Source of the DNA: Rhodococcus sp. OK302
GTDB lineage: Bacteria; Actinomycetota; Actinomycetes; Mycobacteriales; Mycobacteriaceae
Direction of reading: 5' to 3'
NCBI RefSeq assembly: GCF_002245895.1
Contig: NZ_NPJZ01000001.1
Coordinates: 1,103,001 to 1,167,000 of the forward strand
DNA length: 64,000 nucleotides
Of this stretch, positions 1-64,000 are shown in pieces (the first letter of the stretch is position 1; every line of letters begins with the position of its first letter). The notes under the pieces were generated by a model that was not told where the DNA came from, ran no database searches, and was given only the letters and a program-made list of their open reading frames with translations. Position numbers and translations under genes: made by a program.

Positions 1-359
1 CGCGTTCTGTCGGCTCGAAGGGAGGTGAGTCCCAGAGTTCGAGATCTTCGGCGGGAACGACGTCGTAGTGCGAGTACATGAGAACTGTCGGAGCGTCTGC
101 CGGGCCGGGAACGGTGGCAATGATGACGGGTGCCGTCTTGCCGGGAATCTCCAGACGGTCGATCTGGGTGACACCGGCATTCTCCAAGAGCGAGACGATC
201 AGATCGTGAGCTTCGAAGAGCGGCGCTGCGGGGTAGCCGTCTGTTGCGACCGACGGTATCCGTACCAGTTCGATCAATTCGGATTTGAGTGCCGGCATCA
301 AATCCGCGGCAGCACTCTTGATCTGAAGAGGCGTCATCGGCCCTGAGTTTTCAGGCATA
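1..359 (-). CDS. M20 family metallopeptidase, N-terminal part (partial)
   Basis: The reading frame starts at the ATG complementary to 357-359 and runs off the left edge of the window without a stop, so only about 119 residues are visible. They contain the opening of an M20/ArgE/DapE-type peptidase: a helical N-terminus, the stretch ELIELVRIPSVATDG, then a beta-strand segment ending in VLMYSHYDVVPAEDLELWD and PPFEP. The SHYDVVP box carries the first zinc-binding His and the neighbouring catalytic Asp of the family. The start is backed by an AGGAGA ribosome site about 7 bases upstream. The family hydrolyses peptide or amide bonds with a co-catalytic zinc pair in the cytosol; the substrate cannot be read from this part. 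Confidence 0.85.
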
Positions 360-430
360 AGGTGATCTCCTTCTGCAAGCACTATTGACAGGGATACCGA
401 GCTCCCGAAGAGACGAGCAGAGCACCTGTT

Positions 431-446
431 CGGACCGGTCAGTCCG
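431..446. promoter_or_regulatory. Inverted repeat, possible operator of the M20 gene
   Basis: CGGAC and GTCCG arms flank a 6-base centre (CGGTCA), about 75 bases upstream of the M20 start. The form and size suit a TetR-like dimer site. No cognate regulator is in view, so the role is inferred only from position. Confidence 0.3.
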
Positions 447-857
447 TCGTCGGAAAGATTACGGTTGTCTCATTGATTCGGCGCGTCCGGTATGCGAATT
501 GTGTGTCCCGATCACCAACCCGCCTGGGTGAATTATGCGAATAGTCCGAATTGATGAATTCGAGTCTTATTTTCCGTGACGTATCCGGAGGCGTTCAGTT
601 CGATATTCGGATTACCCAAAGGCCGATTAGTAACTATTCCGCTAATTGATCGTTCAGTCAGCGGTATTGAGTTCGAATAAATCGGACGGATTAGCAATGG
701 GTGTTCAGGTTTCCGAATCGGCCTGGCCGCCACTGGATCTTTTCTGAAAACCTGCTGCGTAGTAGATGTTTTTGTCTACCCGGTGCAATGGCCGAAAATC
801 GTCTTCCATCACTGGGTGCGGGTGACGATATGTAACCCTTTGCCGGTTAAGGCTTGG

Positions 858-886
858 TTGACATGAATATTTCTACGGTTTCTAAT
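858..886 (+). promoter_or_regulatory. Sigma-70-type promoter of the surface-protein gene
   Basis: A perfect -35 hexamer TTGACA (858-863) is followed after exactly 17 bases by TCTAAT (881-886), five of six matches to the -10 consensus. Transcription would start near 893, giving a leader of about 80 bases before the ATG at 973, which has a GAGGAG ribosome site. Such a strong promoter suggests high or growth-linked expression. Confidence 0.7.
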
Positions 887-972
887 CATCGCAATCAGTC
901 GGCAATCTATCAGTTATCGACTGGCGCGGTCTTCAGCTTGCCCGTCTGGTTACTTTTCGAGGAGATCAACAA

Positions 973-2502
973 ATGAGCACATCGCCATCGGCCGTTGCGC
1001 AACGGAAATCGATCGTACTAACTTCCGTGTCCGCACTCTCGACGTGTGTGATGGTCGGTGGAATTGTCGCCGGATTTGCGGGACCCGCAACATCCGCGCC
1101 GGCTCGCGCGGCACTGCCGACGGCAGCTTTCACCGCGTCGGCGTGTGAGGGAACGGATACCGCCGACATCGTTCCCGGGTCGAATGAACTGGTGATCGAC
1201 GGTCAGCGTTTGGAGAACTACAACGACGGAAATGTCGTGCCCCTCTACAACAACGGCTACGTCGACGGTAGGTCGGTAGTCGCCCCGGTCTGTGGTGTGC
1301 GCGAAGTTGACGGCGTGGGTCCGCGGTCGGAATGGATGTACTGCACGGATATCGACCTGGATACCTGCGATGAGGTCAATGGCGGCCGGCCGGGCTATAC
1401 CCCTGAAGACGATCGCCACAATGAACTCTCCTTCGAGACTGTGGGGCCGACAATCCCGGTTGCCGGTAATGACCGCCTGAACGACGATCAGGAACTCGTC
1501 ATCAGTTACCTCCTCCAAAATCCACATCCGTTCACGGCCCTCACGCCGAACGGTGTCGCCGACGATTCGACCGACAACAATCGGGTGAATCGGCAGCTGC
1601 TGGTGTGGTGTATTTCCGACTGGGAGGGCGGCCAACACAAATACGGCGACGGCACCGAGATGGTCGATTGCGACGCCGACCTCGGATCAGCAGAGCAGTC
1701 TCGGATTCTCGAGATCATGAAAGCCGAACCCATTTTGGGAATCGAGCTGACACGCCCCACCGCGGGAACAGTCGCGAACGGCGGCACGGCCACCTTCACG
1801 GTATCGACCAATCTGTACGGCAAGCGGCTCACGGTGAATGTTCCGACCGGCGCCAAGGTCGAACTGTGTGAGCCCAGCTCAAACGCGAAGCTGACCGGCA
1901 ATACCCTCGTTGTCACCGGCAGCGGCAATGATTCGACCGACGTGAAACTCTGTGTCACGTCTTCCGCGGGTGGCAACGTCAAGGTTTCCGTGTCGGGTAC
2001 TCCCAGTTCGCACGAGAGCATCCACTGGAACAACGCCGGTGCCGAGTGCCAGGTCTTCGCAACCTTCGACACCGTGCAACAAGACAAACTCGCGGGCGAC
2101 GCAACGGTGACCTTCGATACGACGACTGCACCGACGACTACGACGACTGCACCGACGACGACGACGACTACGGTTCGGACTACCACCGTGACTGTGCCGG
2201 GTATTACGCAGCCGAATGTGGTTGTCATCCCGATCATTCCGATCATTCCCATCATCCCGATCATTCCGGCGCCCCCCGGAGCGCCCGTCAGTCCGGGTGC
2301 GCCGAACGTGCCGGCACCGGTCGCGCCGCAGGTGGATGCGCCGTCAATACCGCGGGCTCCGACGGGACCACGCCCCACCGCCATTGACGGCGGCGGCGCC
2401 GACGAGAGTGCCGGCCCGAATCTGGCGCTCACTCTCGGTGGGCTGGGTCTGATCGGCTTGGCGGCCTGCGGAGCTATCGCAGTCCGACGCAACCGTGCAT
2501 AA
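973..2502 (+). CDS. Cell-surface protein, putative thioester-domain adhesin with C-terminal membrane anchor
   Basis: A 509-residue exported protein. Residues 1-50 form a signal peptide (Arg-Lys, hydrophobic stretch, Ala-rich cleavage area). The N-terminal domain has WMYCTDIDL (Cys124) and, about 84 residues on, NRQLLVWCISD (Gln208). This pairing resembles the Cys and the Gln-x-x-(I/V)-W elements of Gram-positive thioester domains, which form an internal Cys-Gln thioester able to bond covalently to host or surface amines. A beta-rich middle domain follows (about 255-385), then a Thr-rich stalk, an IPI-repeat and Pro/Ala-rich linker, and finally a transmembrane helix with an Arg-rich tail. There is no LPXTG, so anchoring would be by the helix. 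The thioester assignment is inference from motif spacing; a plain surface protein of unknown function is the alternative. Confidence 0.55.
   Translation: MSTSPSAVAQRKSIVLTSVSALSTCVMVGGIVAGFAGPATSAPARAALPTAAFTASACEGTDTADIVPGSNELVIDGQRLENYNDGNVVPLYNNGYVDGRSVVAPVCGVREVDGVGPRSEWMYCTDIDLDTCDEVNGGRPGYTPEDDRHNELSFETVGPTIPVAGNDRLNDDQELVISYLLQNPHPFTALTPNGVADDSTDNNRVNRQLLVWCISDWEGGQHKYGDGTEMVDCDADLGSAEQSRILEIMKAEPILGIELTRPTAGTVANGGTATFTVSTNLYGKRLTVNVPTGAKVELCEPSSNAKLTGNTLVVTGSGNDSTDVKLCVTSSAGGNVKVSVSGTPSSHESIHWNNAGAECQVFATFDTVQQDKLAGDATVTFDTTTAPTTTTTAPTTTTTTVRTTTVTVPGITQPNVVVIPIIPIIPIIPIIPAPPGAPVSPGAPNVPAPVAPQVDAPSIPRAPTGPRPTAIDGGGADESAGPNLALTLGGLGLIGLAACGAIAVRRNRA
2119..2270 (+). repeat. In-gene tandem repeats encoding Thr-rich and Ile-Pro-rich stalk
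   Basis: Two simple-sequence tracts lie inside the surface-protein gene. One is built from ACGACTGCACCG-like units encoding alternating Thr/Ala/Pro near 2119-2185; the other is built from ATCATTCCG/ATCATCCCG units encoding Ile-Pro repeats near 2227-2268. Both are in frame and would allow slip-strand length change of the stalk without breaking the gene. Confidence 0.7.
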
Positions 2503-2536
2503 GTAGTACGACGACCTGACCCAGATCGCATGAGTT

Positions 2537-2577
2537 GACGCCCGGTGCCGAAGACCCCCACTTCGGCACCGGGCGTC
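2537..2577 (+). terminator. Strong intrinsic terminator hairpin
   Basis: GACGCCCGGTGCCGAAG pairs perfectly over 17 bases with its complement at 2561-2577, with a 7-base loop (ACCCCCA). It lies 35 bases after the stop of the surface-protein gene and is followed by a weakly T-rich tail. It separates that gene from the carboxylase. Confidence 0.9.
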
Positions 2578-2628
2578 GCTATTGCTTGACTTGACGGCGA
2601 TGTCAAAACACACTGTGGCGGTGACTGG

Positions 2629-5600
2629 ATGCGACGTTTTCGAATGAGACTGCTGATCGCCAACCGAGGCGAGATTGCCCTGCGCATCATTCGCACTGCT
2701 CGTGAATTCGGCATCGAAACAGTGTCCGTGTATGCCGAAGACGATGCGGGTAGTCCGCATGTCGATGCCGCTACCGAGTCCTACCCCTTGCAGGGCAGTG
2801 GCGCGGCCGCCTACCTGGATCAGGATTCGTTGTTGGAGATTGCGACGAATTCCGGTGTTACGCACATTCATCCGGGGTACGGATTTCTGAGTGAGAATGC
2901 AGACTTCGCGCAGGGATGTACTGATTCAGGCATGGTTTTTGTCGGCCCGGACGCCGGCGTGCTCCGTACTTTCGGTGACAAGGCGAGCGCACGAGCGACC
3001 GCCGCCGGGTCCGGCATTCCGGTACTACCCGCAACCGCGGGCGGCGTAAACCTCGACGAGGTTCGAGAATTCTTTGCCCGCAACCCGCGTGGAATCATGA
3101 TCAAAGCACTCGCCGGCGGCGGTGGCCGCGGCATGAGGGCGGTTACCGATGCCCGATCTCTGGACGAGGCCTACCGGGTCTGTTCTGCCGAAGCGCTGGC
3201 CGGGTTCGGCACCGAGGCGTTGTTCGCGGAAGTGCTCAGTGAACGTGCACGTCATATCGAGGTGCAGGTCGTAGCGGCGCCAGGCAGCGGGGGAACGCGT
3301 GCTCTGGCCTTGGGTGATCGAGATTGCAGTGTTCAGCGACGCCACCAAAAGTTGATAGAGATCGCTCCGGCACAAGGACTTTCGGACCCGCTGCGTGAGC
3401 GCCTGCATTCGGCGGCGGCGCGCTTGTGTGCCGCGGTCGGGTATCGCGGGATTGCCACCGTCGAGTTTCTGCTCGAAGAGCGCGGATTCGTTTTCCTCGA
3501 GGTCAACCCGCGAATTCAGGTAGAACACACGGTTACCGAAGAGGTTACGGGCGTCGATCTGGTAGCCGCGCAATTGATGATTGCGGACGGCATGGATTTC
3601 GACGATCTGGATCTTCCCGGTGGAATCACGTGGACAGAAGGAGATTTCGAGCATCACGGCGCGTTGGCAAAGGCGTCGGGAGTTGCGATTCAGGCGCGGG
3701 TCAACCTGGAAACCATGACGCGCGACGGCAATGCGCTGCCGGCGTCCGGGACGCTGGACGTGTTCGCTCCGCCCAGTGGGCCGGGGGTGCGGGTGGACAC
3801 CTTCGGTGTGCCCGGGCTGACGCCGAGCGTCCGATACGATTCCCTGCTGGCGAAGGTAATCGCACATACCCGCCGATCGGATTTTCTTGCAGCAGTGCGT
3901 AAATCGATCGCAGCTCTGGATGATTTTGCTATCGACGGAGTTCCGACGAATATAGCGTTCCTGCGGGCGATACTGTCCGACAAGGATTTCCGTGAATCTC
4001 TGATCGACGTCGACTGGCTCGGCTCGCGCCTGGCGGACTTGGTTCCTGAAATTGGTGCGCCCGGCCGTGTGCCTAGTGTGGATGTCGGATCCGACGAAGT
4101 TGTGGTGAGAGCGCAGATGGCTGGCATCGTTGTCGAACTTGCTGCCGTCGGTAGCGGTGTGCACGCCGGCGGCCAGGTCGTGATACTCGAGGCGATGAAG
4201 ATGCAACATGTGCTGCCGGCCGAAGGGGATCTCGAAGTGGTTCGGGTGCTCTCGTCAGTCGGAAGGTCGGTGAGTGCCGGCGAACCCCTGCTCGTCGTTC
4301 GCAGTGCGACCGCCGGCGCGCAACTGGCCGATATCGATATGGTTGACCTCGACGCTGTGCGCCCTGATCTTGCTGAAATCATTGCCCGCCATGAGGTTAC
4401 GCTCGACGCAGCACGTCCCACGGCAGTGGCGAAGCGCCACAAGCTGGGGCGCAGAACTGCTCGCGAAAACGTCTACGATTTGGTCGACGACAACAGTTTG
4501 GTCGAGTACGGTGCACTGGCTCTGGCGGCCCAACGTAGTCGACGTAGTGAAGAAGATTTGATCGCCAACACTCCGGCTGACGGGTTGATCGGCGGCGTCG
4601 CGACCATCGGCGGCGGCGAGAGCGTCGTCATCTCCTACGACTACTCGGTTCTTGCCGGTACGCAAGGTATGCGCAATCATGCGAAGACCGATCGACTACT
4701 CGAAATTGCAGGCCGCAAGCGAGTTCCGGTGGTGCTCTTCGCGGAAGGCGGCGGCGGCCGCCCGGGTGATACGGATGCCGGAGCGGGTTCGGGACTCGAA
4801 CTGGGTACGTTCCGTGCGATGGCGGCGCTGAGCGGCAGAGTGCCCCTGGTGGCCGTCGTATCGGGGCGTTGTTTTGCCGGCAACGCGGCACTGGCCGGCG
4901 CCTGTGACGTCCTGATCGCAACCCCCGACGCCAACATCGGGATGGGTGGACCGGCAATGGTCGAGGGCGGTGGTCTCGGAAACTTCCGCCCCGAGGACAT
5001 CGGACCCGTCGACGTGCAACGACGTAACGGCGTCGTACATCTGGTAGCGGACGACGACGCTCAGGCCGTTGCCCTGGCCAAGAAGTATTTGGGTTACTTC
5101 CAGGGTGCATCGGCGGAGTGGACCGCTCCGGATCCGCGTCTGTCGCGGCATGTGGTGCCGGAGAACCGGTTACGTTCCTACGATGTGCGCGCCGCGATCA
5201 CGTCGATCGCCGACGTCGGTTCGGTCTTGGAGTTGCGGCGCGACTACGGACGCGGGATTGTGACGGCGCTGATTCGCGTCGAAGGTGTCGCGTACGGAGT
5301 GCTGGCCAACAGTAGTGAGCATCTCGGCGGAGCTATCGACGCGGAGGCATCGGACAAGGCGTCGGACTTCCTGGAATTGTTGGAAGCCCATCGCATGCCG
5401 CTGGTGACCCTGTGCGATACACCGGGATTCATGGTGGGGCCTGATTCGGAGGAAGAGGCGACGGTTCGGAGATTCGGCAAGTTCTTCGTGGCGGGTGCGC
5501 GACTTACCGTGCCGTTCGGAACCGTCATCCTGCGTAAGGGATACGGGTTGGGCGCCATGGCGATGGCCGGCGGTTCGTTCCAGGCTCCGGAGTTCACGGT

Positions 5601-5865
5601 GGCCTGGCCGACCGGCGAGATCGGCCCCATGGGCTTGGAAGGCGCTGTGCGGTTGGGTTTCCGGAAGGAACTGGAGTCGATCGAAGACCCCGCTGCTCGG
5701 GAGACACTGTTCGGCCAGTTCGTGGAGTTGGCGTATGCGCAGGGTAAAGCTCTGATGGCGGCAACAATATTCGAGTTGGATGACGTCATCGATCCGGCAG
5801 ACACCCGAAAGTGGATCAGGCAGTTGTCGCCAGCGCCGCAGCAAGGCCGAAAGCGATTGCCATAA
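2629..5865 (+). CDS. Single-chain biotin-dependent acyl-CoA carboxylase (BC-BCCP-CT fusion)
   Basis: A 1078-residue polypeptide holding all three activities of an acyl-CoA carboxylase. Residues about 7-450 are the biotin carboxylase: LLIANRGEIALRI start, ATP-grasp loop ALAGGGGRGMRA, CSVQRRHQKLIE, and NPRIQVEHTVTEEVTGVDLV. A short linker leads to the biotinyl domain, with EAMKM placing the biotinylated lysine at residue 524. Residues about 590-1065 are the carboxyltransferase, with the GRRTARENVYDL entry motif and glycine-rich oxyanion loops such as GTQGMRNHAK. ATP and bicarbonate carboxylate biotin, which passes CO2 to an acyl-CoA; acetyl-, propionyl- or a longer acyl-CoA cannot be told apart here. 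Most actinobacterial enzymes split these parts over AccA and AccD subunits. An alternative start is the ATG at 2647. The 3' end overlaps the convergent copD by 50 bases. Confidence 0.88.
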   Translation: MRRFRMRLLIANRGEIALRIIRTAREFGIETVSVYAEDDAGSPHVDAATESYPLQGSGAAAYLDQDSLLEIATNSGVTHIHPGYGFLSENADFAQGCTDSGMVFVGPDAGVLRTFGDKASARATAAGSGIPVLPATAGGVNLDEVREFFARNPRGIMIKALAGGGGRGMRAVTDARSLDEAYRVCSAEALAGFGTEALFAEVLSERARHIEVQVVAAPGSGGTRALALGDRDCSVQRRHQKLIEIAPAQGLSDPLRERLHSAAARLCAAVGYRGIATVEFLLEERGFVFLEVNPRIQVEHTVTEEVTGVDLVAAQLMIADGMDFDDLDLPGGITWTEGDFEHHGALAKASGVAIQARVNLETMTRDGNALPASGTLDVFAPPSGPGVRVDTFGVPGLTPSVRYDSLLAKVIAHTRRSDFLAAVRKSIAALDDFAIDGVPTNIAFLRAILSDKDFRESLIDVDWLGSRLADLVPEIGAPGRVPSVDVGSDEVVVRAQMAGIVVELAAVGSGVHAGGQVVILEAMKMQHVLPAEGDLEVVRVLSSVGRSVSAGEPLLVVRSATAGAQLADIDMVDLDAVRPDLAEIIARHEVTLDAARPTAVAKRHKLGRRTARENVYDLVDDNSLVEYGALALAAQRSRRSEEDLIANTPADGLIGGVATIGGGESVVISYDYSVLAGTQGMRNHAKTDRLLEIAGRKRVPVVLFAEGGGGRPGDTDAGAGSGLELGTFRAMAALSGRVPLVAVVSGRCFAGNAALAGACDVLIATPDANIGMGGPAMVEGGGLGNFRPEDIGPVDVQRRNGVVHLVADDDAQAVALAKKYLGYFQGASAEWTAPDPRLSRHVVPENRLRSYDVRAAITSIADVGSVLELRRDYGRGIVTALIRVEGVAYGVLANSSEHLGGAIDAEASDKASDFLELLEAHRMPLVTLCDTPGFMVGPDSEEEATVRRFGKFFVAGARLTVPFGTVILRKGYGLGAMAMAGGSFQAPEFTVAWPTGEIGPMGLEGAVRLGFRKELESIEDPAARETLFGQFVELAYAQGKALMAATIFELDDVIDPADTRKWIRQLSPAPQQGRKRLP

Positions 5866-6757
5866 AGGCAACTTCACTGATCGCGCGGCGCAAGGATCCG
5901 TCCGCGCTGATTCGGTGAGCTGCACTCGCGATCACCCACGTTCGACGCCACCACCACCCCAAGGCGACCAGTAAGGCGATGGCAACGATTTTGGCGAGTA
6001 CGACGCGTCCGTACGCGGTGTCATAGAGGGCGGTCACAGATCCGAGGCGCACGGCAGCGTTGACCGTTCCCGTGATGACAAGTGCGAGAACGCATCGCCA
6101 GGCGAGTTCGGAGTATTTGGGCAACCAGAGTGCCCAGGCGCCGCGAGCGGGCATTGCCAGGGCGAGGGCGGCAAGGACACCGAACCACAGTGCGGCCGCG
6201 AGCACATGGACGGCGTCGAGGATGGAACCGAAGCTCTGCTGCGCCATGTGGCCGGTGATGGGACGGGCGGCGAGGGCGAGCGCCGTGACGACCAATGCCG
6301 GTGCCACAGGCGCTGTTTCAGGGTTCTTGAACCCGTAGACGCCGTAGCAGACGACGGAAAACGCGCACACGATGATGGCGACACCGACGCGGCCGACGTT
6401 GACTTCGCTGACAAATGTTCCGAAGTTGCCGACTGTCAACGACGTTATCGGCGTTCCGTCGGCGGCCGCGGCCCCCAATGCGAGGAGGGCGATTTCGGCA
6501 ACGAACCACACTGCAGCAAGGGCGGTGAGTTGAGTCCACATGGTGGCTGCGGGTGCTGCGGGTCGACGCTCCCCGCGTCCCATCCACGCCAAGGTCGCGA
6601 TTCCCAGTGTCACAGAACCACTACCGATGGCGAGGGCGCGGACGGTGCTGGACGCCTCGGGGCCGGCGGGAGTTGCCAACCCCCAGGCGATCAGCACTCC
6701 CAGGAGAGCTGTAGGTACGGCAAACAGCAACCACCATCTGTTTGCCGTACCGGTCAT
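5816..6757 (-). CDS. CopD-family copper resistance membrane protein
   Basis: A 313-residue polytopic membrane protein with about eight hydrophobic segments and the conserved features of the CopD/PcoD domain, including ITGHMAQQ, LDAVHVLAAALWFGVLAAL and a C-terminal LGWWWRRTWV. CopD works with periplasmic-side CopC in moving copper across the cytoplasmic membrane. It is last in a leftward operon, starting 4 bases after the CopC stop. Its last 50 bases overlap the end of the carboxylase gene on the other strand. The direction of copper movement cannot be read from sequence. Confidence 0.85.
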   Translation of the reverse strand: MTGTANRWWLLFAVPTALLGVLIAWGLATPAGPEASSTVRALAIGSGSVTLGIATLAWMGRGERRPAAPAATMWTQLTALAAVWFVAEIALLALGAAAADGTPITSLTVGNFGTFVSEVNVGRVGVAIIVCAFSVVCYGVYGFKNPETAPVAPALVVTALALAARPITGHMAQQSFGSILDAVHVLAAALWFGVLAALALAMPARGAWALWLPKYSELAWRCVLALVITGTVNAAVRLGSVTALYDTAYGRVVLAKIVAIALLVALGWWWRRTWVIASAAHRISADGSLRRAISEVAFMAIAFGLAAALATTA

Positions 6758-6761
6758 CGGA

Positions 6762-7298
6762 TCAGCTCGACTTGGGCTTGCGGAGCACGAAGAACAGTGC
6801 GCCGCCGAAGACGACTACACCGGCGACGATGAAGGCCCACACTGGAATGCTGTTCGACGACGAGGATGACGACGAACTCTCACCGCCACCCGCCGTCGGA
6901 GTGGTGGGAGTGCCCGGGCCGGCTTCGGTGAGCGTGAAGTTCAACGTTCCCTGAACCGGGTGGCCGTCGGCAGAGGTCACGCGATACGCGATCGTGTACA
7001 CACCGGCGGGTCCCAGATCCCCGAGATCCACACTTACCGTTGCACCCTCCACCGAGGGGTCGCCCTTGGTCCACTGGTCGCGACTGTCGCCGGGGCCGGT
7101 GACCGTCAACGCGGCGAACTGCGCCTGCAAGGCCTCGTTGAAGCTGACGGAGACGTTGTCCGGGGCGACCTGGATCGACGTTCCGTTCTCGGGGTTGGAA
7201 CTGGTGACGGCGGAATGTGCACTGGCGGTGCCCACTCCGATCATCGACGCGAGCATGGCGAGTAGACCGACCGTAATTACCTTGATGCGTGTACTCAT
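6762..7298 (-). CDS. CopC-domain copper-binding protein, membrane-anchored
   Basis: A 178-residue protein with a signal peptide ending in GTASA, so that the mature chain begins with His (HSAVTSSNPENGT). An N-terminal His is the first copper ligand in CopC proteins, and the domain runs to about residue 125 with the typical DGHPVQGTLNFTL strand carrying another His. A Thr/Gly/Ser-rich linker and one transmembrane helix with a short basic tail follow, so the domain is tethered to the outer face of the membrane, as in many actinobacteria. The start overlaps the YcnI stop by 4 bases (ATGA), showing translational coupling. Confidence 0.9.
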   Translation of the reverse strand: MSTRIKVITVGLLAMLASMIGVGTASAHSAVTSSNPENGTSIQVAPDNVSVSFNEALQAQFAALTVTGPGDSRDQWTKGDPSVEGATVSVDLGDLGPAGVYTIAYRVTSADGHPVQGTLNFTLTEAGPGTPTTPTAGGGESSSSSSSSNSIPVWAFIVAGVVVFGGALFFVLRKPKSS

Positions 7299-7954
7299 GA
7301 ACGCTTGCTCCTCACCAGTGCGCCCAGACCGAGTGCGGCGCCGAGGGCGCCGAGCACCAGTCCGGCTCCTCCGAGCCAGCGGGCTGTGTTGTCGTTCGCT
7401 GATTCTGTCGTAGATTCCGTCGCAGTTGCGGTGTTTGCCCCATGGGCGTCGCCGGTCGAAGCTGCCAACGTCAGCGTCGGTGTCGGCTTGTCGGGCTCAC
7501 TGCCGTCGGCGAGAGCTTCCTGATCCCAGTTGACGACCTTGCCGTCGCTGTACGTCTGCACTGCCTTGAACTCGACCTCGTCCTGCGTCGGGAGAGGGCC
7601 GGCAGAAAGGACGAACTGCTGGAACTGGCCGGGTCCGACTCCGACGCCGGGATCTGCTGTCCAGGTCACGGACTTGGCGACCAACGACGTCGGATCCTTC
7701 TCGACGACGGATGTCCAACCGGGCATCGGTTCGGTGCGAGCCGACTTCAGGTCGGGCAGTGCCACCGTCACCTTGGTGGTGGAGGCGGCGTCGGATTCGG
7801 TGGGAACGCGGAAGGTCAGAACGGTGTATCCGCCCTGCGTCGCCCCGGGAGCTACGACGCTGACGTGCGCCGACGCAATTCCGCCGGCGATGAGAAGGGC
7901 TCCGCCGGTGGCTGTTGCCGTGAAAAGTGCACGCGAAATCAGGGTGTTCTTCAT
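7295..7954 (-). CDS. YcnI family (DUF1775) copper-associated exported protein
   Basis: A 219-residue exported protein. I place the start at the ATG complementary to 7952-7954 (MKNTLISRALFTATATGG), because the signal peptide begins there, although the open frame extends upstream to 8116. Signal cleavage after GIASA leaves an N-terminal His (HVSVVAPG), the copper-binding residue of the DUF1775 domain. The domain shows GYTVLTFRVPTE, a PMPGWTSV loop and a tryptophan-bearing TWTADPG segment. A linker and C-terminal transmembrane helix with RSKRS tail anchor it. YcnI proteins act as copper chaperones beside CopC/CopD, as here. Confidence 0.88.
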   Translation of the reverse strand: MKNTLISRALFTATATGGALLIAGGIASAHVSVVAPGATQGGYTVLTFRVPTESDAASTTKVTVALPDLKSARTEPMPGWTSVVEKDPTSLVAKSVTWTADPGVGVGPGQFQQFVLSAGPLPTQDEVEFKAVQTYSDGKVVNWDQEALADGSEPDKPTPTLTLAASTGDAHGANTATATESTTESANDNTARWLGGAGLVLGALGAALGLGALVRSKRS

Positions 7955-8000
7955 GTTGGGTTGTGTCCTCTGGTGAAGGTTTCGATGAGTGACGAGTTCT

Positions 8001-8519
8001 TCAAACCAGAACAGGAGGACCGCGCCGCGAGATGCTGGCGCGAAGGAGAGCGTCGACGGTGCTGGGGTGGGTGCCGTTGTAGGAGATGCGTCGGCGAACT
8101 CGGGCAATCGGCCCAATCGGAGCCAGTACGTCTCGGATGACCGTGGTGACGACGCGGAAAAACTGCTCAGCGGCGAGGACGAGTACCGCGCACACCGCGG
8201 TAGCCACTGCGTGCGCCCCGAGCATCATGAGGCCGGGAGCGGATGAATGAGAGTGCACGGAGACGGTCATGGCAGCGTGCGCCGCGAGTTGACCGGCACC
8301 GAGTGCCGCAATCAGGGGCAACGGGCCTCGTGTCAGTGCCGGGAGTGTTGCGGTGATCGCGCCAACCGCCACGCTGACGGCGATCAGCAAAGTCATCGCC
8401 GACGCCGGCGGAATTTCACCGCCGCCCATCCCGTGCGCTGCTATCGCCAGGGCACCCGACGCGGCCCCGACAACACTGCCCCGAAGGGGTGCTGTCGCGG
8501 GCGCGCCGAGTGAAGACAC
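8001..8519 (-). CDS. Hypothetical membrane protein of the copper operon
   Basis: A 172-residue protein starting at GTG (complement of 8517-8519), 6 bases after the stop of the coiled-coil gene upstream. It has about four transmembrane segments in the first 130 residues, a His-bearing loop (TVSVHSHSSAPGLMMLGAHAV) and a hydrophilic, Arg-rich C-terminal tail. I do not recognise a named family. The His/Met-rich loops and the place directly before ycnI, copC and copD make a helper role in copper handling plausible. It is separated from ycnI by 46 bases. Confidence 0.7.
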   Translation of the reverse strand: MSSLGAPATAPLRGSVVGAASGALAIAAHGMGGGEIPPASAMTLLIAVSVAVGAITATLPALTRGPLPLIAALGAGQLAAHAAMTVSVHSHSSAPGLMMLGAHAVATAVCAVLVLAAEQFFRVVTTVIRDVLAPIGPIARVRRRISYNGTHPSTVDALLRASISRRGPPVLV

Positions 8520-8525
8520 TTTTCT

Positions 8526-9179
8526 CTAGCGCACGCCGAGGCGCGCAAGCAGATCTGCTTCGACGCCGTCGAGTTCGGTAGCGATGGCGTGGTGCGCAGC
8601 CTTGCGTCGTGCCTGCGGCATCTGCTCGGATGCCCGAACTGCGGTGCTCAGATCGCTCAGACGCTCACGGATTGCCGCGGCAAAACGCTGTGTCTCGGCA
8701 TCGTTCGGCTTGTGGCTCAGGATTTCGGTGACCGAACTTTCGGCTCCCGCGATCCGGGCGCTGAGTTTGGCACCGTGCCCGGTGTAATCGCCCAATTGGT
8801 CGACGGCAATGCCCATCTTCTGAGCTCGAGCAGTGTCCAACTGGCCACGAATGGTGGTTGCCGCTCGATAAACGATCGGCAGCAGAACTGGTGCCAAGAG
8901 GCGAGCGACACCGAGGTACTTACGGACCTTGGCGACGGTCAGGCCCTGGTTCGCGGCAGCCTTTTCCTGGGCTTTCAGTGTTGCGAGCTGGGCTTTCTCG
9001 ATCTTGTGCGTCGAGTCGATTTCGGTCTTTTCCAGCTTTTTGATCGACTTGGTCTCGACCTTATCGCGCTTGCGCTGGCTCTTGGCGTTGAGTTTTGCCT
9101 CGACCTCAGCCTTGTGCTTGAGAGCCTTCGCCTCTGCCTTGCGGGTGGCACGAGACTTCCGCTTCTTGAACAACCCCAT
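8526..9179 (-). CDS. Basic coiled-coil protein, DUF6474-like
   Basis: A 217-residue cytosolic protein. I use the ATG complementary to 9177-9179 (MGLFKKRKSR); the open frame extends upstream to 9404 but that part lacks coding character. Residues 1-75 are extremely Lys/Arg/Glu-rich and predicted to form a long charged helix; 80-110 hold a hydrophobic stretch (YLGVARLLAPVLLPIVY) that may touch the membrane; the rest is helical. It resembles the actinobacterial DUF6474 group, of unknown function. It is the first gene of the leftward run that continues into the copper genes, and is divergent from the nuclease gene at 9268. Confidence 0.7.
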   Translation of the reverse strand: MGLFKKRKSRATRKAEAKALKHKAEVEAKLNAKSQRKRDKVETKSIKKLEKTEIDSTHKIEKAQLATLKAQEKAAANQGLTVAKVRKYLGVARLLAPVLLPIVYRAATTIRGQLDTARAQKMGIAVDQLGDYTGHGAKLSARIAGAESSVTEILSHKPNDAETQRFAAAIRERLSDLSTAVRASEQMPQARRKAAHHAIATELDGVEADLLARLGVR

Positions 9180-9267
9180 CGAAAAGGACCCCGTTTCCAG
9201 GTGTTTGTGCGCTGCCAGGTACCTGCGCTTCGGCTTCAGCCTAGGGGAGCACATAATCTTCGTCATC

Positions 9268-10860
9268 GTGTGTTCCGATAACAACCTCGCGCCCAAGCTC
9301 CCGCTGATCGATTCGGGAGCGTTGACTCGTTGCCGCCACCGGGTCCGTCTCGACGGACTATTTCCGGGGAAGTCGGCGTCGGAACCTGTCGATACCGGAG
9401 TCAAGCAACGTCAGGAATCGGCGATCGCCAAGCGCGCCGAGATCGCGGATCTCGTGATCAGCGCGGATCCGGAGCGGTGGGTGCGCATCGATTCCGACCA
9501 GTCCACGGCAGCGCAGGCCCGCGACACCCTCGCGGCCTGTGAGGCCGGCGCCGACAGAATCTGGGGCGCGGTGCTGCCCGTCGAGCGCGACACCGGGCGC
9601 AAGGGTCGTTGCGAAATGCTCATCCGCGACGTCGACGGTGGCGGCTACATCCCGGTGATCGTCGTCAACCACAAAGTCACCGATCCCGGGCAGGGCGCAA
9701 TCACGTCGGGATTGTTCGAGTGGGAGCCCGAGACGGATCCGAAGCGCAAGGTCCGAAGCCAGGTCCGCGACCAGATGCGTGTCGCCCAGGTTTATCGAAT
9801 GCTCGAGCGCCGGGGACTGGCGAGTCCGTCGTTGCAAGCCGGTGCCGTCGGCTACAACGGCGACTGCATTCTCGTGTACGACCTGAGTGCGATTCTCGAG
9901 GACTACGACGAGCGTTACGACGACAGAATTGCCGTGGCGCGCGGTGAGATCTTGACCTCGCCTTCGCAGATCAGTGAGTGCAAATCGTGCCCGTGGTGGA
10001 CGGAATGCAAGCAAGAATTGGTTCGCAATCGGGATGTCAGTCTGGTGGCCGTCGGCTCGCGGGCCGAGCTGCTGCGTGACGCCGGGTGCAACACCATCGA
10101 TCAACTTGCCGCGTGGGAAGGCGAGCCGCTCGAGGATTGGCCGCACGGGAACTTCGACGACGCCGTCGTGATCGCGAAAGCCTGGCTGGTGGGCGCTCCG
10201 TTGGTGCGACGCTTCGAGGAAATTTCGGTGACTCGCGCCGATATCGAAATCGATGTCGACATGGAGAGCTACCAGGAGCACGGTGCCTACCTGTGGGGGA
10301 CTTTGCTCAATGTTGGTGGCTTCTCGATGTATCGAGGTTTCGCGACGTGGGATCCGTTGCCGACGCGTGACGAGGCGCGGTCGTTCGCCGAATTCTGGGG
10401 TTGGTTGATGGCGGAGCGTGCTGCTGCTGCTGCTTCCGGTAAAACCTTTGCCGCATACTGCTATTCGCGATCAGCTGAGGACAAGTGGTTGTTGGATTCG
10501 GCTCGAAGATTTGCCGGAGAACCGGGCATACCAACCAAAGACGAGATCCGAGAGTTCATCGACAGCCCACAATGGGTGGATATCTATCAGGCAGTCAGCG
10601 ATCAGTTCATCTGCCCAGAAGGTAAGGGGCTCAAGAAGGTTGCTCCGGTTGCAGGATTCAATTGGCGTGACGCCGAGGCCGGCGGCGAGGCGTCCATGGC
10701 CTGGTACCGCGAAGCAGTCGGTTACGACGGAGAGCCCGACGAGTCGCAACGGACACGGATCCTGCAGTACAACGAGGACGACGTCATCGCCACCAAGGTC
10801 CTACGTGAATGGATGACTGATCGTGCGGTGAAGGAGATTCCCTTGGCGTCGGATCTCTGA
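9268..10860 (+). CDS. TM0106-type RecB-like nuclease with RNase H-like domain
   Basis: About 530 residues if started at the GTG at 9268; the open frame reaches back to 8929, but that part overlaps the divergent gene. The first half resembles the RecB/Cas4-type PD-(D/E)XK fold of TM0106 proteins and contains the compact cysteine cluster CKSCPWWTEC. The second half, from about residue 320, has DVDMESYQEHGAYLWGTLL, matching the acidic first motif of the YprB-like RNase H fold, and ends with NEDDVIATKVLREW, a DEDD-type closing motif. Family members are putative exonucleases of unknown substrate. The start codon is the least certain part, as no good ribosome site is close to it. Confidence 0.75.
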   Translation: MCSDNNLAPKLPLIDSGALTRCRHRVRLDGLFPGKSASEPVDTGVKQRQESAIAKRAEIADLVISADPERWVRIDSDQSTAAQARDTLAACEAGADRIWGAVLPVERDTGRKGRCEMLIRDVDGGGYIPVIVVNHKVTDPGQGAITSGLFEWEPETDPKRKVRSQVRDQMRVAQVYRMLERRGLASPSLQAGAVGYNGDCILVYDLSAILEDYDERYDDRIAVARGEILTSPSQISECKSCPWWTECKQELVRNRDVSLVAVGSRAELLRDAGCNTIDQLAAWEGEPLEDWPHGNFDDAVVIAKAWLVGAPLVRRFEEISVTRADIEIDVDMESYQEHGAYLWGTLLNVGGFSMYRGFATWDPLPTRDEARSFAEFWGWLMAERAAAAASGKTFAAYCYSRSAEDKWLLDSARRFAGEPGIPTKDEIREFIDSPQWVDIYQAVSDQFICPEGKGLKKVAPVAGFNWRDAEAGGEASMAWYREAVGYDGEPDESQRTRILQYNEDDVIATKVLREWMTDRAVKEIPLASDL

Positions 10861-10934
10861 ACTCGACCGTTCGTCCTATACTGGGCGACATTGTGCGAGT
10901 CGGGGGGTCTGGCTCGTAAGTCCGAGGGGGGCTT

Positions 10935-11372
10935 GTGGGTACGTTTGCGGCAGATATCGCGGAACTCGAAAAGCTGGGCGGTGTTCTGCACGGGCTCGCT
11001 GACGAAGCAGCGCAGCTGTCGGTGGGTCCGCCAGCCGGTGGCGCCTCGGGCGTGAATGGTTCATTCGGCTCCTGGTTCAACAGCAATTCGATGCCGTCCG
11101 AGCCTCTGCCATTCACACCGATGTTCGGAGACCCATCGGCTGGGTCTTCCTCGAGTGTGCTCAGCTCCTATCTCGAAGCCTCATCCATCTCGTCTGAGCT
11201 CATCGACGGTGTATTGGTTCCTTCGTTGACAGAGCGGCTCGGCGAGGCCGGCGACATCATGGTCAACGTTGCTGAACAATTTCGAAGCCGCGACGAGCAG
11301 TCGGCTGCAGATCTGGCCACTACGTACACCTCTGCAACCGGTGACTGGAACACTCAGGATTCCATCGAATGA
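10935..11372 (+). CDS. EspC-like type VII secretion target
   Basis: A 145-residue protein starting at GTG 10935, with a GAGGGGGG ribosome site just upstream. The N-terminal helix (TFAADIAELEKLGGVLHGLADEAA) matches the short EspC/DUF2580 class of ESX-associated secreted proteins: no signal peptide, helix, Gly/Ser/Pro-rich middle, second helix near residues 85-125. Its stop overlaps the start of the 760-residue WXG-like protein by 4 bases, so the two are translated together, as expected for co-secreted partners of a type VII system. No secretion machinery is in this window. Family assignment is from helix pattern and context, not a full alignment. Confidence 0.65.
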   Translation: MGTFAADIAELEKLGGVLHGLADEAAQLSVGPPAGGASGVNGSFGSWFNSNSMPSEPLPFTPMFGDPSAGSSSSVLSSYLEASSISSELIDGVLVPSLTERLGEAGDIMVNVAEQFRSRDEQSAADLATTYTSATGDWNTQDSIE

Positions 11373-13651
11373 CCCCGACGCGCGCGCAGCTCAACTCGTG
11401 GGATCCGGCCGCCCTGAACACTATTGCCGATTCATGGACTTCTTTGGGCAGCAAGGCAGAGGACCTGTTCGCCAGGTATCTCAGCAGTGTGACGATGATC
11501 AACGGTAACTACTGGGAAGGGAAGACTGCCGAAGCAGCTCAGGACAGAGCGGCCGCGGACAAAAAGACGGCCGGGGAGATTGCCGACGCACTCGAGGCTC
11601 TCGCAGCTACAGCGAGGAACGGCTACTACGAGATCGAATCTCCCTTGAGGGATGCCCGTTTGGCAATCGATACAGCGGCTAGCAACAATTTCTCGGTCTC
11701 TGAATCCCTTGTGCTCACTGACTCGAGCGCAGAACCGGACGCCGCTCGCGTGGCGTTGATGCAGGAATGTCAACGTGAACTTACCGACAAGGCAAATGCG
11801 GCAGAAACAGCCGACAACGACCTCCGAAGTTCCCTGGCAGCTGCGCGTGACGGATTGCGGGTGAAATTCACTTCGGCAGCTACGTCGGGTGGACAACAGG
11901 GTAAGAGTGATTTTGATGCGATGGCCAAGCATCCGGAGTCGATGACGCCGGAGCAACTGCAGCGGATTTCGGAAAGCGGGCACTTGACGCCGGAGCAGGC
12001 TGCTGCATTGGAACGCGGTGATACCGCGACAATTCCGGCTTCGCAGATGGAATACCTCAACCAACTCAGTCGGTCGCTGGACGGCAAATCGCCTCAGCAG
12101 ATCGAAGACCTGCTCTCGAAACTGCCACCGGATGCGCGGGCGTCGGTCGCCAACTCGTTGCAGATTCTCTCCAACGAGCACGTGACCGCGTCGGTGGAAG
12201 GTGATTCCGAAATTCCGACGAAGGGCGGACTGGACGTACTGCCGGACAAGATGCGTGAATCGTTGACTCGGGATGACTTGGTTACGGGCGACTTCCAGGT
12301 CAGTGGCCAGAGCTTCATCCGTACAGTCGAACTCAATGGTGTTGCCGACAATCTGGCTATCGCTGACATCGTCGCGATGGGTGACGATCAATACAAGACC
12401 GGCAGTGAACTCGATAAGTCGCTGTTGGAGGTTGGTAGGCAGTATCTGAATGCGGAGGTCGCTCAGGAGCAGCTCAGGCCCTCTGAGCGAGCCGGCTTCT
12501 TTGCCGACGGGGGCAGTCCGGACAAGGGGCTCACCGAGCGGATCTTCGCCGCTGTGGGAGATGACAAGGTTGCTGTCGATGCTGCTGTGAACAATCCCGA
12601 GAACGGCAGTGATTTTGTGAAGGATGTGCTGTCGCACAACTGGACTGACGACGGCAAGGCTGCGTCGACGCTCTTCGATTTCCCGGATGGTGATGCCACG
12701 GTGGAGAATCCGAATGACCCGACGGATGTGGCGACGGCAACTCGTTCCGGCAGCATCATGTCAGCTGTTGGTGAGGCGGTCAGTACCGGCGATGCGTGGA
12801 AACTGTTGTCGAATGTTCCCGAAGCTGATCGTCAGTCGGTTGGTCAGCTCAATCCTGATTTGTTGCAGACAGTTTCGAGCAGTATGAGCCCGTATGTGTC
12901 CCATCTGGCTGGGGCAGTTCCTGAGAACCTTCCCGGTTTCGACACTGATGGATGGGCTGATCCGGACGGGATGCAGCATTACACTGGTTCGGCAAACGTG
13001 TTCGCGTTGATGAATACCGATGAAACAGCTGGGACGAATTTTACGCAAGCGGCGTATCAGGAGATGCTCGCGAAGCAGGGTGAGTATGCGCTGAACCCTA
13101 TGGGTGAAAGCGTAGTCAACAATTTGGATACTGCTGGAACCCTTGCCGGACTGGCTGATGTCGGGTTGCTTCGCGGCACCCAGGATGGTTACGACGATAC
13201 GGCAGCGCAGGCAGCCGAAATGTATGCGCGTAAGAACAATGCGTACGGTGCTTTGATGAGCCTCGGAACGTTGGGGATCGGCAACCTATCCGGCGGGGAT
13301 TACATCAATGCCATGCTCGGTGCCGGGGGAGATCCGTTGAAGGAGTCGATAATCGGTGCGCAACCTACAGGTGCTGATTCGGCTAAACTTTCAGGTTTCG
13401 ATTCAGCTAAACAGGCTTACAATATTTTGAATGCTGCGCCAGAATTGCCGCCTGAATTCAAGACCTACGATTGGGCATTCAATCATGACGGAACCTTGAA
13501 GTCATGGGATGATCTTCAGGTTTCGGCCGGGAATAATAAGGCTAAGTTAGGTGACATCAACACGATGTTCTCGACGTTCGGTCGTCCAAGCGATAGTCAT
13601 TATTCGAGAATGCAGGACAGCTATGACAAGGCGACATTCTATGATCACTAG
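11369..13651 (+). CDS. Large WXG100-like type VII-associated protein
   Basis: A 760-residue acidic protein without signal peptide. Residues 1-130 form a helical hairpin with W49-E-G51 at the turn (NYWEGKTAEAA) and a YYEIE segment fitting the YxxxD/E export signal. The rest is soluble and helical with short repeated motifs such as MTPEQLQRISESGHLTPEQ and SPQQIEDLLSKLPP, resembling the TPR-like regions annotated in large ESX-linked mycobacterial proteins. I see no recognisable C-terminal toxin motif. It sits between an EspC-like gene (4-base overlap) and a lipoprotein gene whose start overlaps its end. A 132-base part (12011-12142) recurs at 14475-14606. Function unknown; secreted effector or structural protein are both possible. 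Confidence 0.6.
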   Translation: MTPTRAQLNSWDPAALNTIADSWTSLGSKAEDLFARYLSSVTMINGNYWEGKTAEAAQDRAAADKKTAGEIADALEALAATARNGYYEIESPLRDARLAIDTAASNNFSVSESLVLTDSSAEPDAARVALMQECQRELTDKANAAETADNDLRSSLAAARDGLRVKFTSAATSGGQQGKSDFDAMAKHPESMTPEQLQRISESGHLTPEQAAALERGDTATIPASQMEYLNQLSRSLDGKSPQQIEDLLSKLPPDARASVANSLQILSNEHVTASVEGDSEIPTKGGLDVLPDKMRESLTRDDLVTGDFQVSGQSFIRTVELNGVADNLAIADIVAMGDDQYKTGSELDKSLLEVGRQYLNAEVAQEQLRPSERAGFFADGGSPDKGLTERIFAAVGDDKVAVDAAVNNPENGSDFVKDVLSHNWTDDGKAASTLFDFPDGDATVENPNDPTDVATATRSGSIMSAVGEAVSTGDAWKLLSNVPEADRQSVGQLNPDLLQTVSSSMSPYVSHLAGAVPENLPGFDTDGWADPDGMQHYTGSANVFALMNTDETAGTNFTQAAYQEMLAKQGEYALNPMGESVVNNLDTAGTLAGLADVGLLRGTQDGYDDTAAQAAEMYARKNNAYGALMSLGTLGIGNLSGGDYINAMLGAGGDPLKESIIGAQPTGADSAKLSGFDSAKQAYNILNAAPELPPEFKTYDWAFNHDGTLKSWDDLQVSAGNNKAKLGDINTMFSTFGRPSDSHYSRMQDSYDKATFYDH
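12011..12142 (+). repeat. Source copy of a 132-base duplication (partner 14475-14606)
   Basis: This stretch of the WXG-like gene matches 14475-14606 without gaps and with 5 mismatches by my count (about 96 percent), and both copies are in an open frame reading ASQMEYLNQLSRSLDG. An adjacent 19-base piece, 12241-12259, also reappears next to the downstream copy but inverted. Confidence 0.9.
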
Positions 13652-14423
13652 ACGTGTGATGGCGGCGGCCGTAGCCCTGGTATGTGCGGCATCTACAACA
13701 GCATGTGGTGGTGACTCACCTGCAGTTTCTGTCGATATTGCGACGGTCTTGCCATTTCCCTACACGACTGTGTGGTCGGCTGATCCTGGTATCGATTTGA
13801 TCGGACGCGGTGCGGAATTGATTCGTGTTGCCGAGGAATCTATTGAATACACTTTCGCTGCCGGGCCTGAAACTACCTATCCGGGTTATTTTGATGCGGT
13901 TCGTGACAGTAATAGCTGGATTACTCCCGGAAATCCAGGTTTCCGCACCGAAGGGGGGACGAACTATGGACGCGTACATACCTGGTTTCGGCATGTAGTT
14001 GATTACTCGGTGAATTCGAATTCAGTATCGGCCACAGTGTGTAGCTATCGGTTATTTCAGAAACCGAGCGAAAGGCCAGGGGAGGCCGTTCTTTCTGATT
14101 CTGTACGGATCACTTTGGTGAATGCTGCGGAACTTCCGGGCAAGCCGGGGATTGTAGATACCGATGTGGATGGTCATGATCCTCGTGCGCAACGGCCGCC
14201 GGTGTGGAATGTTTTCGGAAACTGGAAAATCACCGAGTACACATCGATTCGGAGTGACGCGATCCCGCAGCAGTGTATCGATTGGTGGAAACTGGAATTT
14301 CCGATGTTTACCACAAGTTTTTCCGGGAGCAGAGCATTGAGGTCACCTCCCGGCTATGTCATGCCGACGATGCCGATGGCCGTGCAGTATCCGGAGTGGA
14401 TCGGTCCAACTGATGTGTCGTAG
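13623..14423 (+). CDS. Putative lipoprotein paired with the WXG-like protein
   Basis: A 266-residue exported protein. The ATG at 13623 has an AGGACAG ribosome site; ATG 13641 is an alternative. The N-terminus (basic, then AAAVALVCAASTTAC-GG) looks like a lipoprotein signal with Cys28 as the lipidated residue, though the -3 position is Thr rather than Leu. The mature part has TTVWSADPGIDLIGRGAEL and a beta-rich domain with two further cysteines (ATVCSYRL and QQCIDWW). No family is recognised. The gene starts inside the end of the 760-residue gene, so the pair is coupled. Remnants of at least three related copies lie directly downstream. An immunity or receptor role for the secreted partner is a hypothesis only. 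Confidence 0.65.
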   Translation: MTRRHSMITRRVMAAAVALVCAASTTACGGDSPAVSVDIATVLPFPYTTVWSADPGIDLIGRGAELIRVAEESIEYTFAAGPETTYPGYFDAVRDSNSWITPGNPGFRTEGGTNYGRVHTWFRHVVDYSVNSNSVSATVCSYRLFQKPSERPGEAVLSDSVRITLVNAAELPGKPGIVDTDVDGHDPRAQRPPVWNVFGNWKITEYTSIRSDAIPQQCIDWWKLEFPMFTTSFSGSRALRSPPGYVMPTMPMAVQYPEWIGPTDVS

Positions 14424-14435
14424 TCGGCTGCGAAA

Positions 14436-14747
14436 GTGATTGCAGAGGTACGTATTTCGTCGGCTTCTCGGCTGGAATGTGGTGATACCGCGGCAATTCC
14501 GGCTTCGCAGATGGAATACCTCAACCAACTCAGTCGGTCGCTGGACGGCAAAACGCCTCAGCAGATCGAGGACCTGCTCTCGAAACTGCCACCGGATGCG
14601 CGGGCGTTCACGCATCTTGTCCGGCCGCGGGGCGGAACTGATGAGAGCAGGCATACTGCACGGCTTGATGGATCGGGAGATTCCTTGCAGCAGTCCATTA
14701 TTGGGAAGAAGCCGAGTGCTGTGCCGCAACGATGCTCAAGATGCTGA
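14436..14747 (+). pseudogene. Mosaic remnant of WXG-like and lipoprotein genes
   Basis: A patchwork of pieces related to the two genes upstream. 14475-14606 is a near-identical copy of 12011-12142. 14607-14625 (TTCACGCATCTTGTCCGGC) is the exact reverse complement of 12241-12259. Around 14623-14649 the sequence encodes GRGAELMRA, matching GRGAELIRV of the lipoprotein. Around 14676-14714 it encodes GDSLQQSIIGKKP, matching GDPLKESIIGAQP of the large protein. The pieces are in different frames, no start or signal survives, so this is debris of rearranged paralogous cassettes rather than a working gene. Confidence 0.8.
14475..14606 (+). repeat. Downstream copy of the 132-base duplication
   Basis: Gap-free match to 12011-12142 with 5 substitutions (two in one codon). 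It ends exactly where the inverted 19-base segment begins, so the junction records at least one inversion after, or during, duplication. Confidence 0.9.
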
Positions 14748-14765
14748 GTGGTAAGCAGGTAAACA

Positions 14766-15300
14766 TGTTCGGCTTGGGCGACTCTGTCAATTTCCGTAGT
14801 TCTGATCGTATCTTCCTGTGGTACATCAGACTCCGGCGGTGTCGATACGGCCGACAGAGTTCCGGTGTCCGATCGCTTTGCGCCGCATGTGTGGTCTGAG
14901 GATGCTGATATCGACTTGTTCTCTCGCGGATCGGAGTTGTTGCGCACTGCGTACGAGGCGGGCTATTACTGGCCTGTCATTCACGAGGTCGATGATTTTT
15001 TCCCTGGGTAAACCAAATCGCTCGGACATGGTCGTAATATATTCGGCAACACCAGATTTGAAAACAGATCGGAGTTTTTAGCTCCAGTCGAGCAGACGGA
15101 ATTTACTCATATCACCAACTATTCGGCAACCGATACCACTGTCTCCGGCACGATCTGCATCTACTGGGTCCGTACCACGACTGCCACAAGTGGATCGGTG
15201 AGAGGCCGCGGGTCTGCCGGGTGTGACCGATTCCGATCCGGGGCGCGGCGAGCTTGGCGCCCGAAATGATTTCGAGGGTGGGGATTTCGTCAGTAGTAGC
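14766..15300 (+). pseudogene. Degenerate paralogue of the upstream lipoprotein
   Basis: In the frame beginning at 14766 the sequence reads a hydrophobic segment ending LIVSSCGTSDS (lipobox Cys at 14817), then DRFAPHVWSEDADIDLFSRGSELLRTAYEAG, which lines up with TTVWSADPGIDLIGRGAELIRVAEES of the intact lipoprotein. A TAA at 15009 interrupts it; the same frame continues beyond the stop with EFTHITNYSATDTTVSGTI, matching the beta-rich domain (VVDYSVNSNSVSATV). Near 15195 homology shifts frame (AAGLPGVTDSDPG against AAELPGKPGIVDTD). No ATG/GTG start remains. Nonsense plus frameshift make this a pseudogene. Confidence 0.8.
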
Positions 15301-15354
15301 CATGACATGAAACTCCGGCGCTTGGGCCTGATGCCGCGTATTTCGGAGATTCTG

Positions 15355-15387
15355 TACACAACAGTGCGGTCGGCTGATCCGAGTGCA
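15355..15387 (+). pseudogene. Third lipoprotein fragment
   Basis: Encodes YTTVRSADPS, matching YTTVWSADPG of the intact lipoprotein (13761-13787), after the end of the larger pseudogene and therefore from a further copy. 15390-15560 has no reading frame I can support. Confidence 0.55.
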
Positions 15388-15612
15388 AGGACGGACTGCC
15401 CTGATGGCGGAATTCGTGGGCTCTGATAGTGGAAGCCGGATCGCGGCGGCTTTCGACAGCAGTGTGTACCGAGACCGCCAAAGGTCTCAATTTGGTTGAT
15501 ATGTCCGGGTTTCGGGTATAGATGTAACTTTCGGGACCGCAATTGGTCAGAGGTCTGGAACACTACTTCCGTAGGCGCCTGTGTTGGTAGCTGCGTAGGG
15601 GAGGGCTGTTGA

Positions 15613-17946
15613 ATGTCGAGCAACGTGGACACCGGTGGAGCCGTATCCGAATTGTCGGAAATCGAGCAGCAAGATCTCTTTGCGAGGCAAATGGGCCAAG
15701 CGACAACTGTTGCACCACTATCCAACATTGCCAATATCTTCAGCTTGTGTGCGCTGCTGATGTACGTCGTACCGTCGGACCATCAGAACTTCCGAATACT
15801 CTGGGGAGCCGCCGCCATTTTGGTGGCAGGAAATTCGGTTCGAGTATGGCTGCCGCGGAGTAAGTATGTCTCCGTGTGGCGTGCACGGGCGCACACAACT
15901 CGGTACGACTACTGGGCGCTGATGATCGAGGTGATCCTTCTCGGGGTTCTCATGACCATCTTTGCCGCAAAAATGCTTCCGGTCGTGGATGGCCCTCGCC
16001 GAATGGTGTTGACGGCCACGATAGCCGGGCTCATGGGCGCCGGCGCCGTGGCTCTGTCGACGGTTCGATCCATTAGTTTGGCGTGGATCCTCGTGCACGG
16101 GCTAGGCCTCCTGCTCGTTATACTCCTGAGGCCTGAAGTGGAATATCGTTATCTGGCATTCCAACTCGTCATGTACACGTTTGCATTGTGTGTTGCGGCG
16201 GTGTATCTCTCGTCTTCGTTCCGGGCTCGTTGTCTTGCAGAATTCGAGGCTGCGGCGGAGCGCGAAACGGTGGGACTGCTCCTCGATGACTTTGAGGGCG
16301 GATCGCGCGATTGGCTCTGGGAAGTCGGCATCGACGGCAAAATGTCGCGCGCTTCGACGCGACTGTCGCAGGTATCAGGAATTCCTGTCGCGGAGTTGCG
16401 GGAGCTCACCTTTCGCAGACTCCTCGAACGGCTCGAGATCGGATCCACCCGGGGTGGAGCACAGGCACTGGAGGCGCTGGTTGGCCACCTCGAAGCACTG
16501 GTTCCGTTCCGTGACGTGGTTGTTCCGGTTCGTGTGGACGACGGCGATCGATGGTGGTCGTTGTCAGGTAATCCGCTAGTTGCCCAAGACGGTTCGAACC
16601 GTGGCTGGCGTGGAATTGGATCGGACATAACGGAAAAATACAATTTTGAACAGAAGATCTTGTGGCTCGCGGCAACCGACGCATTGACCGGGCTGCCGAA
16701 CCGGAGAGCATTCAGCGAAGAACTCGACGCTGCGCTCGACAGCACTCGGATCGACCAGCATGTTCACGTCGCCATTCTCGACCTCGACAACTTCAAATCC
16801 GTCAACGACACACTGGGGCATTCGGTCGGTGACAAACTGCTGATCGCAGTCGCGGCGAGGTTGGATGAAGTAGCCGAGAAAGGTCTCTGTGCTCGCATCG
16901 GTGGAGACGAGTTCGGGCTTATTCACCGTTCCCCGGCAGAAGACATCAGCACAGCTCGGTTTGCAGACTATCTGGAGGCATTGCGTGAACCGTTCCTGGT
17001 GAATGGCAACAGAATCGAAGTGCGCGCAAGCATCGGATATGCCAGCAGCCCAGTTGATTCCGAAGAATCGGATGGTTTGGTGATGTTCGCTGACTTGGCG
17101 TTGTACGACGCAAAAGCTGCGGGCCGGGATCGCGTCGGCAGGTTTTCGGCGGTCCTTCGAGCGCGGGCCAGCGAGCGGGCGGTTGCGTTGCAAGAGCTGG
17201 GGCGGGCCATCGAGGCGCGTGAATTCGAGCTGTACTACCAACCTCAAATCCATGCGGCAACAGGCCGAATCGAGGGGTTCGAGGCGTTGCTGCGCTGGAA
17301 CCACCCGGACCGGGGAATGCTGGCACCGGGTCATTTCATCGACGTCGCCGAAGAAACCGGACTGATTGTCCCGCTCGGTGTGCAGGTATTGGAAATGGCT
17401 TGTGCCGCAGCTATGACCTGGCCCGACGACATTCTGGTCGCGGTTAATGTTTCACCAATGCAATTGGCGTCCTTGGATTTTGGTGCGGAAGTGGCGCAAG
17501 CACTTGCCAAATCAGGGCTTCCGGGGTCCCGACTACAGCTCGAGATCACCGAAACCGGTACCGTCGACGATCGCGCTGTCGCGCAGCTGGTCGCGTTCCG
17601 CGGATCTGGAATATCGATTGCACTCGACGACTTCGGTACGGGCTATTCATCTTTCGAGACCGTCCGGCGACTACCTCTCGACGTGCTGAAGATCGACCGA
17701 CTATTCGTCTCGGAACTGCACCAAGACTCCGCCGTCGTCGAGTCGCTTGTCGAAGTTTCCCGTTCGATGGGGATCAGGTCCCTCGCCGAAGGAGTAGAAA
17801 CAGTAGGGCAACTCGATCAACTTCGTTCTGCCGGTTGTGAACTCATCCAAGGCTTTTACATCAGCCGTCCGCTTCCGGAATCCAAAGTTGCGGACTACCT
17901 GGAAAACAACAGGGCCACTGCAGGTTTCCCTGGCAGTGGCCCCTAG
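15613..17946 (+). CDS. Membrane-bound GGDEF-EAL c-di-GMP turnover protein
   Basis: A 777-residue protein. Residues about 40-200 contain some five transmembrane helices (a MASE-like sensor region), then a PAS-like domain at about 225-340 (RDWLWEVGIDGKMSR, WRGIGSDITEKY). The GGDEF domain follows (ATDALTGLPNRRAF) with an intact GGDEF at 430-434, then an EAL domain with EALLRW at 557-562, ITETG, DDFGTGYSS, KIDRLFV and AEGVET. Both active-site sets look complete, so it could make and degrade cyclic di-GMP; which dominates cannot be read. The start has a GGGGAGGG ribosome site. The last codons form a terminator hairpin. It is a single-gene unit. Confidence 0.92.
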   Translation: MSSNVDTGGAVSELSEIEQQDLFARQMGQATTVAPLSNIANIFSLCALLMYVVPSDHQNFRILWGAAAILVAGNSVRVWLPRSKYVSVWRARAHTTRYDYWALMIEVILLGVLMTIFAAKMLPVVDGPRRMVLTATIAGLMGAGAVALSTVRSISLAWILVHGLGLLLVILLRPEVEYRYLAFQLVMYTFALCVAAVYLSSSFRARCLAEFEAAAERETVGLLLDDFEGGSRDWLWEVGIDGKMSRASTRLSQVSGIPVAELRELTFRRLLERLEIGSTRGGAQALEALVGHLEALVPFRDVVVPVRVDDGDRWWSLSGNPLVAQDGSNRGWRGIGSDITEKYNFEQKILWLAATDALTGLPNRRAFSEELDAALDSTRIDQHVHVAILDLDNFKSVNDTLGHSVGDKLLIAVAARLDEVAEKGLCARIGGDEFGLIHRSPAEDISTARFADYLEALREPFLVNGNRIEVRASIGYASSPVDSEESDGLVMFADLALYDAKAAGRDRVGRFSAVLRARASERAVALQELGRAIEAREFELYYQPQIHAATGRIEGFEALLRWNHPDRGMLAPGHFIDVAEETGLIVPLGVQVLEMACAAAMTWPDDILVAVNVSPMQLASLDFGAEVAQALAKSGLPGSRLQLEITETGTVDDRAVAQLVAFRGSGISIALDDFGTGYSSFETVRRLPLDVLKIDRLFVSELHQDSAVVESLVEVSRSMGIRSLAEGVETVGQLDQLRSAGCELIQGFYISRPLPESKVADYLENNRATAGFPGSGP
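17912..17942. terminator. Hairpin terminator between convergent genes
   Basis: GGGCCACTGC (17912-17921) pairs with GCAGTGGCCC (17933-17942); the 11-base loop can form a further AGG-CCT pairing. It lies across the last codons and just before the TAG of the GGDEF-EAL gene and can serve the convergent SDR gene too. Confidence 0.75.
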
Positions 17947-17958
17947 TCCGCTGTCTGA

Positions 17959-18726
17959 CTAGCGCGGCGTCATGCGGAGAGCGCCATCCATGCGGATGGT
18001 CTCACCGTTGAGGTAATCGTGCTCGACGATCATCTGCGCGAGCTGCGCGTACTCCGACGGCTGGCCCAGACGAGACGGGAACGGAACGCCGGCTTCGAGA
18101 CCCTTGCGGTACTCGTCCGTGACTCCCGCGAGCATCGGGGTGTCGATGATGCCGGGAGCAATCGTGTTGACGCGGATGCCGAACTGCGCGAGGTCGCGGG
18201 CAGCGGGAACCGTCATGCCGTGCACGCCGCCCTTGGAGGCGGAGTACGCGATTTGGCCGATCTGGCCCTCGAACGCGGCAACGGAAGCGGTGTTGATGAC
18301 AACGCCGCGCTGACCGGACTCGTCGACGGTGTCCGTCTTGGACATAGCGTCGGCAGCCAGGCGCATCACGTTGAACGTGCCCAGCAGGTTGACGGTGATG
18401 ACCGTGCGGAACAGTTCCAGGTCATGCGGGCCGTTCTTGGACAGGATGCGACCGGCCCAGCCGACACCGGCGCAGTTGACGACAATGCGCAGGGGTGAAC
18501 CCGACTCGACGATCTGCTTGATTGCAGCTTCGACCTCTTCGCCGCTGGTCACGTCCGTGGGGATGAGCGTGACACCTGCGGGGACATTGTCGCCGGCACG
18601 CTCGATGGAGGCGGGCAGGTCCAAGCCGAAGACGGTGGCTCCGGCCTCGGCGAGGCGCTTGGCGGTTGCTGCGCCGAGGCCCGACGCTGCGCCGGTGACC
18701 AGTGCTGCGGTTCCCTTGATTTCCAC
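17959..18726 (-). CDS. SDR-family 3-hydroxyacyl-CoA dehydrogenase-like protein
   Basis: A 255-residue short-chain dehydrogenase. I start at the GTG complementary to 18724-18726 (EIKGTAALVTG), preceded by a GAGGAG site; the open frame extends further upstream without coding character. It has the TGAASGLGAAT nucleotide-binding motif, NCAGVGWAGRI, the catalytic Ser (INTASVAAFEG) and YSASK. The extended segment between the NAG-like motif and the Ser strand matches type-2 3-hydroxyacyl-CoA dehydrogenases (HSD17B10-like), which oxidise 3-hydroxyacyl-CoA with NAD+. It is divergent from the DUF6308 gene and converges on the c-di-GMP gene. Substrate range is open; steroid or branched acyl-CoA is possible. 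Confidence 0.85.
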   Translation of the reverse strand: MEIKGTAALVTGAASGLGAATAKRLAEAGATVFGLDLPASIERAGDNVPAGVTLIPTDVTSGEEVEAAIKQIVESGSPLRIVVNCAGVGWAGRILSKNGPHDLELFRTVITVNLLGTFNVMRLAADAMSKTDTVDESGQRGVVINTASVAAFEGQIGQIAYSASKGGVHGMTVPAARDLAQFGIRVNTIAPGIIDTPMLAGVTDEYRKGLEAGVPFPSRLGQPSEYAQLAQMIVEHDYLNGETIRMDGALRMTPR

Positions 18727-18871
18727 TTCGTTTACTCCTCGAGTTAGCGATCGGTAGGGCGGTGGTGCGTGGTGAGAACCATAACGCGGACGGGGATGTG
18801 AGGGCGAACGTGTGAGTTCGCGGGAGTCCTGAGTACTTTGGACCTCATGCAACGAGAGGGAGTGAACGGCT

Positions 18872-19537
18872 GTGGACGAGGCTGATCAGGTGTCGATCCG
18901 GTTGCCGCGAGTTTTGCGCGATGGCGACGACGCCGGGGCGCTCGACGTGCTCGAGGAGTACTTCACGAGGGCAGTCCCGAAGACCGGCTATCTGCGGACC
19001 GGTGCGCTGTGGGATTCATGGGATCCCAGCGGTACCCGTGCGCGCGATACCGATGTTTTCACTGCGGAAGATCTTGTCGCCGTGACATTCCTGTCTGTGC
19101 AGGTGCCCGCGCAAGGTGTATTCGTTCTGCTCGGAGACGAGAACGCGAAACTGAACCAACTCCTGGCTGCTGTCGGTCCGGACCGCGACCTGGTCGACGA
19201 GTCCGAGCCGATGACGGAAGAATCCCCGACAGGACGGCTGGAAACAGCCTTGCGGGACATCCATGGCGTCGGCCGCATCGTGGCGTCCAAGCTCATTGCA
19301 CGTAAGCGCCCCAGGCTCTACCCGATTTACGACGATGTCTTGGGCCGCGAACTCCGGACAAAATCTGCTCACGTGGAACCGGTGCGACAGGCGATGCGGG
19401 AGCGCGACGGTGAACTGCATCGGAAGCTGCTCGACCTGCGTAACCGTGCGGAGATCGACGAGTCAGTGCCGGCGGTGCGGATCCTGGACGTGCTGGCCTG
19501 GATGCAAGGTAAGGGCTACAAGCCGAATCTGACGTAG
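18872..19537 (+). CDS. DUF6308 family protein
   Basis: A 221-residue soluble protein with a GTG start at 18872. Residues about 117-160 contain HGVGRIVASKLIARKRPRLYPIYDD, a helix-hairpin-helix-like element similar to those in DNA glycosylase-type folds and a hallmark of the DUF6308 group. No catalytic residues are established for the family. It lies 9 bases upstream of a NADAR gene, so the two are probably co-transcribed. The HhH-like motif hints at nucleic-acid contact; that is inference. Confidence 0.75.
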   Translation: MDEADQVSIRLPRVLRDGDDAGALDVLEEYFTRAVPKTGYLRTGALWDSWDPSGTRARDTDVFTAEDLVAVTFLSVQVPAQGVFVLLGDENAKLNQLLAAVGPDRDLVDESEPMTEESPTGRLETALRDIHGVGRIVASKLIARKRPRLYPIYDDVLGRELRTKSAHVEPVRQAMRERDGELHRKLLDLRNRAEIDESVPAVRILDVLAWMQGKGYKPNLT

Positions 19538-19546
19538 GGAGACCCG

Positions 19547-20029
19547 ATGGAGCAACGTCAGTGGCAGCTGGGAGAGCTTCCGACCCCGGTCATCAATTCT
19601 TTCGTCGGCGACCACGAATACATGTCAAACCTGTATCCCGCACCTACCCTCTATCGGGGTCAACTTTTCCCTTCGAGCGAGCATGCCTATGCTGCGGCGA
19701 AAACGTTGGATCAGAGGGTGATCCGGGCGATTCTCTCCACCGATGATCCAGCTGAGGCAAAGAAGCTCGGTCGCAGTGCCGAGCTGATTGCTGACTGGGA
19801 AGCAATGAAGTTTCGGGTGATGGAATCTGTTGTCGGTGCAAAGTTCACCTACAATCTTGAACTTGCAGATCAGCTCCGCACGACATCAGGCTCACTGCTC
19901 GTCGAAGGCAACATCTGGCATGACCAGATCTGGGGGAGCTGTAGTTGCTCGCGGCATCGAGACATTCCGGGTGAGAACGCACTCGGCATCATCCTCATGG
20001 GGGTCAGAATGAGGTTGGGTGCCGTGTAG
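19547..20029 (+). CDS. NADAR family protein (YbiA-like N-glycosidase)
   Basis: A 160-residue protein with the NADAR fold signatures: a FVGDHEYMSNLYPAP opening, the central PSSEHAYAAAKTLD motif, a KLGR segment and the closing NIWHDQIWG. Members hydrolyse N-glycosidic bonds, either in phosphorylated riboflavin precursors (YbiA/RibX) or, in toxin-linked members, ADP-ribose on guanine. The ribosome site is GGGAGA just before the ATG at 19547. It follows the DUF6308 gene by 9 bases. Which substrate class applies is not decidable from sequence; there is no DarT-like gene in view. Confidence 0.85.
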   Translation: MEQRQWQLGELPTPVINSFVGDHEYMSNLYPAPTLYRGQLFPSSEHAYAAAKTLDQRVIRAILSTDDPAEAKKLGRSAELIADWEAMKFRVMESVVGAKFTYNLELADQLRTTSGSLLVEGNIWHDQIWGSCSCSRHRDIPGENALGIILMGVRMRLGAV

Positions 20030-20062
20030 TCTGAGTCTAATTGCTCTGTATATCAACAACTC

Positions 20063-20080
20063 TCGAGCACAAGTGCTCGA
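20063..20080. promoter_or_regulatory. Perfect 8-2-8 palindrome upstream of the HNH gene
   Basis: TCGAGCAC and GTGCTCGA flank two bases. It lies 34 bases after the NADAR stop and 56 bases before the HNH start, so it may be an operator or a short hairpin. It is related in sequence to, but longer-centred than, the LexA-like box at 20107-20122. Confidence 0.4.
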
Positions 20081-20106
20081 AAACCTGTCCGAAATGTCCC
20101 TAGGAA

Positions 20107-20129
20107 TCGAAATCCTGTTCGATTAGAAT
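20107..20129 (+). promoter_or_regulatory. LexA-like SOS box and -10 of a probable leaderless promoter
   Basis: TCGAAATCCTGTTCGA (20107-20122) matches the mycobacterial/actinobacterial SOS consensus TCGAAC-N4-GTTCGA in 11 of 12 fixed positions. Directly after it TAGAAT (20124-20129) matches the -10 consensus in five of six positions. A start site six to seven bases on would coincide with the ATG at 20136. LexA on this box would block the promoter until DNA damage. Confidence 0.65.
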
Positions 20130-20135
20130 TGGAGC

Positions 20136-21374
20136 ATGGGAAATCGGGAAGCGTGGCAACTGGACGGTGAGGGTCTCAAGGCGGAGGTTCTCGACCTGGT
20201 CCGCGCCCGCCATGACATGCAATCGCGCATGGTGCACCTCGTTGTCGAGATGTTCACGCGTGATGCTCTCCCGGATACGGGCTTTCGGGCTATCGCCCAG
20301 TGGTTGCACCGGTCCACCAATCTCGAGATCGGCGAATGCAGCCAACTGGTCAGCCTCGCACGGTTGTTCATGCTTGAACCTGTAGTCGCACAGTCCTTTC
20401 ACGATGGTGACATCGATATGCAGAAGGCCCGTCAGGTGGCACAGTTCTGCCAGCGCCCACCCAAGAATATGCATATCGCGGACATCGAAAAGGCTCGGGA
20501 AATCCTTCTGGACCTCGCCTCGAAAAAAGTTTCCGACTGCGAGGCAGTCCGAGCAGCCATCCGGCGCATCGAAAAGAAGTACGGCAACCGCGACGACGGC
20601 GTCCCCATCGGAGAGGATTCCGAGCGCAACGAGTTCTATGCCTCGAAAGGTTTGTACGGCCGCGTCAGCGTCAAAGGCGACCTCGACGCCGTCAACGGAG
20701 CCCGCCTCATTGCCCTACTGTCCGGACTCTCGAAGCCGACTCCCGAAATCGACGGTGTGAAAGATCTTCGCACCCCGGCACTTCGACGGGCTGACGGTTT
20801 CTGTGAACTACTGCGCCGCTTCGAGATGGCCGGCCTCGGCCCCGTCGAAGGTGGCGTCAAACCGCACCTGACGATTACTGCTACCGCGAAAGACCTCACG
20901 GACCTGCAGGCATTGAAAGACCTTTTGCCGTCCACTGAGGAACTCGGGTATGCGATCACCAACTGGGCCGGGCCTATCAGCCTCGACAGCGCCCGCATGC
21001 TGGCCTGCGATTGTATGGTCACCCGAATCCTGCTCGATAAGAACGGTGTTCCGCTCAATCATGGGCTCGACGAGCGAACCGCGACGGTCCCGCAGCGGCG
21101 AGCTTTGGCTGTCAGGGATGGCGGATGCGCGTTTCCCGGCTGCGGCACTCCGCCCGGATGGTGCGACGCCCACCATATTGTTCATTGGATAGACAGTGGT
21201 CCAACGGATTTCGACAATCTCATACTTTTGTGCGGTCACCATCATCGGTTGCTGCACCATACCGAGTGGAGTGTCGAGATCGGGGATGATCGGAAAACTC
21301 GGTTCTATCCACCGATGTCGGTAGATCCGTATCAGGTTCCGATATCGGGGAACAGTCCGCCGACAGCAGCCTGA
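20136..21374 (+). CDS. DUF222/HNH endonuclease of the 13E12 repeat type
   Basis: A 412-residue protein. Residues 1-300 are the helical DUF222 region; residues about 330-385 form the HNH domain, with CAFPGCGTPPGWCDAHHIVHW and NLILLCGHHHRLLHH, giving both Cys pairs for zinc and the catalytic His-His. Such genes exist in many copies in mycobacteria and rhodococci (REP13E12 family) and are nicking or double-strand endonucleases of uncertain role. GGAG lies only one base before the ATG, too close to act as a ribosome site, so translation from a leaderless mRNA is likely. An SOS-like box overlaps the promoter. Confidence 0.88.
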   Translation: MGNREAWQLDGEGLKAEVLDLVRARHDMQSRMVHLVVEMFTRDALPDTGFRAIAQWLHRSTNLEIGECSQLVSLARLFMLEPVVAQSFHDGDIDMQKARQVAQFCQRPPKNMHIADIEKAREILLDLASKKVSDCEAVRAAIRRIEKKYGNRDDGVPIGEDSERNEFYASKGLYGRVSVKGDLDAVNGARLIALLSGLSKPTPEIDGVKDLRTPALRRADGFCELLRRFEMAGLGPVEGGVKPHLTITATAKDLTDLQALKDLLPSTEELGYAITNWAGPISLDSARMLACDCMVTRILLDKNGVPLNHGLDERTATVPQRRALAVRDGGCAFPGCGTPPGWCDAHHIVHWIDSGPTDFDNLILLCGHHHRLLHHTEWSVEIGDDRKTRFYPPMSVDPYQVPISGNSPPTAA

Positions 21375-21390
21375 ACAGCCGAATACGCAA

Positions 21391-21428
21391 CGTGCACACC
21401 GGGAAAGAAACATGCCCCGGTGTGCACG
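21391..21428. terminator. Bidirectional terminator hairpin
   Basis: CGTGCACACCGGG (21391-21403) pairs over 13 bases with CCCGGTGTGCACG (21416-21428) around a 12-base loop. It lies between the convergent HNH and TetR genes and can end both transcripts. Confidence 0.9.
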
Positions 21429-21437
21429 CGCTGCTGT

Positions 21438-22136
21438 TTACAACTCCGAAATGGGGGTCTTCAGGGTGATATCGATACCCATCCGGCGGAGATTGCCGTC
21501 GAGGACCTGCCAGATGGAAAGTTCGAGGAAGTCGGCCAATTCGGTGCTCGAGACGTCGGATCCCGGTTGGCTGAGCCATCGATTGACGCTGACGTCGACC
21601 AGTCCGATGAGCCCGAAAGCTAACGGCTCAGCCATCTTTGACGGCTTTCCGCGGCTCGCCAGAATTGCGCCCAACAGATTGCCCAACTGAACGGCGATGG
21701 CGGTCTTCGTTCCGGTGACAACTTTGGAACCGACTACCTTCGAGCCCGTTGTCCGTGTGCTCGGCGAACCCTTGCCTAAGAAGTGGTGCAGCCGTGGATA
21801 TTTCATGATCCATTGGATGTAGGTGTGGACTGCCCGCGAAATGGTGTCGCCCACTGTGCCCGCCGGGGTGAGGGTGGGCGTCAGATCACTCATCATCATG
21901 TCGAGGATCCGGACCCGCAACTGTTCGTCGAGATCGGCACGATCCTTGAAGATCCGATACACGACCGAACGGGGTACATCGGCGCGCTCCGCGATCAGTT
22001 GAACGCCGATGTCGGCGCCGCCCTCGTTGACGGCGTCGAGGGCCGCGTCGAGGATCCGTGCTCGGCGTTGCTCCTTGTGATCGTTCCAGCGAGTGCTGCG
22101 CCCGTCGGGCTGCGCCGACTCAGCTGTATTCGTCAT
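21438..22136 (-). CDS. TetR-family regulator of the beta-oxidation operon
   Basis: A 232-residue regulator. The N-terminal domain has QRRARILDAALDAVNEGG and the helix-turn-helix segment QLIAERADVPRSVVYRIFKDRADL (residues about 40-65); the rest is a helical ligand domain. I place the start at the ATG complementary to 22134-22136, although an open frame runs to 22199. It is divergent from the thiolase-led operon, 117 bases away, and that gap contains a near-perfect inverted repeat. TetR proteins of this kind usually repress the adjacent catabolic genes and release DNA on binding an acyl-CoA; that role is inferred from context. Confidence 0.88.
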   Translation of the reverse strand: MTNTAESAQPDGRSTRWNDHKEQRRARILDAALDAVNEGGADIGVQLIAERADVPRSVVYRIFKDRADLDEQLRVRILDMMMSDLTPTLTPAGTVGDTISRAVHTYIQWIMKYPRLHHFLGKGSPSTRTTGSKVVGSKVVTGTKTAIAVQLGNLLGAILASRGKPSKMAEPLAFGLIGLVDVSVNRWLSQPGSDVSSTELADFLELSIWQVLDGNLRRMGIDITLKTPISEL

Positions 22137-22145
22137 TTGTCGAAC

Positions 22146-22172
22146 GATACCTACCGAGCCCCGATACCTACC
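22146..22172. repeat. Direct repeat GATACCTACC in the tetR-thiolase gap
   Basis: GATACCTACC occurs at 22146-22155 and 22163-22172, a 17-base period, just upstream of tetR. It may be part of the control region or coincidence. Confidence 0.4.
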
Positions 22173-22191
22173 AACCATTGACTGGACATGA

Positions 22192-22215
22192 TGTCTCACA
22201 TACTTTGGTGGGACA
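22192..22215. promoter_or_regulatory. Candidate TetR operator
   Basis: Arms TGTCTCAC (22192-22199) and GTGGGACA (22208-22215) are inverted repeats with one mismatch around an 8-base centre, 38 bases before the thiolase ATG. A further TGTCACACA follows at 22219. Size and place fit an autoregulated TetR operator shared by both divergent promoters. Confidence 0.5.
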
Positions 22216-22253
22216 GCGTGTCACACACAGATACCGTCTCTTCAGGAGTGGCA

Positions 22254-23444
22254 ATGAGCAACAGGGTTTTTGTCGTCGGCGTCGGCATGACGAAGTTCGA
22301 GAAGCCGGGAGCCCGTGACTGGGACTATCCCGACATGGCGCGGGAGTCCGGAACCAAGGCGCTCGAAGACGCGGGTATCGAGTACAGCCAGGTTGAGCAG
22401 GCGTTTGTCGGCTATGTGTACGGCGAGTCCACGGCAGGTCAGCGCGCTGTCTACGAGCTCGGCATGACGGGCATTCCCATAGTCAACGTCAACAACAACT
22501 GTTCGACGGGTTCGACCGCTCTGTACCTGGCAGTGCAAGCCGTCAAGAGTGGGCAGGCAGACTGCGCGTTGGCTCTGGGCTTCGAGAAGATGCTCCCCGG
22601 CTCGCTGGGCACCATGTACGACGACCGCGAACAGCCGTTGATGCGTCACTTGCTCGCGCTGGCTGAGCTTCAGGAATTTGCGATGCCGCCCGCCCCGTAC
22701 ATGTTCGGCGCCGCCGGCCTCGAGCACATGGAACGCTTCGGCACCACAGTCGAGCAGTTCGCGAAGATCGCAGTTAAAAACCACAAGCACTCGATGAACA
22801 ACCCGTACGCGCAGTTCCAGGACGAGTACACGCTCGAGCAGATCCTCGAAGCGAAGAAAATCCACGGACCGCTCACCAAACTCCAGTGCTCACCCACTTC
22901 CGACGGATCCGGCGCTGCGATTCTGGCCAGCGAAGCATTTGTCGAGAAGCACGGACTGGCCGCCCGCGCCATCGAGATTGTCGGCCAGGCCATGGTCACC
23001 GACATGAACAGCACTTTCGAGGACAAGAGTGCCATCAGCCTCGTGGGTGCCGACATGACTCGTAAGGCCGCCGAAAAGGTCTATGCGCAAGCCGGAATCA
23101 CGGCAGCCGACGTTGACGTCATCGAACTGCACGACTGCTTCTCCACCAACGAGTTGCTCACTTACGAAGCACTCGGTCTCTGTGCCGAAGGAGACGGTGG
23201 CAAGCTCGTCGACGCCGACGACACCACGTATGGCGGCCGATGGGTCGTCAACCCGTCCGGCGGTTTGATTTCCAAGGGTCACCCACTGGGCGCTACCGGC
23301 CTCGCCCAGTGTGCCGAACTCACCTGGCAACTCCGGGGAACTGCCGACAAGCGTCAGGTTGACGGCGCGAAAGTTGCTCTGCAGCACAATATCGGCCTCG
23401 GCGGCGCAGTTGTCGTCACGGCTTACAAGCCCTACATGCGTTGA
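22254..23444 (+). CDS. SCP-x-type thiolase / lipid-transfer protein
   Basis: A 396-residue thiolase-fold protein. I use ATG 22254, preceded by CAGGAG, rather than the longer open frame. Motifs match the peroxisomal SCP-x thiolase: nucleophile Cys83 in [37 protein letters not shown] with the catalytic His, and [17 protein letters not shown] at the end. This class cleaves 3-ketoacyl-CoAs, including branched or sterol side-chain substrates, with CoA. It leads an operon with SRPBCC, MaoC, SDR and acyl-CoA dehydrogenase genes, so it would do the last step of the cycle. A non-thiolytic (retro-aldol) role, as in Ltp2, is less likely because no DUF35 partner is nearby. Confidence 0.87.
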
Positions 23445-23477
23445 ATCGAAAACCCACTACCTTCAAGGAGTTTCACC

Positions 23478-23909
23478 ATGGCTTCCGTTTCCGTCTCAGC
23501 CGTACTGCCCGCTTCTCCCGAAAAGACTTGGGACACACTCTCTGATCTCTCGCGTTGGGAAGAATGGCTCACTATCCACCAGGGCTGGAAGAGTGAACTG
23601 CCCACCACGGTCTCGCTGGGCGCCAAGTTCACCGAAGTTGTTTCCGTGATGGGTATGGCCAACAAGATCGAGTGGACCGTCGAAGAGGTCGAGGTTCCCA
23701 AGATGGTCAAGATCGGGGGCACCGGAATGGCAGGTGTCACTGTAGAATTCGTTCTCTCCGTCGAAGCTGACGGCACGGGATCTCGTGCCACTGTCGACGC
23801 CAGCTTCAAGGGCGCCATGATCGTCGGGCCGATCGGCAAAGCAGTTGCCAAGAATGCCAAGGTGGATCTCGAGGCTTCGCTGGCGAAGTTCGCCGAGTTG
23901 GTCGGATAA
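23478..23909 (+). CDS. SRPBCC-family lipid- or ligand-binding protein
   Basis: A 143-residue single-domain protein of the START/Bet v1-like fold: SVSAVLPASPEKTWDTLSDLSRWEEWLTIHQGW is the typical opening strand and helix, and the C-terminal long helix (GPIGKAVAKNAKVDLEASLAKFAELV) closes the cavity. An AAGGAG site precedes the ATG. Members bind hydrophobic ligands or act as cyclases; here, between thiolase and hydratase genes, a carrier for the acyl substrate is a reasonable guess but not shown. Confidence 0.82.
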   Translation: MASVSVSAVLPASPEKTWDTLSDLSRWEEWLTIHQGWKSELPTTVSLGAKFTEVVSVMGMANKIEWTVEEVEVPKMVKIGGTGMAGVTVEFVLSVEADGTGSRATVDASFKGAMIVGPIGKAVAKNAKVDLEASLAKFAELVG

Positions 23910-23915
23910 AGCACT

Positions 23916-24782
23916 ATGACAACACCCACCGTCCAATTCGATACTTCCGGTCTGGACGTCTGGACTGATCCGGAACACTTCGAGGTAACAGCCGAGCGTA
24001 TTGCCGAATATGCGGCTGCCACCAACGATCCCATCGAGCGGCACTTGCGCGGCGAAATCGCCCCGCCCGTGTTCGCGGTGGTGCCGGTCTTCATGTCGAT
24101 GGCACCCGCAGCACTGTCGGTGGCGCCGGTGGAACTGCTGATGAAGCTGGTGCACGGTGAGCAGGATTTCCTGTTCCATCGTCCCATCTACCCCGGCGAT
24201 CACCTGGTGGCGCGGGCAAAGCCCATCGGATTCGAGGGCCGTGACAACGGATCAACCGTAGTCATCTATGTCGAAACCAAAACCGACAAGGGCGAATTGG
24301 TCAATGAGCAGTGGATGACGGCATTCTTCCGCAAGGTCGACGCCGGCACCGGTCTGGGCGAGAAGGCGCCGAATCATCGCTTCGGCGAAGCACTTCGGGA
24401 CGCCGCTCCCGCCGCAGTCGTGAATCAGCACATCGACGAGGATCAGACGTTCCGGTACTCACCGGCCTCCGGGGATCCGATGCCGATTCACCTCGACGAC
24501 GAGATCGCCCGCCTGTCCGGCCTTCCGGGAATCATCAACCACGGACTGTGCACGATGGCATTCACGTCGTGGGGCGCCCTCACGGAACTAGCCGACGGCC
24601 AGACCGAGCGTTTACGCCGTCTCGCAGTGCGATTCGCGAAGCCTGTGCTCCCGACACAGGACATGGAGACCACCTTCTACAAGTCCGGATCGGCCGACGG
24701 AGCTACCTCGTATTCGTATGAAACCAGCGCGGTCGGTGACCTCGTCATCAAGGACGGTCTTGCCGTCATCAGCGACATCTGA
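23916..24782 (+). CDS. MaoC-type 2-enoyl-CoA hydratase (hydratase-2)
   Basis: A 288-residue double hot-dog protein. The N-terminal half is the degenerate domain (FEVTAERIAEYAAATNDP, PVFAVVPVF, GEQDFLFHRPIYPGD); the C-terminal half has the hydratase-2 motif YSPASGDPMPIHLDDEIARLSGLPGIINHGLCTMAF, with the catalytic Asp and His. This architecture equals the hydratase part of peroxisomal MFE-2 and forms (3R)-hydroxyacyl-CoA. It begins 6 bases after the SRPBCC stop and is followed by a matching dehydrogenase gene. Length and layout are like mycobacterial ChsH3-type proteins. Confidence 0.9.
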   Translation: MTTPTVQFDTSGLDVWTDPEHFEVTAERIAEYAAATNDPIERHLRGEIAPPVFAVVPVFMSMAPAALSVAPVELLMKLVHGEQDFLFHRPIYPGDHLVARAKPIGFEGRDNGSTVVIYVETKTDKGELVNEQWMTAFFRKVDAGTGLGEKAPNHRFGEALRDAAPAAVVNQHIDEDQTFRYSPASGDPMPIHLDDEIARLSGLPGIINHGLCTMAFTSWGALTELADGQTERLRRLAVRFAKPVLPTQDMETTFYKSGSADGATSYSYETSAVGDLVIKDGLAVISDI

Positions 24783-24806
24783 AACCACTCGAGGAGAACT
24801 GAACTT

Positions 24807-25673
24807 ATGGGAAGTCTGGACGGTCGCGTAGCGATCATCACCGGTGCCGGACGCGGCATCGGCCGTGAGCATGCATTGCTCTTCGCCCGCGAAGGCGCCA
24901 GCGTCGTAGTCAACGACCTCGGCGGTGCCAACGACGGTTCCGGTGCGGATGCCGGCCCGGCGCAGCAGGTAGTCGACGAAATCATCGCCGCCGGCGGCGC
25001 AGCTGTTGCCAACACGGATAACGTCGCGACGTGGGACGGCGCGGAAGGTCTGGTCAGGCAGGCCATCCGCGAGTTCGGTCGACTCGACATCCTCGTCAAC
25101 AATGCCGGCATCCTTCGCGACGCCTTTATCGCGGGCATGGACGAAAGCCAGTGGGACTCGGTCATTGCCGTTCACCTCAAAGGACATGCTGCGACGCTCC
25201 ATCACGCTGCCGCGTACTGGAAAGCGCAGAGCAAGGCGGGGGAGACCGTCAATGCGTCGGTCATCAATACTGCTTCGGCCTCAGGCACATTCATGCCGAA
25301 CGCCGGTCAGGGCAACTACGGCGCAGCGAAGGCCGGCATCGCAGCCCTGACCCTGGTAGCTGCCGACGAACTCGATCGGTACGGCGTGCGCGTCAACGCA
25401 ATTGCCCCGATCGCGCGTACCCGACTGACTTTGGCGACCCCCGGAATGGGTGCGCTATTTGCAGCCGAAGTTCCCGAGGGCGAGTTCGACGCTTTTGCTC
25501 CGTCCAACATCTCGCCATTGGTGGCGTATCTCGCGGGGCCGGACTGCAAACTCACCGGCAAGGTCTATGCCGTACAGGGCGGGGCTATCACCGAGTTGGC
25601 CGGTTGGCATGACGTCAACACCATCGAGAGCGAAGGTCCCTGGACCGTCGCAGACCTCGCAGAGCGTCTGTAA
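24807..25673 (+). CDS. MFE-2-like (3R)-hydroxyacyl-CoA dehydrogenase (SDR)
   Basis: A 288-residue SDR with TGAGRGIGREHALLFAREGA, VVNDLGG, the NNAGILRD motif, INTASASGTF (Ser) and YGAAKAG (Tyr-Lys). The opening and the DLGG-N-DGSG loop are typical of the dehydrogenase unit of peroxisomal MFE-2/17beta-HSD4 and fungal Fox2, which oxidise (3R)-hydroxyacyl-CoA with NAD+. It follows the hydratase-2 gene by 24 bases with a GAGGAGAA site. Together they are a split MFE-2. A steroid 17-hydroxyl substrate cannot be excluded. Confidence 0.88.
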   Translation: MGSLDGRVAIITGAGRGIGREHALLFAREGASVVVNDLGGANDGSGADAGPAQQVVDEIIAAGGAAVANTDNVATWDGAEGLVRQAIREFGRLDILVNNAGILRDAFIAGMDESQWDSVIAVHLKGHAATLHHAAAYWKAQSKAGETVNASVINTASASGTFMPNAGQGNYGAAKAGIAALTLVAADELDRYGVRVNAIAPIARTRLTLATPGMGALFAAEVPEGEFDAFAPSNISPLVAYLAGPDCKLTGKVYAVQGGAITELAGWHDVNTIESEGPWTVADLAERL

Positions 25674-25677
25674 AGCC

Positions 25678-27876
25678 ATGGCGCGCAATGCGTACGAACT
25701 CGGCCTCGGGCTCAGTGAAGAACACACAGCACTCGCAGATTCGGTGCGGGCCTTCGCCGAGCGCACCATCACTGCCGAACAGGTTCGGGCGGCGGTAGAG
25801 TCCCGGTCCGAGGAAAAGTTCCCGGAATTCTGGCCCGCCCTGGTCGGTCAGGATCTGCTGGGGCTCGCGGTCCCCGAGGCTCAGGGCGGCCACGGCGCGG
25901 GTCTTCTCACCCTCGCTGTGGCTCTGGAAGCCTTGGGCCGCACTGTCTCTCCCGGACCTTTTGTTTCGACTGTTCTGGCGAGTGCAGTTCTCGGTGCCGC
26001 AGATTCGAAGGCGAGACTGGAGTTCTTGCCGGGCCTACTCGACGGAACACACACGGCAGCCGTTGCTTTGGGTACACCCTTGGTGGCGGAAGCTGCTGAC
26101 GGCGGCTACCGCATAACCGGTGTACTCGACGCTGTTCTTGGCGGCGAACATGCCGACGTGCTGCTGGTACCAGCGGCGTTACCCGAGGGCGTTCGGTACG
26201 TCGTACTCGACAGCAGTGCAGTCTCGATCACGGTGCAGGACAGTATCGATGTGCTGCGCGGTAGTGCACGCCTAGAAGTCGACAGTGTGCAGATAAGCGC
26301 CGATCGAGTGCTCGACGGTTTGACCGCAACTCGCGTACGATCCATCGCCGCCGTGGTTTTGGGCGCCGAGGACGTCGGCGTCATGTCCTGGTGTGTTTCC
26401 ACGGCGTCGGAGTACGCCAAGACTCGTGTGCAGTTCGGACGTCCCATTGGCCAGTTCCAGGGTGTCAAGCACAAATGTGCTCAGATGGGCATTGCGCTCG
26501 AGCAAGCTCGTGCCGTGGTGTGGGATGCCGCAAGTGCCCTGGACAAGGGTGACGACACAGCAGATTTTGCTGCGGACATCGCCGCCGTCATTGTCCCCGA
26601 CGCAGCGGTGCAGGTGGCGCAGGATTGCATCCAGGTCCACGGGGGCATCGGTTTCACGTGGGAGCACGACGCTCACTTGTACTACCGTCGGGCGCTGTCG
26701 ATTCGTGGCATTCTCGGAACTCGCGAGGATCGTGCCAATCGTGTTGCGCAGCAGGCGATCGACGGCATCAGCCGGGCTTCGGTTCTCGAATTGCCGCTCG
26801 AGGCCGAGGTTATTCGCGGCCAGATCGCAAGCGAACTCGCGAAGCTGGTCGATCTGGACGAGGACGATCAGTTGATCGCTCTCGGTGATGGAGGTTGGGT
26901 CCACCCGCATCTACCGAAGCCGTACGGCCGCAGCGCCGCTCCGCTCGAGCAGATTGTGATCTCGCAGGAGATCAAGGCGGCCGGCATCGCGATGCCGCAA
27001 CTCCTGATGGGCGGCTGGGCCGTTCAGGCGGTTGTTGCTCACGGCACTGACAAACAGAAGCAGGAACTGGCAGTACCCACATTGCAGGGCGAGTTGGTGT
27101 GGTGCCAGCTGTTCAGTGAGCCCGGCGCCGGTTCCGACCTCGCCTCGTTGTCGACGAAGGCCGAAAAGGTAGACGGCGGTTGGAAAGTCACCGGTCAGAA
27201 GATCTGGACCACGGTGGCGCAGTTCTCCGACTGGGCGATGCTCATTGCCCGCACGGATGCCGCCAAGCCGAAACATCAAGGCATCACCTACTTCGTGCTG
27301 GATATGTCGACGCCGGGAATCACTGTCCGTCCGTTGCGTGAAATGACGGGCTCGGCGCTGTTCAACGAAGTATTCCTCGACGACGTCTTCATTCCCGACG
27401 AGAATGTGGTCGGAGAAGTGAACGACGGCTGGAACGTCGCACGTACAACCCTGGCCGGTGAGCGCGTCGCGCTGAGTCAGAAGATGGAGGCTTATGCGTC
27501 GGACACGGATCTGCTGAAGTTCGCGAAGTCTGCACACCTCAGCCCGATCGGGCGCTACCGCGTCGGCGAGCTTGTTGCCGAAAGTCAGGCCATCGATCTC
27601 ATCGGTTCTCGCGTTGTGCTCAAACAACTTTCGGGAATCGATGTAAGTACCACGTCGAGCGTCGGCAAGCTTCTGGCCATGAAGATCAGCCAGTCGATCG
27701 CCGAGTTCGTGGTCGCGGAACTAGGTGCTGCCGGAGCGGTCAGCATCCCGGGTAAGCCCAGCGACAAGGCGATGGAGCAGCTGATCTCAGGCCGCGCCAC
27801 CACCATCTACGGCGGCACCACCGAGGTGCAGCTCAACGTGATCGGTGAGCGCATGCTCGGGTTGCCGCGCGACTGA
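25678..27876 (+). CDS. Fused double-domain acyl-CoA dehydrogenase
   Basis: A 732-residue protein made of two acyl-CoA dehydrogenase units. I take ATG 25678, 4 bases after the SDR stop; the frame is open back to 25450 but overlaps that gene. Unit 1 (about 1-370) has ALVGQDLLGLAVPEAQGGHGAG, KTRVQFGRPIGQFQGVKH and QVHGGIGFTWEHDAHLYYRRA. Unit 2 (about 385-732) has QLFSEPGAGSDLASL, WTTVAQFSDWAML and the closing IYGGTTEVQLNVIGER. Such fusions, known in mycobacterial FadE34 and FadE22-type proteins, use FAD to introduce the 2,3-double bond into acyl-CoA. It supplies the first step to the hydratase, SDR and thiolase encoded upstream. Confidence 0.9.
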   Translation: MARNAYELGLGLSEEHTALADSVRAFAERTITAEQVRAAVESRSEEKFPEFWPALVGQDLLGLAVPEAQGGHGAGLLTLAVALEALGRTVSPGPFVSTVLASAVLGAADSKARLEFLPGLLDGTHTAAVALGTPLVAEAADGGYRITGVLDAVLGGEHADVLLVPAALPEGVRYVVLDSSAVSITVQDSIDVLRGSARLEVDSVQISADRVLDGLTATRVRSIAAVVLGAEDVGVMSWCVSTASEYAKTRVQFGRPIGQFQGVKHKCAQMGIALEQARAVVWDAASALDKGDDTADFAADIAAVIVPDAAVQVAQDCIQVHGGIGFTWEHDAHLYYRRALSIRGILGTREDRANRVAQQAIDGISRASVLELPLEAEVIRGQIASELAKLVDLDEDDQLIALGDGGWVHPHLPKPYGRSAAPLEQIVISQEIKAAGIAMPQLLMGGWAVQAVVAHGTDKQKQELAVPTLQGELVWCQLFSEPGAGSDLASLSTKAEKVDGGWKVTGQKIWTTVAQFSDWAMLIARTDAAKPKHQGITYFVLDMSTPGITVRPLREMTGSALFNEVFLDDVFIPDENVVGEVNDGWNVARTTLAGERVALSQKMEAYASDTDLLKFAKSAHLSPIGRYRVGELVAESQAIDLIGSRVVLKQLSGIDVSTTSSVGKLLAMKISQSIAEFVVAELGAAGAVSIPGKPSDKAMEQLISGRATTIYGGTTEVQLNVIGERMLGLPRD

Positions 27877-27899
27877 TCGTTACTTCCGGAGGTGGTGGC

Positions 27900-29312
27900 T
27901 CAGTCCTGGATTCGATTCCAGGGCTGGGCCTCTTCCAGTTCGAAGGCCAACTCGAGCAGAGTGCGCTCATCGCCGAGATCTGCCGAGAAATGGGAAGCCA
28001 GTGGTAGGCCGTTGCTGGTTTGGTGCATCGGCAACGAGATTGCGGGACCACCGGAGATGTTGTTGAGGGGGGTGAACGACGTGTAGGCGATCAGCTTGTC
28101 GAACAGTTCCTCGAAAGGCTGAGCCGGGGAAAGGTATCCAAGCTCGGGCGTAGTGTGGGCGAGTGTCGGGGAGAGCACGACATCGTACTTCTGGAACATT
28201 GCCGAATACTGCTGCTGGACGCGGCGTAGCCGATAAAATGCCCGCGGAGTCTTCGCGAGATTCTTCCGGTACAGCGAGTACAGACCGCGCGAGAGATTGT
28301 CGGTAGCGGACTTGTCGAAGTCGGAGCCCAACATCTGCTTGCCGCCGGTAGATATTGCGAAAGACAGGAATCCCCAGTAGATCCCGAAATCCTCGACGAA
28401 CTCTTGCCCCACGGGATGCACGGCGTCTTCGACATGATGGCCGAGTTCGGCGAGCAGTTCCGCTGTGGCTGCAACAGATTTACGGGTTTCGTCATCCGTC
28501 TTGGTGACGGTTACGGAATCAGTGATCACGCCGACGCGTAGACGAGTGGGACTGGGGCCTTCGATCAGGCGAACCGGGGCGAGTCGTGGATTGCGGTAGT
28601 AACCTTCGGCTGCCGACATCCAACGTGCGGTGTCGCGGACAGTCCTGGTGACGGCGCCCTGCGAGATGATCCGGATCGGCAAGGACTTGTCCGCGGGATC
28701 GGCGACGGTCCGGCCACGGGTGGTTTTGAGGCCGACCAGCCCGCACGCGGCAGCGGGGATGCGGATGGAACCGCCGCCGTCGTTGGCATGCGCGAAGGGG
28801 AGGACGCCCGACGCGACCAATGCTGCGGAACCGCCCGACGACGCACCCGCCGAGTAGGCCGGGTTCCAGGGATTGCGGACTGGTTCTTCGGTCATGAACT
28901 CGGTGGAAGCGTTGAATCCGAACTCGGGCAGCCGGGACTTTCCGATGGAAATTGCGCCGGTGGACAGGAACTGCTTCGCGAAGTCGCTGTCCGCCATGGC
29001 GGGGAGGGCGGTGAAGGCCGTGCTTCCCTGCTGGGTGGGCAGACCGGCGCTGTCGGTGTTGTCCTTGATTGCGGTGGGGACACCCGCAAAGATTCCCGTG
29101 GTCGGCCTCTTGCTCCGCACCAGAGCACGGTCGAAATCTGTGTACGCAAGGCCGTTGATTTGCCCCTGCATCGCTTCGGCGCGGGCGATCGAGGCCTCCA
29201 TGACCTCCCGCGCAGTCACCTCACCGGATGCGATCCGGGCAGCAACACCCGTGGCGTCGAGATCGCCCAAGGCGTCGTCGGTGAATGCGTGAACAGGCAA
29301 ATTCGTAGACAT
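27900..29312 (-). CDS. Amidase signature family hydrolase
   Basis: A 470-residue enzyme with the Ser-cisSer-Lys triad visible: Lys83 in PTAIKDN, Ser158 in SAGASSGGSAA and Ser182 in DGGGSIRIPAAACG. Amidase-signature enzymes hydrolyse amides or, in some members, esters. It converges on the dehydrogenase operon with only 23 bases between stops. The start (ATG, complement of 29310-29312) has an AAGGAA site. A strong hairpin lies just 25 bases upstream, so it is probably transcribed apart from the hydroxylase pair. Substrate unknown. Confidence 0.9.
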   Translation of the reverse strand: MSTNLPVHAFTDDALGDLDATGVAARIASGEVTAREVMEASIARAEAMQGQINGLAYTDFDRALVRSKRPTTGIFAGVPTAIKDNTDSAGLPTQQGSTAFTALPAMADSDFAKQFLSTGAISIGKSRLPEFGFNASTEFMTEEPVRNPWNPAYSAGASSGGSAALVASGVLPFAHANDGGGSIRIPAAACGLVGLKTTRGRTVADPADKSLPIRIISQGAVTRTVRDTARWMSAAEGYYRNPRLAPVRLIEGPSPTRLRVGVITDSVTVTKTDDETRKSVAATAELLAELGHHVEDAVHPVGQEFVEDFGIYWGFLSFAISTGGKQMLGSDFDKSATDNLSRGLYSLYRKNLAKTPRAFYRLRRVQQQYSAMFQKYDVVLSPTLAHTTPELGYLSPAQPFEELFDKLIAYTSFTPLNNISGGPAISLPMHQTSNGLPLASHFSADLGDERTLLELAFELEEAQPWNRIQD

Positions 29313-29336
29313 CGGATTCCTTGATCAACGGCGGCA

Positions 29337-29370
29337 GGGTCGTCCGTCCAGGGTATTGGACGGACGACCC
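29337..29370 (-). terminator. Hairpin between hydroxylase operon and amidase
   Basis: GGGTCGTCCGTCC and its complement form a perfect 13-base stem around an 8-base loop. It can end the leftward FadR-hydroxylase transcript. No T-run follows. It lies 25 bases before the amidase start codon, leaving little room for a separate promoter. Confidence 0.8.
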
Positions 29371-29422
29371 GAGGGTGCCGGTATGCGAGTATCAGCTGCC
29401 GAAGACAGGAAAGCGGCCAGGT

Positions 29423-30073
29423 TCACAGGTTCGATGTGGCGCCATGCAAGTTCTTGGCAGTGGGAGAGGTTTCCACAGATTTCGGGGCGGGGTAGGTGCC
29501 CAGTACGCGGTCGGCTGTCCCGGCTGTTGTGACGGTGAACCAGTAGTGCTCGTTCTTGAAGTGATGGTTGCGGTGATTTCGCCAAACCGATTTGTAGAGA
29601 GCAGTTTTCGGCTTGTAGTCGCTGTGGATCAGGAAGTGAGTCCACTCGTAGATCAGTCCGATTACGGAAATACAGGTCAGGAACGTGAGGGCGAGTTCGA
29701 TGCGAGGAAACGCGAGTAGGGCGACGGCGGCCAGAACTGGAATCACGATCAGGAGGGTCTGCCACGGAATGAAGATCAAGGGAACCGTGCGCGGCGACGC
29801 ATGGTGTTCGCGATGGCTGCGTGCCAGCCGCGAATCGATGGTGATGCCGGCAATCTTCCGAGGTTTCCAATGCAGGATGACGACGTGAATAGTCCACTCC
29901 ACGAACGGAAATACGGCAATCATCACGAGGGGAACCAGGGCATCGGTGATCTGCCAGTTGCCCAGTGCAATTCGTGATGCTGTCGCAGCGACCAACATTG
30001 CCCCGATCATCCACGGGGTGGGCGACTTGCGGAAGGTTCGAGCGGCATCGGAGAGTGTCAGTGGCGTGCTCAT
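29423..30073 (-). CDS. Sterol desaturase / fatty acid hydroxylase superfamily protein
   Basis: A 216-residue membrane protein with four hydrophobic segments and the di-iron histidine boxes of the superfamily: HREHH after the second helix, EWTHFLIH, and HRNHHFKNEHYWF. These proteins hydroxylate or desaturate lipid chains with O2. Its ATG overlaps the end of the upstream FadR-like gene by 4 bases, so the regulator and enzyme form one operon. The substrate, perhaps fatty acyl, carotenoid or sterol-like, is not indicated. Confidence 0.88.
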   Translation of the reverse strand: MSTPLTLSDAARTFRKSPTPWMIGAMLVAATASRIALGNWQITDALVPLVMIAVFPFVEWTIHVVILHWKPRKIAGITIDSRLARSHREHHASPRTVPLIFIPWQTLLIVIPVLAAVALLAFPRIELALTFLTCISVIGLIYEWTHFLIHSDYKPKTALYKSVWRNHRNHHFKNEHYWFTVTTAGTADRVLGTYPAPKSVETSPTAKNLHGATSNL

Positions 30074-30792
30074 GGTTTCAGTCCTTCCAGGAACGTGAGG
30101 GCCTCACCGATCGCCGTCGTGCCCGAGCGCAGAAGCTCCCCGGCCAGCGCCGCAGAGGTGGGCTCGTCGTGTGTGGTGATGGCAGTAGCCAGTTTTCGAT
30201 ACAGTTCGGTCTGGCCGACCTCGGCAACCATGACCGCGGCCAGGGCCGTCATCGCAGGTTCGTAGGCGGTGCGGAGACTGTTGAAGATCAACCTGAACGC
30301 GATGGAATCGGCACCGTCGACAACAAATTCCCAGAACGCGAGTGCGCGGTTCTGTTGTTCCACGGGATCATCGGTGGCGGCAAGATGGTCGACGGCAGCG
30401 TGGAGTTCAATGCCGTGTTCCGGTGAAACGCGTCGGGCAGCCAAGGCAGCGATCTGCGGTCCCATCAACTCGCGGGCTTCGAGGACGCTGCGGACAACTG
30501 ACAGATCCGGGACGCCGCCCCGAACAAGAAGCTGTGGCAGAAGTTCCGGCCCGGCCTGCCGTCGGAAATCGCGCACCGACGTCGACTCTCCCTGCCGGAC
30601 TTCCACCAATCCGGCCTGGGCGAGCTTCTGCATTGCTTCCCGCACCGCGGGCCGGGAAACGCCGAACGCCTCGGCCAGCTTTCGTTCGCTGGGCAAGGCC
30701 TCGCCGGCTGCCAACTCTCCGGCCAGCACTTTTACCGAGATCTGATCGAAGACGGCGCCGGATGCCGAGGTGCGTGCAACGGGTTGGAACAT
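30070..30792 (-). CDS. GntR/FadR-family transcriptional regulator
   Basis: A 240-residue regulator. The N-terminal winged helix has LPSERKLAEAFGVSRPAVREAMQKLAQAGLVEVRQG (residues about 34-70) and the C-terminal part is the helical FCD-type sensor domain with His/Asp-bearing helices (HGIELHAAVDHLAATDDP). FadR-type proteins bind acyl-CoA or carboxylates. Coupled to the hydroxylase gene by a 4-base overlap, it probably controls that operon. Confidence 0.88.
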   Translation of the reverse strand: MFQPVARTSASGAVFDQISVKVLAGELAAGEALPSERKLAEAFGVSRPAVREAMQKLAQAGLVEVRQGESTSVRDFRRQAGPELLPQLLVRGGVPDLSVVRSVLEARELMGPQIAALAARRVSPEHGIELHAAVDHLAATDDPVEQQNRALAFWEFVVDGADSIAFRLIFNSLRTAYEPAMTALAAVMVAEVGQTELYRKLATAITTHDEPTSAALAGELLRSGTTAIGEALTFLEGLKP

Positions 30793-30824
30793 GTATCGAC
30801 GGTAGACCCGTCAGCCGCTAGTGG

Positions 30825-31544
30825 TCAAGTGGTCTTACCAGTTTGTTCCACGGCTTCGGGGGTGGACTCGGGCAGCTGTACCGGGTGGGCGCGCTTCCAC
30901 ATCAGCCGGATCAGTGCGCCCGCTATGGCGGTGCCGAGGACAATCGCGCCGCCGATGATGCCGGCGGAAGAGCCTGGGAAGATGCCCTCGAGAAGCAGCC
31001 AGATGCCGAAGACGAAGAACAGTACAGCCGCACCGATCTTGATGAAGCCTTCCGGAAGATGCTTGCCGAGAACAGAACCCACGATGATTGCCAGTGCGTC
31101 GGCGGCCACCATGCCGATGGTGGATCCGATCCAGATGCCCACCCAATCGTTGTCGGTGGCGAGAGTGATGGTGGCCAGCATGGTCTTGTCGCCGAGTTCG
31201 GCGAGGAAGAATGCGGATGCGACGGCAATGAAGGCGGATCGGGTGACTCGCCCGGCCTTGTTCTGCTCGTCCTCGGTGAGGTCGTCGCCGCGCAGGGTCC
31301 AGAGGCCGAAGATGAGGAAGGCGATACCGCCGACGATGCTGATCGCGGCGGTCGGCAATGCGACGCCCAGATAGTGGCCGACGCCAACAGAAACCAAGTG
31401 AACAAGAGTGGTGGCGATGGTGATGCCGCCGAGAACTACCCACCAGCGATAACGCAACGCGAAGGTCATTGCCATCAGTTGCGACTTGTCGCCGAGTTCA
31501 GCGACGAAGATGACGCCGAAGCTCAAAAGTATTGCAGCAAGCAA
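30825..31544 (-). CDS. TMEM165/GDT1 (UPF0016) family manganese exporter-like protein
   Basis: A 239-residue protein with six to seven helices and the two signature motifs E-L-G-D-K-S (near residue 16) and E-L-G-D-K-T (near 115) that bind the cation in this family of Mn2+/Ca2+ transporters. The two halves are inverted repeats, as usual. It starts at TTG (complement of 31542-31544) behind a strong GGAGGGG site. The upstream leader carries a yybP-ykoY manganese riboswitch, so expression should rise with Mn2+, supporting an Mn2+ efflux role in the membrane. Confidence 0.92.
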   Translation of the reverse strand: MLAAILLSFGVIFVAELGDKSQLMAMTFALRYRWWVVLGGITIATTLVHLVSVGVGHYLGVALPTAAISIVGGIAFLIFGLWTLRGDDLTEDEQNKAGRVTRSAFIAVASAFFLAELGDKTMLATITLATDNDWVGIWIGSTIGMVAADALAIIVGSVLGKHLPEGFIKIGAAVLFFVFGIWLLLEGIFPGSSAGIIGGAIVLGTAIAGALIRLMWKRAHPVQLPESTPEAVEQTGKTT

Positions 31545-31569
31545 GGTTTACCCCTCCGGTCCTGGGCAG

Positions 31570-31735
31570 GCGCGGATGACACCTGTCCGGCCGAAGGTCT
31601 CGCCCACCGATGGTCATGAGCCGTCTGGCCATGAACTGCGGTTCGCAGGCCGGGTACGTCGTGTTCGGCGAGGCGCGCGAACAGTCGGGACCAGTATGTC
31701 GACCTGACGATTGGGGGCTACTCCCCTTCGTTGGT
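31570..31735 (-). ncRNA. yybP-ykoY manganese riboswitch
   Basis: Read on the minus strand, the leader contains AAGGGGAGUAGC (31717-31728), the hallmark L1 element of yybP-ykoY aptamers, then GUCGACAUACUGG (31691-31703), and the 3' partner ACCUUCGGCC-GGACAGGUGUC (31578-31598), in the right order and spacing. The gene that follows is a GDT1-type Mn transporter, one of the standard targets. The aptamer senses Mn2+. Exact helix ends were judged by eye; expression platform not determined. Confidence 0.85.
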
Positions 31736-31815
31736 ACCGAGGTTAGCCTGGGTTTCTCGAATTCGCAAAGCGCACAGTAAGTTTGGCGATCCGAACTTTT
31801 GCATTACCGTTGCCG

Positions 31816-32343
31816 TCAGCAGGCGAGGAGCATCGCCAAAACGGCAGTGTCGGGATCACTGATCGGATCGATGCCGACCCGGCTGATCATCGAGACGACC
31901 GTCCCGTCGGCCTCCGCTTCCACCCAGGCAGCGCGGTGATCCAAACCCAGGTACGGCAGGCCCGGAAGCAGCACGCAGCCGGAGGCGCTGCCCTCGCATT
32001 CGGGCAGGCTGGATGTAGTTTCCGATGGGGGATGCAACATGATCAACGCGGGCGGCTGGTGGTCGGAAAAGCGGCCAGGCGGAAGTGCAAAGTCGCCGAG
32101 CACGGGCCCCTCGGCAACAACCAGTCCGATTGTTCCCGGTTCCGGATCATCCGGGACGTCTTCGCGGACGCCGAAGACCGTCGTCGTCGGCAACAGACCT
32201 GGCAAGGTGGCTACCCGGACCGTCAGTGCAAGAAGTTGCGCCCACTCTTTTGTGGTGTCCGGCCAACGCCCGGAAATGACAAAACCTTGCAGTGCCCCGG
32301 CCGACTGGAACGGTGAGATGCCAATCGCTTCGTTTCTTCTCAT
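31816..32343 (-). CDS. Hypothetical protein
   Basis: A 175-residue soluble protein; start ATG complementary to 32341-32343 with a GGGAGGAA ribosome site (the frame is open to 32547 but has no coding character there). It has no signal peptide or membrane segment. The sequence is beta-rich with a Pro-rich middle (PDDPEPGTIG, LIMLHPPSETTSS) and ends in VSMISRVGIDPISDPDTAVLAMLLAC. I recognise no family. It is divergent from the DUF1254 gene, 159 bases away. Confidence 0.65.
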   Translation of the reverse strand: MRRNEAIGISPFQSAGALQGFVISGRWPDTTKEWAQLLALTVRVATLPGLLPTTTVFGVREDVPDDPEPGTIGLVVAEGPVLGDFALPPGRFSDHQPPALIMLHPPSETTSSLPECEGSASGCVLLPGLPYLGLDHRAAWVEAEADGTVVSMISRVGIDPISDPDTAVLAMLLAC

Positions 32344-32502
32344 CTCTGTTCCTCCCCGAGGTGTTGGTTGGACGTGGTGACAGGTAGGTCCGGCACACTT
32401 CGTTGGGTATAGAAGAAATATGCGCCTTCCGGTGCTGGCACACAAGGCCATCGGAGTGCCAGCCAAGGTTTGTCCAGGTGAGCGTGGTGGTAACCGCAGG
32501 TC

Positions 32503-33834
32503 ATGGCTGCCTCGAAGCGCTCTCAGTTGGAAGATCTGGCAACACAAGCCTGGATATTCGGATACCCACTGTTGATCGCGGCAGTTTCACGGGACGTGAT
32601 GACAGCGGTGTCGTCACCAACCGGCATGAAGGCCCCCGTCAATCAGTTCGCCTATGCGCGCACGACTCCCGACGCATCGTTCACAGACGTCGTCTCACCA
32701 AACGCCGATACGTTGTATTCGTCCGGGTGGCTCGATTTGACGACGGAACCGCAGGTCCTGACGTTGCCGGATTTCGGAACGAGGTACTGGCTGGCGCCTA
32801 TCCTCGATGCATGGAGTGACGTGTTCACCGTGCCGGGTTCGCGGACGGTGGGACGTACCGGCGGACCCTATGTAGTGGCCGGGCCGACGTGGAAAGGTGA
32901 AGTGCCCAAGGGCATGACGCTGCTCCGCTCACCGACGGTGATGAACTGGATCGTGGCGCGCTACGCAACTTCGGGCGGTACAGATCTCGCCGAAGTCCAC
33001 ACATTGCAAGATCAGACTCGGTTGACGCCGTTGTCGAAGTGGACGGGCAATCCGGAGGACTATTTGCCGCCGGAAGGTTCCGTCGATCCGACAATCGACA
33101 CGCACACGCCACCCGTCGACCAGGTTGCCGCAATGGACGGGCGAACGTTTTTCACCGCGCTCGACGCTCTGCTCGATGTCAACCCGCCGCGGCCCGAGGA
33201 TGCCGAGATCATGCATCTGTTGGGCGATATCGGAATCGGTTCGGGGCTTGCCTGGGATGTGCGGCCGGCGGAAGTTCGTGACGCTCTCGACCGAGCTGCG
33301 CGGTCAGGAATGAACGTCCTGCACACTATCGCCGCAGAATCCGAAAGCACGCCCAAAAACGGGTGGACGATGCACCGCGGCCTCGGGCATTACGGCACGC
33401 ACTACGAGCAGCGTGCCTTGATCGTGTGGCTGGGATTCGGCGCGAATCTCGACGCGGATGCCGTGTACCCGCATGCGACCACCGACATCGACGGCAATGC
33501 GCTGACGGGGGCGAAGAATTATGTGTTGCGCTTCGAGGAGGGCGAACTTCCTCCCGTCGAGGGATTCTGGTCTCTGACGATGATGAACGAGCGACAGTTC
33601 TTCGTAGACAATCCGATTGATCGCTACGTAATCGGTGACCGTAGTGACCTCGTGTATGAAGACGACGGTTCCCTGAACATCTACATTCAACACGAGTCCC
33701 CAGGCGCGGAGAAGGAGAACAACTGGTTACCCAGCCCCGCAGCCGGATTCAACGTATTCTTACGCCTGTATTGGCCCAAGGCTTCGGTGCTCTCGGGATC
33801 GTGGACTGCACCTGGTATTCGTCCGACGAACTGA
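32503..33834 (+). CDS. DUF1254/DUF1214 domain protein
   Basis: A 443-residue protein with the two-part structure of this widespread family: DUF1254 at about 35-165 (FAYARTTPDASFTDVVSPNADTLYSSGWLDL, GTRYWLAPILDAWSDVF) and DUF1214 at about 310-425 (NALTGAKNYVLRFEEGELP, FWSLTMMNERQFFVDN, INIYIQHESPG-type strand). Some relatives occur in lipid or steroid loci, but the reaction is unknown. No signal peptide is evident. It heads a rightward run with HdeD-like and AI-2E-like membrane genes, 16 bases before the next start. Confidence 0.88.
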   Translation: MAASKRSQLEDLATQAWIFGYPLLIAAVSRDVMTAVSSPTGMKAPVNQFAYARTTPDASFTDVVSPNADTLYSSGWLDLTTEPQVLTLPDFGTRYWLAPILDAWSDVFTVPGSRTVGRTGGPYVVAGPTWKGEVPKGMTLLRSPTVMNWIVARYATSGGTDLAEVHTLQDQTRLTPLSKWTGNPEDYLPPEGSVDPTIDTHTPPVDQVAAMDGRTFFTALDALLDVNPPRPEDAEIMHLLGDIGIGSGLAWDVRPAEVRDALDRAARSGMNVLHTIAAESESTPKNGWTMHRGLGHYGTHYEQRALIVWLGFGANLDADAVYPHATTDIDGNALTGAKNYVLRFEEGELPPVEGFWSLTMMNERQFFVDNPIDRYVIGDRSDLVYEDDGSLNIYIQHESPGAEKENNWLPSPAAGFNVFLRLYWPKASVLSGSWTAPGIRPTN

Positions 33835-33850
33835 TGCTCGGAGGCAACTG

Positions 33851-34423
33851 ATGGTCACGCAGAGCCCGTTCCTGGTGTACGGCAAAGAGATCTGGTGGAT
33901 GATCCTGATCCGTGGAATCTTCGGGATCGCTTTCGGAGTCATGGCATTGGTCTGGCCGGGAATCACGGTTGTCGCCTTGGTTTACCTGTTCGGTATCTAC
34001 TCCATCATCGACGGACTTGTCACCGTCATCAGGGCGGTCCGTGACCGGACCCATCTCAGCTCCTGGGGATGGTGGGTATTCGGCGGTGTCGTTTCAGTGG
34101 GCGCCGGTGTTGTTGCGTTGGTCTGGCCGGGGATCACTGCCCTGGTTCTGCTGTACATCATCGCGTTCTACGCCATTCTCTTCGGAATCATGGGCGTAGT
34201 AGGAGCTTTCAAACTCAAGGGACTGCCGGGTTCAAGCTGGGGATGGCTGATGGCTGCCTCGGTGCTCGCCGTGATTCTGGGAATCATCCTCCTGATCGTG
34301 CCGGGGGAAGGCATTCTCGGATTGATCTGGCTGGTGGGCTGGTACGCGATATTGTTCGGCATTTTGTTGATCGTGGGCGCAGTCCAGATTCGGAGCCGGG
34401 CAAAGGAAGCCGGTGTTCTCTAA
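33851..34423 (+). CDS. HdeD/DUF308 family membrane protein
   Basis: A 190-residue protein of six transmembrane helices arranged as three repeats, each with the motif (F/V)-G-x-x-x-L-(V/I)-W-P-G-I-T-(V/A)-(V/L) (two clear copies near residues 30-40 and 88-98). This repeat defines the HdeD/DUF308 family, which includes E. coli HdeD of acid resistance. It overlaps the next gene by 11 bases, so translation is coupled. Confidence 0.88.
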   Translation: MVTQSPFLVYGKEIWWMILIRGIFGIAFGVMALVWPGITVVALVYLFGIYSIIDGLVTVIRAVRDRTHLSSWGWWVFGGVVSVGAGVVALVWPGITALVLLYIIAFYAILFGIMGVVGAFKLKGLPGSSWGWLMAASVLAVILGIILLIVPGEGILGLIWLVGWYAILFGILLIVGAVQIRSRAKEAGVL

Positions 34424-35579
34424 GCGCCCGGCTGGGCCGGTCGTCGTTCCGACTGTTTCCGACAGTGGCCATTGGTCGATTCCTCGTGGCCTGATCGTGC
34501 TCCTCGGCGCCGCTGCGACGGTTGTTGCCGTGGCTGGAATGAAGTCCTTCAGCGGAATTCTGGGCCCGGTATTTTTGGCGCTGATGCTTACCATTGCCGT
34601 TCAGCCGATACAAGATTGGGCGCAGAAGCGCGGCTGGCCCAAGTGGATCGGCATGCTCGGGGCCTTGGTCACGGTGTATCTGATCCTGATCGGACTGGTT
34701 GCGTCGTTGGTCGTCTCGACGGCTCAGTTGGCGACAATTCTTCCCGAGTACTCCGACAAGATGGGCGAGTTGCTGAACCAAGCCCGAACTAGTCTGGCCG
34801 ACTTCGGAGTTGATACGCAGCAGATCCAAAATACAGTCAGCAGTGTCGATCTCACCAAGGTCCTGGCAGTTGTCGAGACCGCACTGCAGAGCTTGCTCGG
34901 TGTGCTCTCCGACCTCGTGTTCATTTTTGCGCTGCTGCTCTTCATGGCCTTCGACGGTATGAGTATCCGCTCCCGATTGGGCATACTGGCCGAGGTTCGA
35001 CCCGAAATCTCCTACGCTCTTTCTACTTTCGCATCGGGAACCCGCAAATACCTGGTGGTATCCACGGTCTTCGGGCTCATCGTCGCAGTCCTGGACGGCG
35101 GCGCACTGTGGTTGATGGGAATCCCGCTACCCGTCCTGTGGGCACTGCTCTCGTTCATCACCAACTACATTCCCAACATCGGTTTTGTCATCGGCGTCAT
35201 TCCGCCGGCGCTACTCGGACTGCTCCAAGGTGGTCCCTGGCTGATGTTGTGGGTGATCGTCGTCTACTCCGTCATCAACTTCGTCATCCAATCCATCATC
35301 CAGCCCAAATTTGTCGGTGACGCCGTCGGGATCTCCGTGACTATGACGTTCCTGTCGCTGGTCTTCTGGTCGTGGGTGTTGGGTGCCTTGGGCGCGCTCC
35401 TGGCCATACCGCTGTCGCTGCTGGTCAAGGCGGTGCTTCTCGATATCGACCCGACAACACGATGGGCCGACATCTTGATCAGTGGTCCTAAGGAAGTTCC
35501 CAAGGAAGTCCCAGCGGAAGTCCCCGAGGAGAGCCCCAAGGAAGGCCTCCCGGAAAGCCTCGAGAAGGATCTCCCGTAG
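34413..35579 (+). CDS. AI-2E family (UPF0118) transporter-like protein
   Basis: A 388-residue protein starting at GTG 34413 inside the end of the DUF308 gene. It has the family pattern of about eight helices with a large extracytoplasmic loop and the C-terminal core LLSFITNYIPNIGFVIGVIPPALLGLL. Family members include a TqsA-like AI-2 exporter and Na+/H+ antiporters; substrate unknown. Odd feature: the last 30 residues are repeats of K/A/P-E-V/S/G-P-type units (KEVPKEVPAEVPEESPKE), from slippage-prone DNA at 35489-35575. Confidence 0.85.
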   Translation: MFSKRPAGPVVVPTVSDSGHWSIPRGLIVLLGAAATVVAVAGMKSFSGILGPVFLALMLTIAVQPIQDWAQKRGWPKWIGMLGALVTVYLILIGLVASLVVSTAQLATILPEYSDKMGELLNQARTSLADFGVDTQQIQNTVSSVDLTKVLAVVETALQSLLGVLSDLVFIFALLLFMAFDGMSIRSRLGILAEVRPEISYALSTFASGTRKYLVVSTVFGLIVAVLDGGALWLMGIPLPVLWALLSFITNYIPNIGFVIGVIPPALLGLLQGGPWLMLWVIVVYSVINFVIQSIIQPKFVGDAVGISVTMTFLSLVFWSWVLGALGALLAIPLSLLVKAVLLDIDPTTRWADILISGPKEVPKEVPAEVPEESPKEGLPESLEKDLP

Positions 35580-35622
35580 CTCTCTCAGTATTTCTACAAG
35601 TTGTGCATCTATCGTCTCGGCC

Positions 35623-36993
35623 ATGAGCGCCGAGCACAGTACTGAACCAGCCCACAGCCAGCCGTCGTCGATGGGACGGAGACTGGCCGTGGGCGGGCTG
35701 GCAGCTGTGGTGTTGGGTGCGGTCGTCGGAACGGGCTGGGTGTGGTTCACCGGCGGTGAGAACAACTCGCGGACAGTCGCGATTGTGAATGCCGACGCCG
35801 GAACCATGCTCGACGGCAAAGAACTGCGCGCCGGTGACACACTGGTCGAGACATTGGGTAAGAGTGAAGATTTCGACTTCCAAGTCGTGGACAGTCCCGG
35901 CGGCAACTACTTTGCGACGTTGACCGTGCCGGAAGACTTCAGTGAGTCGGTGGCCTCGATGTTCGGTACCGACCCGAGGCAGGCGAGCGTCGATCTCGAA
36001 GTTCAGGGATCGGACAGTGCGAAATCGGCTGAACTTTCGCGTGCGGTGTCCGCCCAGGTCGGCGCGGACGGCATCAAAGGGCTGATGGCACAGACGTCGG
36101 CGGCCCGCCGCGCATTCGATCAAAACCTCACCACCGCACAGATGTTGGTGGCCGGAACAAGTGGGGCAGAGAAGTCGATCGACCAGGTCAAGGCCAGCGC
36201 AGACACGCTGCTGCCGTACTTGGAAACGGCGCGATCGGGAGCATTGGAGCTCAGTAGTGTTGCCAGTCAAGTCTCCGGTGTGGTGGATGAGGCGTCGGGC
36301 GCCGCAGAGGAATTGGCAACGCGTGCAGACTCGCTCGGTATGACCTTGGGAGAGGCGACGTCGTCGACCGCAGATTTGAAGGCCCGCATCGACTCGTTGC
36401 AGAACGCCTTGACCGGGCTTCCGGTTCCGCCGGACGTTACGACGCAACTCGCGGGTGTGAGTTCGGATCTCGGTGCTCTCAACGCGCAATTGAGTGCTGT
36501 CCCCGGCATGTTGGGCGGATCGGTCGGGCCGGATACCGCGCTGGGTGATCTGGTTCGCAATGCCGTCGGCCAATTGCAGGGTGCTAGCGACCAATTGAGC
36601 AGTGCCTCCGGGCAATTGAACGACGGACTGATCCCGATCGCGGATCAGGCGCCGCAGATGCTCGCCGGCGTGACGGATCAGATCACGCAGGGATTCGGGA
36701 CCCTGAAAAGTGTTGCCACCTCGTTGGTGACCGGACTCGACACCGCAAAGGCCGGACTGCCGGCAATGACAACTCCGCAGCAGGTCAAACTGACGTCGGT
36801 CCTGTCGGATCCGGTGGCGGTCAATCAGACGGCGACGACAACCGGTGGAACGGATTCCCGCACAATCGCTTTGATCTTCGGCACCATGACTGCGCTCCTG
36901 GGTGGCGCACTATTGATACAAACAGCGGCGCCCCTGGTACAGGAGCGCCGCCGCGTAGAGCATGAAGAACTAGTGCATGAAGATCGTGATTAG
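35623..36993 (+). CDS. YhgE/Pip-like membrane protein
   Basis: A 456-residue protein with ATG at 35623. A helix near the N-terminus ([21 protein letters not shown]) is followed by a YhgE/Pip-type extracytoplasmic start ([29 protein letters not shown]) and a long Ala/Ser/Leu/Gln-rich coiled-coil region (about 150-395) resembling the X-repeat stalk of phage-infection proteins. A single C-terminal helix and an acidic tail end it; the usual five-helix C-terminal domain is absent, so this is a short form. It lies 43 bases after the AI-2E gene. Its last 4 bases overlap sodA. Function unknown; YhgE relatives serve as phage receptors or secretion-linked proteins. Confidence 0.7.
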
Positions 36994-37613
36994 ACGATCA
37001 GACCTGCGGTCTGGGTACGAGCGCGCTCGAAGCGTGCCGTGACGTCGTTCCAGTTCACGATGTTCCAGAATGCCTTGACGTAGTCGCCCTTGACGTTCTG
37101 GTAGTCGAGGTAGAAAGCGTGCTCCCACATGTCCAGCATCAGCAGAGGCGTGAGGCCCATGGAGATGTTGCCCTGCTGATCGTAGAGCTGGACGATGACG
37201 AGGCGTGCGCCGATGGAATCCCACGCGAGGATGGACCAGCCGGAGCCCTGGATGGCGTTGGCGTTAGCGGAGAAGTGAGCGCGGAAGAGATCGAACGAAC
37301 CGAAGTTGTCCGCGATCGCTGCGGCGAGTTCGCCTTCGGGCTTGTCGCCACCGTCAGCGCTGAGGTTGTTCCAGAAAACGGTGTGGTTGGTGTGGCCACC
37401 GAGGTGGAACGCCAGGTTCTTCTCGAGCAGGTTGGCCTGCGCGGCGATGGTGTCGTTCTCACGAGCCTCGGCCAGCTTCTCGAGTGCAGCGTTGGCGCCG
37501 GCGACGTAAGCCGCGTGGTGCTTGTCGTGGTGCAGCTCCATGATCTTGCCCGAGATGTGCGGCTCGAGGGCTGCATAGTCGTAGGGGAGTTCCGGCAGCG
37601 TGTAAACAGACAC
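36990..37613 (-). CDS. sodA: Superoxide dismutase (Fe/Mn type)
   Basis: A 207-residue enzyme, the usual length. I start at GTG (complement of 37611-37613, [18 protein letters not shown]), preceded by AAGGGA; the longer open frame to 37922 is not coding. Metal ligands are visible: His28 (MELHHDKHH), His77 (HTNHTVFW), Asp161 and His165 ([11 protein letters not shown]). It converts superoxide to H2O2 and O2. No signal peptide, yet mycobacterial SodA is exported without one, so location is open. Iron versus manganese cannot be decided by eye. It converges on the YhgE-like gene with a 4-base overlap of ends. Confidence 0.95.
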
Positions 37614-37837
37614 GAGGGTCCCTTCTTTGTGGGCTTGTGAGCCCGGCTTCTTTCGCGAATGCGGATGGATCATTCTTCGGGTATCCACCCAATAACATTC
37701 GTACACGGTCTGCAACAGTTCAGCGCAGGTAGTGTTCACCTTAAAATAAAGTTCGGGTAAACGAAAACTGTGTGATCTGAAGCAATCCGACACACGGAAA
37801 TTCGTCCAACCGGTGAACGGAACCTTAAACTTGCTCG

Positions 37838-39037
37838 ATGCCTGCACCAGTTTTTCTCCCGGAGTCATCGGAGGCGTCCCCGCCTCGGGTGAATCTTCCG
37901 GGCGCTGACCTGCTGCGCGCACTCGCTGTGGCGGCCGTTATCTACTCCCACATCTCGTTCTACGTCATCGACGACCTCGGGTCCGGCTGGTGGCTGATCG
38001 ACGTCGTCTACGGCGCTTTGATCGAACCGGCCCAGCTCAATCAGCACCTGTCGTTTGTCGGCGTTGCCACGTTCATGATGTTGACCGGTGCTCTGGTTAC
38101 ACGATCCGCGATCCGTGATCGCCCCGGAAAGTTTCTGACCAACAGACTGAGCCGACTTCTACCCGCTTTCTGGGTTGCCATCGCGATCGCCATTCTGCTG
38201 GTCCGCCTCGGCATCAACGGGATGTTCAGCGGGCAAGACGGAATTTCCAATACCGAAGCGCTGATGAGCTTCTTTCTCGGCGGATTCTTTCTCAAACCCG
38301 AAGTGGCTGTACTAGGCGTGACCTGGACATTGACTGTCCAATTTCTCTTCTACCTCGCCTGTGTCGCGGCTCGGCCGATTCTGCGGGTGAGGCCGATCAT
38401 CATGCCGCTCGGCGGAGCCGCACTGTGCTCGCTGGTTCTGCTGTACAACATCTACGCACCGATGCCGTACACGATTCCGATGCTGTCGAAGATCGCCGCG
38501 ACACTACCGGCGGTGTTCCTCGGCCAGATCATGTACCTCGCGTGGGCGCGGTTGGCGCCGGGCCGGTGGCTGATCGTCGCGGTTCTGGCGCAGATTCAGG
38601 TGATTCTCGTGGCCACCGAGTTCCGCGTCTACTGGGCCGGCGAGCATTACCTGTGGACCATCACCGTGGTGGCCGCCGCCGTCGTCCTGATCGGCCGCTA
38701 CGACGGTGCCCCGACGCGATGGGCTGCCGTGAAGTGGCTGTCGACGCGCAGCTACCTCATCTACCTCGTCCACACGTTGATCTTGTATCGCGTCGTCGAG
38801 AACACTGCCCCGACGGTGGGTCCGACGCTCGCCGTCGGACTCTTCCTCGTTGTCACCGGTGTTGTCGCCGAATTCGGATACCGATGGGTGGAACTGCCGG
38901 GAGCCCGGGCTGTGACAGCGTGGCGAGAGAAGCGATCACGCGTAGAATCCAAGAATGAGCTGGTACGACGACATCCTCGGGCGAGCGTCCGCAAAATCCA
39001 CACTGATCAGCCCGGAGGACGCACTACCCGGGCGTGA
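37838..39037 (+). CDS. Acyltransferase 3 family membrane protein
   Basis: A 399-residue polytopic protein with about ten helices. The N-terminal [22 protein letters not shown] contains the catalytic-type His of acyltransferase 3 proteins, and [34 protein letters not shown] carries the conserved Arg-x-x-R-L-x-P segment. These proteins move acyl groups onto sugars or lipids at the membrane. Its stop lies 83 bases inside the msrA gene, an unusually long same-strand overlap; the last 28 residues are hydrophilic and may be an extension after loss of an earlier stop. Confidence 0.85.
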
Positions 39038-39668
39038 GACGGCGATGCCGGTGCCGGCCGCCCACTACGTCAACGGACATCCGCTCGTGCCGCCGTTTCC
39101 GGAAGGAATGCAGTCCGTCGTCGTCGGTATGGGTTGTTTCTGGGGTGCCGAGAAGGAGTTCTGGCAGCTTCCGGGCGTCTACAGCACTGCCGCGGGTTAT
39201 GCGGGTGGATTTACCCCCAACCCCACGTATGAGGAGACCTGCTCCGGGCGAACCGGTCACACCGAAGTAGTGCTGGTGGTTTTTGATCCGGCAGTCATCT
39301 CGTACGAGCAGATTCTGGCTCATTTCTGGGAGAACCACGATCCGACGCAGGGAATGCGTCAGGGCAACGACCAGGGCTCGCAATACCGATCCGCGATCTT
39401 CACGACGTCGGAGCAGCAGGAAAAGATTGCGCACGCGTCGGCCGTCGCTTTCGGTGAACGCTTGAAGGACGCCGGATATGGCGCGATTACGACCGAAATA
39501 GGCCCGCTCGGTAAATTCTTCTACGCCGAGGACTATCACCAGCAATATCTTGCAAAAAACCCCGGCGGATATTGCCCCGTACATGCCACCGGCGTCAGTT
39601 GCCCCGTCGGACTTCTGCGACAGGACCAGGTGCCGGCGCAGACCGATATTCTTCCACCTCAGAAATAG
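38955..39668 (+). CDS. msrA: Peptide methionine sulfoxide reductase A
   Basis: A 237-residue enzyme with the [16 protein letters not shown] catalytic motif, [35 protein letters not shown] and [17 protein letters not shown]. The first Cys is the nucleophile and the distal GYCP cysteine a likely resolving one. It reduces Met-S-sulfoxide using thioredoxin. About 40 residues precede the core, as in long actinobacterial MsrA. The start is inside the acyltransferase gene by 83 bases. Near sodA, it forms an oxidative-defence neighbourhood. Confidence 0.95.
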
Positions 39669-39773
39669 CCGGTGCCGGAGGACACATGTGATTTAGATCG
39701 TTAATACTTGCAACTAGGTTGAAATAAAGGGAATCTCGATACCAGAGTGTGTCGTCGAGAGAACTGAGCAATC

Positions 39774-40370
39774 ATGTCCGGTAGTACGCGAGCAACGGCG
39801 TCGCTGCTCCGACGCACCATTCATGTGGGTCACGATCCGATGGTCAGGCGAAGTGACCGCATCGAAGGATTCATGTCCTTCGGTCTGATCATCTTTGCAA
39901 TCTTGCTGCTCCCACTCGCTATCTGGGCGGGTAGCGCAACGGGGGCCAGCCAGAATGCGCTGCTCGCCGAGCAAGCAGTCCACATCCATGCCGTTACTGC
40001 CACGACGACGGGCGACTCGGCGGCATCAGACGTGGTCACTACTGATTACGTACCGTCGGCTGTAGAGAATGCGCCGGCGCAGTGGAACTGGAACGGCAGT
40101 GTCCACCGCGGCGACGTTACCGTCGACTCGTCCACTCCAGCCGGTTCACTCGTTGACATCTACGTCGATGACAACGGCGACAAAACCATTGCTCCACTGA
40201 CGCAGACGGCGGCCGACGTCGCTGCTGTTGTGACGGGGATATTCACCTGGCTCAGTGCGATGGCACTGCTGACCATCGGTTTCATGCTTGTACGAGTGTG
40301 GCTGGACCGCATCCGGGTGGCGCAGTGGGACCGGGATCTTCGTACGTTCCTCGACGAGAACGCACTGTAG
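39774..40370 (+). CDS. Rv1733c-like membrane protein
   Basis: A 198-residue protein with two transmembrane helices (about 35-57 and 152-176) around an extracytoplasmic loop. The RRTIHVGHDPMVRRSDRIEGF opening and the WNWNGSVHRGDVTVDSSTPAGSLVDIYVDDNGD loop match the mycobacterial Rv1733c family, a dormancy-regulon antigen. Function unknown. I looked for a DosR-type palindrome in the 105 bases upstream and did not see one. Confidence 0.8.
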   Translation: MSGSTRATASLLRRTIHVGHDPMVRRSDRIEGFMSFGLIIFAILLLPLAIWAGSATGASQNALLAEQAVHIHAVTATTTGDSAASDVVTTDYVPSAVENAPAQWNWNGSVHRGDVTVDSSTPAGSLVDIYVDDNGDKTIAPLTQTAADVAAVVTGIFTWLSAMALLTIGFMLVRVWLDRIRVAQWDRDLRTFLDENAL

Positions 40371-40392
40371 ACACCGGCCCCGATCGCCTCGG

Positions 40393-41322
40393 TCAGGCGA
40401 CGTGCGGCATGACCTCGGCGGCTACCAGTTCGAGATGATCAAGATCGCCGAGATCCAGAGTCTGCAGGTACACGCGCTCTGAACCGGCTTCGGCAAAAGT
40501 GCCGAGCTTGTCTACCAACTCGGACGGCGTTCCCGCCAAACCGTTTTCACGCAACTCGCCGACGTCCCGTCCGATAGCAGCGGCGCGCTTGGCAATTTCT
40601 GCCTCGTTGCGGCCACAGCACAGAACAAGAGCGTTGGAATACACCAGTTCGTTCGGATCGCGTTCGATATCGACACACGCCTGGCGGACGCGTGCAAACA
40701 CCTCTTTTGTCCCGTCGACAGACATGAACGGAATATTGAACTCATTCGCGAATCGAGCCGCCAAAGCCGGCGTCTTCTTCTTGCCGGTGCCGCCGATCAG
40801 AATGGGCGGGCCACCCGCCTGGCGGGGCTTCGGTAGTGCCGGAGAGTTCTTGATCTGTACGTGCTTACCGTCGTAATCGAATGTGTCACCGATGGGCGTG
40901 CGCCACAATCCGGTCACCACGTCGAGGGTTTCCTCGAGGAGTTCGAAACGATCGCGCAGCGAAGGGAACGGGATGCCGTACGCCTGATGCTCTTCCTCGT
41001 ACCAGCCCGCGCCGATGCCGAGGTCGACGCGGCCACCGCTCATCTCGTCTACCTGAGCAACGGAGATGGCGAGCGGGCCGGCATGACGGAACGTGGCCGA
41101 CGTGACCAACGTGCCGAGCCTGATCGTCGACGTCTCGCGGGCGATGCCGGCGAGAGTGATCCACGCGTCGGTCGGCCCGGGGAGGCCGTCGGAATTCATT
41201 GCCAGGTAGTGGTCGGAACGGAAGAACGCTCCGTACCCGAGTCGTTCGGCGCTCTGGGCGACTGTAAGAAGTTGTTCGTAGGTTGCACCTTGTTGGGGTT
41301 CGGTGAATATGCGCAGGTCCAT
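40393..41322 (-). CDS. LLM-class F420-dependent oxidoreductase
   Basis: A 309-residue TIM-barrel protein; start ATG complementary to 41320-41322 (MDLRIFTEPQQGATY). It has LTVAQSAERLGYGAFFRSDHYLAM, TSTIRLGTLVTSATFRHAGPLA and the SGGRVDLGIGAGWYEEEHQAYGIPFP signature of F420-using luciferase-like reductases. Reduced or oxidised F420 would carry hydride to an unknown substrate. It lies just 5 bases after the stop of the large membrane protein, and probably shares its transcript. Confidence 0.9.
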   Translation of the reverse strand: MDLRIFTEPQQGATYEQLLTVAQSAERLGYGAFFRSDHYLAMNSDGLPGPTDAWITLAGIARETSTIRLGTLVTSATFRHAGPLAISVAQVDEMSGGRVDLGIGAGWYEEEHQAYGIPFPSLRDRFELLEETLDVVTGLWRTPIGDTFDYDGKHVQIKNSPALPKPRQAGGPPILIGGTGKKKTPALAARFANEFNIPFMSVDGTKEVFARVRQACVDIERDPNELVYSNALVLCCGRNEAEIAKRAAAIGRDVGELRENGLAGTPSELVDKLGTFAEAGSERVYLQTLDLGDLDHLELVAAEVMPHVA

Positions 41323-41327
41323 GCGCC

Positions 41328-43124
41328 CTATTTTGTCACGGGAACGACGGCGCCGACCTGTCCAGCGGCAAAGCAGAGTGACAACCCGGGCGTCCTCGGG
41401 ACGACCTTGACCGTCGTTCCGCTGCCGACAACCTGCACGAATGTCGAATGCAAGCCCTGCTTCACAGGAACGGAGACGGCATCGCCGGTGGTCAAAGACA
41501 CGTCGATCGTTCCGTCGGCGCTCGCAAGATAATTGAGCCGGACAGTCCATCCCCAGCCGGTCAACGGTCCGTCGAGTGGCAATTCGGTGGGCTGCTCGAC
41601 GCGCGTTCCGCACTGCGGATCCGTGCCTTCCGGGATCCTTCGGGTGAAGGTCACCTCGGCGTCGACGACGCGTCCGGTGTCGTCGATCACCCGGAGAGTT
41701 GGTGTGCTGGACGCAAATTCGGGTCGATCAGGCAGTGGCGCAAGGAGATTGCTTGCCATGTTGTTGGGATACGCGATGGGAAGCAGAACCCAGATCGAGA
41801 CCGGTTGATCCAGTAGCGGCGCATCGGTGATCGTAGCCAACGAAACCCGCGCATTGTCGAGGTAGTCACGCGTCGGGCTTTCACGCCAGATATTGACGAA
41901 GGTTGCGGTCGAGAACAGGGAACTGGCAATAAACAGAACTGAAAACGCAATGGCTACAGAGCGAATCGGAACCGTCGCAACCCGCGGTTTACGCTGCGGC
42001 GACGCGAAGTACAGGGCAATTGCGAGCGCGAATACCGTCGCCGAATCCGTGAAGTACCGCAACGTCTGCGCCAATTCGTATGTGGTGCCTTCGGCGGTGC
42101 GAGTAGCTGTCATCGCCACAACCGAAGCCAGGAAATATGCTGCGGCGCAGGCCCAGATCCACCCAGCGCCCTGGCGGGAGCGCACAGTGAGAACGACGGC
42201 CGCGAGCACTGCGGCCCACGCCAGAATCACCAGAAAAGTAGGGGGATCAGCCCACGCCGGCCCCGGAATCCACCGCTCCCACTGCCACGGCCCGCCCAGC
42301 AACGTCGGGAGCGTCCCGAGTGAGGTGCCATGGTGGAGAAGCGCGGCGGACATGCTGCGGCCGTTACCGGTGACCGGAGATTCGACGGTGATCAGGTACA
42401 CCGGAATCCACACGGCAAGAACGACGGCGCTCGGTATCCACAGGGCCTTGGCCTTGTTCACGGCGCTGCGAATCGGGGCTTCCTCGGCTTGGGTGCGCAA
42501 GTACAGAATCACGAATGCCAGAGCGACAAACGGTACGAGCACCGATTTCTCGAAGAACAGCAACGACACGACAAAAACGGCCGTACCCGAGACGGCATAG
42601 CGTCGACGGCCCGTCCGTACGAGTTGGATGGCGTCACCGCACACCCATGCGAGAGCGATCTGCAGCGGAAGCGCATTGAGCGCAGCGGACCACCACGCGA
42701 AGGCCGGCAGGGTGAGCGGAATGAACAGGTACAAGACGAGTGGAATCAACAGTGCGAGGCGCCATCCGAGTACCAATCGGAGCGTGCGCAACAACGCGAG
42801 TGATGCCAGCGCCTGTCCGAGAATCAGCAGCGCGGCGGGCAGTGCCCATTGATAGGGGGCGATACGCGTGACGAGTCCGGTGACAAAAAACGCGGCGGGC
42901 ATGAAATGTCCGTCATGGTCGTAGAGCAGTAGCTCACTCGAGAAGAGTGGAAATCGTGCTCCCCGGCCGATCAGAATGAGATCGTCCCAGTAGAAGTAGT
43001 TCTGCGACGCGACCCACGCCCGCACTCCGAGCGCAACAACGATCAGCATGAGCGCCGACGGTAGAACGAACCGTGAAGTGGCTTCAGACGTGATCTGTGC
43101 GGGTCTCATCGGGCGCAAATCCAC
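41328..43124 (-). CDS. Large polytopic membrane protein, GT-C glycosyltransferase-like
   Basis: A 598-residue protein with about ten to eleven helices followed by an extracytoplasmic domain of about 170 residues. The first loop has YFYWDDLILIGRGARFPLF with Asp-Asp and a later YDHDGHF, reminiscent of the acidic loop-1 motif of GT-C enzymes that use polyprenyl-phosphate sugars. No close named family is recognised. The start is GTG (complement of 43122-43124) or ATG at 43109; neither has a good ribosome site. A cell-wall glycan role is inference. Confidence 0.65.
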   Translation of the reverse strand: MDLRPMRPAQITSEATSRFVLPSALMLIVVALGVRAWVASQNYFYWDDLILIGRGARFPLFSSELLLYDHDGHFMPAAFFVTGLVTRIAPYQWALPAALLILGQALASLALLRTLRLVLGWRLALLIPLVLYLFIPLTLPAFAWWSAALNALPLQIALAWVCGDAIQLVRTGRRRYAVSGTAVFVVSLLFFEKSVLVPFVALAFVILYLRTQAEEAPIRSAVNKAKALWIPSAVVLAVWIPVYLITVESPVTGNGRSMSAALLHHGTSLGTLPTLLGGPWQWERWIPGPAWADPPTFLVILAWAAVLAAVVLTVRSRQGAGWIWACAAAYFLASVVAMTATRTAEGTTYELAQTLRYFTDSATVFALAIALYFASPQRKPRVATVPIRSVAIAFSVLFIASSLFSTATFVNIWRESPTRDYLDNARVSLATITDAPLLDQPVSIWVLLPIAYPNNMASNLLAPLPDRPEFASSTPTLRVIDDTGRVVDAEVTFTRRIPEGTDPQCGTRVEQPTELPLDGPLTGWGWTVRLNYLASADGTIDVSLTTGDAVSVPVKQGLHSTFVQVVGSGTTVKVVPRTPGLSLCFAAGQVGAVVPVTK

Positions 43125-43215
43125 ACGGAATTTGAACGTTTGTCAAATTCATCCTCGAGCCTGTGCATGGTTCGCTAACACCTGTCAGTAACCTCCCGTT
43201 CGCCTAGCTCTGACC

Positions 43216-43277
43216 TGTGGATAAAGGTCTCGAGATTCATCCCAAGCTGTGGATGAACCTGTGGATAGTGTGGATAA
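43216..43277 (+). other. Cluster of four DnaA-box-like 9-mers
   Basis: TGTGGATAA (43216-43224), TGTGGATGA (43248-43256), TGTGGATAG (43260-43268) and TGTGGATAA (43269-43277). Two equal the reverse complement of the classical box TTATCCACA; the other two differ by one base. All point the same way, within 62 bases, in a gap between divergent genes. CTCGAG sites lie at 43230 and 43278. No dnaA, dnaN or rpmH is nearby, so this is unlikely to be the origin. Confidence 0.6.
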
Positions 43278-43404
43278 CTCGAGTTTTACGGTGGCGCAGG
43301 TCACATTATTGGAACAATCTGGGCGTCGATAACGGAAATTCGGTCACAGAACATCACGAAACCATTTGCTGCCGTTACCGATACGGCGTGACAGAATCGA
43401 ACTC

Positions 43405-44358
43405 GTGAACCAGATCCAGGTCTGCGCACGGTGCGCCGCACGATGGCCCGTCATCGGACCGCCCGCGCAATGGTGCCCGCGCTGCAGCGGCGTCCTGCTC
43501 GTCCCGGTTCGCTCCGACGCCTATCTGCCGCCCAACCGTCGAGGCTTCCGATGGATTGCGCGCACGCCCAACGCACCGCGCGGTGTCGGTGATCCACGAC
43601 CGCCGCGTCAGAACTTGTCGACGCCCCACTACGACGCCGTCCCGCAATGGGGTCTCACAGATATCGTCGACACCACGCCGGTCGCGGAGTCGCGGGCCGA
43701 ACGAATGGCTGATCGCGTCGGCTCACTGCTCGCGCTTGCCACAGTTCTGTACGGTCTGGCCGTATTTGCGGAGATCGGCCGATACGCGATCCTGGTGCGC
43801 AACCAGACCCGTCTGATCCCCCAAATGCTGTTAACGGCGTCCGATGCGGCTGTGTACTTCACACAGCTCGGCGGACTGCTGTGCGCTGTTCTTGGTGCCG
43901 TCGCGGCAGTGTGCTGGTTGCTGCGTCAACGCCGAGAGCAGTACGCCCGCGAAAAGCGGACCGACCCACGCTCGCGCGGCGAGATCATCCTCGGCTGCGC
44001 ACTGCCCGTACTCAACCTCGTGATGCCGGCGATGTATCTGCTGGAACTCGTTCGCCGTGATCCTCGCGGGGTCCGGCTGGTCAAGATCTGGTGGGCGTTC
44101 TGGGCGTTCAGTGGCCTCCTGCTGGTCGTTAATGCGTACTGGCGCTCGCGGCCGGGACTGCAGGCAATGGCCGACGGTGTACTCCTGTCAGCCTTCATTG
44201 CGTTGATCGCTGCGCTCACTGCCGCTCTGACACTTCTGGTGGTCAGGCGTATCGAGCACAAGGATTGGCGCGGTGAACCGGAATCTGCGACTCGGTGGGT
44301 GCCGGTGCCGCGTTCGGTGTTGGAACAGTCGAAAGAGAAAGAGACTGCTGCGCTGTGA
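43405..44358 (+). CDS. DUF4328 membrane protein with zinc-ribbon head
   Basis: A 317-residue protein. I use GTG 43405 so that it starts VNQIQVCARCAARWPV; CARC and CPRC form a treble-clef or zinc-ribbon pair. About six helices follow (SLLALATVLYGLAVFAEIGRYAIL onward), with the DUF4328 core CALPVLNLVMPAMYLLELVRRDPRG and WWAFWAFSG. It matches the position and type of M. tuberculosis Rv3843c (recalled). Its TGA overlaps the GTG of the glpQ-like gene, so the pair is coupled. Function unknown. Confidence 0.82.
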   Translation: MNQIQVCARCAARWPVIGPPAQWCPRCSGVLLVPVRSDAYLPPNRRGFRWIARTPNAPRGVGDPRPPRQNLSTPHYDAVPQWGLTDIVDTTPVAESRAERMADRVGSLLALATVLYGLAVFAEIGRYAILVRNQTRLIPQMLLTASDAAVYFTQLGGLLCAVLGAVAAVCWLLRQRREQYAREKRTDPRSRGEIILGCALPVLNLVMPAMYLLELVRRDPRGVRLVKIWWAFWAFSGLLLVVNAYWRSRPGLQAMADGVLLSAFIALIAALTAALTLLVVRRIEHKDWRGEPESATRWVPVPRSVLEQSKEKETAAL

Positions 44359-45119
44359 GCCCTGATCGTCGAGGTCCACTCGTTGTTGCCCACCGCGGGG
44401 CGTCGGCGGCGCGGCCGGAACACACACTCGCCGCGTACGAACTCGCCCTCGAAGAAGGTGCTGACGGGCTCGAATGCGACGTCCGGCTCACCCGCGACGG
44501 TCACCTCGTCTGCGTTCACGACCGCAAGGTGGACCGCACGTCCAGTGGTACCGGAATCGTCAGCGAAATGACTCTCGATTCCCTGAACGAGCTGGACTTC
44601 GGTTCCACCGGCGAACCAGCTGAACTTCTGACGCTGGCAGACCTCATCACTTTGGCCCTGGACTTCTCGCGTCCGGTCAAGCTGTTCATCGAGACCAAGC
44701 ACCCCGTGCGATTCGGCGGACTGGTCGAAGCAAAACTTCTCGCTGAGCTGCACCGTTTCGGAATTGCGTCGCCGCCGTCGGCCGATCACTCCCGGGCCGT
44801 CGTGATGTCGTTTTCGGCCAGCGCGGTGTGGCGAGTGCGCCGGGCCGCACCGCTGCTGCCGACGGTTCTCCTCGGCGACGCGTCGCGGTATCTGGGCGGC
44901 GGAGCGTCGACGGCCGTCGGCGCTACCGCGATCGGACCGTCCATCAAATCCTTGCGCGAGCATCCCGATCTGGTGGACCGCGCTGCGGCCGCCGGACGCG
45001 CCACGTACTGCTGGACCGTCGACGGCAAAGCTGATGTGGACCTGTGCCGCGAACTCGGAGTCAGCTGGGTGGCCACCAATCACCCCGGTCGGACAAAAGA
45101 ATGGCTAGGTAGCGTGTAG
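44355..45119 (+). CDS. glpQ: Glycerophosphodiester phosphodiesterase
   Basis: A 254-residue TIM-barrel enzyme starting at GTG 44355 (overlap GTGA with the upstream gene). Active-site motifs are present: VAHRGASAARPEHTLAAY with the catalytic His-Arg, GLECDVRLTRDGHLVCVHDRKVDRTSSG with Glu, Asp and the second His, and FIETKHPVRFGG. It splits glycerophosphodiesters from phospholipids into glycerol-3-phosphate and alcohol, using a divalent metal. No signal peptide, so cytosolic. It corresponds in place to mycobacterial glpQ1 (Rv3842c). Confidence 0.92.
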   Translation: MSPDRRGPLVVAHRGASAARPEHTLAAYELALEEGADGLECDVRLTRDGHLVCVHDRKVDRTSSGTGIVSEMTLDSLNELDFGSTGEPAELLTLADLITLALDFSRPVKLFIETKHPVRFGGLVEAKLLAELHRFGIASPPSADHSRAVVMSFSASAVWRVRRAAPLLPTVLLGDASRYLGGGASTAVGATAIGPSIKSLREHPDLVDRAAAAGRATYCWTVDGKADVDLCRELGVSWVATNHPGRTKEWLGSV

Positions 45120-45130
45120 ATTTTGCCCTC

Positions 45131-46045
45131 GTGGCTAAGAAGAGCAAAAGAAACAGTGGACCGAAGGTAGACAGTGGGCGCGCCGAGAAGCTCGCCGCCC
45201 GCCAGGCAGAGCGTGAGGCAGCAACCAGCACGGTGAGCCGCCCGTTCGCAGGCCTCGCAGCCGAGTGCGACCTGGTCGCAATGCGTGAGTTCGTGCCTTC
45301 GGCTACGGCTCCGCTGCCCGTCATCGGAACCGACCGTCCCATCACCATCGCAACAGTCCTTCCGGGCGCAGTTGCCGCTCTCGTTCGCGACGAAGGCGAC
45401 ACCGCGACCGGCTTTGTCGGCGTGCAGGTGCAGGCCTACTCCGATGATCTGGGTGCAGACCTCGCCGCTGCGGCAACCTGGGTCAAGGATGCCGCTCCCG
45501 GTGACGCCCTTCCCGCTGCCGATCCCGGCACGGACACCCCGGCCGTCACCGCCGTCGTTGATCCCGCGGCGCTGCTGGACATCACCGTCTACCAGGACTT
45601 CAACTGGTGGATCCCCGAAGGAACCGAAACCGACGCCCAGGTCAAGGCGACTGTCGAGCAGGCAAACGCTGCGATCATGCCGTCGGCACGCCTCGAAGGC
45701 GACGGCCTTGTTGCTGCCTGGTGGGTTGACGCCGGAGAAAAGGCTCACCTGCGCTGGGTGCGTCCCGAGAGTGAAGACGACCTGATGCTGGCACTGGCCC
45801 GCATACACGCTGCCGGCGGACTGAACCTGGGTGAAGGGTCGCGTTTCGCAGGCTCCTTCCGCACCCACGGCCTGTTGGTTCCGGTCTTCGACCTGGACCG
45901 TGAGAAGCACGCCAACGAGTGGGTAGCGGCAACCGTCGAATTCGGCGACCGCTTGGCTCAGGCACTGGCTGTCGACGCGCCGTTGACGGCCGCCGAACTA
46001 CGTTCGCGTGACGGACTGCGTGGCCGTCAGGTCACGTTGCGCTGA
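45131..46045 (+). CDS. DUF5926 family protein
   Basis: A 304-residue soluble protein with GTG start at 45131. A Lys/Arg/Ala-rich N-terminal tail (KKSKRNSG, RAEKLAARQAEREA) precedes a single alpha/beta domain with VYQDFNWWIPEG, AAWWVDAGEKAHLRWVRP and GGLNLGEGSRFAGSFRTHGLLVPVFDL, all conserved across actinobacterial DUF5926 proteins. Function unknown. It follows glpQ by 11 bases. Confidence 0.85.
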   Translation: MAKKSKRNSGPKVDSGRAEKLAARQAEREAATSTVSRPFAGLAAECDLVAMREFVPSATAPLPVIGTDRPITIATVLPGAVAALVRDEGDTATGFVGVQVQAYSDDLGADLAAAATWVKDAAPGDALPAADPGTDTPAVTAVVDPAALLDITVYQDFNWWIPEGTETDAQVKATVEQANAAIMPSARLEGDGLVAAWWVDAGEKAHLRWVRPESEDDLMLALARIHAAGGLNLGEGSRFAGSFRTHGLLVPVFDLDREKHANEWVAATVEFGDRLAQALAVDAPLTAAELRSRDGLRGRQVTLR

Positions 46046-46091
46046 TTCTCCACCTCTAGACGTTACGCAAGGTCACGTATAAAGTTTTCGA

Positions 46092-46880
46092 ATGACCTTG
46101 TCGCACGACATCTCCGGTAGCGGTCCCACGCTTGTTCTTGTCCATGGCATAGTCCATCGGCGCCAGGCGTGGGATTCGCTTTTGGATCTGCTGACGCCGT
46201 ATCGGCGCGTCGTCACCGTCGACCTTCCCGGGCACGGTGAATCTCCGCTTCCCGAACTTGGTTCGGACGTCATGGGACAGTTGATCGACGACGTCAGCGA
46301 GTTTATTTCCGAGGTCACGCCGCAAGGAGAGCGCGCCCATGTCGCCGGAAACTCTCTCGGCGGATGGATCGCACTCTCCCTCGCGGCACGTGGTGACGTA
46401 GCTTCCGCAACGGCGCTCTCGCCGGCCGGATTTTTTGTCAATCACCTGGATCAGGTGCGTGCCATCAACATGTTTCGCGGCCTCCGGGCAACCGCCCGCC
46501 TCATGGGCGACGGAATGCCACAGGCAATGCGGTACAAGATGATTCGTTATCCCGCTCTCGGTGCATTCTTTGCCCACCCGAGTCACGTCGACTATGCGGC
46601 GGCGTTGGCCGACTGCCGCTCGCTTGTGTCCAACGAACTGGTGGACCTCGGTGTCGACCTGAATTTCACGCTGCCCCCGATCGTGGATCCCACTGTGCCA
46701 GTGACGGTTGCGTGGGGTCGACGCGATCTGATCTTGCCCGTCTACCAGGCGAAGCGCGTGAAAAAGCCCTTCCCGCAAGCGAAACTCATGATCTTGCCCG
46801 GGCTGGGGCATGTTCCGATGACAGACGCCCCCGAACTGATCAGCTCGATCCTGCTGGCGGGAAGCGAACCGCTGGGCTAG
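46092..46880 (+). CDS. Alpha/beta-hydrolase fold protein
   Basis: A 262-residue hydrolase with LVHGIVHRRQAWDSLLDLL (oxyanion region), nucleophile Ser in HVAGNSLGGWIALSLA, an Asp-bearing VAWGRRDLILP strand and the final His in GLGHVPMTD. A complete triad suggests an active esterase, lipase or related enzyme; substrate unknown. It converges on the ferritin gene, with a 4-base overlap of stops. Confidence 0.9.
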   Translation: MTLSHDISGSGPTLVLVHGIVHRRQAWDSLLDLLTPYRRVVTVDLPGHGESPLPELGSDVMGQLIDDVSEFISEVTPQGERAHVAGNSLGGWIALSLAARGDVASATALSPAGFFVNHLDQVRAINMFRGLRATARLMGDGMPQAMRYKMIRYPALGAFFAHPSHVDYAAALADCRSLVSNELVDLGVDLNFTLPPIVDPTVPVTVAWGRRDLILPVYQAKRVKKPFPQAKLMILPGLGHVPMTDAPELISSILLAGSEPLG

Positions 46881-47422
46881 ACGGATCCGCCGGCGACAGC
46901 GGGTGCGCCCGTGCTGTCACTGACCGTGCTCATCTCGCGGGAAACAAAATCTTCGAGATCGAACAGGTTGGCACCCGCACGATCCGCGATGGTGAGAAGC
47001 GTCGACATGCTGGCAACTTCCTCGACCTGCTCCTTGAGGAACCACTGCATGAACTGCTCGCCCAGGTAGTCGCCCTCTTCACGGGCGGTGCTGGCAAGCT
47101 GAACGATCTGCTCGGTGACCGTCTTCTCTTGGACGACAGCAAGCGCAATCGGCTCGCGCACATCCTTGAAGTCGGACTTGGCAGCGTCGACGCCGGTGAG
47201 TTCGACATTGATGTCGCGATCGAGGAAGTACTGCACGATCATCATTGCGTGATTGCGCTCTTCCACAGCCTGCTTGTAGAAGTGCTTGGCAAGCTGGGGA
47301 AGGTCGGCATTGTCGAAATAAACTGCCGTCGCGATGTACTGGTGCGAGGCGTTGAACTCGTTACGAATCTGGTCTCGCAGGAGGGCATGGAATTTGGTCA
47401 TGTGAGAATCGCCAGAAGTCAT
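46877..47422 (-). CDS. bfrB: Ferritin (BfrB-like), copy 1
   Basis: A 181-residue ferritin, the length of M. tuberculosis BfrB, starting at the ATG complementary to 47420-47422. Ferroxidase residues are in place: Glu in IRNEFNASHQYIATAVYFD, the EERNHAMM helix with Glu and His, and QFMQWFLKEQVEEVA. No haem-ligand Met as in bacterioferritin is evident, and no C-terminal extension beyond the Gly/Ala tail. It stores iron as a 24-mer. A second, similar ferritin lies directly upstream on the same strand, 90 bases away. Confidence 0.93.
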   Translation of the reverse strand: MTSGDSHMTKFHALLRDQIRNEFNASHQYIATAVYFDNADLPQLAKHFYKQAVEERNHAMMIVQYFLDRDINVELTGVDAAKSDFKDVREPIALAVVQEKTVTEQIVQLASTAREEGDYLGEQFMQWFLKEQVEEVASMSTLLTIADRAGANLFDLEDFVSREMSTVSDSTGAPAVAGGSV

Positions 47423-47512
47423 GAATACCAAAATAGTGCAGGTCAGAGGCTATGTCATCCAAGTCCAGCCTTATTGTGGTAAGCGTTTCCAAACTAAAGC
47501 GCCCCTAATTAT

Positions 47513-48058
47513 TCAGGCTCCGGCGCCCGCGATTTTCGGGGCCGTGGCATCCGCGACAGCGGGATTGTTCATCTCACGTGCAACAAAGTTTTCGAGATGG
47601 AACAGATTCTCGCCGGCCCGATCCACGATGGACAACAGGGTTGTCATGCTGGCAACTTCCTCGACCTGTTCCTTGAGGAACCACTGCATGAACTGCTCGC
47701 CCAAGTAGTCTCCGGTGTCTCGGGCAGTGCGAGCGAGACGAGTCACCTGCGACGTCACCGTCTTCTCCTGCTTCAACGCCAATTCGACGGGCTCACGGAC
47801 GTTTTCGAACTTGGTGACAACCCCGTCGATGCCGGGGACATCGACGTCGAGGTCATTGTCGAGCAAATACTGGATCATCATCATGGCGTGGCCGCGTTCT
47901 TCGTCGGCCTGACTGTAGAAACGCGTCGCCATCTGCGGAAGATCATGCGAGTCGAAGTACACCGCAACCGCGATGTACTGCTGCGACGCAGTGAACTCAT
48001 TGCGGATCTGCTCACGCAGAAGGATGGTGAATTCGCTCGAGTTCTTCGCCTGTGTCAT
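47513..48058 (-). CDS. Ferritin (BfrB-like), copy 2
   Basis: Also 181 residues and clearly paralogous to copy 1 throughout (REQIRNEFTASQQYIAVAVYFD, YLGEQFMQWFLKEQVEEVASM identical or nearly so). Ferroxidase Glu and His residues are kept, with EERGHAMMM in place of EERNHAMM. Differences concentrate in the loop at about 75-95 (DLDVDVPGIDGVVTKFE). Mycobacteria normally have one bfrB here, so this is a tandem duplication that has diverged. 46 bases separate it from the LCP gene stop. Confidence 0.93.
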   Translation of the reverse strand: MTQAKNSSEFTILLREQIRNEFTASQQYIAVAVYFDSHDLPQMATRFYSQADEERGHAMMMIQYLLDNDLDVDVPGIDGVVTKFENVREPVELALKQEKTVTSQVTRLARTARDTGDYLGEQFMQWFLKEQVEEVASMTTLLSIVDRAGENLFHLENFVAREMNNPAVADATAPKIAGAGA

Positions 48059-48104
48059 CCCATCAGGCTACTGGTTGGAGCCCCGATCGAGGGAGTTACG
48101 TGGC

Positions 48105-49448
48105 TCAGCCGACTGTGATCAGATCGGCCGGGATCTGCTGGTCGTTGGCAAGGGCATCGAAGAACGCGGACGCACGAGCCTTGTCCCACAACAGAACATC
48201 GCCCGCACCGTCGACGTAATCGAAGCCTCCGACGGGAACCGTCGTTGTTGTCATTCCGCCGCGCAATGCCCACGCCAGGGAAGCCAGATTCCAGATGTGA
48301 TCGCTCTTGTCGACCTGCAACGATTTTGCCGCATCGGTCACGAGGGACCAGAGCCGGAACGGATTGAGGAAGGTCGTCGGACTGGTGGCCTTCGACAACA
48401 ACGCCGACATGAACTGGCGCTGATTGTTCATCCGGTCCAGATCGGCCATGGCAGTCGCGCGGGTACGCACGAATCCGAGCGCATCCTTGCCCGCCAGGTC
48501 CTGACAGCCGGCCGGCAAATTGATGCCGGCCAACGGATCGTCGATCGGAGATTGCAGACAGACGTTGACTCCACCGACAGCGTCGACAATGCCTGCGAAG
48601 CCGCTGAATCCGATCTCGGCGTAATGGTCGATCCGCAAACCCGTCGCCTGCTCGACGGTTTGCACCAGCAAAGGTGCACCGCCCCAGGCAAATGCAGCAT
48701 TGATCTTGTTGGAACCCTCACCCGGAATCGGCACGTAGGAATCGCGCGGAATACTGACCATCGTGGTCTTTCCGCTCTTGGGGACGTGAACCAGCATGAT
48801 CGTGTCCGTGCGCTTGGGTCCGGTATCGCCGCCGGTCGCGAGCTCTTGCTCCTGCTCCGGAGTGAGGCCGTCGCGACTGTCGGAACCGACGATCAACCAG
48901 TTGGTTCCCGGAGTATCCGCCACTCGGCCCGCGTAGTCGGGCAGGGCGTCGATCCGATTCAGGGAATTGTCGACGTAGAAGATCGCTCCGACAAACGCGA
49001 GCAGCAACACCAACGCGGTGATGCCGATGCGTCGACCCCAATTGCGTCGTCGACGCGGTTTGGGTGGCTGCGGCCGGGCTTGTTGCGGACGAGGTGGAGG
49101 CTGGTTGGGTGGGGTTCTCCGCGGCGGCGGCGGGGGCGCCTGCCGACGTTGTTGCGGGGGAGGTGTCCCTCGAAACTGCTGCGGCTGCTGCGTGGGAGCC
49201 CACTCGTTGCGGTTCGGCTGCGCCGGAGCTTGTGACCACGCTTGGTTCTGAGGTGGCGTGTTTTGAGGCGGACGGTTTTGCTGTGGGCGGCCGTCACGCC
49301 GGATGACCTGCGTTGGCTCAGGCCGACGCGGCGGCACCTGACCGCGGGGCGGCATCTGCCCATGAGGAGGCGGGCCCTGACGCGGTCTGCCCTGGTTCGG
49401 GGGGACGGGCCGCGGCGGGCGCTGAGGATGTTCGGAGTCGCCGGTCAC
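48105..49448 (-). CDS. LytR-CpsA-Psr (LCP) family cell-wall ligase
   Basis: A 447-residue protein with GTG start. Residues 1-135 are a Pro/Gln/Arg-rich cytosolic region, then one transmembrane helix (IGITALVLLLAFVGAIFYV). The LCP domain (about 185-350) has NWLIVGSDSRDGL, KRTDTIMLVHVPKSGKTTMVSIPRDSYVPIPG and GLRIDHYAEIGFSGFAGIVDAVGGV, with the Asp and Arg residues that bind pyrophosphate-linked lipid. LCP enzymes join arabinogalactan or other glycans to peptidoglycan. A CPBP protease-like gene lies just upstream, 16 bases away. In M. tuberculosis Rv3840 has the same neighbours (recalled). Confidence 0.92.
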   Translation of the reverse strand: MTGDSEHPQRPPRPVPPNQGRPRQGPPPHGQMPPRGQVPPRRPEPTQVIRRDGRPQQNRPPQNTPPQNQAWSQAPAQPNRNEWAPTQQPQQFRGTPPPQQRRQAPPPPPRRTPPNQPPPRPQQARPQPPKPRRRRNWGRRIGITALVLLLAFVGAIFYVDNSLNRIDALPDYAGRVADTPGTNWLIVGSDSRDGLTPEQEQELATGGDTGPKRTDTIMLVHVPKSGKTTMVSIPRDSYVPIPGEGSNKINAAFAWGGAPLLVQTVEQATGLRIDHYAEIGFSGFAGIVDAVGGVNVCLQSPIDDPLAGINLPAGCQDLAGKDALGFVRTRATAMADLDRMNNQRQFMSALLSKATSPTTFLNPFRLWSLVTDAAKSLQVDKSDHIWNLASLAWALRGGMTTTTVPVGGFDYVDGAGDVLLWDKARASAFFDALANDQQIPADLITVG

Positions 49449-49464
49449 CTGTTCACGGTACCGG

Positions 49465-50280
49465 TCACGGCAGCCAGCCCACGTGATCGCGCAGTAGGGC
49501 GTAACCGATGAACGCGACCATGTCGATGAGAGCGTGCGCGATGATCAACGGCCACAACCGGCCAGTTCGCTGCCAGTATCGGCCGAAAACGAGGCCCATG
49601 ATCACGTTGCCGACACCCCCACCGAAACCTTGGTAGAGGTGATAGCTGCCCCGCAGAAGTGACGACGCGAGGAGTGAGGAATTCTCGCTCCAGCCGAGAA
49701 CGCGCAACCGGCTGATCAGATACGCGACCACAAGAACTTCCTCGGCGCTGGAATTCGCGATCGCCGACAGAATCAGGATCGGGACGCGCCACCAGTGGTC
49801 GTCGAGTGCACTCGCTTGAACGGTGAGATTGATGTTCAGCGCTTGTGCGACGAGGTAGAAGACGAGGCCGGGGAGCCCGATCAGCGCGGCCAGCCCGAAG
49901 CCGGGAGCGATGTCGCGTCGTAGTTTCGGTTTGGGCGTGAGGCCCGCTGCGGTGGGGCCGATTCCCGCGCGCCACAGTAAGTAGAGGCCAAGGGCCGCCC
50001 AGGCGAAAAGTCGTGCAACGCTCAGTAATTGGCGTGCCAGGTCGATCCAGTCGATGGCCGCCCGCGACGGATTGAGAGCCACCGTCTGATCGGACATTGC
50101 CACCGGCGTCGCCAAGGATTCGAGTAGCGACAAGATGCCGGACAGGCCGCTGAGACCGAACGTGACCAGCAGGACGATCGTGATTTCGATCCAGACACCG
50201 CGGCGCGCCGACGCATCGAGCGTCGGCCCGGCGGGAGCGGGCGGAGCCAACCACGAGCGGACAGTTTCGCGGGCATTCAC
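49465..50280 (-). CDS. CPBP-family intramembrane protease-like protein
   Basis: A 271-residue polytopic protein starting at GTG. It has the CPBP/Abi (CAAX-protease-like) motifs: Glu180-Glu181 in NSSAEEVLVVAYLISRL, a second helix with GSYHLYQGFGGG, and FGRYWQRTGRLWPLIIAHALIDM with the closing His and Asp-type residue. Bacterial members are linked to bacteriocin immunity or protein processing. The gene starts 10 bases after the DUF2470 stop and is followed by the LCP gene. Confidence 0.88.
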   Translation of the reverse strand: MNARETVRSWLAPPAPAGPTLDASARRGVWIEITIVLLVTFGLSGLSGILSLLESLATPVAMSDQTVALNPSRAAIDWIDLARQLLSVARLFAWAALGLYLLWRAGIGPTAAGLTPKPKLRRDIAPGFGLAALIGLPGLVFYLVAQALNINLTVQASALDDHWWRVPILILSAIANSSAEEVLVVAYLISRLRVLGWSENSSLLASSLLRGSYHLYQGFGGGVGNVIMGLVFGRYWQRTGRLWPLIIAHALIDMVAFIGYALLRDHVGWLP

Positions 50281-50290
50281 CCGCGCAACG

Positions 50291-51055
50291 CTAGCCGTTG
50301 CGCAGACCGTTCAGAAACGGGCAGCCGACGAGGATGCGGATCGCGCGACTCAACGAGATTTCATCGTCGACGGGTTGGGCGAAAGGCATCGCGAAATCAC
50401 GATCACCCGTGTGGTCTTCGACGCGCAGTCGCAGTCCGTAGCGATCGACGCTCAGCGGACGGACCCGTCCGGTGCGCAGGTACGCGGGCAGTTTTCGTGT
50501 GAGCAGGTCTACAAGGTCACTGTGATCGTCATCAAGGTGCTGCAGCCAGGCTGTTTCCATCTCGCAGAACGGATCCGGCTGGGCGCCGAGAAGATCGTCC
50601 ACGGCGACAGGCTCGGCGCCCGCGGAATCCGCGACGACTGCCGACTCGAGGGTGAGGCGAAGGAGAACCGACGTGTGGCCGAGGTCGAGGAGCGCGGGGT
50701 GCGGATGCTCGGAGGCGACGTCGTCGGCGAGAACTCGCGATTCGTAGTCGGGCACGGCGTGCAACGTGCCGCGCAACCAGACGAGTGAGCGGACGGGTTC
50801 CCGCAGAGCTAATGGTGCGTGGTCGGTGAGTTCGAGTACCGCGGGAAGGCCGCCGTTGCCGGCGCTCCACGCCAGAGCGGTGGCGGTGGACGTCGCGGGC
50901 ACTGCAACAACGATGTCGCCGTTGGACCGGAGGTGGTGCACCGACGTGACTGTCGGCTCGCTGCCTTCGATCGCAAGAACCGCGTCCTGTGCTCGTACGC
51001 AGGCACTACGCACACGTTCGGCGGTGGACGGACCGGTTTTGGTTCGTGTATCCAT
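50291..51055 (-). CDS. DUF2470 protein with IdeR-type promoter
   Basis: A 254-residue soluble protein. The C-terminal 90 residues (EMETAWLQHLDDDHSDLVDLLTRKLP through VRPLSVDRYGLRLRV) are the DUF2470 domain found beside pyridoxamine-oxidase-like barrels in haem-iron utilisation proteins; the N-terminal half resembles such a split barrel. The upstream gap carries a 16-of-19 match to the IdeR iron box, so the gene should be repressed by iron. It equals the place of M. tuberculosis Rv3839 (recalled). An iron or haem role is inference from box and domain. Confidence 0.82.
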   Translation of the reverse strand: MDTRTKTGPSTAERVRSACVRAQDAVLAIEGSEPTVTSVHHLRSNGDIVVAVPATSTATALAWSAGNGGLPAVLELTDHAPLALREPVRSLVWLRGTLHAVPDYESRVLADDVASEHPHPALLDLGHTSVLLRLTLESAVVADSAGAEPVAVDDLLGAQPDPFCEMETAWLQHLDDDHSDLVDLLTRKLPAYLRTGRVRPLSVDRYGLRLRVEDHTGDRDFAMPFAQPVDDEISLSRAIRILVGCPFLNGLRNG

Positions 51056-51097
51056 GCTGCCCCCTCGGCGGGTGAATCTCCGGAACCCATCAGTTGA

Positions 51098-51116
51098 TGA
51101 GGTAAACCTAACCTAA
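51098..51116 (-). promoter_or_regulatory. IdeR/DtxR-type iron box
   Basis: TGAGGTAAACCTAACCTAA, read on the minus strand, matches the IdeR consensus TTAGGTTAGGCTAACCTAA at 16 of 19 positions, with the left half perfect. It lies 43 bases before the DUF2470 start and 59 bases before the divergent gene at 51175, so either or both may be iron-controlled. Confidence 0.8.
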
Positions 51117-51174
51117 GCTGCGGTGAGGTGAATCGCAAGACTTCGGCAAAATTCGCCTGAACTACGGTTGGGGG

Positions 51175-51807
51175 GTGGCCATACCTCTCACTCTCGGGTT
51201 GCCCCCGAAACAATCCCGCGGACTCCTCGACGGACTCCTGCTCGGCGCGTCACGCGTCGTACCGGCGTCGACGCTTCTCGAGGCCGAATCCGTCGGACGC
51301 GTCGTCGTGCTTCTCGACATCGATCCCGCGCAACTGCCGGCCGAGCCTGAAGCTGTTCGGTTCGATCTGGAATGCACCGCCGATCAGATCGACGACGCCA
51401 TCGCCCTGAACCTGCCCGCGCCGCTCGCGGTATATGTCGACGGCGGAGACGAGATATTGTCCCCAGCCGAATCAGCGGCGGTCCTGTGCGTCGGCGGACG
51501 GATTCCGGGTCTCGCGTCGGGACGCTCGCCGGCCGAGATCGCCGATTTCCTTGCGGTAGTGGCCCACGAATCAGTGGGATTTGTATCCCGAGCAGCGGAT
51601 ACGGCCGAGGTCATCGCTCTGCTGTGCGGAACCATGGCAGCCCTGCGCGGCGACGACGCCCGCGCCGCGATCCTCGATCCGAAGCCGGAAAAATTGGCCG
51701 GATTGATCCCGGAAGCAGCAACGGCACTGCGTGAGGTTCTGCTCACGATCGAAGTTGTCGATCCGGAGTCCGTCGAAAATGAACTTCGGGCGGCGGGTTT
51801 GAGCTGA
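51175..51807 (+). CDS. Conserved hypothetical protein upstream of pheA
   Basis: A 210-residue soluble protein, GTG start at 51175. It is rich in Ala, Leu and acidic residues, alpha/beta in character (VGRVVVLLDIDPAQLP, AVYVDGGDEILSPAES), with no motif I recognise. Its stop is 32 bases before pheA on the same strand, and it diverges from DUF2470 across the IdeR box. Function unknown. Confidence 0.65.
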   Translation: MAIPLTLGLPPKQSRGLLDGLLLGASRVVPASTLLEAESVGRVVVLLDIDPAQLPAEPEAVRFDLECTADQIDDAIALNLPAPLAVYVDGGDEILSPAESAAVLCVGGRIPGLASGRSPAEIADFLAVVAHESVGFVSRAADTAEVIALLCGTMAALRGDDARAAILDPKPEKLAGLIPEAATALREVLLTIEVVDPESVENELRAAGLS

Positions 51808-51839
51808 GCAGAGGCACCCGGGTGCGTAATCTTTGAGAC

Positions 51840-52754
51840 GTGCCAAAAATCGCGTATTTCGGTCCGTCGGGAACCTTCACGGAGATAGCGCTCGCCCAGT
51901 TCGAGGCCGAGGGCACGTTCGACGGACCCGTCGAACGAGTACCCGCCGGCAGTCCACCGGCAACGCTTGATCTGGTTCGCGACGGTGTTGTCGACGGCGC
52001 CGTCGTTCCGTTCGAGAATTCGGTGGAAGGCGGAGTCGCGCCGACGCTCGATTCCCTCGCGCTGGGTTCGCCCCTGCAGATTGTCGCGGAGACCGAGATC
52101 GAGGTGAGCTTCTCGATCCTGACTCGGCCCGGTGTTACCGCAGATCAGGTGCGCACCATCGGCGCCTACCCTCATGCGAGCGCCCAGGTCCGTGGTTGGA
52201 TCGCAGCTAATCTCCCGAACGCGGAGGTAGTGCTCGCGTCTTCCAATGCCGGTGCAGCCCTGGATGTACAGGCCGGAACCGTCGACGCCGGGGTCTCCAC
52301 CGCGCTGGCCGGCCGGATGCTTGATCTGGCAAGTCTGGCCGACAACGTCGCCGACGTGGGCGGCGCCGTGACGCGCTTCGTTCTGGTCACCAAGGCTGCC
52401 CCCGTGCCCGCCCGGACCGGGGCGGACCGCACAGCGCTGGTCTTGCATCTCGACAACGCTCCCGGATCGCTGGTTACGGCACTTTCCGAATTTGCCGCCC
52501 GCGGAATCGATCTGACACGAATTGAATCCCGGCCGATGCGTACAGAGCTGGGGACCTACCGATTCTTCGTCGACTGCGTCGGGCACGTCGAGGACTCGCT
52601 GGTCGCCGAGGCGATGCGCGCCTTGCACCGAAAATCCGGCGTCCGTTTCCTCGGGTCCTGGGCAACCGCGGATTCGACAGGCCCGCAACCTCCCTCGGAC
52701 GAAGAAGCTATTTCGTGGATCGAAGACCTCAAGCGCGGAGAGGGGGAGCGATGA
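51840..52754 (+). CDS. pheA: Prephenate dehydratase
   Basis: A 304-residue enzyme, GTG start at 51840. The catalytic domain has KIAYFGPSGTFTEIALAQF, VPFENSVEGGV and the TRF motif at 178-180; the ACT domain (about 195-275) has NAPGSLVTAL and the IESRP motif that binds phenylalanine for feedback inhibition. It decarboxylates and dehydrates prephenate to phenylpyruvate. It has no chorismate mutase part, as in other actinobacteria. The next gene overlaps by 4 bases. Confidence 0.95.
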   Translation: MPKIAYFGPSGTFTEIALAQFEAEGTFDGPVERVPAGSPPATLDLVRDGVVDGAVVPFENSVEGGVAPTLDSLALGSPLQIVAETEIEVSFSILTRPGVTADQVRTIGAYPHASAQVRGWIAANLPNAEVVLASSNAGAALDVQAGTVDAGVSTALAGRMLDLASLADNVADVGGAVTRFVLVTKAAPVPARTGADRTALVLHLDNAPGSLVTALSEFAARGIDLTRIESRPMRTELGTYRFFVDCVGHVEDSLVAEAMRALHRKSGVRFLGSWATADSTGPQPPSDEEAISWIEDLKRGEGER

Positions 52755-53419
52755 CCGGCAGGCTCATCCTCGTTCGGCACGGCCAGACGGAAGCCAACGT
52801 CGCCAAGCGTCTCGATACTGCATTGCCCGGTGCCAAACTGACTCCGGAGGGGTTGGCTCAGGCCGAGGCCCTGGGCGTCGGCCTGGCTGCTACGCCGCCG
52901 CTGGCTTTGGTGTCATCGTTGGCGTTGCGGGCAAGGCAGACAGCAGGATTCGTGGAACAAGCAGCCGGTGTTTCGCTGGACGTGCGTGACGGTCTGCATG
53001 AAGTGCAAGCCGGGGACCTCGAAGATCGCACCGACGAAGAGGCGCACCGTCTGTTTGTCGAGACCTTTCATCATTGGCATACCGGCAACCTCGGGGAACG
53101 TATCCCCGGCGGCGAGACCGCCTACGACGTGCTGGAACGGTATGTCCCCGTGATCAACTCGCTGCGCGAGGAGTTCCTGGAAGATCCATCCGGCAACGGC
53201 GACATCGTCGTAGTCAGCCACGGCGCCGCCATCCGGCTGGTTGCTGCACAGCTTTCGGGCATCCCCGGACTGTTTGCGGCCAACAATCACCTGGCGAACA
53301 CTGAAAGCGTCGAACTGATTCCGCGCGCCGACGGCGGCTGGGATTGCTTGCGGTGGGGAACGGTGAACCCGCCCTTCGAGCACCGGCTGATACCGGGCGC
53401 CGACGACGTGATGGGCTGA
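52751..53419 (+). CDS. Histidine phosphatase / phosphoglycerate mutase-like protein
   Basis: A 222-residue protein; ATG 52751 overlaps the pheA stop (ATGA). It has LVRHGQTEAN with the phospho-accepting His10, the Arg-bearing LVSSLALRARQTAGFV, an acidic GLHEVQAGDLEDR region and the second His in VVSHGAAIR. Histidine phosphatases vary widely in substrate; coupling to pheA is conserved in mycobacteria (Rv3838c-Rv3837c, recalled) but does not reveal the substrate. Confidence 0.9.
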   Translation: MTGRLILVRHGQTEANVAKRLDTALPGAKLTPEGLAQAEALGVGLAATPPLALVSSLALRARQTAGFVEQAAGVSLDVRDGLHEVQAGDLEDRTDEEAHRLFVETFHHWHTGNLGERIPGGETAYDVLERYVPVINSLREEFLEDPSGNGDIVVVSHGAAIRLVAAQLSGIPGLFAANNHLANTESVELIPRADGGWDCLRWGTVNPPFEHRLIPGADDVMG

Positions 53420-53425
53420 ACCGGT

Positions 53426-55495
53426 TCACCACCAGTCGGTAGCCGACCCCAACTGCCGTTCCAGTTCCGGCACCAAGGTTCGGACGTAACTCGCCGTGAG
53501 GTGATGGGAATCGTGGTACACCAACACATTTCCCTCGAGCACGCGGCATAGTTCCGGGCCGCAGACACCATCACTGACGTCGAGTAGGCGCACGTTCGAG
53601 AGGTCTGAAATTGCCGCCGACGCGGGATTGACGGCGCTGAGCATGTCCGGCCGCACAAGTGCGCAATGATCCGACGACGTAGCTGTGGCTAGGCAGTCCA
53701 CCGCCCGGTACGGAACTCCGTCGTGGTGCAGCCAGGGCGTGTCACGAATCGCAAGAACCTGGGTTCCGTTCTGCTCCAGTTTCCGCCACACGTTGACGTA
53801 GTTTTCGGGCGTCACATCGCCCGGGCCGTCCGGACTGGGCCTGGTGGCTGTGGTGAATACGAAGTCCGGTGTTGCTGCTGCCAGTTCGTCGATGACGCTG
53901 TTCGACCAGTCGACACAATCCGGATAGTCGCTCGGTCCATCGCCGGAGGTTAAGGGACACCCCATCTTCAAGTAGGTGTCGACACGAAATCCGTGGCTCT
54001 GTCCCAGTTCGTCGAGTGCGGTGATCCAATGCTCGGAATGGGATCCGCCCGCCAAGGCGATAGTGCGGGCTGCAGTGTTGTCGCCGTACGTGCAATGAAC
54101 GATGTTGTTCTGCTGAAAATCTGCGATGCATCCGTCGAGTGTGGTAGCCGGAAGATCCAGGGGTGCATCAAAAATGGACGGAACCATGGGCGCCTGCGGA
54201 AACGCGGCGCCGTCGGTCAGAGCCAATGCGCCCGGGTGAGTGGGGATGTCGAGGGTATCGGCTGCTCGTTGTCCGGTGCTGTGACTGCCCACGTACCCCT
54301 GCCACACGAACATTCCGACGACGATGACGAGTCCGCTGATCACCGAAGTGAGGAGAATTGGTCGACGCGCCCGATAATTGCGTTCAATAGGCACCTCGAC
54401 CGCCTGGCGCAGTGCATAAGCTGCGGCAATCGATGCCGCGATGATCAATGCCCCGCGGAAGAAGCCTGCCTCGGGGCGCCCGGTAACGGCCAGGGTGAAG
54501 ATCAGGATCGGCCAATGGACCAGATACAGCGCAAAGGCGAACGAGCCCAGCCAGGCCAAGACGGGGTGTGCGAGAGCCTCTGCGGTCCAAGGCTTGTCAC
54601 CCTCGCCAGCCCCGCTGACGATCAGTGCGATGGCCGCAAACGTGGGAACGAGCGCCCACGGGCCGGGGAATTGTTGTGCGCCATCGAGGAAGAATCCGCT
54701 CAGAAGGATGGAGAAGAGGCCGGCAGCGCCGAGAATTGTTCGCAGAACCGGAGGCCACGCCCCGACCCTTGTGACGTTCCAGCGCGTAAGCATCAATGCG
54801 GCGAGAGCGCCCACCGATGGTTCCCACAGGCGGGCCGCGGAATCGTAGTAGTTCCAGGCTTGATCGTGTGACGACATCGCCATGGCGTAGAAAAACGAAC
54901 CGACTGCAAATGTGGCGAAGACAAGCGTGAGAGTGGCGCGTAGAAGTTCCGGCCTGGTGCGCGAAACAACTGAAGCGGTAGTGAGAACTACGGCGATGGC
55001 AAGCAGATAGAACTGACCTTGAACGGCCATCGACCACAAATGCTGGAGAGGCGATACCGAACCGTCGGCGGCAAGATAGTCACTTGCGGTGAGTGCAAGC
55101 TGCCAGTTCTGGAAGAAGCCCAGTACCGCTGTCAGTTGGTCAGCGAGATCTGCCCATCGAGTGCGCGGCAAAAGCAACAGGCCGGCAATTGCCGTCAGTA
55201 GCGCAACGGCCGCGATCGGCGGGAACAGTCTCACGAAGACTCGGCGCAGTGCTGGCAGGGGATTGGGCGGTTGGGAACTGCGCTCTGCCCGGCGTACCAG
55301 CGAACTGACAAAGAAGTAGCCGGACAGCACCAAGAAGACGTCGACTCCGCCGGACACCTTGCCGAACCACACGTGGAAGATGACCACCAAAGCGATGGCG
55401 AGGCCCCGCAGGCCGTTCAGGTCCTGACGGTATTGGGTTGTTCGTGCGTTGTGCGGGGGCTCGACGGTACTGCTGGTGAGGTTGGGTGAAAGCAT
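53426..55495 (-). CDS. OafA/YrhL-type acyltransferase with SGNH domain
   Basis: A 689-residue protein. Residues about 20-410 form the acyltransferase 3 domain with ten to eleven helices, opening LNGLRGLAIALVVIFHVWFGKVSGGVDVFLVLSGYFFVSSL; the His and the later Arg residues are conserved. A SGNH-type extracytoplasmic domain follows (about 450-685) with ALAGGSHSEHWITALDEL near its start and a distant His in VYHDSHHLT. Such fusions O-acetylate cell-surface glycans. The gene converges on the phosphatase gene and sits directly downstream of the EspG gene, in a block absent from the recalled M. tuberculosis order. Confidence 0.88.
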   Translation of the reverse strand: MLSPNLTSSTVEPPHNARTTQYRQDLNGLRGLAIALVVIFHVWFGKVSGGVDVFLVLSGYFFVSSLVRRAERSSQPPNPLPALRRVFVRLFPPIAAVALLTAIAGLLLLPRTRWADLADQLTAVLGFFQNWQLALTASDYLAADGSVSPLQHLWSMAVQGQFYLLAIAVVLTTASVVSRTRPELLRATLTLVFATFAVGSFFYAMAMSSHDQAWNYYDSAARLWEPSVGALAALMLTRWNVTRVGAWPPVLRTILGAAGLFSILLSGFFLDGAQQFPGPWALVPTFAAIALIVSGAGEGDKPWTAEALAHPVLAWLGSFAFALYLVHWPILIFTLAVTGRPEAGFFRGALIIAASIAAAYALRQAVEVPIERNYRARRPILLTSVISGLVIVVGMFVWQGYVGSHSTGQRAADTLDIPTHPGALALTDGAAFPQAPMVPSIFDAPLDLPATTLDGCIADFQQNNIVHCTYGDNTAARTIALAGGSHSEHWITALDELGQSHGFRVDTYLKMGCPLTSGDGPSDYPDCVDWSNSVIDELAAATPDFVFTTATRPSPDGPGDVTPENYVNVWRKLEQNGTQVLAIRDTPWLHHDGVPYRAVDCLATATSSDHCALVRPDMLSAVNPASAAISDLSNVRLLDVSDGVCGPELCRVLEGNVLVYHDSHHLTASYVRTLVPELERQLGSATDWW

Positions 55496-55535
55496 GCTGC
55501 GGTAGAACTCCGGGCGTTGAGGGGACCGCCCGAGG

Positions 55536-56360
55536 TTACCTGGGGGAGGTCGCTAAGCAGCTTTCCAGATTGGCTACCAGCATGTTTACTGCCTGGCGAA
55601 GTCGAGTTGGCGTTCCGGAACTGATCGAACTCCAGTCCGTGCCGTCGGCCGAAGTGCTCAATGACGAGACCAGGCGGCCAAAGGCGGTGTCGTAGACCGT
55701 CACAATTCCTACCGGGCTGTGCGCGGAATCGAGTACATGTGGAATGCCGGCAATCTCGTAAAATGCCGTGCAGGTGGTGATGGCGCGGCCGAGCTGACCG
55801 GCCTCGGTCGCCGGAACACCGCCCTGAAGAAGTGCTGAAACGACTGATTCTGTGTCGGGAGCGGCATCGAATGCGCCGGCCAGGGCCTGTGTCGGTGCGT
55901 TGATGACGGCGATTGGCATGGCATTCGACGGGCCCACCGTCCGCGCGATCGAATCGACGGGGCCGGAGTCGATGCTGCCGAGCGTAAACATTCCTTCTAC
56001 TGCGTTGTAAGTTACTTCTACGCACAATGATTCATCTGCTGCGATGCATGCTCGGGTGATTGCTCCGGGGCCCTGACTGCGTACTGCGAGTTCCCACGAC
56101 GGTCGCGTCAAGACCTGCAGCCTGGAGCCGAGGTCATGATGGATCTCTCCGTCGGGAAGCAGACCGCGTTCGCTCAATGACATAGCAGCCCTGCGCATTG
56201 ATGCATCACGCTCGGCCGTGGAGCGCGCGCGGGCGGTCCCGCCGAGCGCGATCGGAAGCACATCGAGTCCGAGTCGTTCGCGGGTGTATTCGATCTCGGC
56301 TCCCGTCACACTGATAGGCGGTAAAGCGTCAGTGCTGGTTGATATCCCGAGGTCGATCAT
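55536..56360 (-). CDS. EspG-family type VII secretion chaperone
   Basis: A 274-residue soluble protein with the beta-alpha layout of EspG: a conserved start with VTGAEIEYTRERLGLDVLPIAL, a RAAMSLSERGLLPDGEIHHDL helix, then strands such as SWELAVRSQGPGAI and GIVTVYDTAFGRLV. EspG chaperones bind the tip of PE-PPE pairs and deliver them to the ESX machinery. Its start overlaps the PPE stop by 4 bases, which supports the assignment. Confidence 0.85.
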   Translation of the reverse strand: MIDLGISTSTDALPPISVTGAEIEYTRERLGLDVLPIALGGTARARSTAERDASMRRAAMSLSERGLLPDGEIHHDLGSRLQVLTRPSWELAVRSQGPGAITRACIAADESLCVEVTYNAVEGMFTLGSIDSGPVDSIARTVGPSNAMPIAVINAPTQALAGAFDAAPDTESVVSALLQGGVPATEAGQLGRAITTCTAFYEIAGIPHVLDSAHSPVGIVTVYDTAFGRLVSSLSTSADGTDWSSISSGTPTRLRQAVNMLVANLESCLATSPR

Positions 56361-57634
56361 GGCTGAACGTCGTCATCGACAGCGCCGATCACCGACGGAA
56401 TGACCGTCCGGCCGTCGGCAAAATGTTCGAAGTGTTTGAGGTAATCAGGGGTGTCGTGATCTTCGGCATCGTCGTCTGTTTTTGCAGCATGACGGCCGCC
56501 GCCCATCGGGGCGGACCCGGATCCCGGCAGGGCACGTGCGGGATCAGCGCGGACGGTATCGGTACGGAGAGCCTCGGCAGAGCCCGCGTTCATGACTGCG
56601 CCTGAAGGAGCTGCTGACGCGGCACGCGGCGTGATCTGGCTCGCGCTGCTGTCGACTCGTAGGGAGCTGCCGGCGCCGACTCCGCTGTTGGCAGCGGAGC
56701 TTGTACCGAAGGGGCTGGTTGCGGCGGCGGCGGTAGTAGCGGCTGCATGCCGGCCGGTGGTGCCGCCGGCTAGTCCGGTGAGGGCAGTCAGTGGTGAACT
56801 CAGCGGAGCGGCCGCGGCGGTGCCCAGCCCGCCTCCGAGCCCTGCGCCGGCTGATACGGCGCCGGCGGCGGTAACGGCGGCAGTCCCAGCGGCTGCGGCA
56901 GCGTTGGTGGCAGCTGCTGCGCCACCGAGAGCAGTGCCACCGAGAGCAGTACCGACCTGAGAAACGGCAGCGCCGAATACCGGGTTGGACACAACTGACG
57001 CGATTGCCGCCGCAGCGGTGCGAACCGGCTCGATGAAGGCACTGATCGGTGGCGGACCCACCATGGCAACCTGCCGGGTGTCTTGCGCGGCGATATCGGA
57101 GGTGGCGATGGACGGCGGCGGGTTGAATTCTTGCCGAACCGCAAGATGCGCTGACGCGGAATCGTAGATTTCCATCGCCGTCGCAGCTTGTATCTTGAGT
57201 AGTTCCGCGGCAGTCTCCGCAGCCGCAGCTGCACCGGTCAACGCGCCACCCAGGGAATACGCGGCTATTTTGGCCGTGTCTACTGCAACAATTTCCGGCA
57301 ATGGCGGCATCATGACGGCCGCGACGGTGTACGCCGTCGCCTGAACCTGCGCTTTACCGCCAGTTGTCAGGGCGAGCGCTGCAGATTGTGCGGCCCACTC
57401 CTGGAAAGGCCCGAACTTGGTCAACGCGGCGTCAGCGGCATCACCGGACCAGCCGGTTCGTAGATTCGCCATCACCCGCGTGACCGTCGACGCCGTGTCT
57501 CCGAGTCCAGCTGCCACCGCAGACCAGGCGTCGCCGGCAACTGTCAGTGGTACCGGACCAGCACCGGCGATCAGGGCAGCCGAATTGGGCGCTGCGCCGC
57601 GTGGATACCAGATGACACCGGTGATGCCGACCAT
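56357..57634 (-). CDS. PPE family protein
   Basis: A 425-residue protein with no signal peptide. Residues 1-175 form the PPE-type helical domain: ITGVIWYPRGAAPNSAALIAGAGPVPLTVAGDAW, then NLRTGWSGDAADAA with Trp-x-Gly at the turn. The rest is an Ala/Gly/Thr/Ser-rich tail with tracts like GTALGGTALGG and an acidic end. It follows a PE gene by 59 bases and is coupled to espG, the standard PE-PPE-EspG order of ESX secretion. Secretion target unknown. Confidence 0.88.
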   Translation of the reverse strand: MVGITGVIWYPRGAAPNSAALIAGAGPVPLTVAGDAWSAVAAGLGDTASTVTRVMANLRTGWSGDAADAALTKFGPFQEWAAQSAALALTTGGKAQVQATAYTVAAVMMPPLPEIVAVDTAKIAAYSLGGALTGAAAAAETAAELLKIQAATAMEIYDSASAHLAVRQEFNPPPSIATSDIAAQDTRQVAMVGPPPISAFIEPVRTAAAAIASVVSNPVFGAAVSQVGTALGGTALGGAAAATNAAAAAGTAAVTAAGAVSAGAGLGGGLGTAAAAPLSSPLTALTGLAGGTTGRHAAATTAAAATSPFGTSSAANSGVGAGSSLRVDSSASQITPRAASAAPSGAVMNAGSAEALRTDTVRADPARALPGSGSAPMGGGRHAAKTDDDAEDHDTPDYLKHFEHFADGRTVIPSVIGAVDDDVQP

Positions 57635-57693
57635 TTTTCTTCCCCCCAGGAAGTTGACTGCAAGTGCAAAATTAGTGCCGAAGTGCTGTGCGC

Positions 57694-57993
57694 TCAGACT
57701 GGTGCCGAAGCCAGATCCGCTTGTGCCCGCTGGTCCTCGAGCTGGTAGGCGGCGGCATGTCTACGAAGAGTTGCGGCCGCATTCTCGAGTTCGATGACAG
57801 CACGGTTCGCGGACGACGTGAGGCTGTCGGACGTCGAATTGAAGTAGTCGGCGGCGTTGGTGGACACCTCTTCAGAGCCGGCAGGCAGAACTTGACGGGC
57901 AGGACGCGTCGAAGAAACGACTCCGCGCAAGCGTTCGGATGCCGCTTCGAGTTCTGCGGCAGCTGCCAAGAGGGCATGAGGATCGACGTGCAT
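57694..57993 (-). CDS. PE family protein
   Basis: A 99-residue PE protein: a helical hairpin (DPHALLAAAAELEAASERLRGVV, then NRAVIELENAAATLRRHAAAYQ) without signal peptide. YQLED near the C-terminus fits the YxxxD/E type VII export signal. It is the bare domain with no tail. It leads the PE-PPE-EspG operon, and would pair with the PPE protein to form the exported heterodimer. Confidence 0.88.
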   Translation of the reverse strand: MHVDPHALLAAAAELEAASERLRGVVSSTRPARQVLPAGSEEVSTNAADYFNSTSDSLTSSANRAVIELENAAATLRRHAAAYQLEDQRAQADLASAPV

Positions 57994-58101
57994 AGTGCCG
58001 AACTCCTAGTTGACGGGGCCAATAATGTGCGAGACAAGACCCCGCATCAGATTAGATGCGTACGGGCGCGCATTGGTTCCCCGGAAAACGGACGAGTTTT
58101 T

Positions 58102-58452
58102 CTAGCCCCAGCCGAGTTCGTGCAGACGGTCCTCTTCGATTCCGAAATAGTGGGCGATCTCGTGAATGACCGTCACCGCCACCTCGTGCACGACTTCTTC
58201 TTCGGACTCACACATGTCGAGAATCGCGTCGCGATAGATGGTGACCGTGTCGGGCAGGTAGCCGCCGTACTGAGAATCGCGCTCGGTGAGAGCAATGCCC
58301 TGGTACAGCCCGAGGAGTCCCGGTTCCTCTTCGTCACGCGGTTCGACCAGCACAACGACGTTGTCGATGGCCTTCGTCAATTCCGGCGGAATGAGATCGA
58401 GAGCTTCGCCGACCAAGTCCTCGAACCGGTCGGCTGTCATGGTTACCGTCAT
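58102..58452 (-). CDS. Metallopeptidase-family (zincin) protein
   Basis: A 116-residue protein with VHEVAVTVIHEIAHYFGIEEDRLHELGWG at the end: HEIAH is the zinc-binding HExxH and the downstream acidic residues fit the minimal zincin (DUF1025-type) family. The N-terminal part has FEDLVGEALDLIPPEL, typical of the group. Activity is not established for most members. Its start lies 4 bases after the septum-formation gene stop. It corresponds to Rv3836 (recalled). Confidence 0.9.
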   Translation of the reverse strand: MTVTMTADRFEDLVGEALDLIPPELTKAIDNVVVLVEPRDEEEPGLLGLYQGIALTERDSQYGGYLPDTVTIYRDAILDMCESEEEVVHEVAVTVIHEIAHYFGIEEDRLHELGWG

Positions 58453-58455
58453 GGT

Positions 58456-59562
58456 TTACGACGGAGGAGCTGCGCCGGGCAACGGCGTCGGCAAGGACCG
58501 ACCTTCCGGTGCTGCGGGAGGCGGGACCGGAGCCACGCCGTTGATGAGAATCTCGCCCTTGGCGCTACCGGTGATGGCAGCGAACCCACCGGTTTCGACT
58601 TCCTTGCCGATGGAGCAGTTGACGCGTCGGCTGCCGGCAAGCCAGCTTTCCAACGCGATGTTGTCCCAGAACAAGGTCAGTGTCTTGTTGCGCAACGCTT
58701 CGGCCGAGCCCAAGTACTCGTTGGCGGCCTGAGTGCAGACACCTTCGAGGTACCGGTCTTGATCCTCGACTGACGGCATGGCGCCGGGAAACTGCGTGCC
58801 GAGGTCGATGACCGAGATGACCTCGTAGGCGTGCGGGCTCGCGCAGTCGACGGGATCAGTCGGCAGATTCTGATTGATTCCGATGCAGGTGCCGACGTCC
58901 CAGACATTCGACTGGTCCTGGTCGGCAACACGGCCCGCGAACGGCAGCAGCTCACCCGTCGTCGTCGAGAACTGCAGACCACAACGTAGTGAACGGTCAC
59001 CCGATGACCATGCGGATTCGCTCGGGAACATCAGGCCGACGCTGAACTTGCCCTTGGGGTCGAACCGCGAGCCGAGGTACGAGTTGACGATCGGTGTGCA
59101 GTGCTCGTCTCGTAGTTCCGCGAACCGCAATGCTCCGGGGTAACGCGATCCGGGACCGAACTCGGCACCCGGGAAGACCGACAGATCGAGGGGGCCGGCA
59201 ACTTCGAAACGGTGCACACTGTCGCAGGCGACCTTGGCCATGTCGGTGCGGTCGCCGCCTGACTCCGTCGCGGGAGTCCAATTCAGGCAATCGCCTGCTC
59301 CCGCCGAGGTGAAGGCGTTTTCGTTGGCCGAACCCGTCGCCGGAGTGCCACCCCCGCCGATGGTGACGGCAGGCTTGTCGTTCTGGCTCATCCCGCCGGA
59401 AATGGCGATTGTCGCAATGGCAGCAACAACCGCACCCACAGCGACCGCAGCCAGAACGCGCCTGGTTCGGTTGGCGGAGACAGTTTTCTTCTCCGGCAAG
59501 CCCGAAGGGCCTGCGGGATCGGACGGCATCTCGATCTTGTCTTCAGACATCGATTCCATCAT
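58456..59562 (-). CDS. Septum formation family membrane protein
   Basis: About 368 residues from the ATG at 59562; in-frame GTG 59574, ATG 59559 and ATG 59550 are alternatives. A short cytosolic N-terminus and one helix (VLAAVAVGAVVAAIATIAI) are followed by an extracytoplasmic region with two copies of the septum-formation type domain: CLNWTP...VACDSVHRFEVAGPLDL and GTCIGINQN...VDCASPHAYEVISVIDL, each with paired Cys and His. The C-terminus is Pro-rich. Named for weak resemblance to a septum protein; function unproven. It corresponds to Rv3835 (recalled). Confidence 0.85.
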   Translation of the reverse strand: MMESMSEDKIEMPSDPAGPSGLPEKKTVSANRTRRVLAAVAVGAVVAAIATIAISGGMSQNDKPAVTIGGGGTPATGSANENAFTSAGAGDCLNWTPATESGGDRTDMAKVACDSVHRFEVAGPLDLSVFPGAEFGPGSRYPGALRFAELRDEHCTPIVNSYLGSRFDPKGKFSVGLMFPSESAWSSGDRSLRCGLQFSTTTGELLPFAGRVADQDQSNVWDVGTCIGINQNLPTDPVDCASPHAYEVISVIDLGTQFPGAMPSVEDQDRYLEGVCTQAANEYLGSAEALRNKTLTLFWDNIALESWLAGSRRVNCSIGKEVETGGFAAITGSAKGEILINGVAPVPPPAAPEGRSLPTPLPGAAPPS

Positions 59563-59632
59563 GCCTGCTTCCACGGCGATTCCGAACCTTCATCGCAAAA
59601 CGCTCGTGTCGGTGATCTGTACTTTCGTAGTC

Positions 59633-60028
59633 ATGGACGACAACACCCCGCTGGATCCCGACGCAATCGAACTCGCCGGACGAGTTTTCGACATGGCCCG
59701 CACCGGCGACGCAGCCACCTTGGCGTCGTACGTCGATGCCGGAATTCCGGTCGATTTGACCAACGAGAGTGGCGACACGCTGGTGATGTTGGCCGCATAT
59801 CACGGACACGCCGACGCCGTCGTCGCTCTCATCGAGCGCGGCGCCGACGTGAATCGCGCCAACGACAAGAACCAGACACCACTCGCCGGGGCCGTCTTCA
59901 AAGGCGAGGACGCCGTGGTGAAAGCGCTGGTGAGCGGGGGAGCGGACCCACGCGGTGGACATCCGACGGCGATCGATGCAGCGCGCATGTTCGGCCGTGA
60001 GGACTATCTGAGCCTGCTGGAATCCTGA
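59633..60028 (+). CDS. Ankyrin repeat protein
   Basis: A 131-residue protein; ATG 59633 (the longer open frame is antisense to the septum-formation gene). It has three to four ankyrin repeats: GDAATLASYVDAGIPVDLTNESG, DTLVMLAAYHGHADAVVALIERGADVNRAND, KNQTPLAGAVFKGEDAVVKALVSGGADPRGG, then a capping helix. Such domains mediate protein contacts; the partner is unknown. It lies between Rv3835-like and serS genes, 66 bases before serS. Confidence 0.9.
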   Translation: MDDNTPLDPDAIELAGRVFDMARTGDAATLASYVDAGIPVDLTNESGDTLVMLAAYHGHADAVVALIERGADVNRANDKNQTPLAGAVFKGEDAVVKALVSGGADPRGGHPTAIDAARMFGREDYLSLLES

Positions 60029-60094
60029 CTTTCCCCGGCGCCGGCGTGGACGTGACCGTCGGCGACCTGGGGAGAGTGGGTAAAGTTCCGAGTC

Positions 60095-61348
60095 GTGATT
60101 GACCTCAAGTTCCTCCGCGAGAATCCCGAAATCGTCCGCGAGTCGCAGCGCACCCGTGGAGAAGATCCCGGACTGGTCGATGCCCTCCTGGAAGCCGACG
60201 CGTCCCGACGCGCCGCTGTGTTGACCGGAGACAATCTCCGCGCCGAGCAGAAGGCCTTCGGCAAGAAGGTCGGGCAGGCAACTCCGGAGGAGCGTCCGGC
60301 GCTGCTCGAGGGTTCCAAAGAGCTCGCCGCCAAGGTCAAGGAAGCCGAAGCCTCGCAACATGCCGCGCAGGCTGCACTCGACGCCGCGCATCGCGCGATC
60401 TCGAACATCGTCCAGGACGGTGCCCCGGCCGGTGGAGAAGACGATTACATAGTTCTCGAACATGTCGGTGAGATCCCGACGTTCGACTTCGAACCGAAAG
60501 ATCATCTCGAACTCGGTGAATCGCTGAAGCTCATCGACATGGAGCGAGGCGCGAAGGTTTCCGGTTCGCGTTTCTACTTCATGACCGGCTACGGAGCTCT
60601 CCTCCAACTCGGATTGCTGCAGCTCGCTGCGCAGAAGGCCGTCGCCAACGGTTTCACGATGATGATTCCGCCGGTGCTCGTGCGCCCCGAGATCATGGCC
60701 GGTACCGGCTTCCTCGGCGCTCACGCGGACGAGATTTACCACCTGGAGGAAGACGACCTCTACCTCGTCGGCACCTCTGAGGTGCCGATGGCCGGCTACC
60801 ACTCGGGTGAGATTCTCGAACTGAACGAAGGCCCGAAGCGTTACGCCGGTTGGTCCTCGTGCTTCCGCCGCGAAGCCGGAAGCTACGGCAAGGACACGCG
60901 TGGCATCATTCGCGTCCACCAGTTCGACAAGGTCGAAATGTTCACCTACTGCCGACCGGAGGATGCCGACGCCGAGCATCAGCGTCTCCTCGGTTGGGAG
61001 CGGGACATGTTGGACGCCATGGAAATTCCGTACCGCGTCATCGACGTCGCCGGCGGAGATCTCGGTTCCTCGGCTGCCCGTAAGTTCGACTGCGAAGCGT
61101 GGGTTCCGACGCAGCAGGCTTACCGTGAGCTGACTTCGACGTCCAACTGCACCACTTTCCAGGCCCGGCGGCTCGGAGTTCGGTACCGCGACGAGAACGG
61201 CAAGCCTCAGACGGCCGCAACTCTCAACGGCACTTTGGCTACGACGCGTTGGATCGTGTCGATCCTCGAAAATCACCAGCAGGCTGACGGCACCGTTCGA
61301 GTGCCTGCGGCGTTGGTGCCCTTCGTCGGCACGGATGTCTTGCGCTGA
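60095..61348 (+). CDS. serS: Serine-tRNA ligase
   Basis: A 417-residue class II synthetase, GTG start at 60095. The N-terminal coiled coil (residues about 1-105) grips the tRNA long arm. The catalytic core shows motif 2 ([34 protein letters not shown]) and motif 3 near the end ([23 protein letters not shown]), with the conserved [10 protein letters not shown] serine-site loop. It charges tRNA-Ser. A clear terminator follows. It anchors the syntenic block with M. tuberculosis Rv3834c. Confidence 0.97.
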
Positions 61349-61372
61349 CGCACTGAGAACTGAAAAAGGTTG

Positions 61373-61398
61373 AGGCCGCAGCGTTTTCGCTGCGGCCT
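61373..61398 (+). terminator. Intrinsic terminator of serS
   Basis: AGGCCGCAGCG (61373-61383), a TTTT loop, then the perfect complement (61388-61398): an 11-base stem with a short TAA tail, 25 bases after the serS stop. Confidence 0.92.
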
Positions 61399-61806
61399 TA
61401 ACTGTGTCCGCAGTAGACGTGAAGTGCGCCAATCGAGAATAGTAGTGAAACAGGTTTCACTTTTATGATTTGATCCGAACCGTCCGGTTCGTAGCGGGTA
61501 AATCTCGGTAATTTTGCATTAACCGGCGAGGTTCCACGCAATTCTCTTGCGGAAGGGCTTCACTCTTTCATGTGCGTGCCACCGCTCTTACCAGGAACTA
61601 TGTGCAGATTCGTAAACCGAACTGCCGGTATCCGTGGCGTTAACAGCGGAATGGCCATAAATGGAATGCATTTTCCGTGTTTTTACACTTACCGGGCATT
61701 AAAGTGACTGAAATTGGCACAGGTACTAGTTTTGCCCGCTACTCTGTTATTCAACTGTTATTAACAACTCTTTACCAACTCGTCCGTCTGCTCTGAAAGA
61801 GAGTCA
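61399..61806. other. AT-richer regulatory gap before the Ig-repeat gene
   Basis: About 400 bases with no gene I can support. It contains two perfect inverted repeats with 2-base centres (61444-61461 and 61476-61491) and an AT-rich tract near 61740-61775 where a promoter is likely. An AAAGAGAG ribosome site precedes the ATG at 61807. Confidence 0.6.
61444..61491. promoter_or_regulatory. Pair of perfect palindromes, candidate operators
   Basis: AGTGAAAC-AG-GTTTCACT (8-2-8) at 61444-61461 and CGAACCG-TC-CGGTTCG (7-2-7) at 61476-61491. They are different in sequence and 14 bases apart, so perhaps two regulators act here. They lie over 300 bases before the gene, hence role uncertain. Confidence 0.4.
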
Positions 61807-64000
61807 ATGTCAACTTCTCTCATCCGGCGCTGCGCAGCACCGGTCACCGGTGCTGCGCTCGTGGCCGGGATGCTCCTCGTCGGAAGCGCTCAAGCTTCGG
61901 CGCAGGTCACCACCACCAGCTTCAAGAGTTCGTGCCAAGCTTCGGCTGCGATCACGGTCCACAAAACCAAGGACGACTCGGTCATCATCGACGCTCCGGT
62001 GTCGGTGAAATCCGGCGACAACTTCACCTTCCGGATCCAGCCCGGTTCCGCCTCGTATCCGAACAGCGATTCAGGCGCCACCACGACCAACCTTTCACGG
62101 CTCAAATTCGACTTCGATGTCCCCAACAACACGACCTTCGTGAAGGCCACTGTTGTACCGGGTACCGGAATCAACCTCGGCGGTGTTGCAGCCAACCTGC
62201 TGCAGGTCAACACCGGAGGTGTGCCGGACGCAACCGGTACGGTGCTGCGATTGTCCGGAAACAATCAGGTGATCGCCAACGGCACCTCGAACAGCACAGG
62301 CGGTGAGGGTGGAATCGTCGCCCCCAAGCTGAAGAAGAACCTGGACGGCAGCAGCAATGGCAACGGTGACAGTTGGTTCCAGATGCCGGCCGTCGATGTC
62401 ACGGTGAAAGCCGGCGTCGCCGGTACTGCAATTACCCCGAAGGTTCGTACCGGTGGCAACGCCGCCAATTACAACGACGACCAGAACTTCAGTACTCAGT
62501 TGGCGCAGGCAACGTTTCTGGGAGGTACGCAGTGGGCGCCCACCCGTTGCACGCCTCGAGATTCTTCCAGTGCGGGATTGAACAAAGGCGCCGGTGTGCT
62601 CGCCACCATCGATGTGACTCCCGCTGACGCGACTACCACCACCACCTTGGACGCACCGACCATCTCGAGTGTCGGCGCCGAGATCACGCTGTCCGCTTCG
62701 GTAGCGCCCAGCCCTGCCGGTGGAACCGTGCAGTTCAAGGACGGTGAAACCGATCTAGGCGCGCCGATCGCGGTGAGCGGCGGTACGGCGTCGATGCCGT
62801 ACACCTTCACCACTACCGGTGCCCATAGCGTCACCGCAGTGTTCAGTGGCGTCGACGGTTTCGGTGGATCGACTTCAGCCGCGACGGTAGTCAACGTGGC
62901 CATCGCCAGCGCGCCGACCACGACGACGCTGACTGCGCCGGCCGAGGTCGCAACGGGTGCTTCGATCGACCTGAAGGCAAACGTCTCGCCTGCCCCCGCC
63001 GGTGGAACCGTGCAGTTCAAGGACGGTGCCAACAACATCGGCGGACCGCGTCCCGTAATCGGCGGCAATGCCGCACTCTCGCAGGCGTTCTCGACCCCGG
63101 GTGCGCATCAGGTCACCGCTGTCTACAGCGGTGCCACGGGTTTTGCGACATCAACCTCCGCGCCTGCAACCGTGACGGTCAGTGTTCCGGACTCGGCTAC
63201 CACTACGGTGCTCAACCTTCCGGGTACGGCCGCGACCGGTAGTACGTTCAACGTGTCCGCTTCGGTCTCGCCGGCCCCCACTGCCGGAACGGTGCAGTTC
63301 AAGGACAGCAACGACAACCTCGGTGCGCCAGTCGTTTTGGTCAACGGATTTGCATCCATGACGCAGTCCTTTGCTACGCCGGGTTCACATTCGATCACCG
63401 CCGTGTTCTCGGGTGCCCCGGGCTTCGGAACTTCCACCTCGCCGGCCAAGAACATCACGATCGACGACACCGTCAAGGGAACCGTCACGACGGCAACAGT
63501 TCCGGGTAGCGCTGCCAAGGGCGCAGCAGTTGACCTGCGCGCCGACGTTGTACCCGTGCCCGCCGGCGGAACCGTGCAGTTTGCGGCTGACGGTATCCCG
63601 ATCGGTGATCCGGTTGGGCTCGATGCCGGCCACGCCGTTCTGTCCTACGGCTTCCACAGCGCCGGAACGCATTCCGTGACGGCAACTTACTCGGGGGATC
63701 CGACCTTCGCCGGTTCGACCTCAGCTGCTCAGACCATTTCGGTGACCTCTTCCGATATCGGCACGGCTACCACCGTTACGGCCCCGGCCACCGCGTCGAC
63801 CGGAAAGGCAGTGCAGCTGACGGCAACCACGACGCCGGCTCCCGCCGGTGGAACGGTGCAGTTCAAGGACGGCGGCGTGCTGATCGGCGCACCGACCAAG
63901 TCAGTGAACGGCACGGCATCCATCTCGCATGTGTTCGCTGATGCGGGCCCGCATTCGATCACAGCAGTCTTCAGTGGGGGCGTCGGCTTCGACGGATCCA
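61807..64000 (+). CDS. Secreted multi-Ig-like-repeat surface protein (partial)
   Basis: Open from ATG 61807 to the window end, 731 residues seen. A signal peptide (RRCAAPVTGAALVAGMLLVGSAQASA) leads to an N-terminal domain of about 230 residues, with FRIQPGSASYPNSD and RLKFDFDVPNNTTFVKATVV, beta-rich and containing two cysteines. From about residue 280, at least five tandem Ig-like repeats (Big_3/5 type) of about 92-95 residues follow, each with the core GGTVQFKDG and a closing HSVTAVFSG-type strand. Such proteins form stalks or adhesins at the cell surface. The C-terminal anchor is beyond the window. No tailored ligand can be inferred. Confidence 0.88.
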   Translation, partial: MSTSLIRRCAAPVTGAALVAGMLLVGSAQASAQVTTTSFKSSCQASAAITVHKTKDDSVIIDAPVSVKSGDNFTFRIQPGSASYPNSDSGATTTNLSRLKFDFDVPNNTTFVKATVVPGTGINLGGVAANLLQVNTGGVPDATGTVLRLSGNNQVIANGTSNSTGGEGGIVAPKLKKNLDGSSNGNGDSWFQMPAVDVTVKAGVAGTAITPKVRTGGNAANYNDDQNFSTQLAQATFLGGTQWAPTRCTPRDSSSAGLNKGAGVLATIDVTPADATTTTTLDAPTISSVGAEITLSASVAPSPAGGTVQFKDGETDLGAPIAVSGGTASMPYTFTTTGAHSVTAVFSGVDGFGGSTSAATVVNVAIASAPTTTTLTAPAEVATGASIDLKANVSPAPAGGTVQFKDGANNIGGPRPVIGGNAALSQAFSTPGAHQVTAVYSGATGFATSTSAPATVTVSVPDSATTTVLNLPGTAATGSTFNVSASVSPAPTAGTVQFKDSNDNLGAPVVLVNGFASMTQSFATPGSHSITAVFSGAPGFGTSTSPAKNITIDDTVKGTVTTATVPGSAAKGAAVDLRADVVPVPAGGTVQFAADGIPIGDPVGLDAGHAVLSYGFHSAGTHSVTATYSGDPTFAGSTSAAQTISVTSSDIGTATTVTAPATASTGKAVQLTATTTPAPAGGTVQFKDGGVLIGAPTKSVNGTASISHVFADAGPHSITAVFSGGVGFDGS
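62640..64000 (+). repeat. Tandem Ig-domain-coding repeats, period about 276-285 bases
   Basis: The core GGAACCGTGCAGTTCAAGGA recurs with few changes near 62721, 63003, 63287, 63570 and 63852. Repeats stay in frame and continue out of the window. High nucleotide likeness at the core favours recombination and copy-number change. Confidence 0.85.

Follow-up and report, generated by a model that had tools for sequence, protein, structure and literature searches.

What is the run of broken and partly repeated sequence that follows a lipoprotein gene at positions 14424 to 15612 of the 64,000-nucleotide stretch of Rhodococcus sp. OK302 analysed here (the window), and how did it come to lie there? 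An earlier note had described it as the product of repeated duplication, inversion and decay of the neighbouring cassette. Our own reading, to which we give a probability of close to four in five, is that the debris represents the previous C-terminal module of a cassette whose effector is predicted to be secreted by the type VII system. This module, made up of the effector tail and the lipoprotein gene, would have been pushed downstream when a different module recombined in, and is now decaying.

The genome (6.79 Mb, 2 contigs, completeness 100) contains at an E-value of 0.001 one such cassette plus the debris. The cassette is a row of three genes with overlapping ends, here called P1, P2 and LIP, and sits between a gene ending at 10860, which we take to be a RecB-like nuclease-type gene (nucl), and what is presumably a GGDEF/EAL-type gene (15613-17946); all features given below are on the forward strand unless stated otherwise. 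P1 (10935-11372, 145 aa) overlaps P2 by four bases and is likely to be a WXG100/EspC-type secretion partner: it has no match in Pfam, and profile comparison links it weakly to the small WXG gene in each of three (pro)phage cassettes (E 1.1e-5, 0.0035 and 0.017, E-values for 11 proteins). P2 (11369-13651, 760 aa) is the large effector-like gene, and consists of a WXG hairpin, an EspA-like TPR_23 region at residues 203-438 and an exchanged C-terminal third at residues ~505-760. In Pfam it matches TPR_23 ('ESX-1 secretion-associated protein EspA-like', E 2.2e-70) and, weakly, WXG100, with no toxin domain among the hits. Its predicted structure consists entirely or almost entirely of helices, including a hairpin at the WXG region, and gave no enzyme-like match. 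Two of the 20 rows of the P2 family alignment are without the WXG region; in the other 18 W-x-G is present in 17 and the downstream [YF]xxx[DE] motif in 16, the strict Y in only seven. At ~0.8 of the length of several distant P2 homologues there is a hydrophobic, glycine-rich stretch, possibly a membrane-acting segment, which is weak in the window's P2 (11369-13651). The start of the resident lipoprotein gene LIP (13641-14423, type A, a predicted immunity protein) overlaps the P2 stop codon, and its product is 59% identical to the R. globerulus homologue and 35-36% to those of ARC_M6 and IEGM 1379, two sister Rhodococcus genomes, without a match in Pfam. Of 27 aligned LIP sequences, 19 show a loose lipobox pattern close to their N-terminus, several of the others being N-terminally short, and the window's own box is atypical (TTAC). 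EccD, the one component of the secretion machine that was looked for, is encoded elsewhere in the genome.

Directly after LIP comes a 49-bp joint (14424-14472), the first 20 bases of which are 85% like the sequence right after the ARC_M6 lipoprotein stop codon (a weak match, E 0.26). It is followed by a second copy of P2 codons ~207-259 (14473-14607), heading the displaced module and matching 12009-12143 over 135 bp at 96.3% (E 1e-60); the earlier note had seen this block as 132 bases at about 96%. This is the only second match of the debris within the genome at E 0.001, and it cannot be dated, because its few differences (three confined to the debris, one to the window's P2, two conflicting) disagree over the time of the split. 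The exact inverted 19-mer reported from the same inspection is also present (14607-14625, reverse strand), being the reverse complement of 12241-12259, which lies 98 bp past the end of the 135-bp block in the parent gene. Shuffling the debris 300 times with dinucleotides preserved gave a longest inverted match of 15, versus the 19 observed, and no inverted stretch longer than 19 bp was found in the debris. The left end of the 19-mer shares one base with the 135-bp block, and its right end is overlapped by the IEGM 1379 tail match by six bases, five of them identical.

Three fragments follow (14620-14677, 14665-14714 and 14729-14757) that stem from the 3' end of an earlier P2 tail, of the type found in ARC_M6 and IEGM 1379 (type B); the first list of fragments did not include them. 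The lipoprotein pieces that had been noticed after the junction correspond to a type-B lipoprotein pseudogene (14758-15252): 14758-15170 aligns with its ARC_M6 counterpart in 414 columns (79% identity) and carries a one-base indel close to its start as well as a TAA in frame near 15009; 15194-15252 is an additional piece of the gene, the 3' part being lost. Stop codon and frameshift are thus as first described, but the pseudogene is not nearly full-length, since the combined pieces cover, from the 5' end, only about half to two thirds of it. The third fragment seen at that time is an older relic (15263-15384), composed of the sequence that follows a type-B lipoprotein gene and of a type-A-like lipoprotein fragment, and it is shared with IEGM 1379, the older debris of which it matches at 91% and 86%. 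The remainder, 15414-15612, was rejected as debris: this stretch is conserved sequence upstream of the next gene, 88-90% identical to ARC_M6 and IEGM 1379 and ending at the same start codon, and forms the right edge of the site.

The lipoprotein remnant has 30% amino acid identity to the neighbouring resident LIP and about 70% to the ARC_M6/IEGM 1379 type, and the summed BLAST scores of 14608-15260 against P2 plus LIP (526 bits for ARC_M6, 484 for IEGM 1379, 70 for the window's own genes and 35 for R. globerulus) argue that the debris is another allele and not a copy of the resident cassette. Judged on sequence, this allele is most likely the previous occupant of the site. The debris has the same arrangement as the ARC_M6 (L033) and IEGM 1379 (L035) loci, with the order P2 tail, lipoprotein, older lipoprotein relic (in IEGM 1379) and next gene, and only the 135-bp head block and the inverted 19-mer fall outside this order; both relatives carry an intact type-B module, which supplies the ancestors that the earlier note had expected in close strains. 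The scenario of that note, in which the resident cassette was repeatedly duplicated, inverted and then left to decay, can draw on one true 135-bp P2 repeat and one exact 19-bp inverted repeat, and it correctly saw the same kind of cassette, in decay, at a place of turnover, where our preferred reading is module exchange with displacement. It is nonetheless very unlikely, as tail and lipoprotein debris match the other allele rather than the resident, and as they form one colinear, deletion-riddled copy plus an older relic, with only 19 bp inverted. Still less credible, to the point of being negligible, is a chimeric assembly of two strains: adjacent copies of two alleles could in principle arise by misassembly, an artefact that had been put forward as a possible refutation, but the two-contig assembly is complete, the debris shows frame-breaking decay, equivalent stacks occur in other genomes, and ARC_M6 and IEGM 1379, which were assembled separately, have colinear counterparts of this debris.

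In the lipoprotein part, the identity between the relic and ARC_M6 (79%) does not exceed that between ARC_M6 and IEGM 1379, despite the much closer backbones of the window and ARC_M6, which makes earlier exchanges likely. Changes unique to the relic are distributed 12/11/27 over the three codon positions, which shows that much of its divergence arose under constraint and that the decay is recent relative to it. Further P2 relics lie between lipoprotein and next gene in both sister genomes (L035:11505-11828 and L033:11134-11423), so that there has probably been more than one displacement at this site.

The borders of the exchange are visible in the divergence between the window and ARC_M6. The dS is 0.19 for nucl, 0.09 for P1, 0.12 for P2 1-200 and 0.19 for P2 200-480, then 1.50 for P2 480-700 and 2.95 for LIP, and again 0.21 for the GGDEF gene; the differences go from 0/30 at codons 491-500 to 5/30 and then to 20/30 at codons 511-520, and identity per 200 bases is 89-98% up to 12808, 44-74% over tail and LIP and 88-96% from 15409. 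There is no such step between the window and R. globerulus (dS 0.74-1.31 over nucl, P1, the P2 segments and LIP), and with respect to tail and LIP type ARC_M6 goes with IEGM 1379, and the window with R. globerulus. As dS is low around the tail and LIP and high within them, the 3' module was most likely swapped (in P2 this covers 12880-13651, with the left border at about codon 505-512) and the old one left downstream; and the ARC_M6 type, being that of the window's debris, was most likely the earlier resident. A donor of the new tail-lipoprotein module was not found.

The course of events that we propose starts with a different tail-lipoprotein module recombining into P2 at about codon 505-512, by which the old type-B tail and lipoprotein would have been pushed downstream of the new module. 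The 135-bp backbone repeat would be the duplicated end left by the inserting recombination, and the inverted 19-mer a small templated scar, left by a later deletion of ~320 codons in the displaced copy. By homology, P2 is predicted to be exported together with P1 and to act on competing bacteria via its variable tail, with the lipoprotein neutralising it on the surface of the producer; the displaced lipoprotein of the window, being broken, would protect no more. The individual debris is ordinary decay, and it is the stack behaviour behind it which is of interest.

This behaviour was followed in relatives. LIP homologues were present in 70 of the 301 genomes of the family searched, and 18 stretches were fetched from LIP-bearing genomes, chosen for several or strong matches rather than as a random sample. 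Fourteen of these held two to seven LIP frames together with P2; the other four contained one LIP frame each (L127 and L128), a split LIP frame with a distant P2 (L130), or LIP and no P2 (L122). The last of these has lipoprotein frames at L122:7341-9138 without any P2 match within the 16 kb fetched, i.e. lipoproteins without an effector. Extra LIP genes were counted in 13 of the 18 stretches, three loci of the genus and the window: a displaced P2 piece preceded 13 of the 32 (window included; 16 raw hits minus three re-hits of the main gene), versus 0/32 in the antisense control, and none was found in front of the other 19. Stop-to-stop frames of at least 240 aa were seen in 28/32, a figure in which listing by frames favours open ones, and the matched tail pieces were 39-149 residues long, with the exception of L121 (~420-504).

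The clearest comparison is that of L117 (G187) and L118 (G137), which belong to the same genus; L118 and L119 are orthologous stretches and do not count as independent. The first displaced pair of L117 is 91.9% identical over 1357 bp to the resident pair of L118, versus 49% amino acid identity to the resident tail of L117 itself. Lipoproteins 2, 5, 6 and 7 of L117 are closest to lipoproteins 1, 2, 3 and 4 of L118, in that order (92, 93, 97 and 96% amino acid identity, number 5 being cut), while numbers 3 and 4 have no close counterpart, and the resident LIP of L117 belongs to the same type as the final displaced LIP of L118 and L119 (83-85%). At the level of sequence these two loci show the same push-down as the window. 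The dN/dS values of the counterpart lipoproteins, 0.13-0.57 with one pair identical and few changes in some, are consistent with constraint. Between the fourth and fifth LIP of the L117 array lie two IS3-like transposase frames, named from their translation (L117:10827-12295). For the family of Rhodococcus we consider it reasonably probable that chromosomal EspA-like type VII effectors keep a push-down stack, in which the backbone stays fixed, the old tail/lipoprotein pair is moved downstream, tails are whittled away and lipoproteins are retained as a surface-immunity record of past weapons, with an order that can be read like strata. If this is true, the relative age of successive weapons would be readable from the order of the stack, and each resident or displaced pair would allow the match between protective lipoprotein and tail to be tested directly.

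Tail and lipoprotein also co-vary more closely with each other than either does with the P2 backbone, as judged from sequence identities. For nine of the 13 loci of this cassette (leaving out L065, which is frame-split, and L069, L071 and L036, which are cut or partial) the correlation between tail and LIP identity was 0.94, and 0.87 given the backbone, the latter reached by 0/2000 permutations, and that between backbone and LIP after removing the tail was 0.12. A second, distant P2/LIP pair is present elsewhere in many genomes of the genus (L072-L083). At this paralogous locus the tail-LIP correlation given the backbone was 0.66 for 10 of the 12 loci (0/2000 permutations), the set having dropped one locus without a LIP match and one with a short P2, and including one outlier at ~30%; both permutation tests ignore phylogeny.

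With regard to function, P2 has matches in six phage records, and the three that were opened (Aegeus, prophiFSAT01-1 and prophi79-1) all have the P1-P2-LIP order. In Mycobacterium phage Aegeus these are gp36 (110 aa, 'WXG100 protein'), gp35 (759 aa, homologous to P2 at E 1.5e-60) and gp34 (276 aa, 'polymorphic toxin immunity protein', homologous to LIP at E 1e-16). Profile searches recovered the large gene in 3/3 of the (pro)phages (E 4e-65 to 2e-49), two of which are M. abscessus prophages, and a 71-sequence LIP profile the third gene in 3/3 (E 2e-25 to 1e-16), with all E-values for 11 proteins and no reversed-protein control better than 0.4. For two of the three proteins the alignment to P2 reaches only profile position 613 or 539 (of 762), which leaves much of the tail uncovered. 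Since layout, large protein and lipoprotein all match the (pro)phage cassettes, we regard the debris as best explained by a displaced effector-tail/immunity module, for which export of P1 and P2 by the ESX machine, action of the tail on neighbouring cells and surface immunity through LIP are all three predicted steps.

The two alleles have P2 tails that are homologous over their whole length, at about 50% amino acid identity. The tails of classical polymorphic toxins are unrelated toxin folds, and the P2 tail alleles differ from these in their mutual homology, which counts against the toxin reading, as do the helical P2 model without an enzyme-like match and the lack of a toxin domain in Pfam. 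There is some room, albeit with a clearly lower probability, for the same displacement acting on a surface or adhesion pair (or a phage-receptor or antigen pair), the interacting halves of which are exchanged under diversifying selection. What speaks against such a pair is the homology and shared gene order with (pro)phage cassettes annotated or described as toxin/immunity, and the open-frame extra lipoproteins beside cut-down tails, which fit retained immunity and not the partner of an adhesin.

Rhs and CDI systems are known to have displaced toxin/immunity modules, and firmicute type VII systems to have arrays of immunity genes; the displaced effector/immunity modules described here, if the reading is true, would be an actinobacterial type VII counterpart that lies on the chromosome but not in prophages, and in which lipoproteins probably serve as antidotes. 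It would also tie proteins named 'TPR repeat region-containing' or 'hypothetical' to interbacterial competition. The closest known systems are the WXG100/polymorphic toxin/immunity cassettes named PEST (PMC10654092), a paper that reports that tail and immunity gene co-vary, that cassettes recombine with one another, and that two cassettes of this class are toxic in M. smegmatis without their immunity gene. The likeness lies in the three genes (small WXG partner, WXG-headed large effector and immunity gene), with LIP and P2 homologous to their counterparts in three (pro)phage cassettes that may be of this class, and in the co-variation of tail and immunity gene, whereas the cassette of the window is chromosomal, sits between two conserved genes and comes with displaced tail/lipoprotein stacks; searching the PEST paper (PMC10654092) for the words 'orphan' and 'lipoprotein' gave no hit for either. 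We call our cassette PEST-like rather than PEST because it lies outside a phage or phage-like island, between the conserved nucl and GGDEF genes.

Orphan Rhs-CT/RhsI modules resemble the debris in having a displaced tail and immunity gene downstream of an intact gene, with a near-identical conserved piece at the head: 522 bp at 95% shared with the main gene in the example taken from PMC3967940, versus 135 bp at 96% here. They differ in protein family and secretion route, and displaced Rhs immunity genes can protect, as stated in the consulted part of PMC10539506, whereas the displaced immunity gene of the window is broken. The S. aureus TslA/TilA system, as far as covered by the excerpt of PMC10730906, likewise pairs a type VII effector with lipoprotein immunity (TilA) and a variable number of extra immunity genes, but TslA is a lipase with a reversed domain order and its lipoproteins are DUF576 proteins; the esaG arrays (PMC9484751, also in part) share the variable numbers of extra immunity genes, and displaced effector pieces are not reported in the portions of either paper (PMC10730906, PMC9484751) used here. 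With mycobacterial EspA/EspC the cassette shares TPR_23 in P2 and the pairing with a small upstream gene, and differs in the length of P2 (760 aa), in its exchangeable tail and in the presence of a lipoprotein gene; a function like that of EspA is not implied. Membership of three other families was considered for the cassette and rejected: Rhs/CdiA, as Pfam shows only TPR_23 and weak WXG100, LXG toxins, as there is no LXG among the Pfam matches listed, and TslA/TilA, as there is no lipase or DUF576 match in Pfam.

Finally, the surroundings of the site differ between genomes. Six related genomes (G001, G002, G012, G013, G017 and G022) have no cassette, with nucl followed closely by the match to the GGDEF gene (partial in G013, three pieces in G022). 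In five more distant genomes (L064-L068) the cassette adjoins the same nucl gene in convergent orientation, so the neighbourhood has been kept and the orientation has not, and behind the R. globerulus cassette the search turned up just a C-terminal remnant of a GGDEF/EAL-type gene (L034:11050-11318). A protein from a public contig (P0028) has the end of nucl apparently fused in frame to P2 and is without a stretch that starts near P2 codon 261, which is close to the end of the 135-bp block at codon 259.
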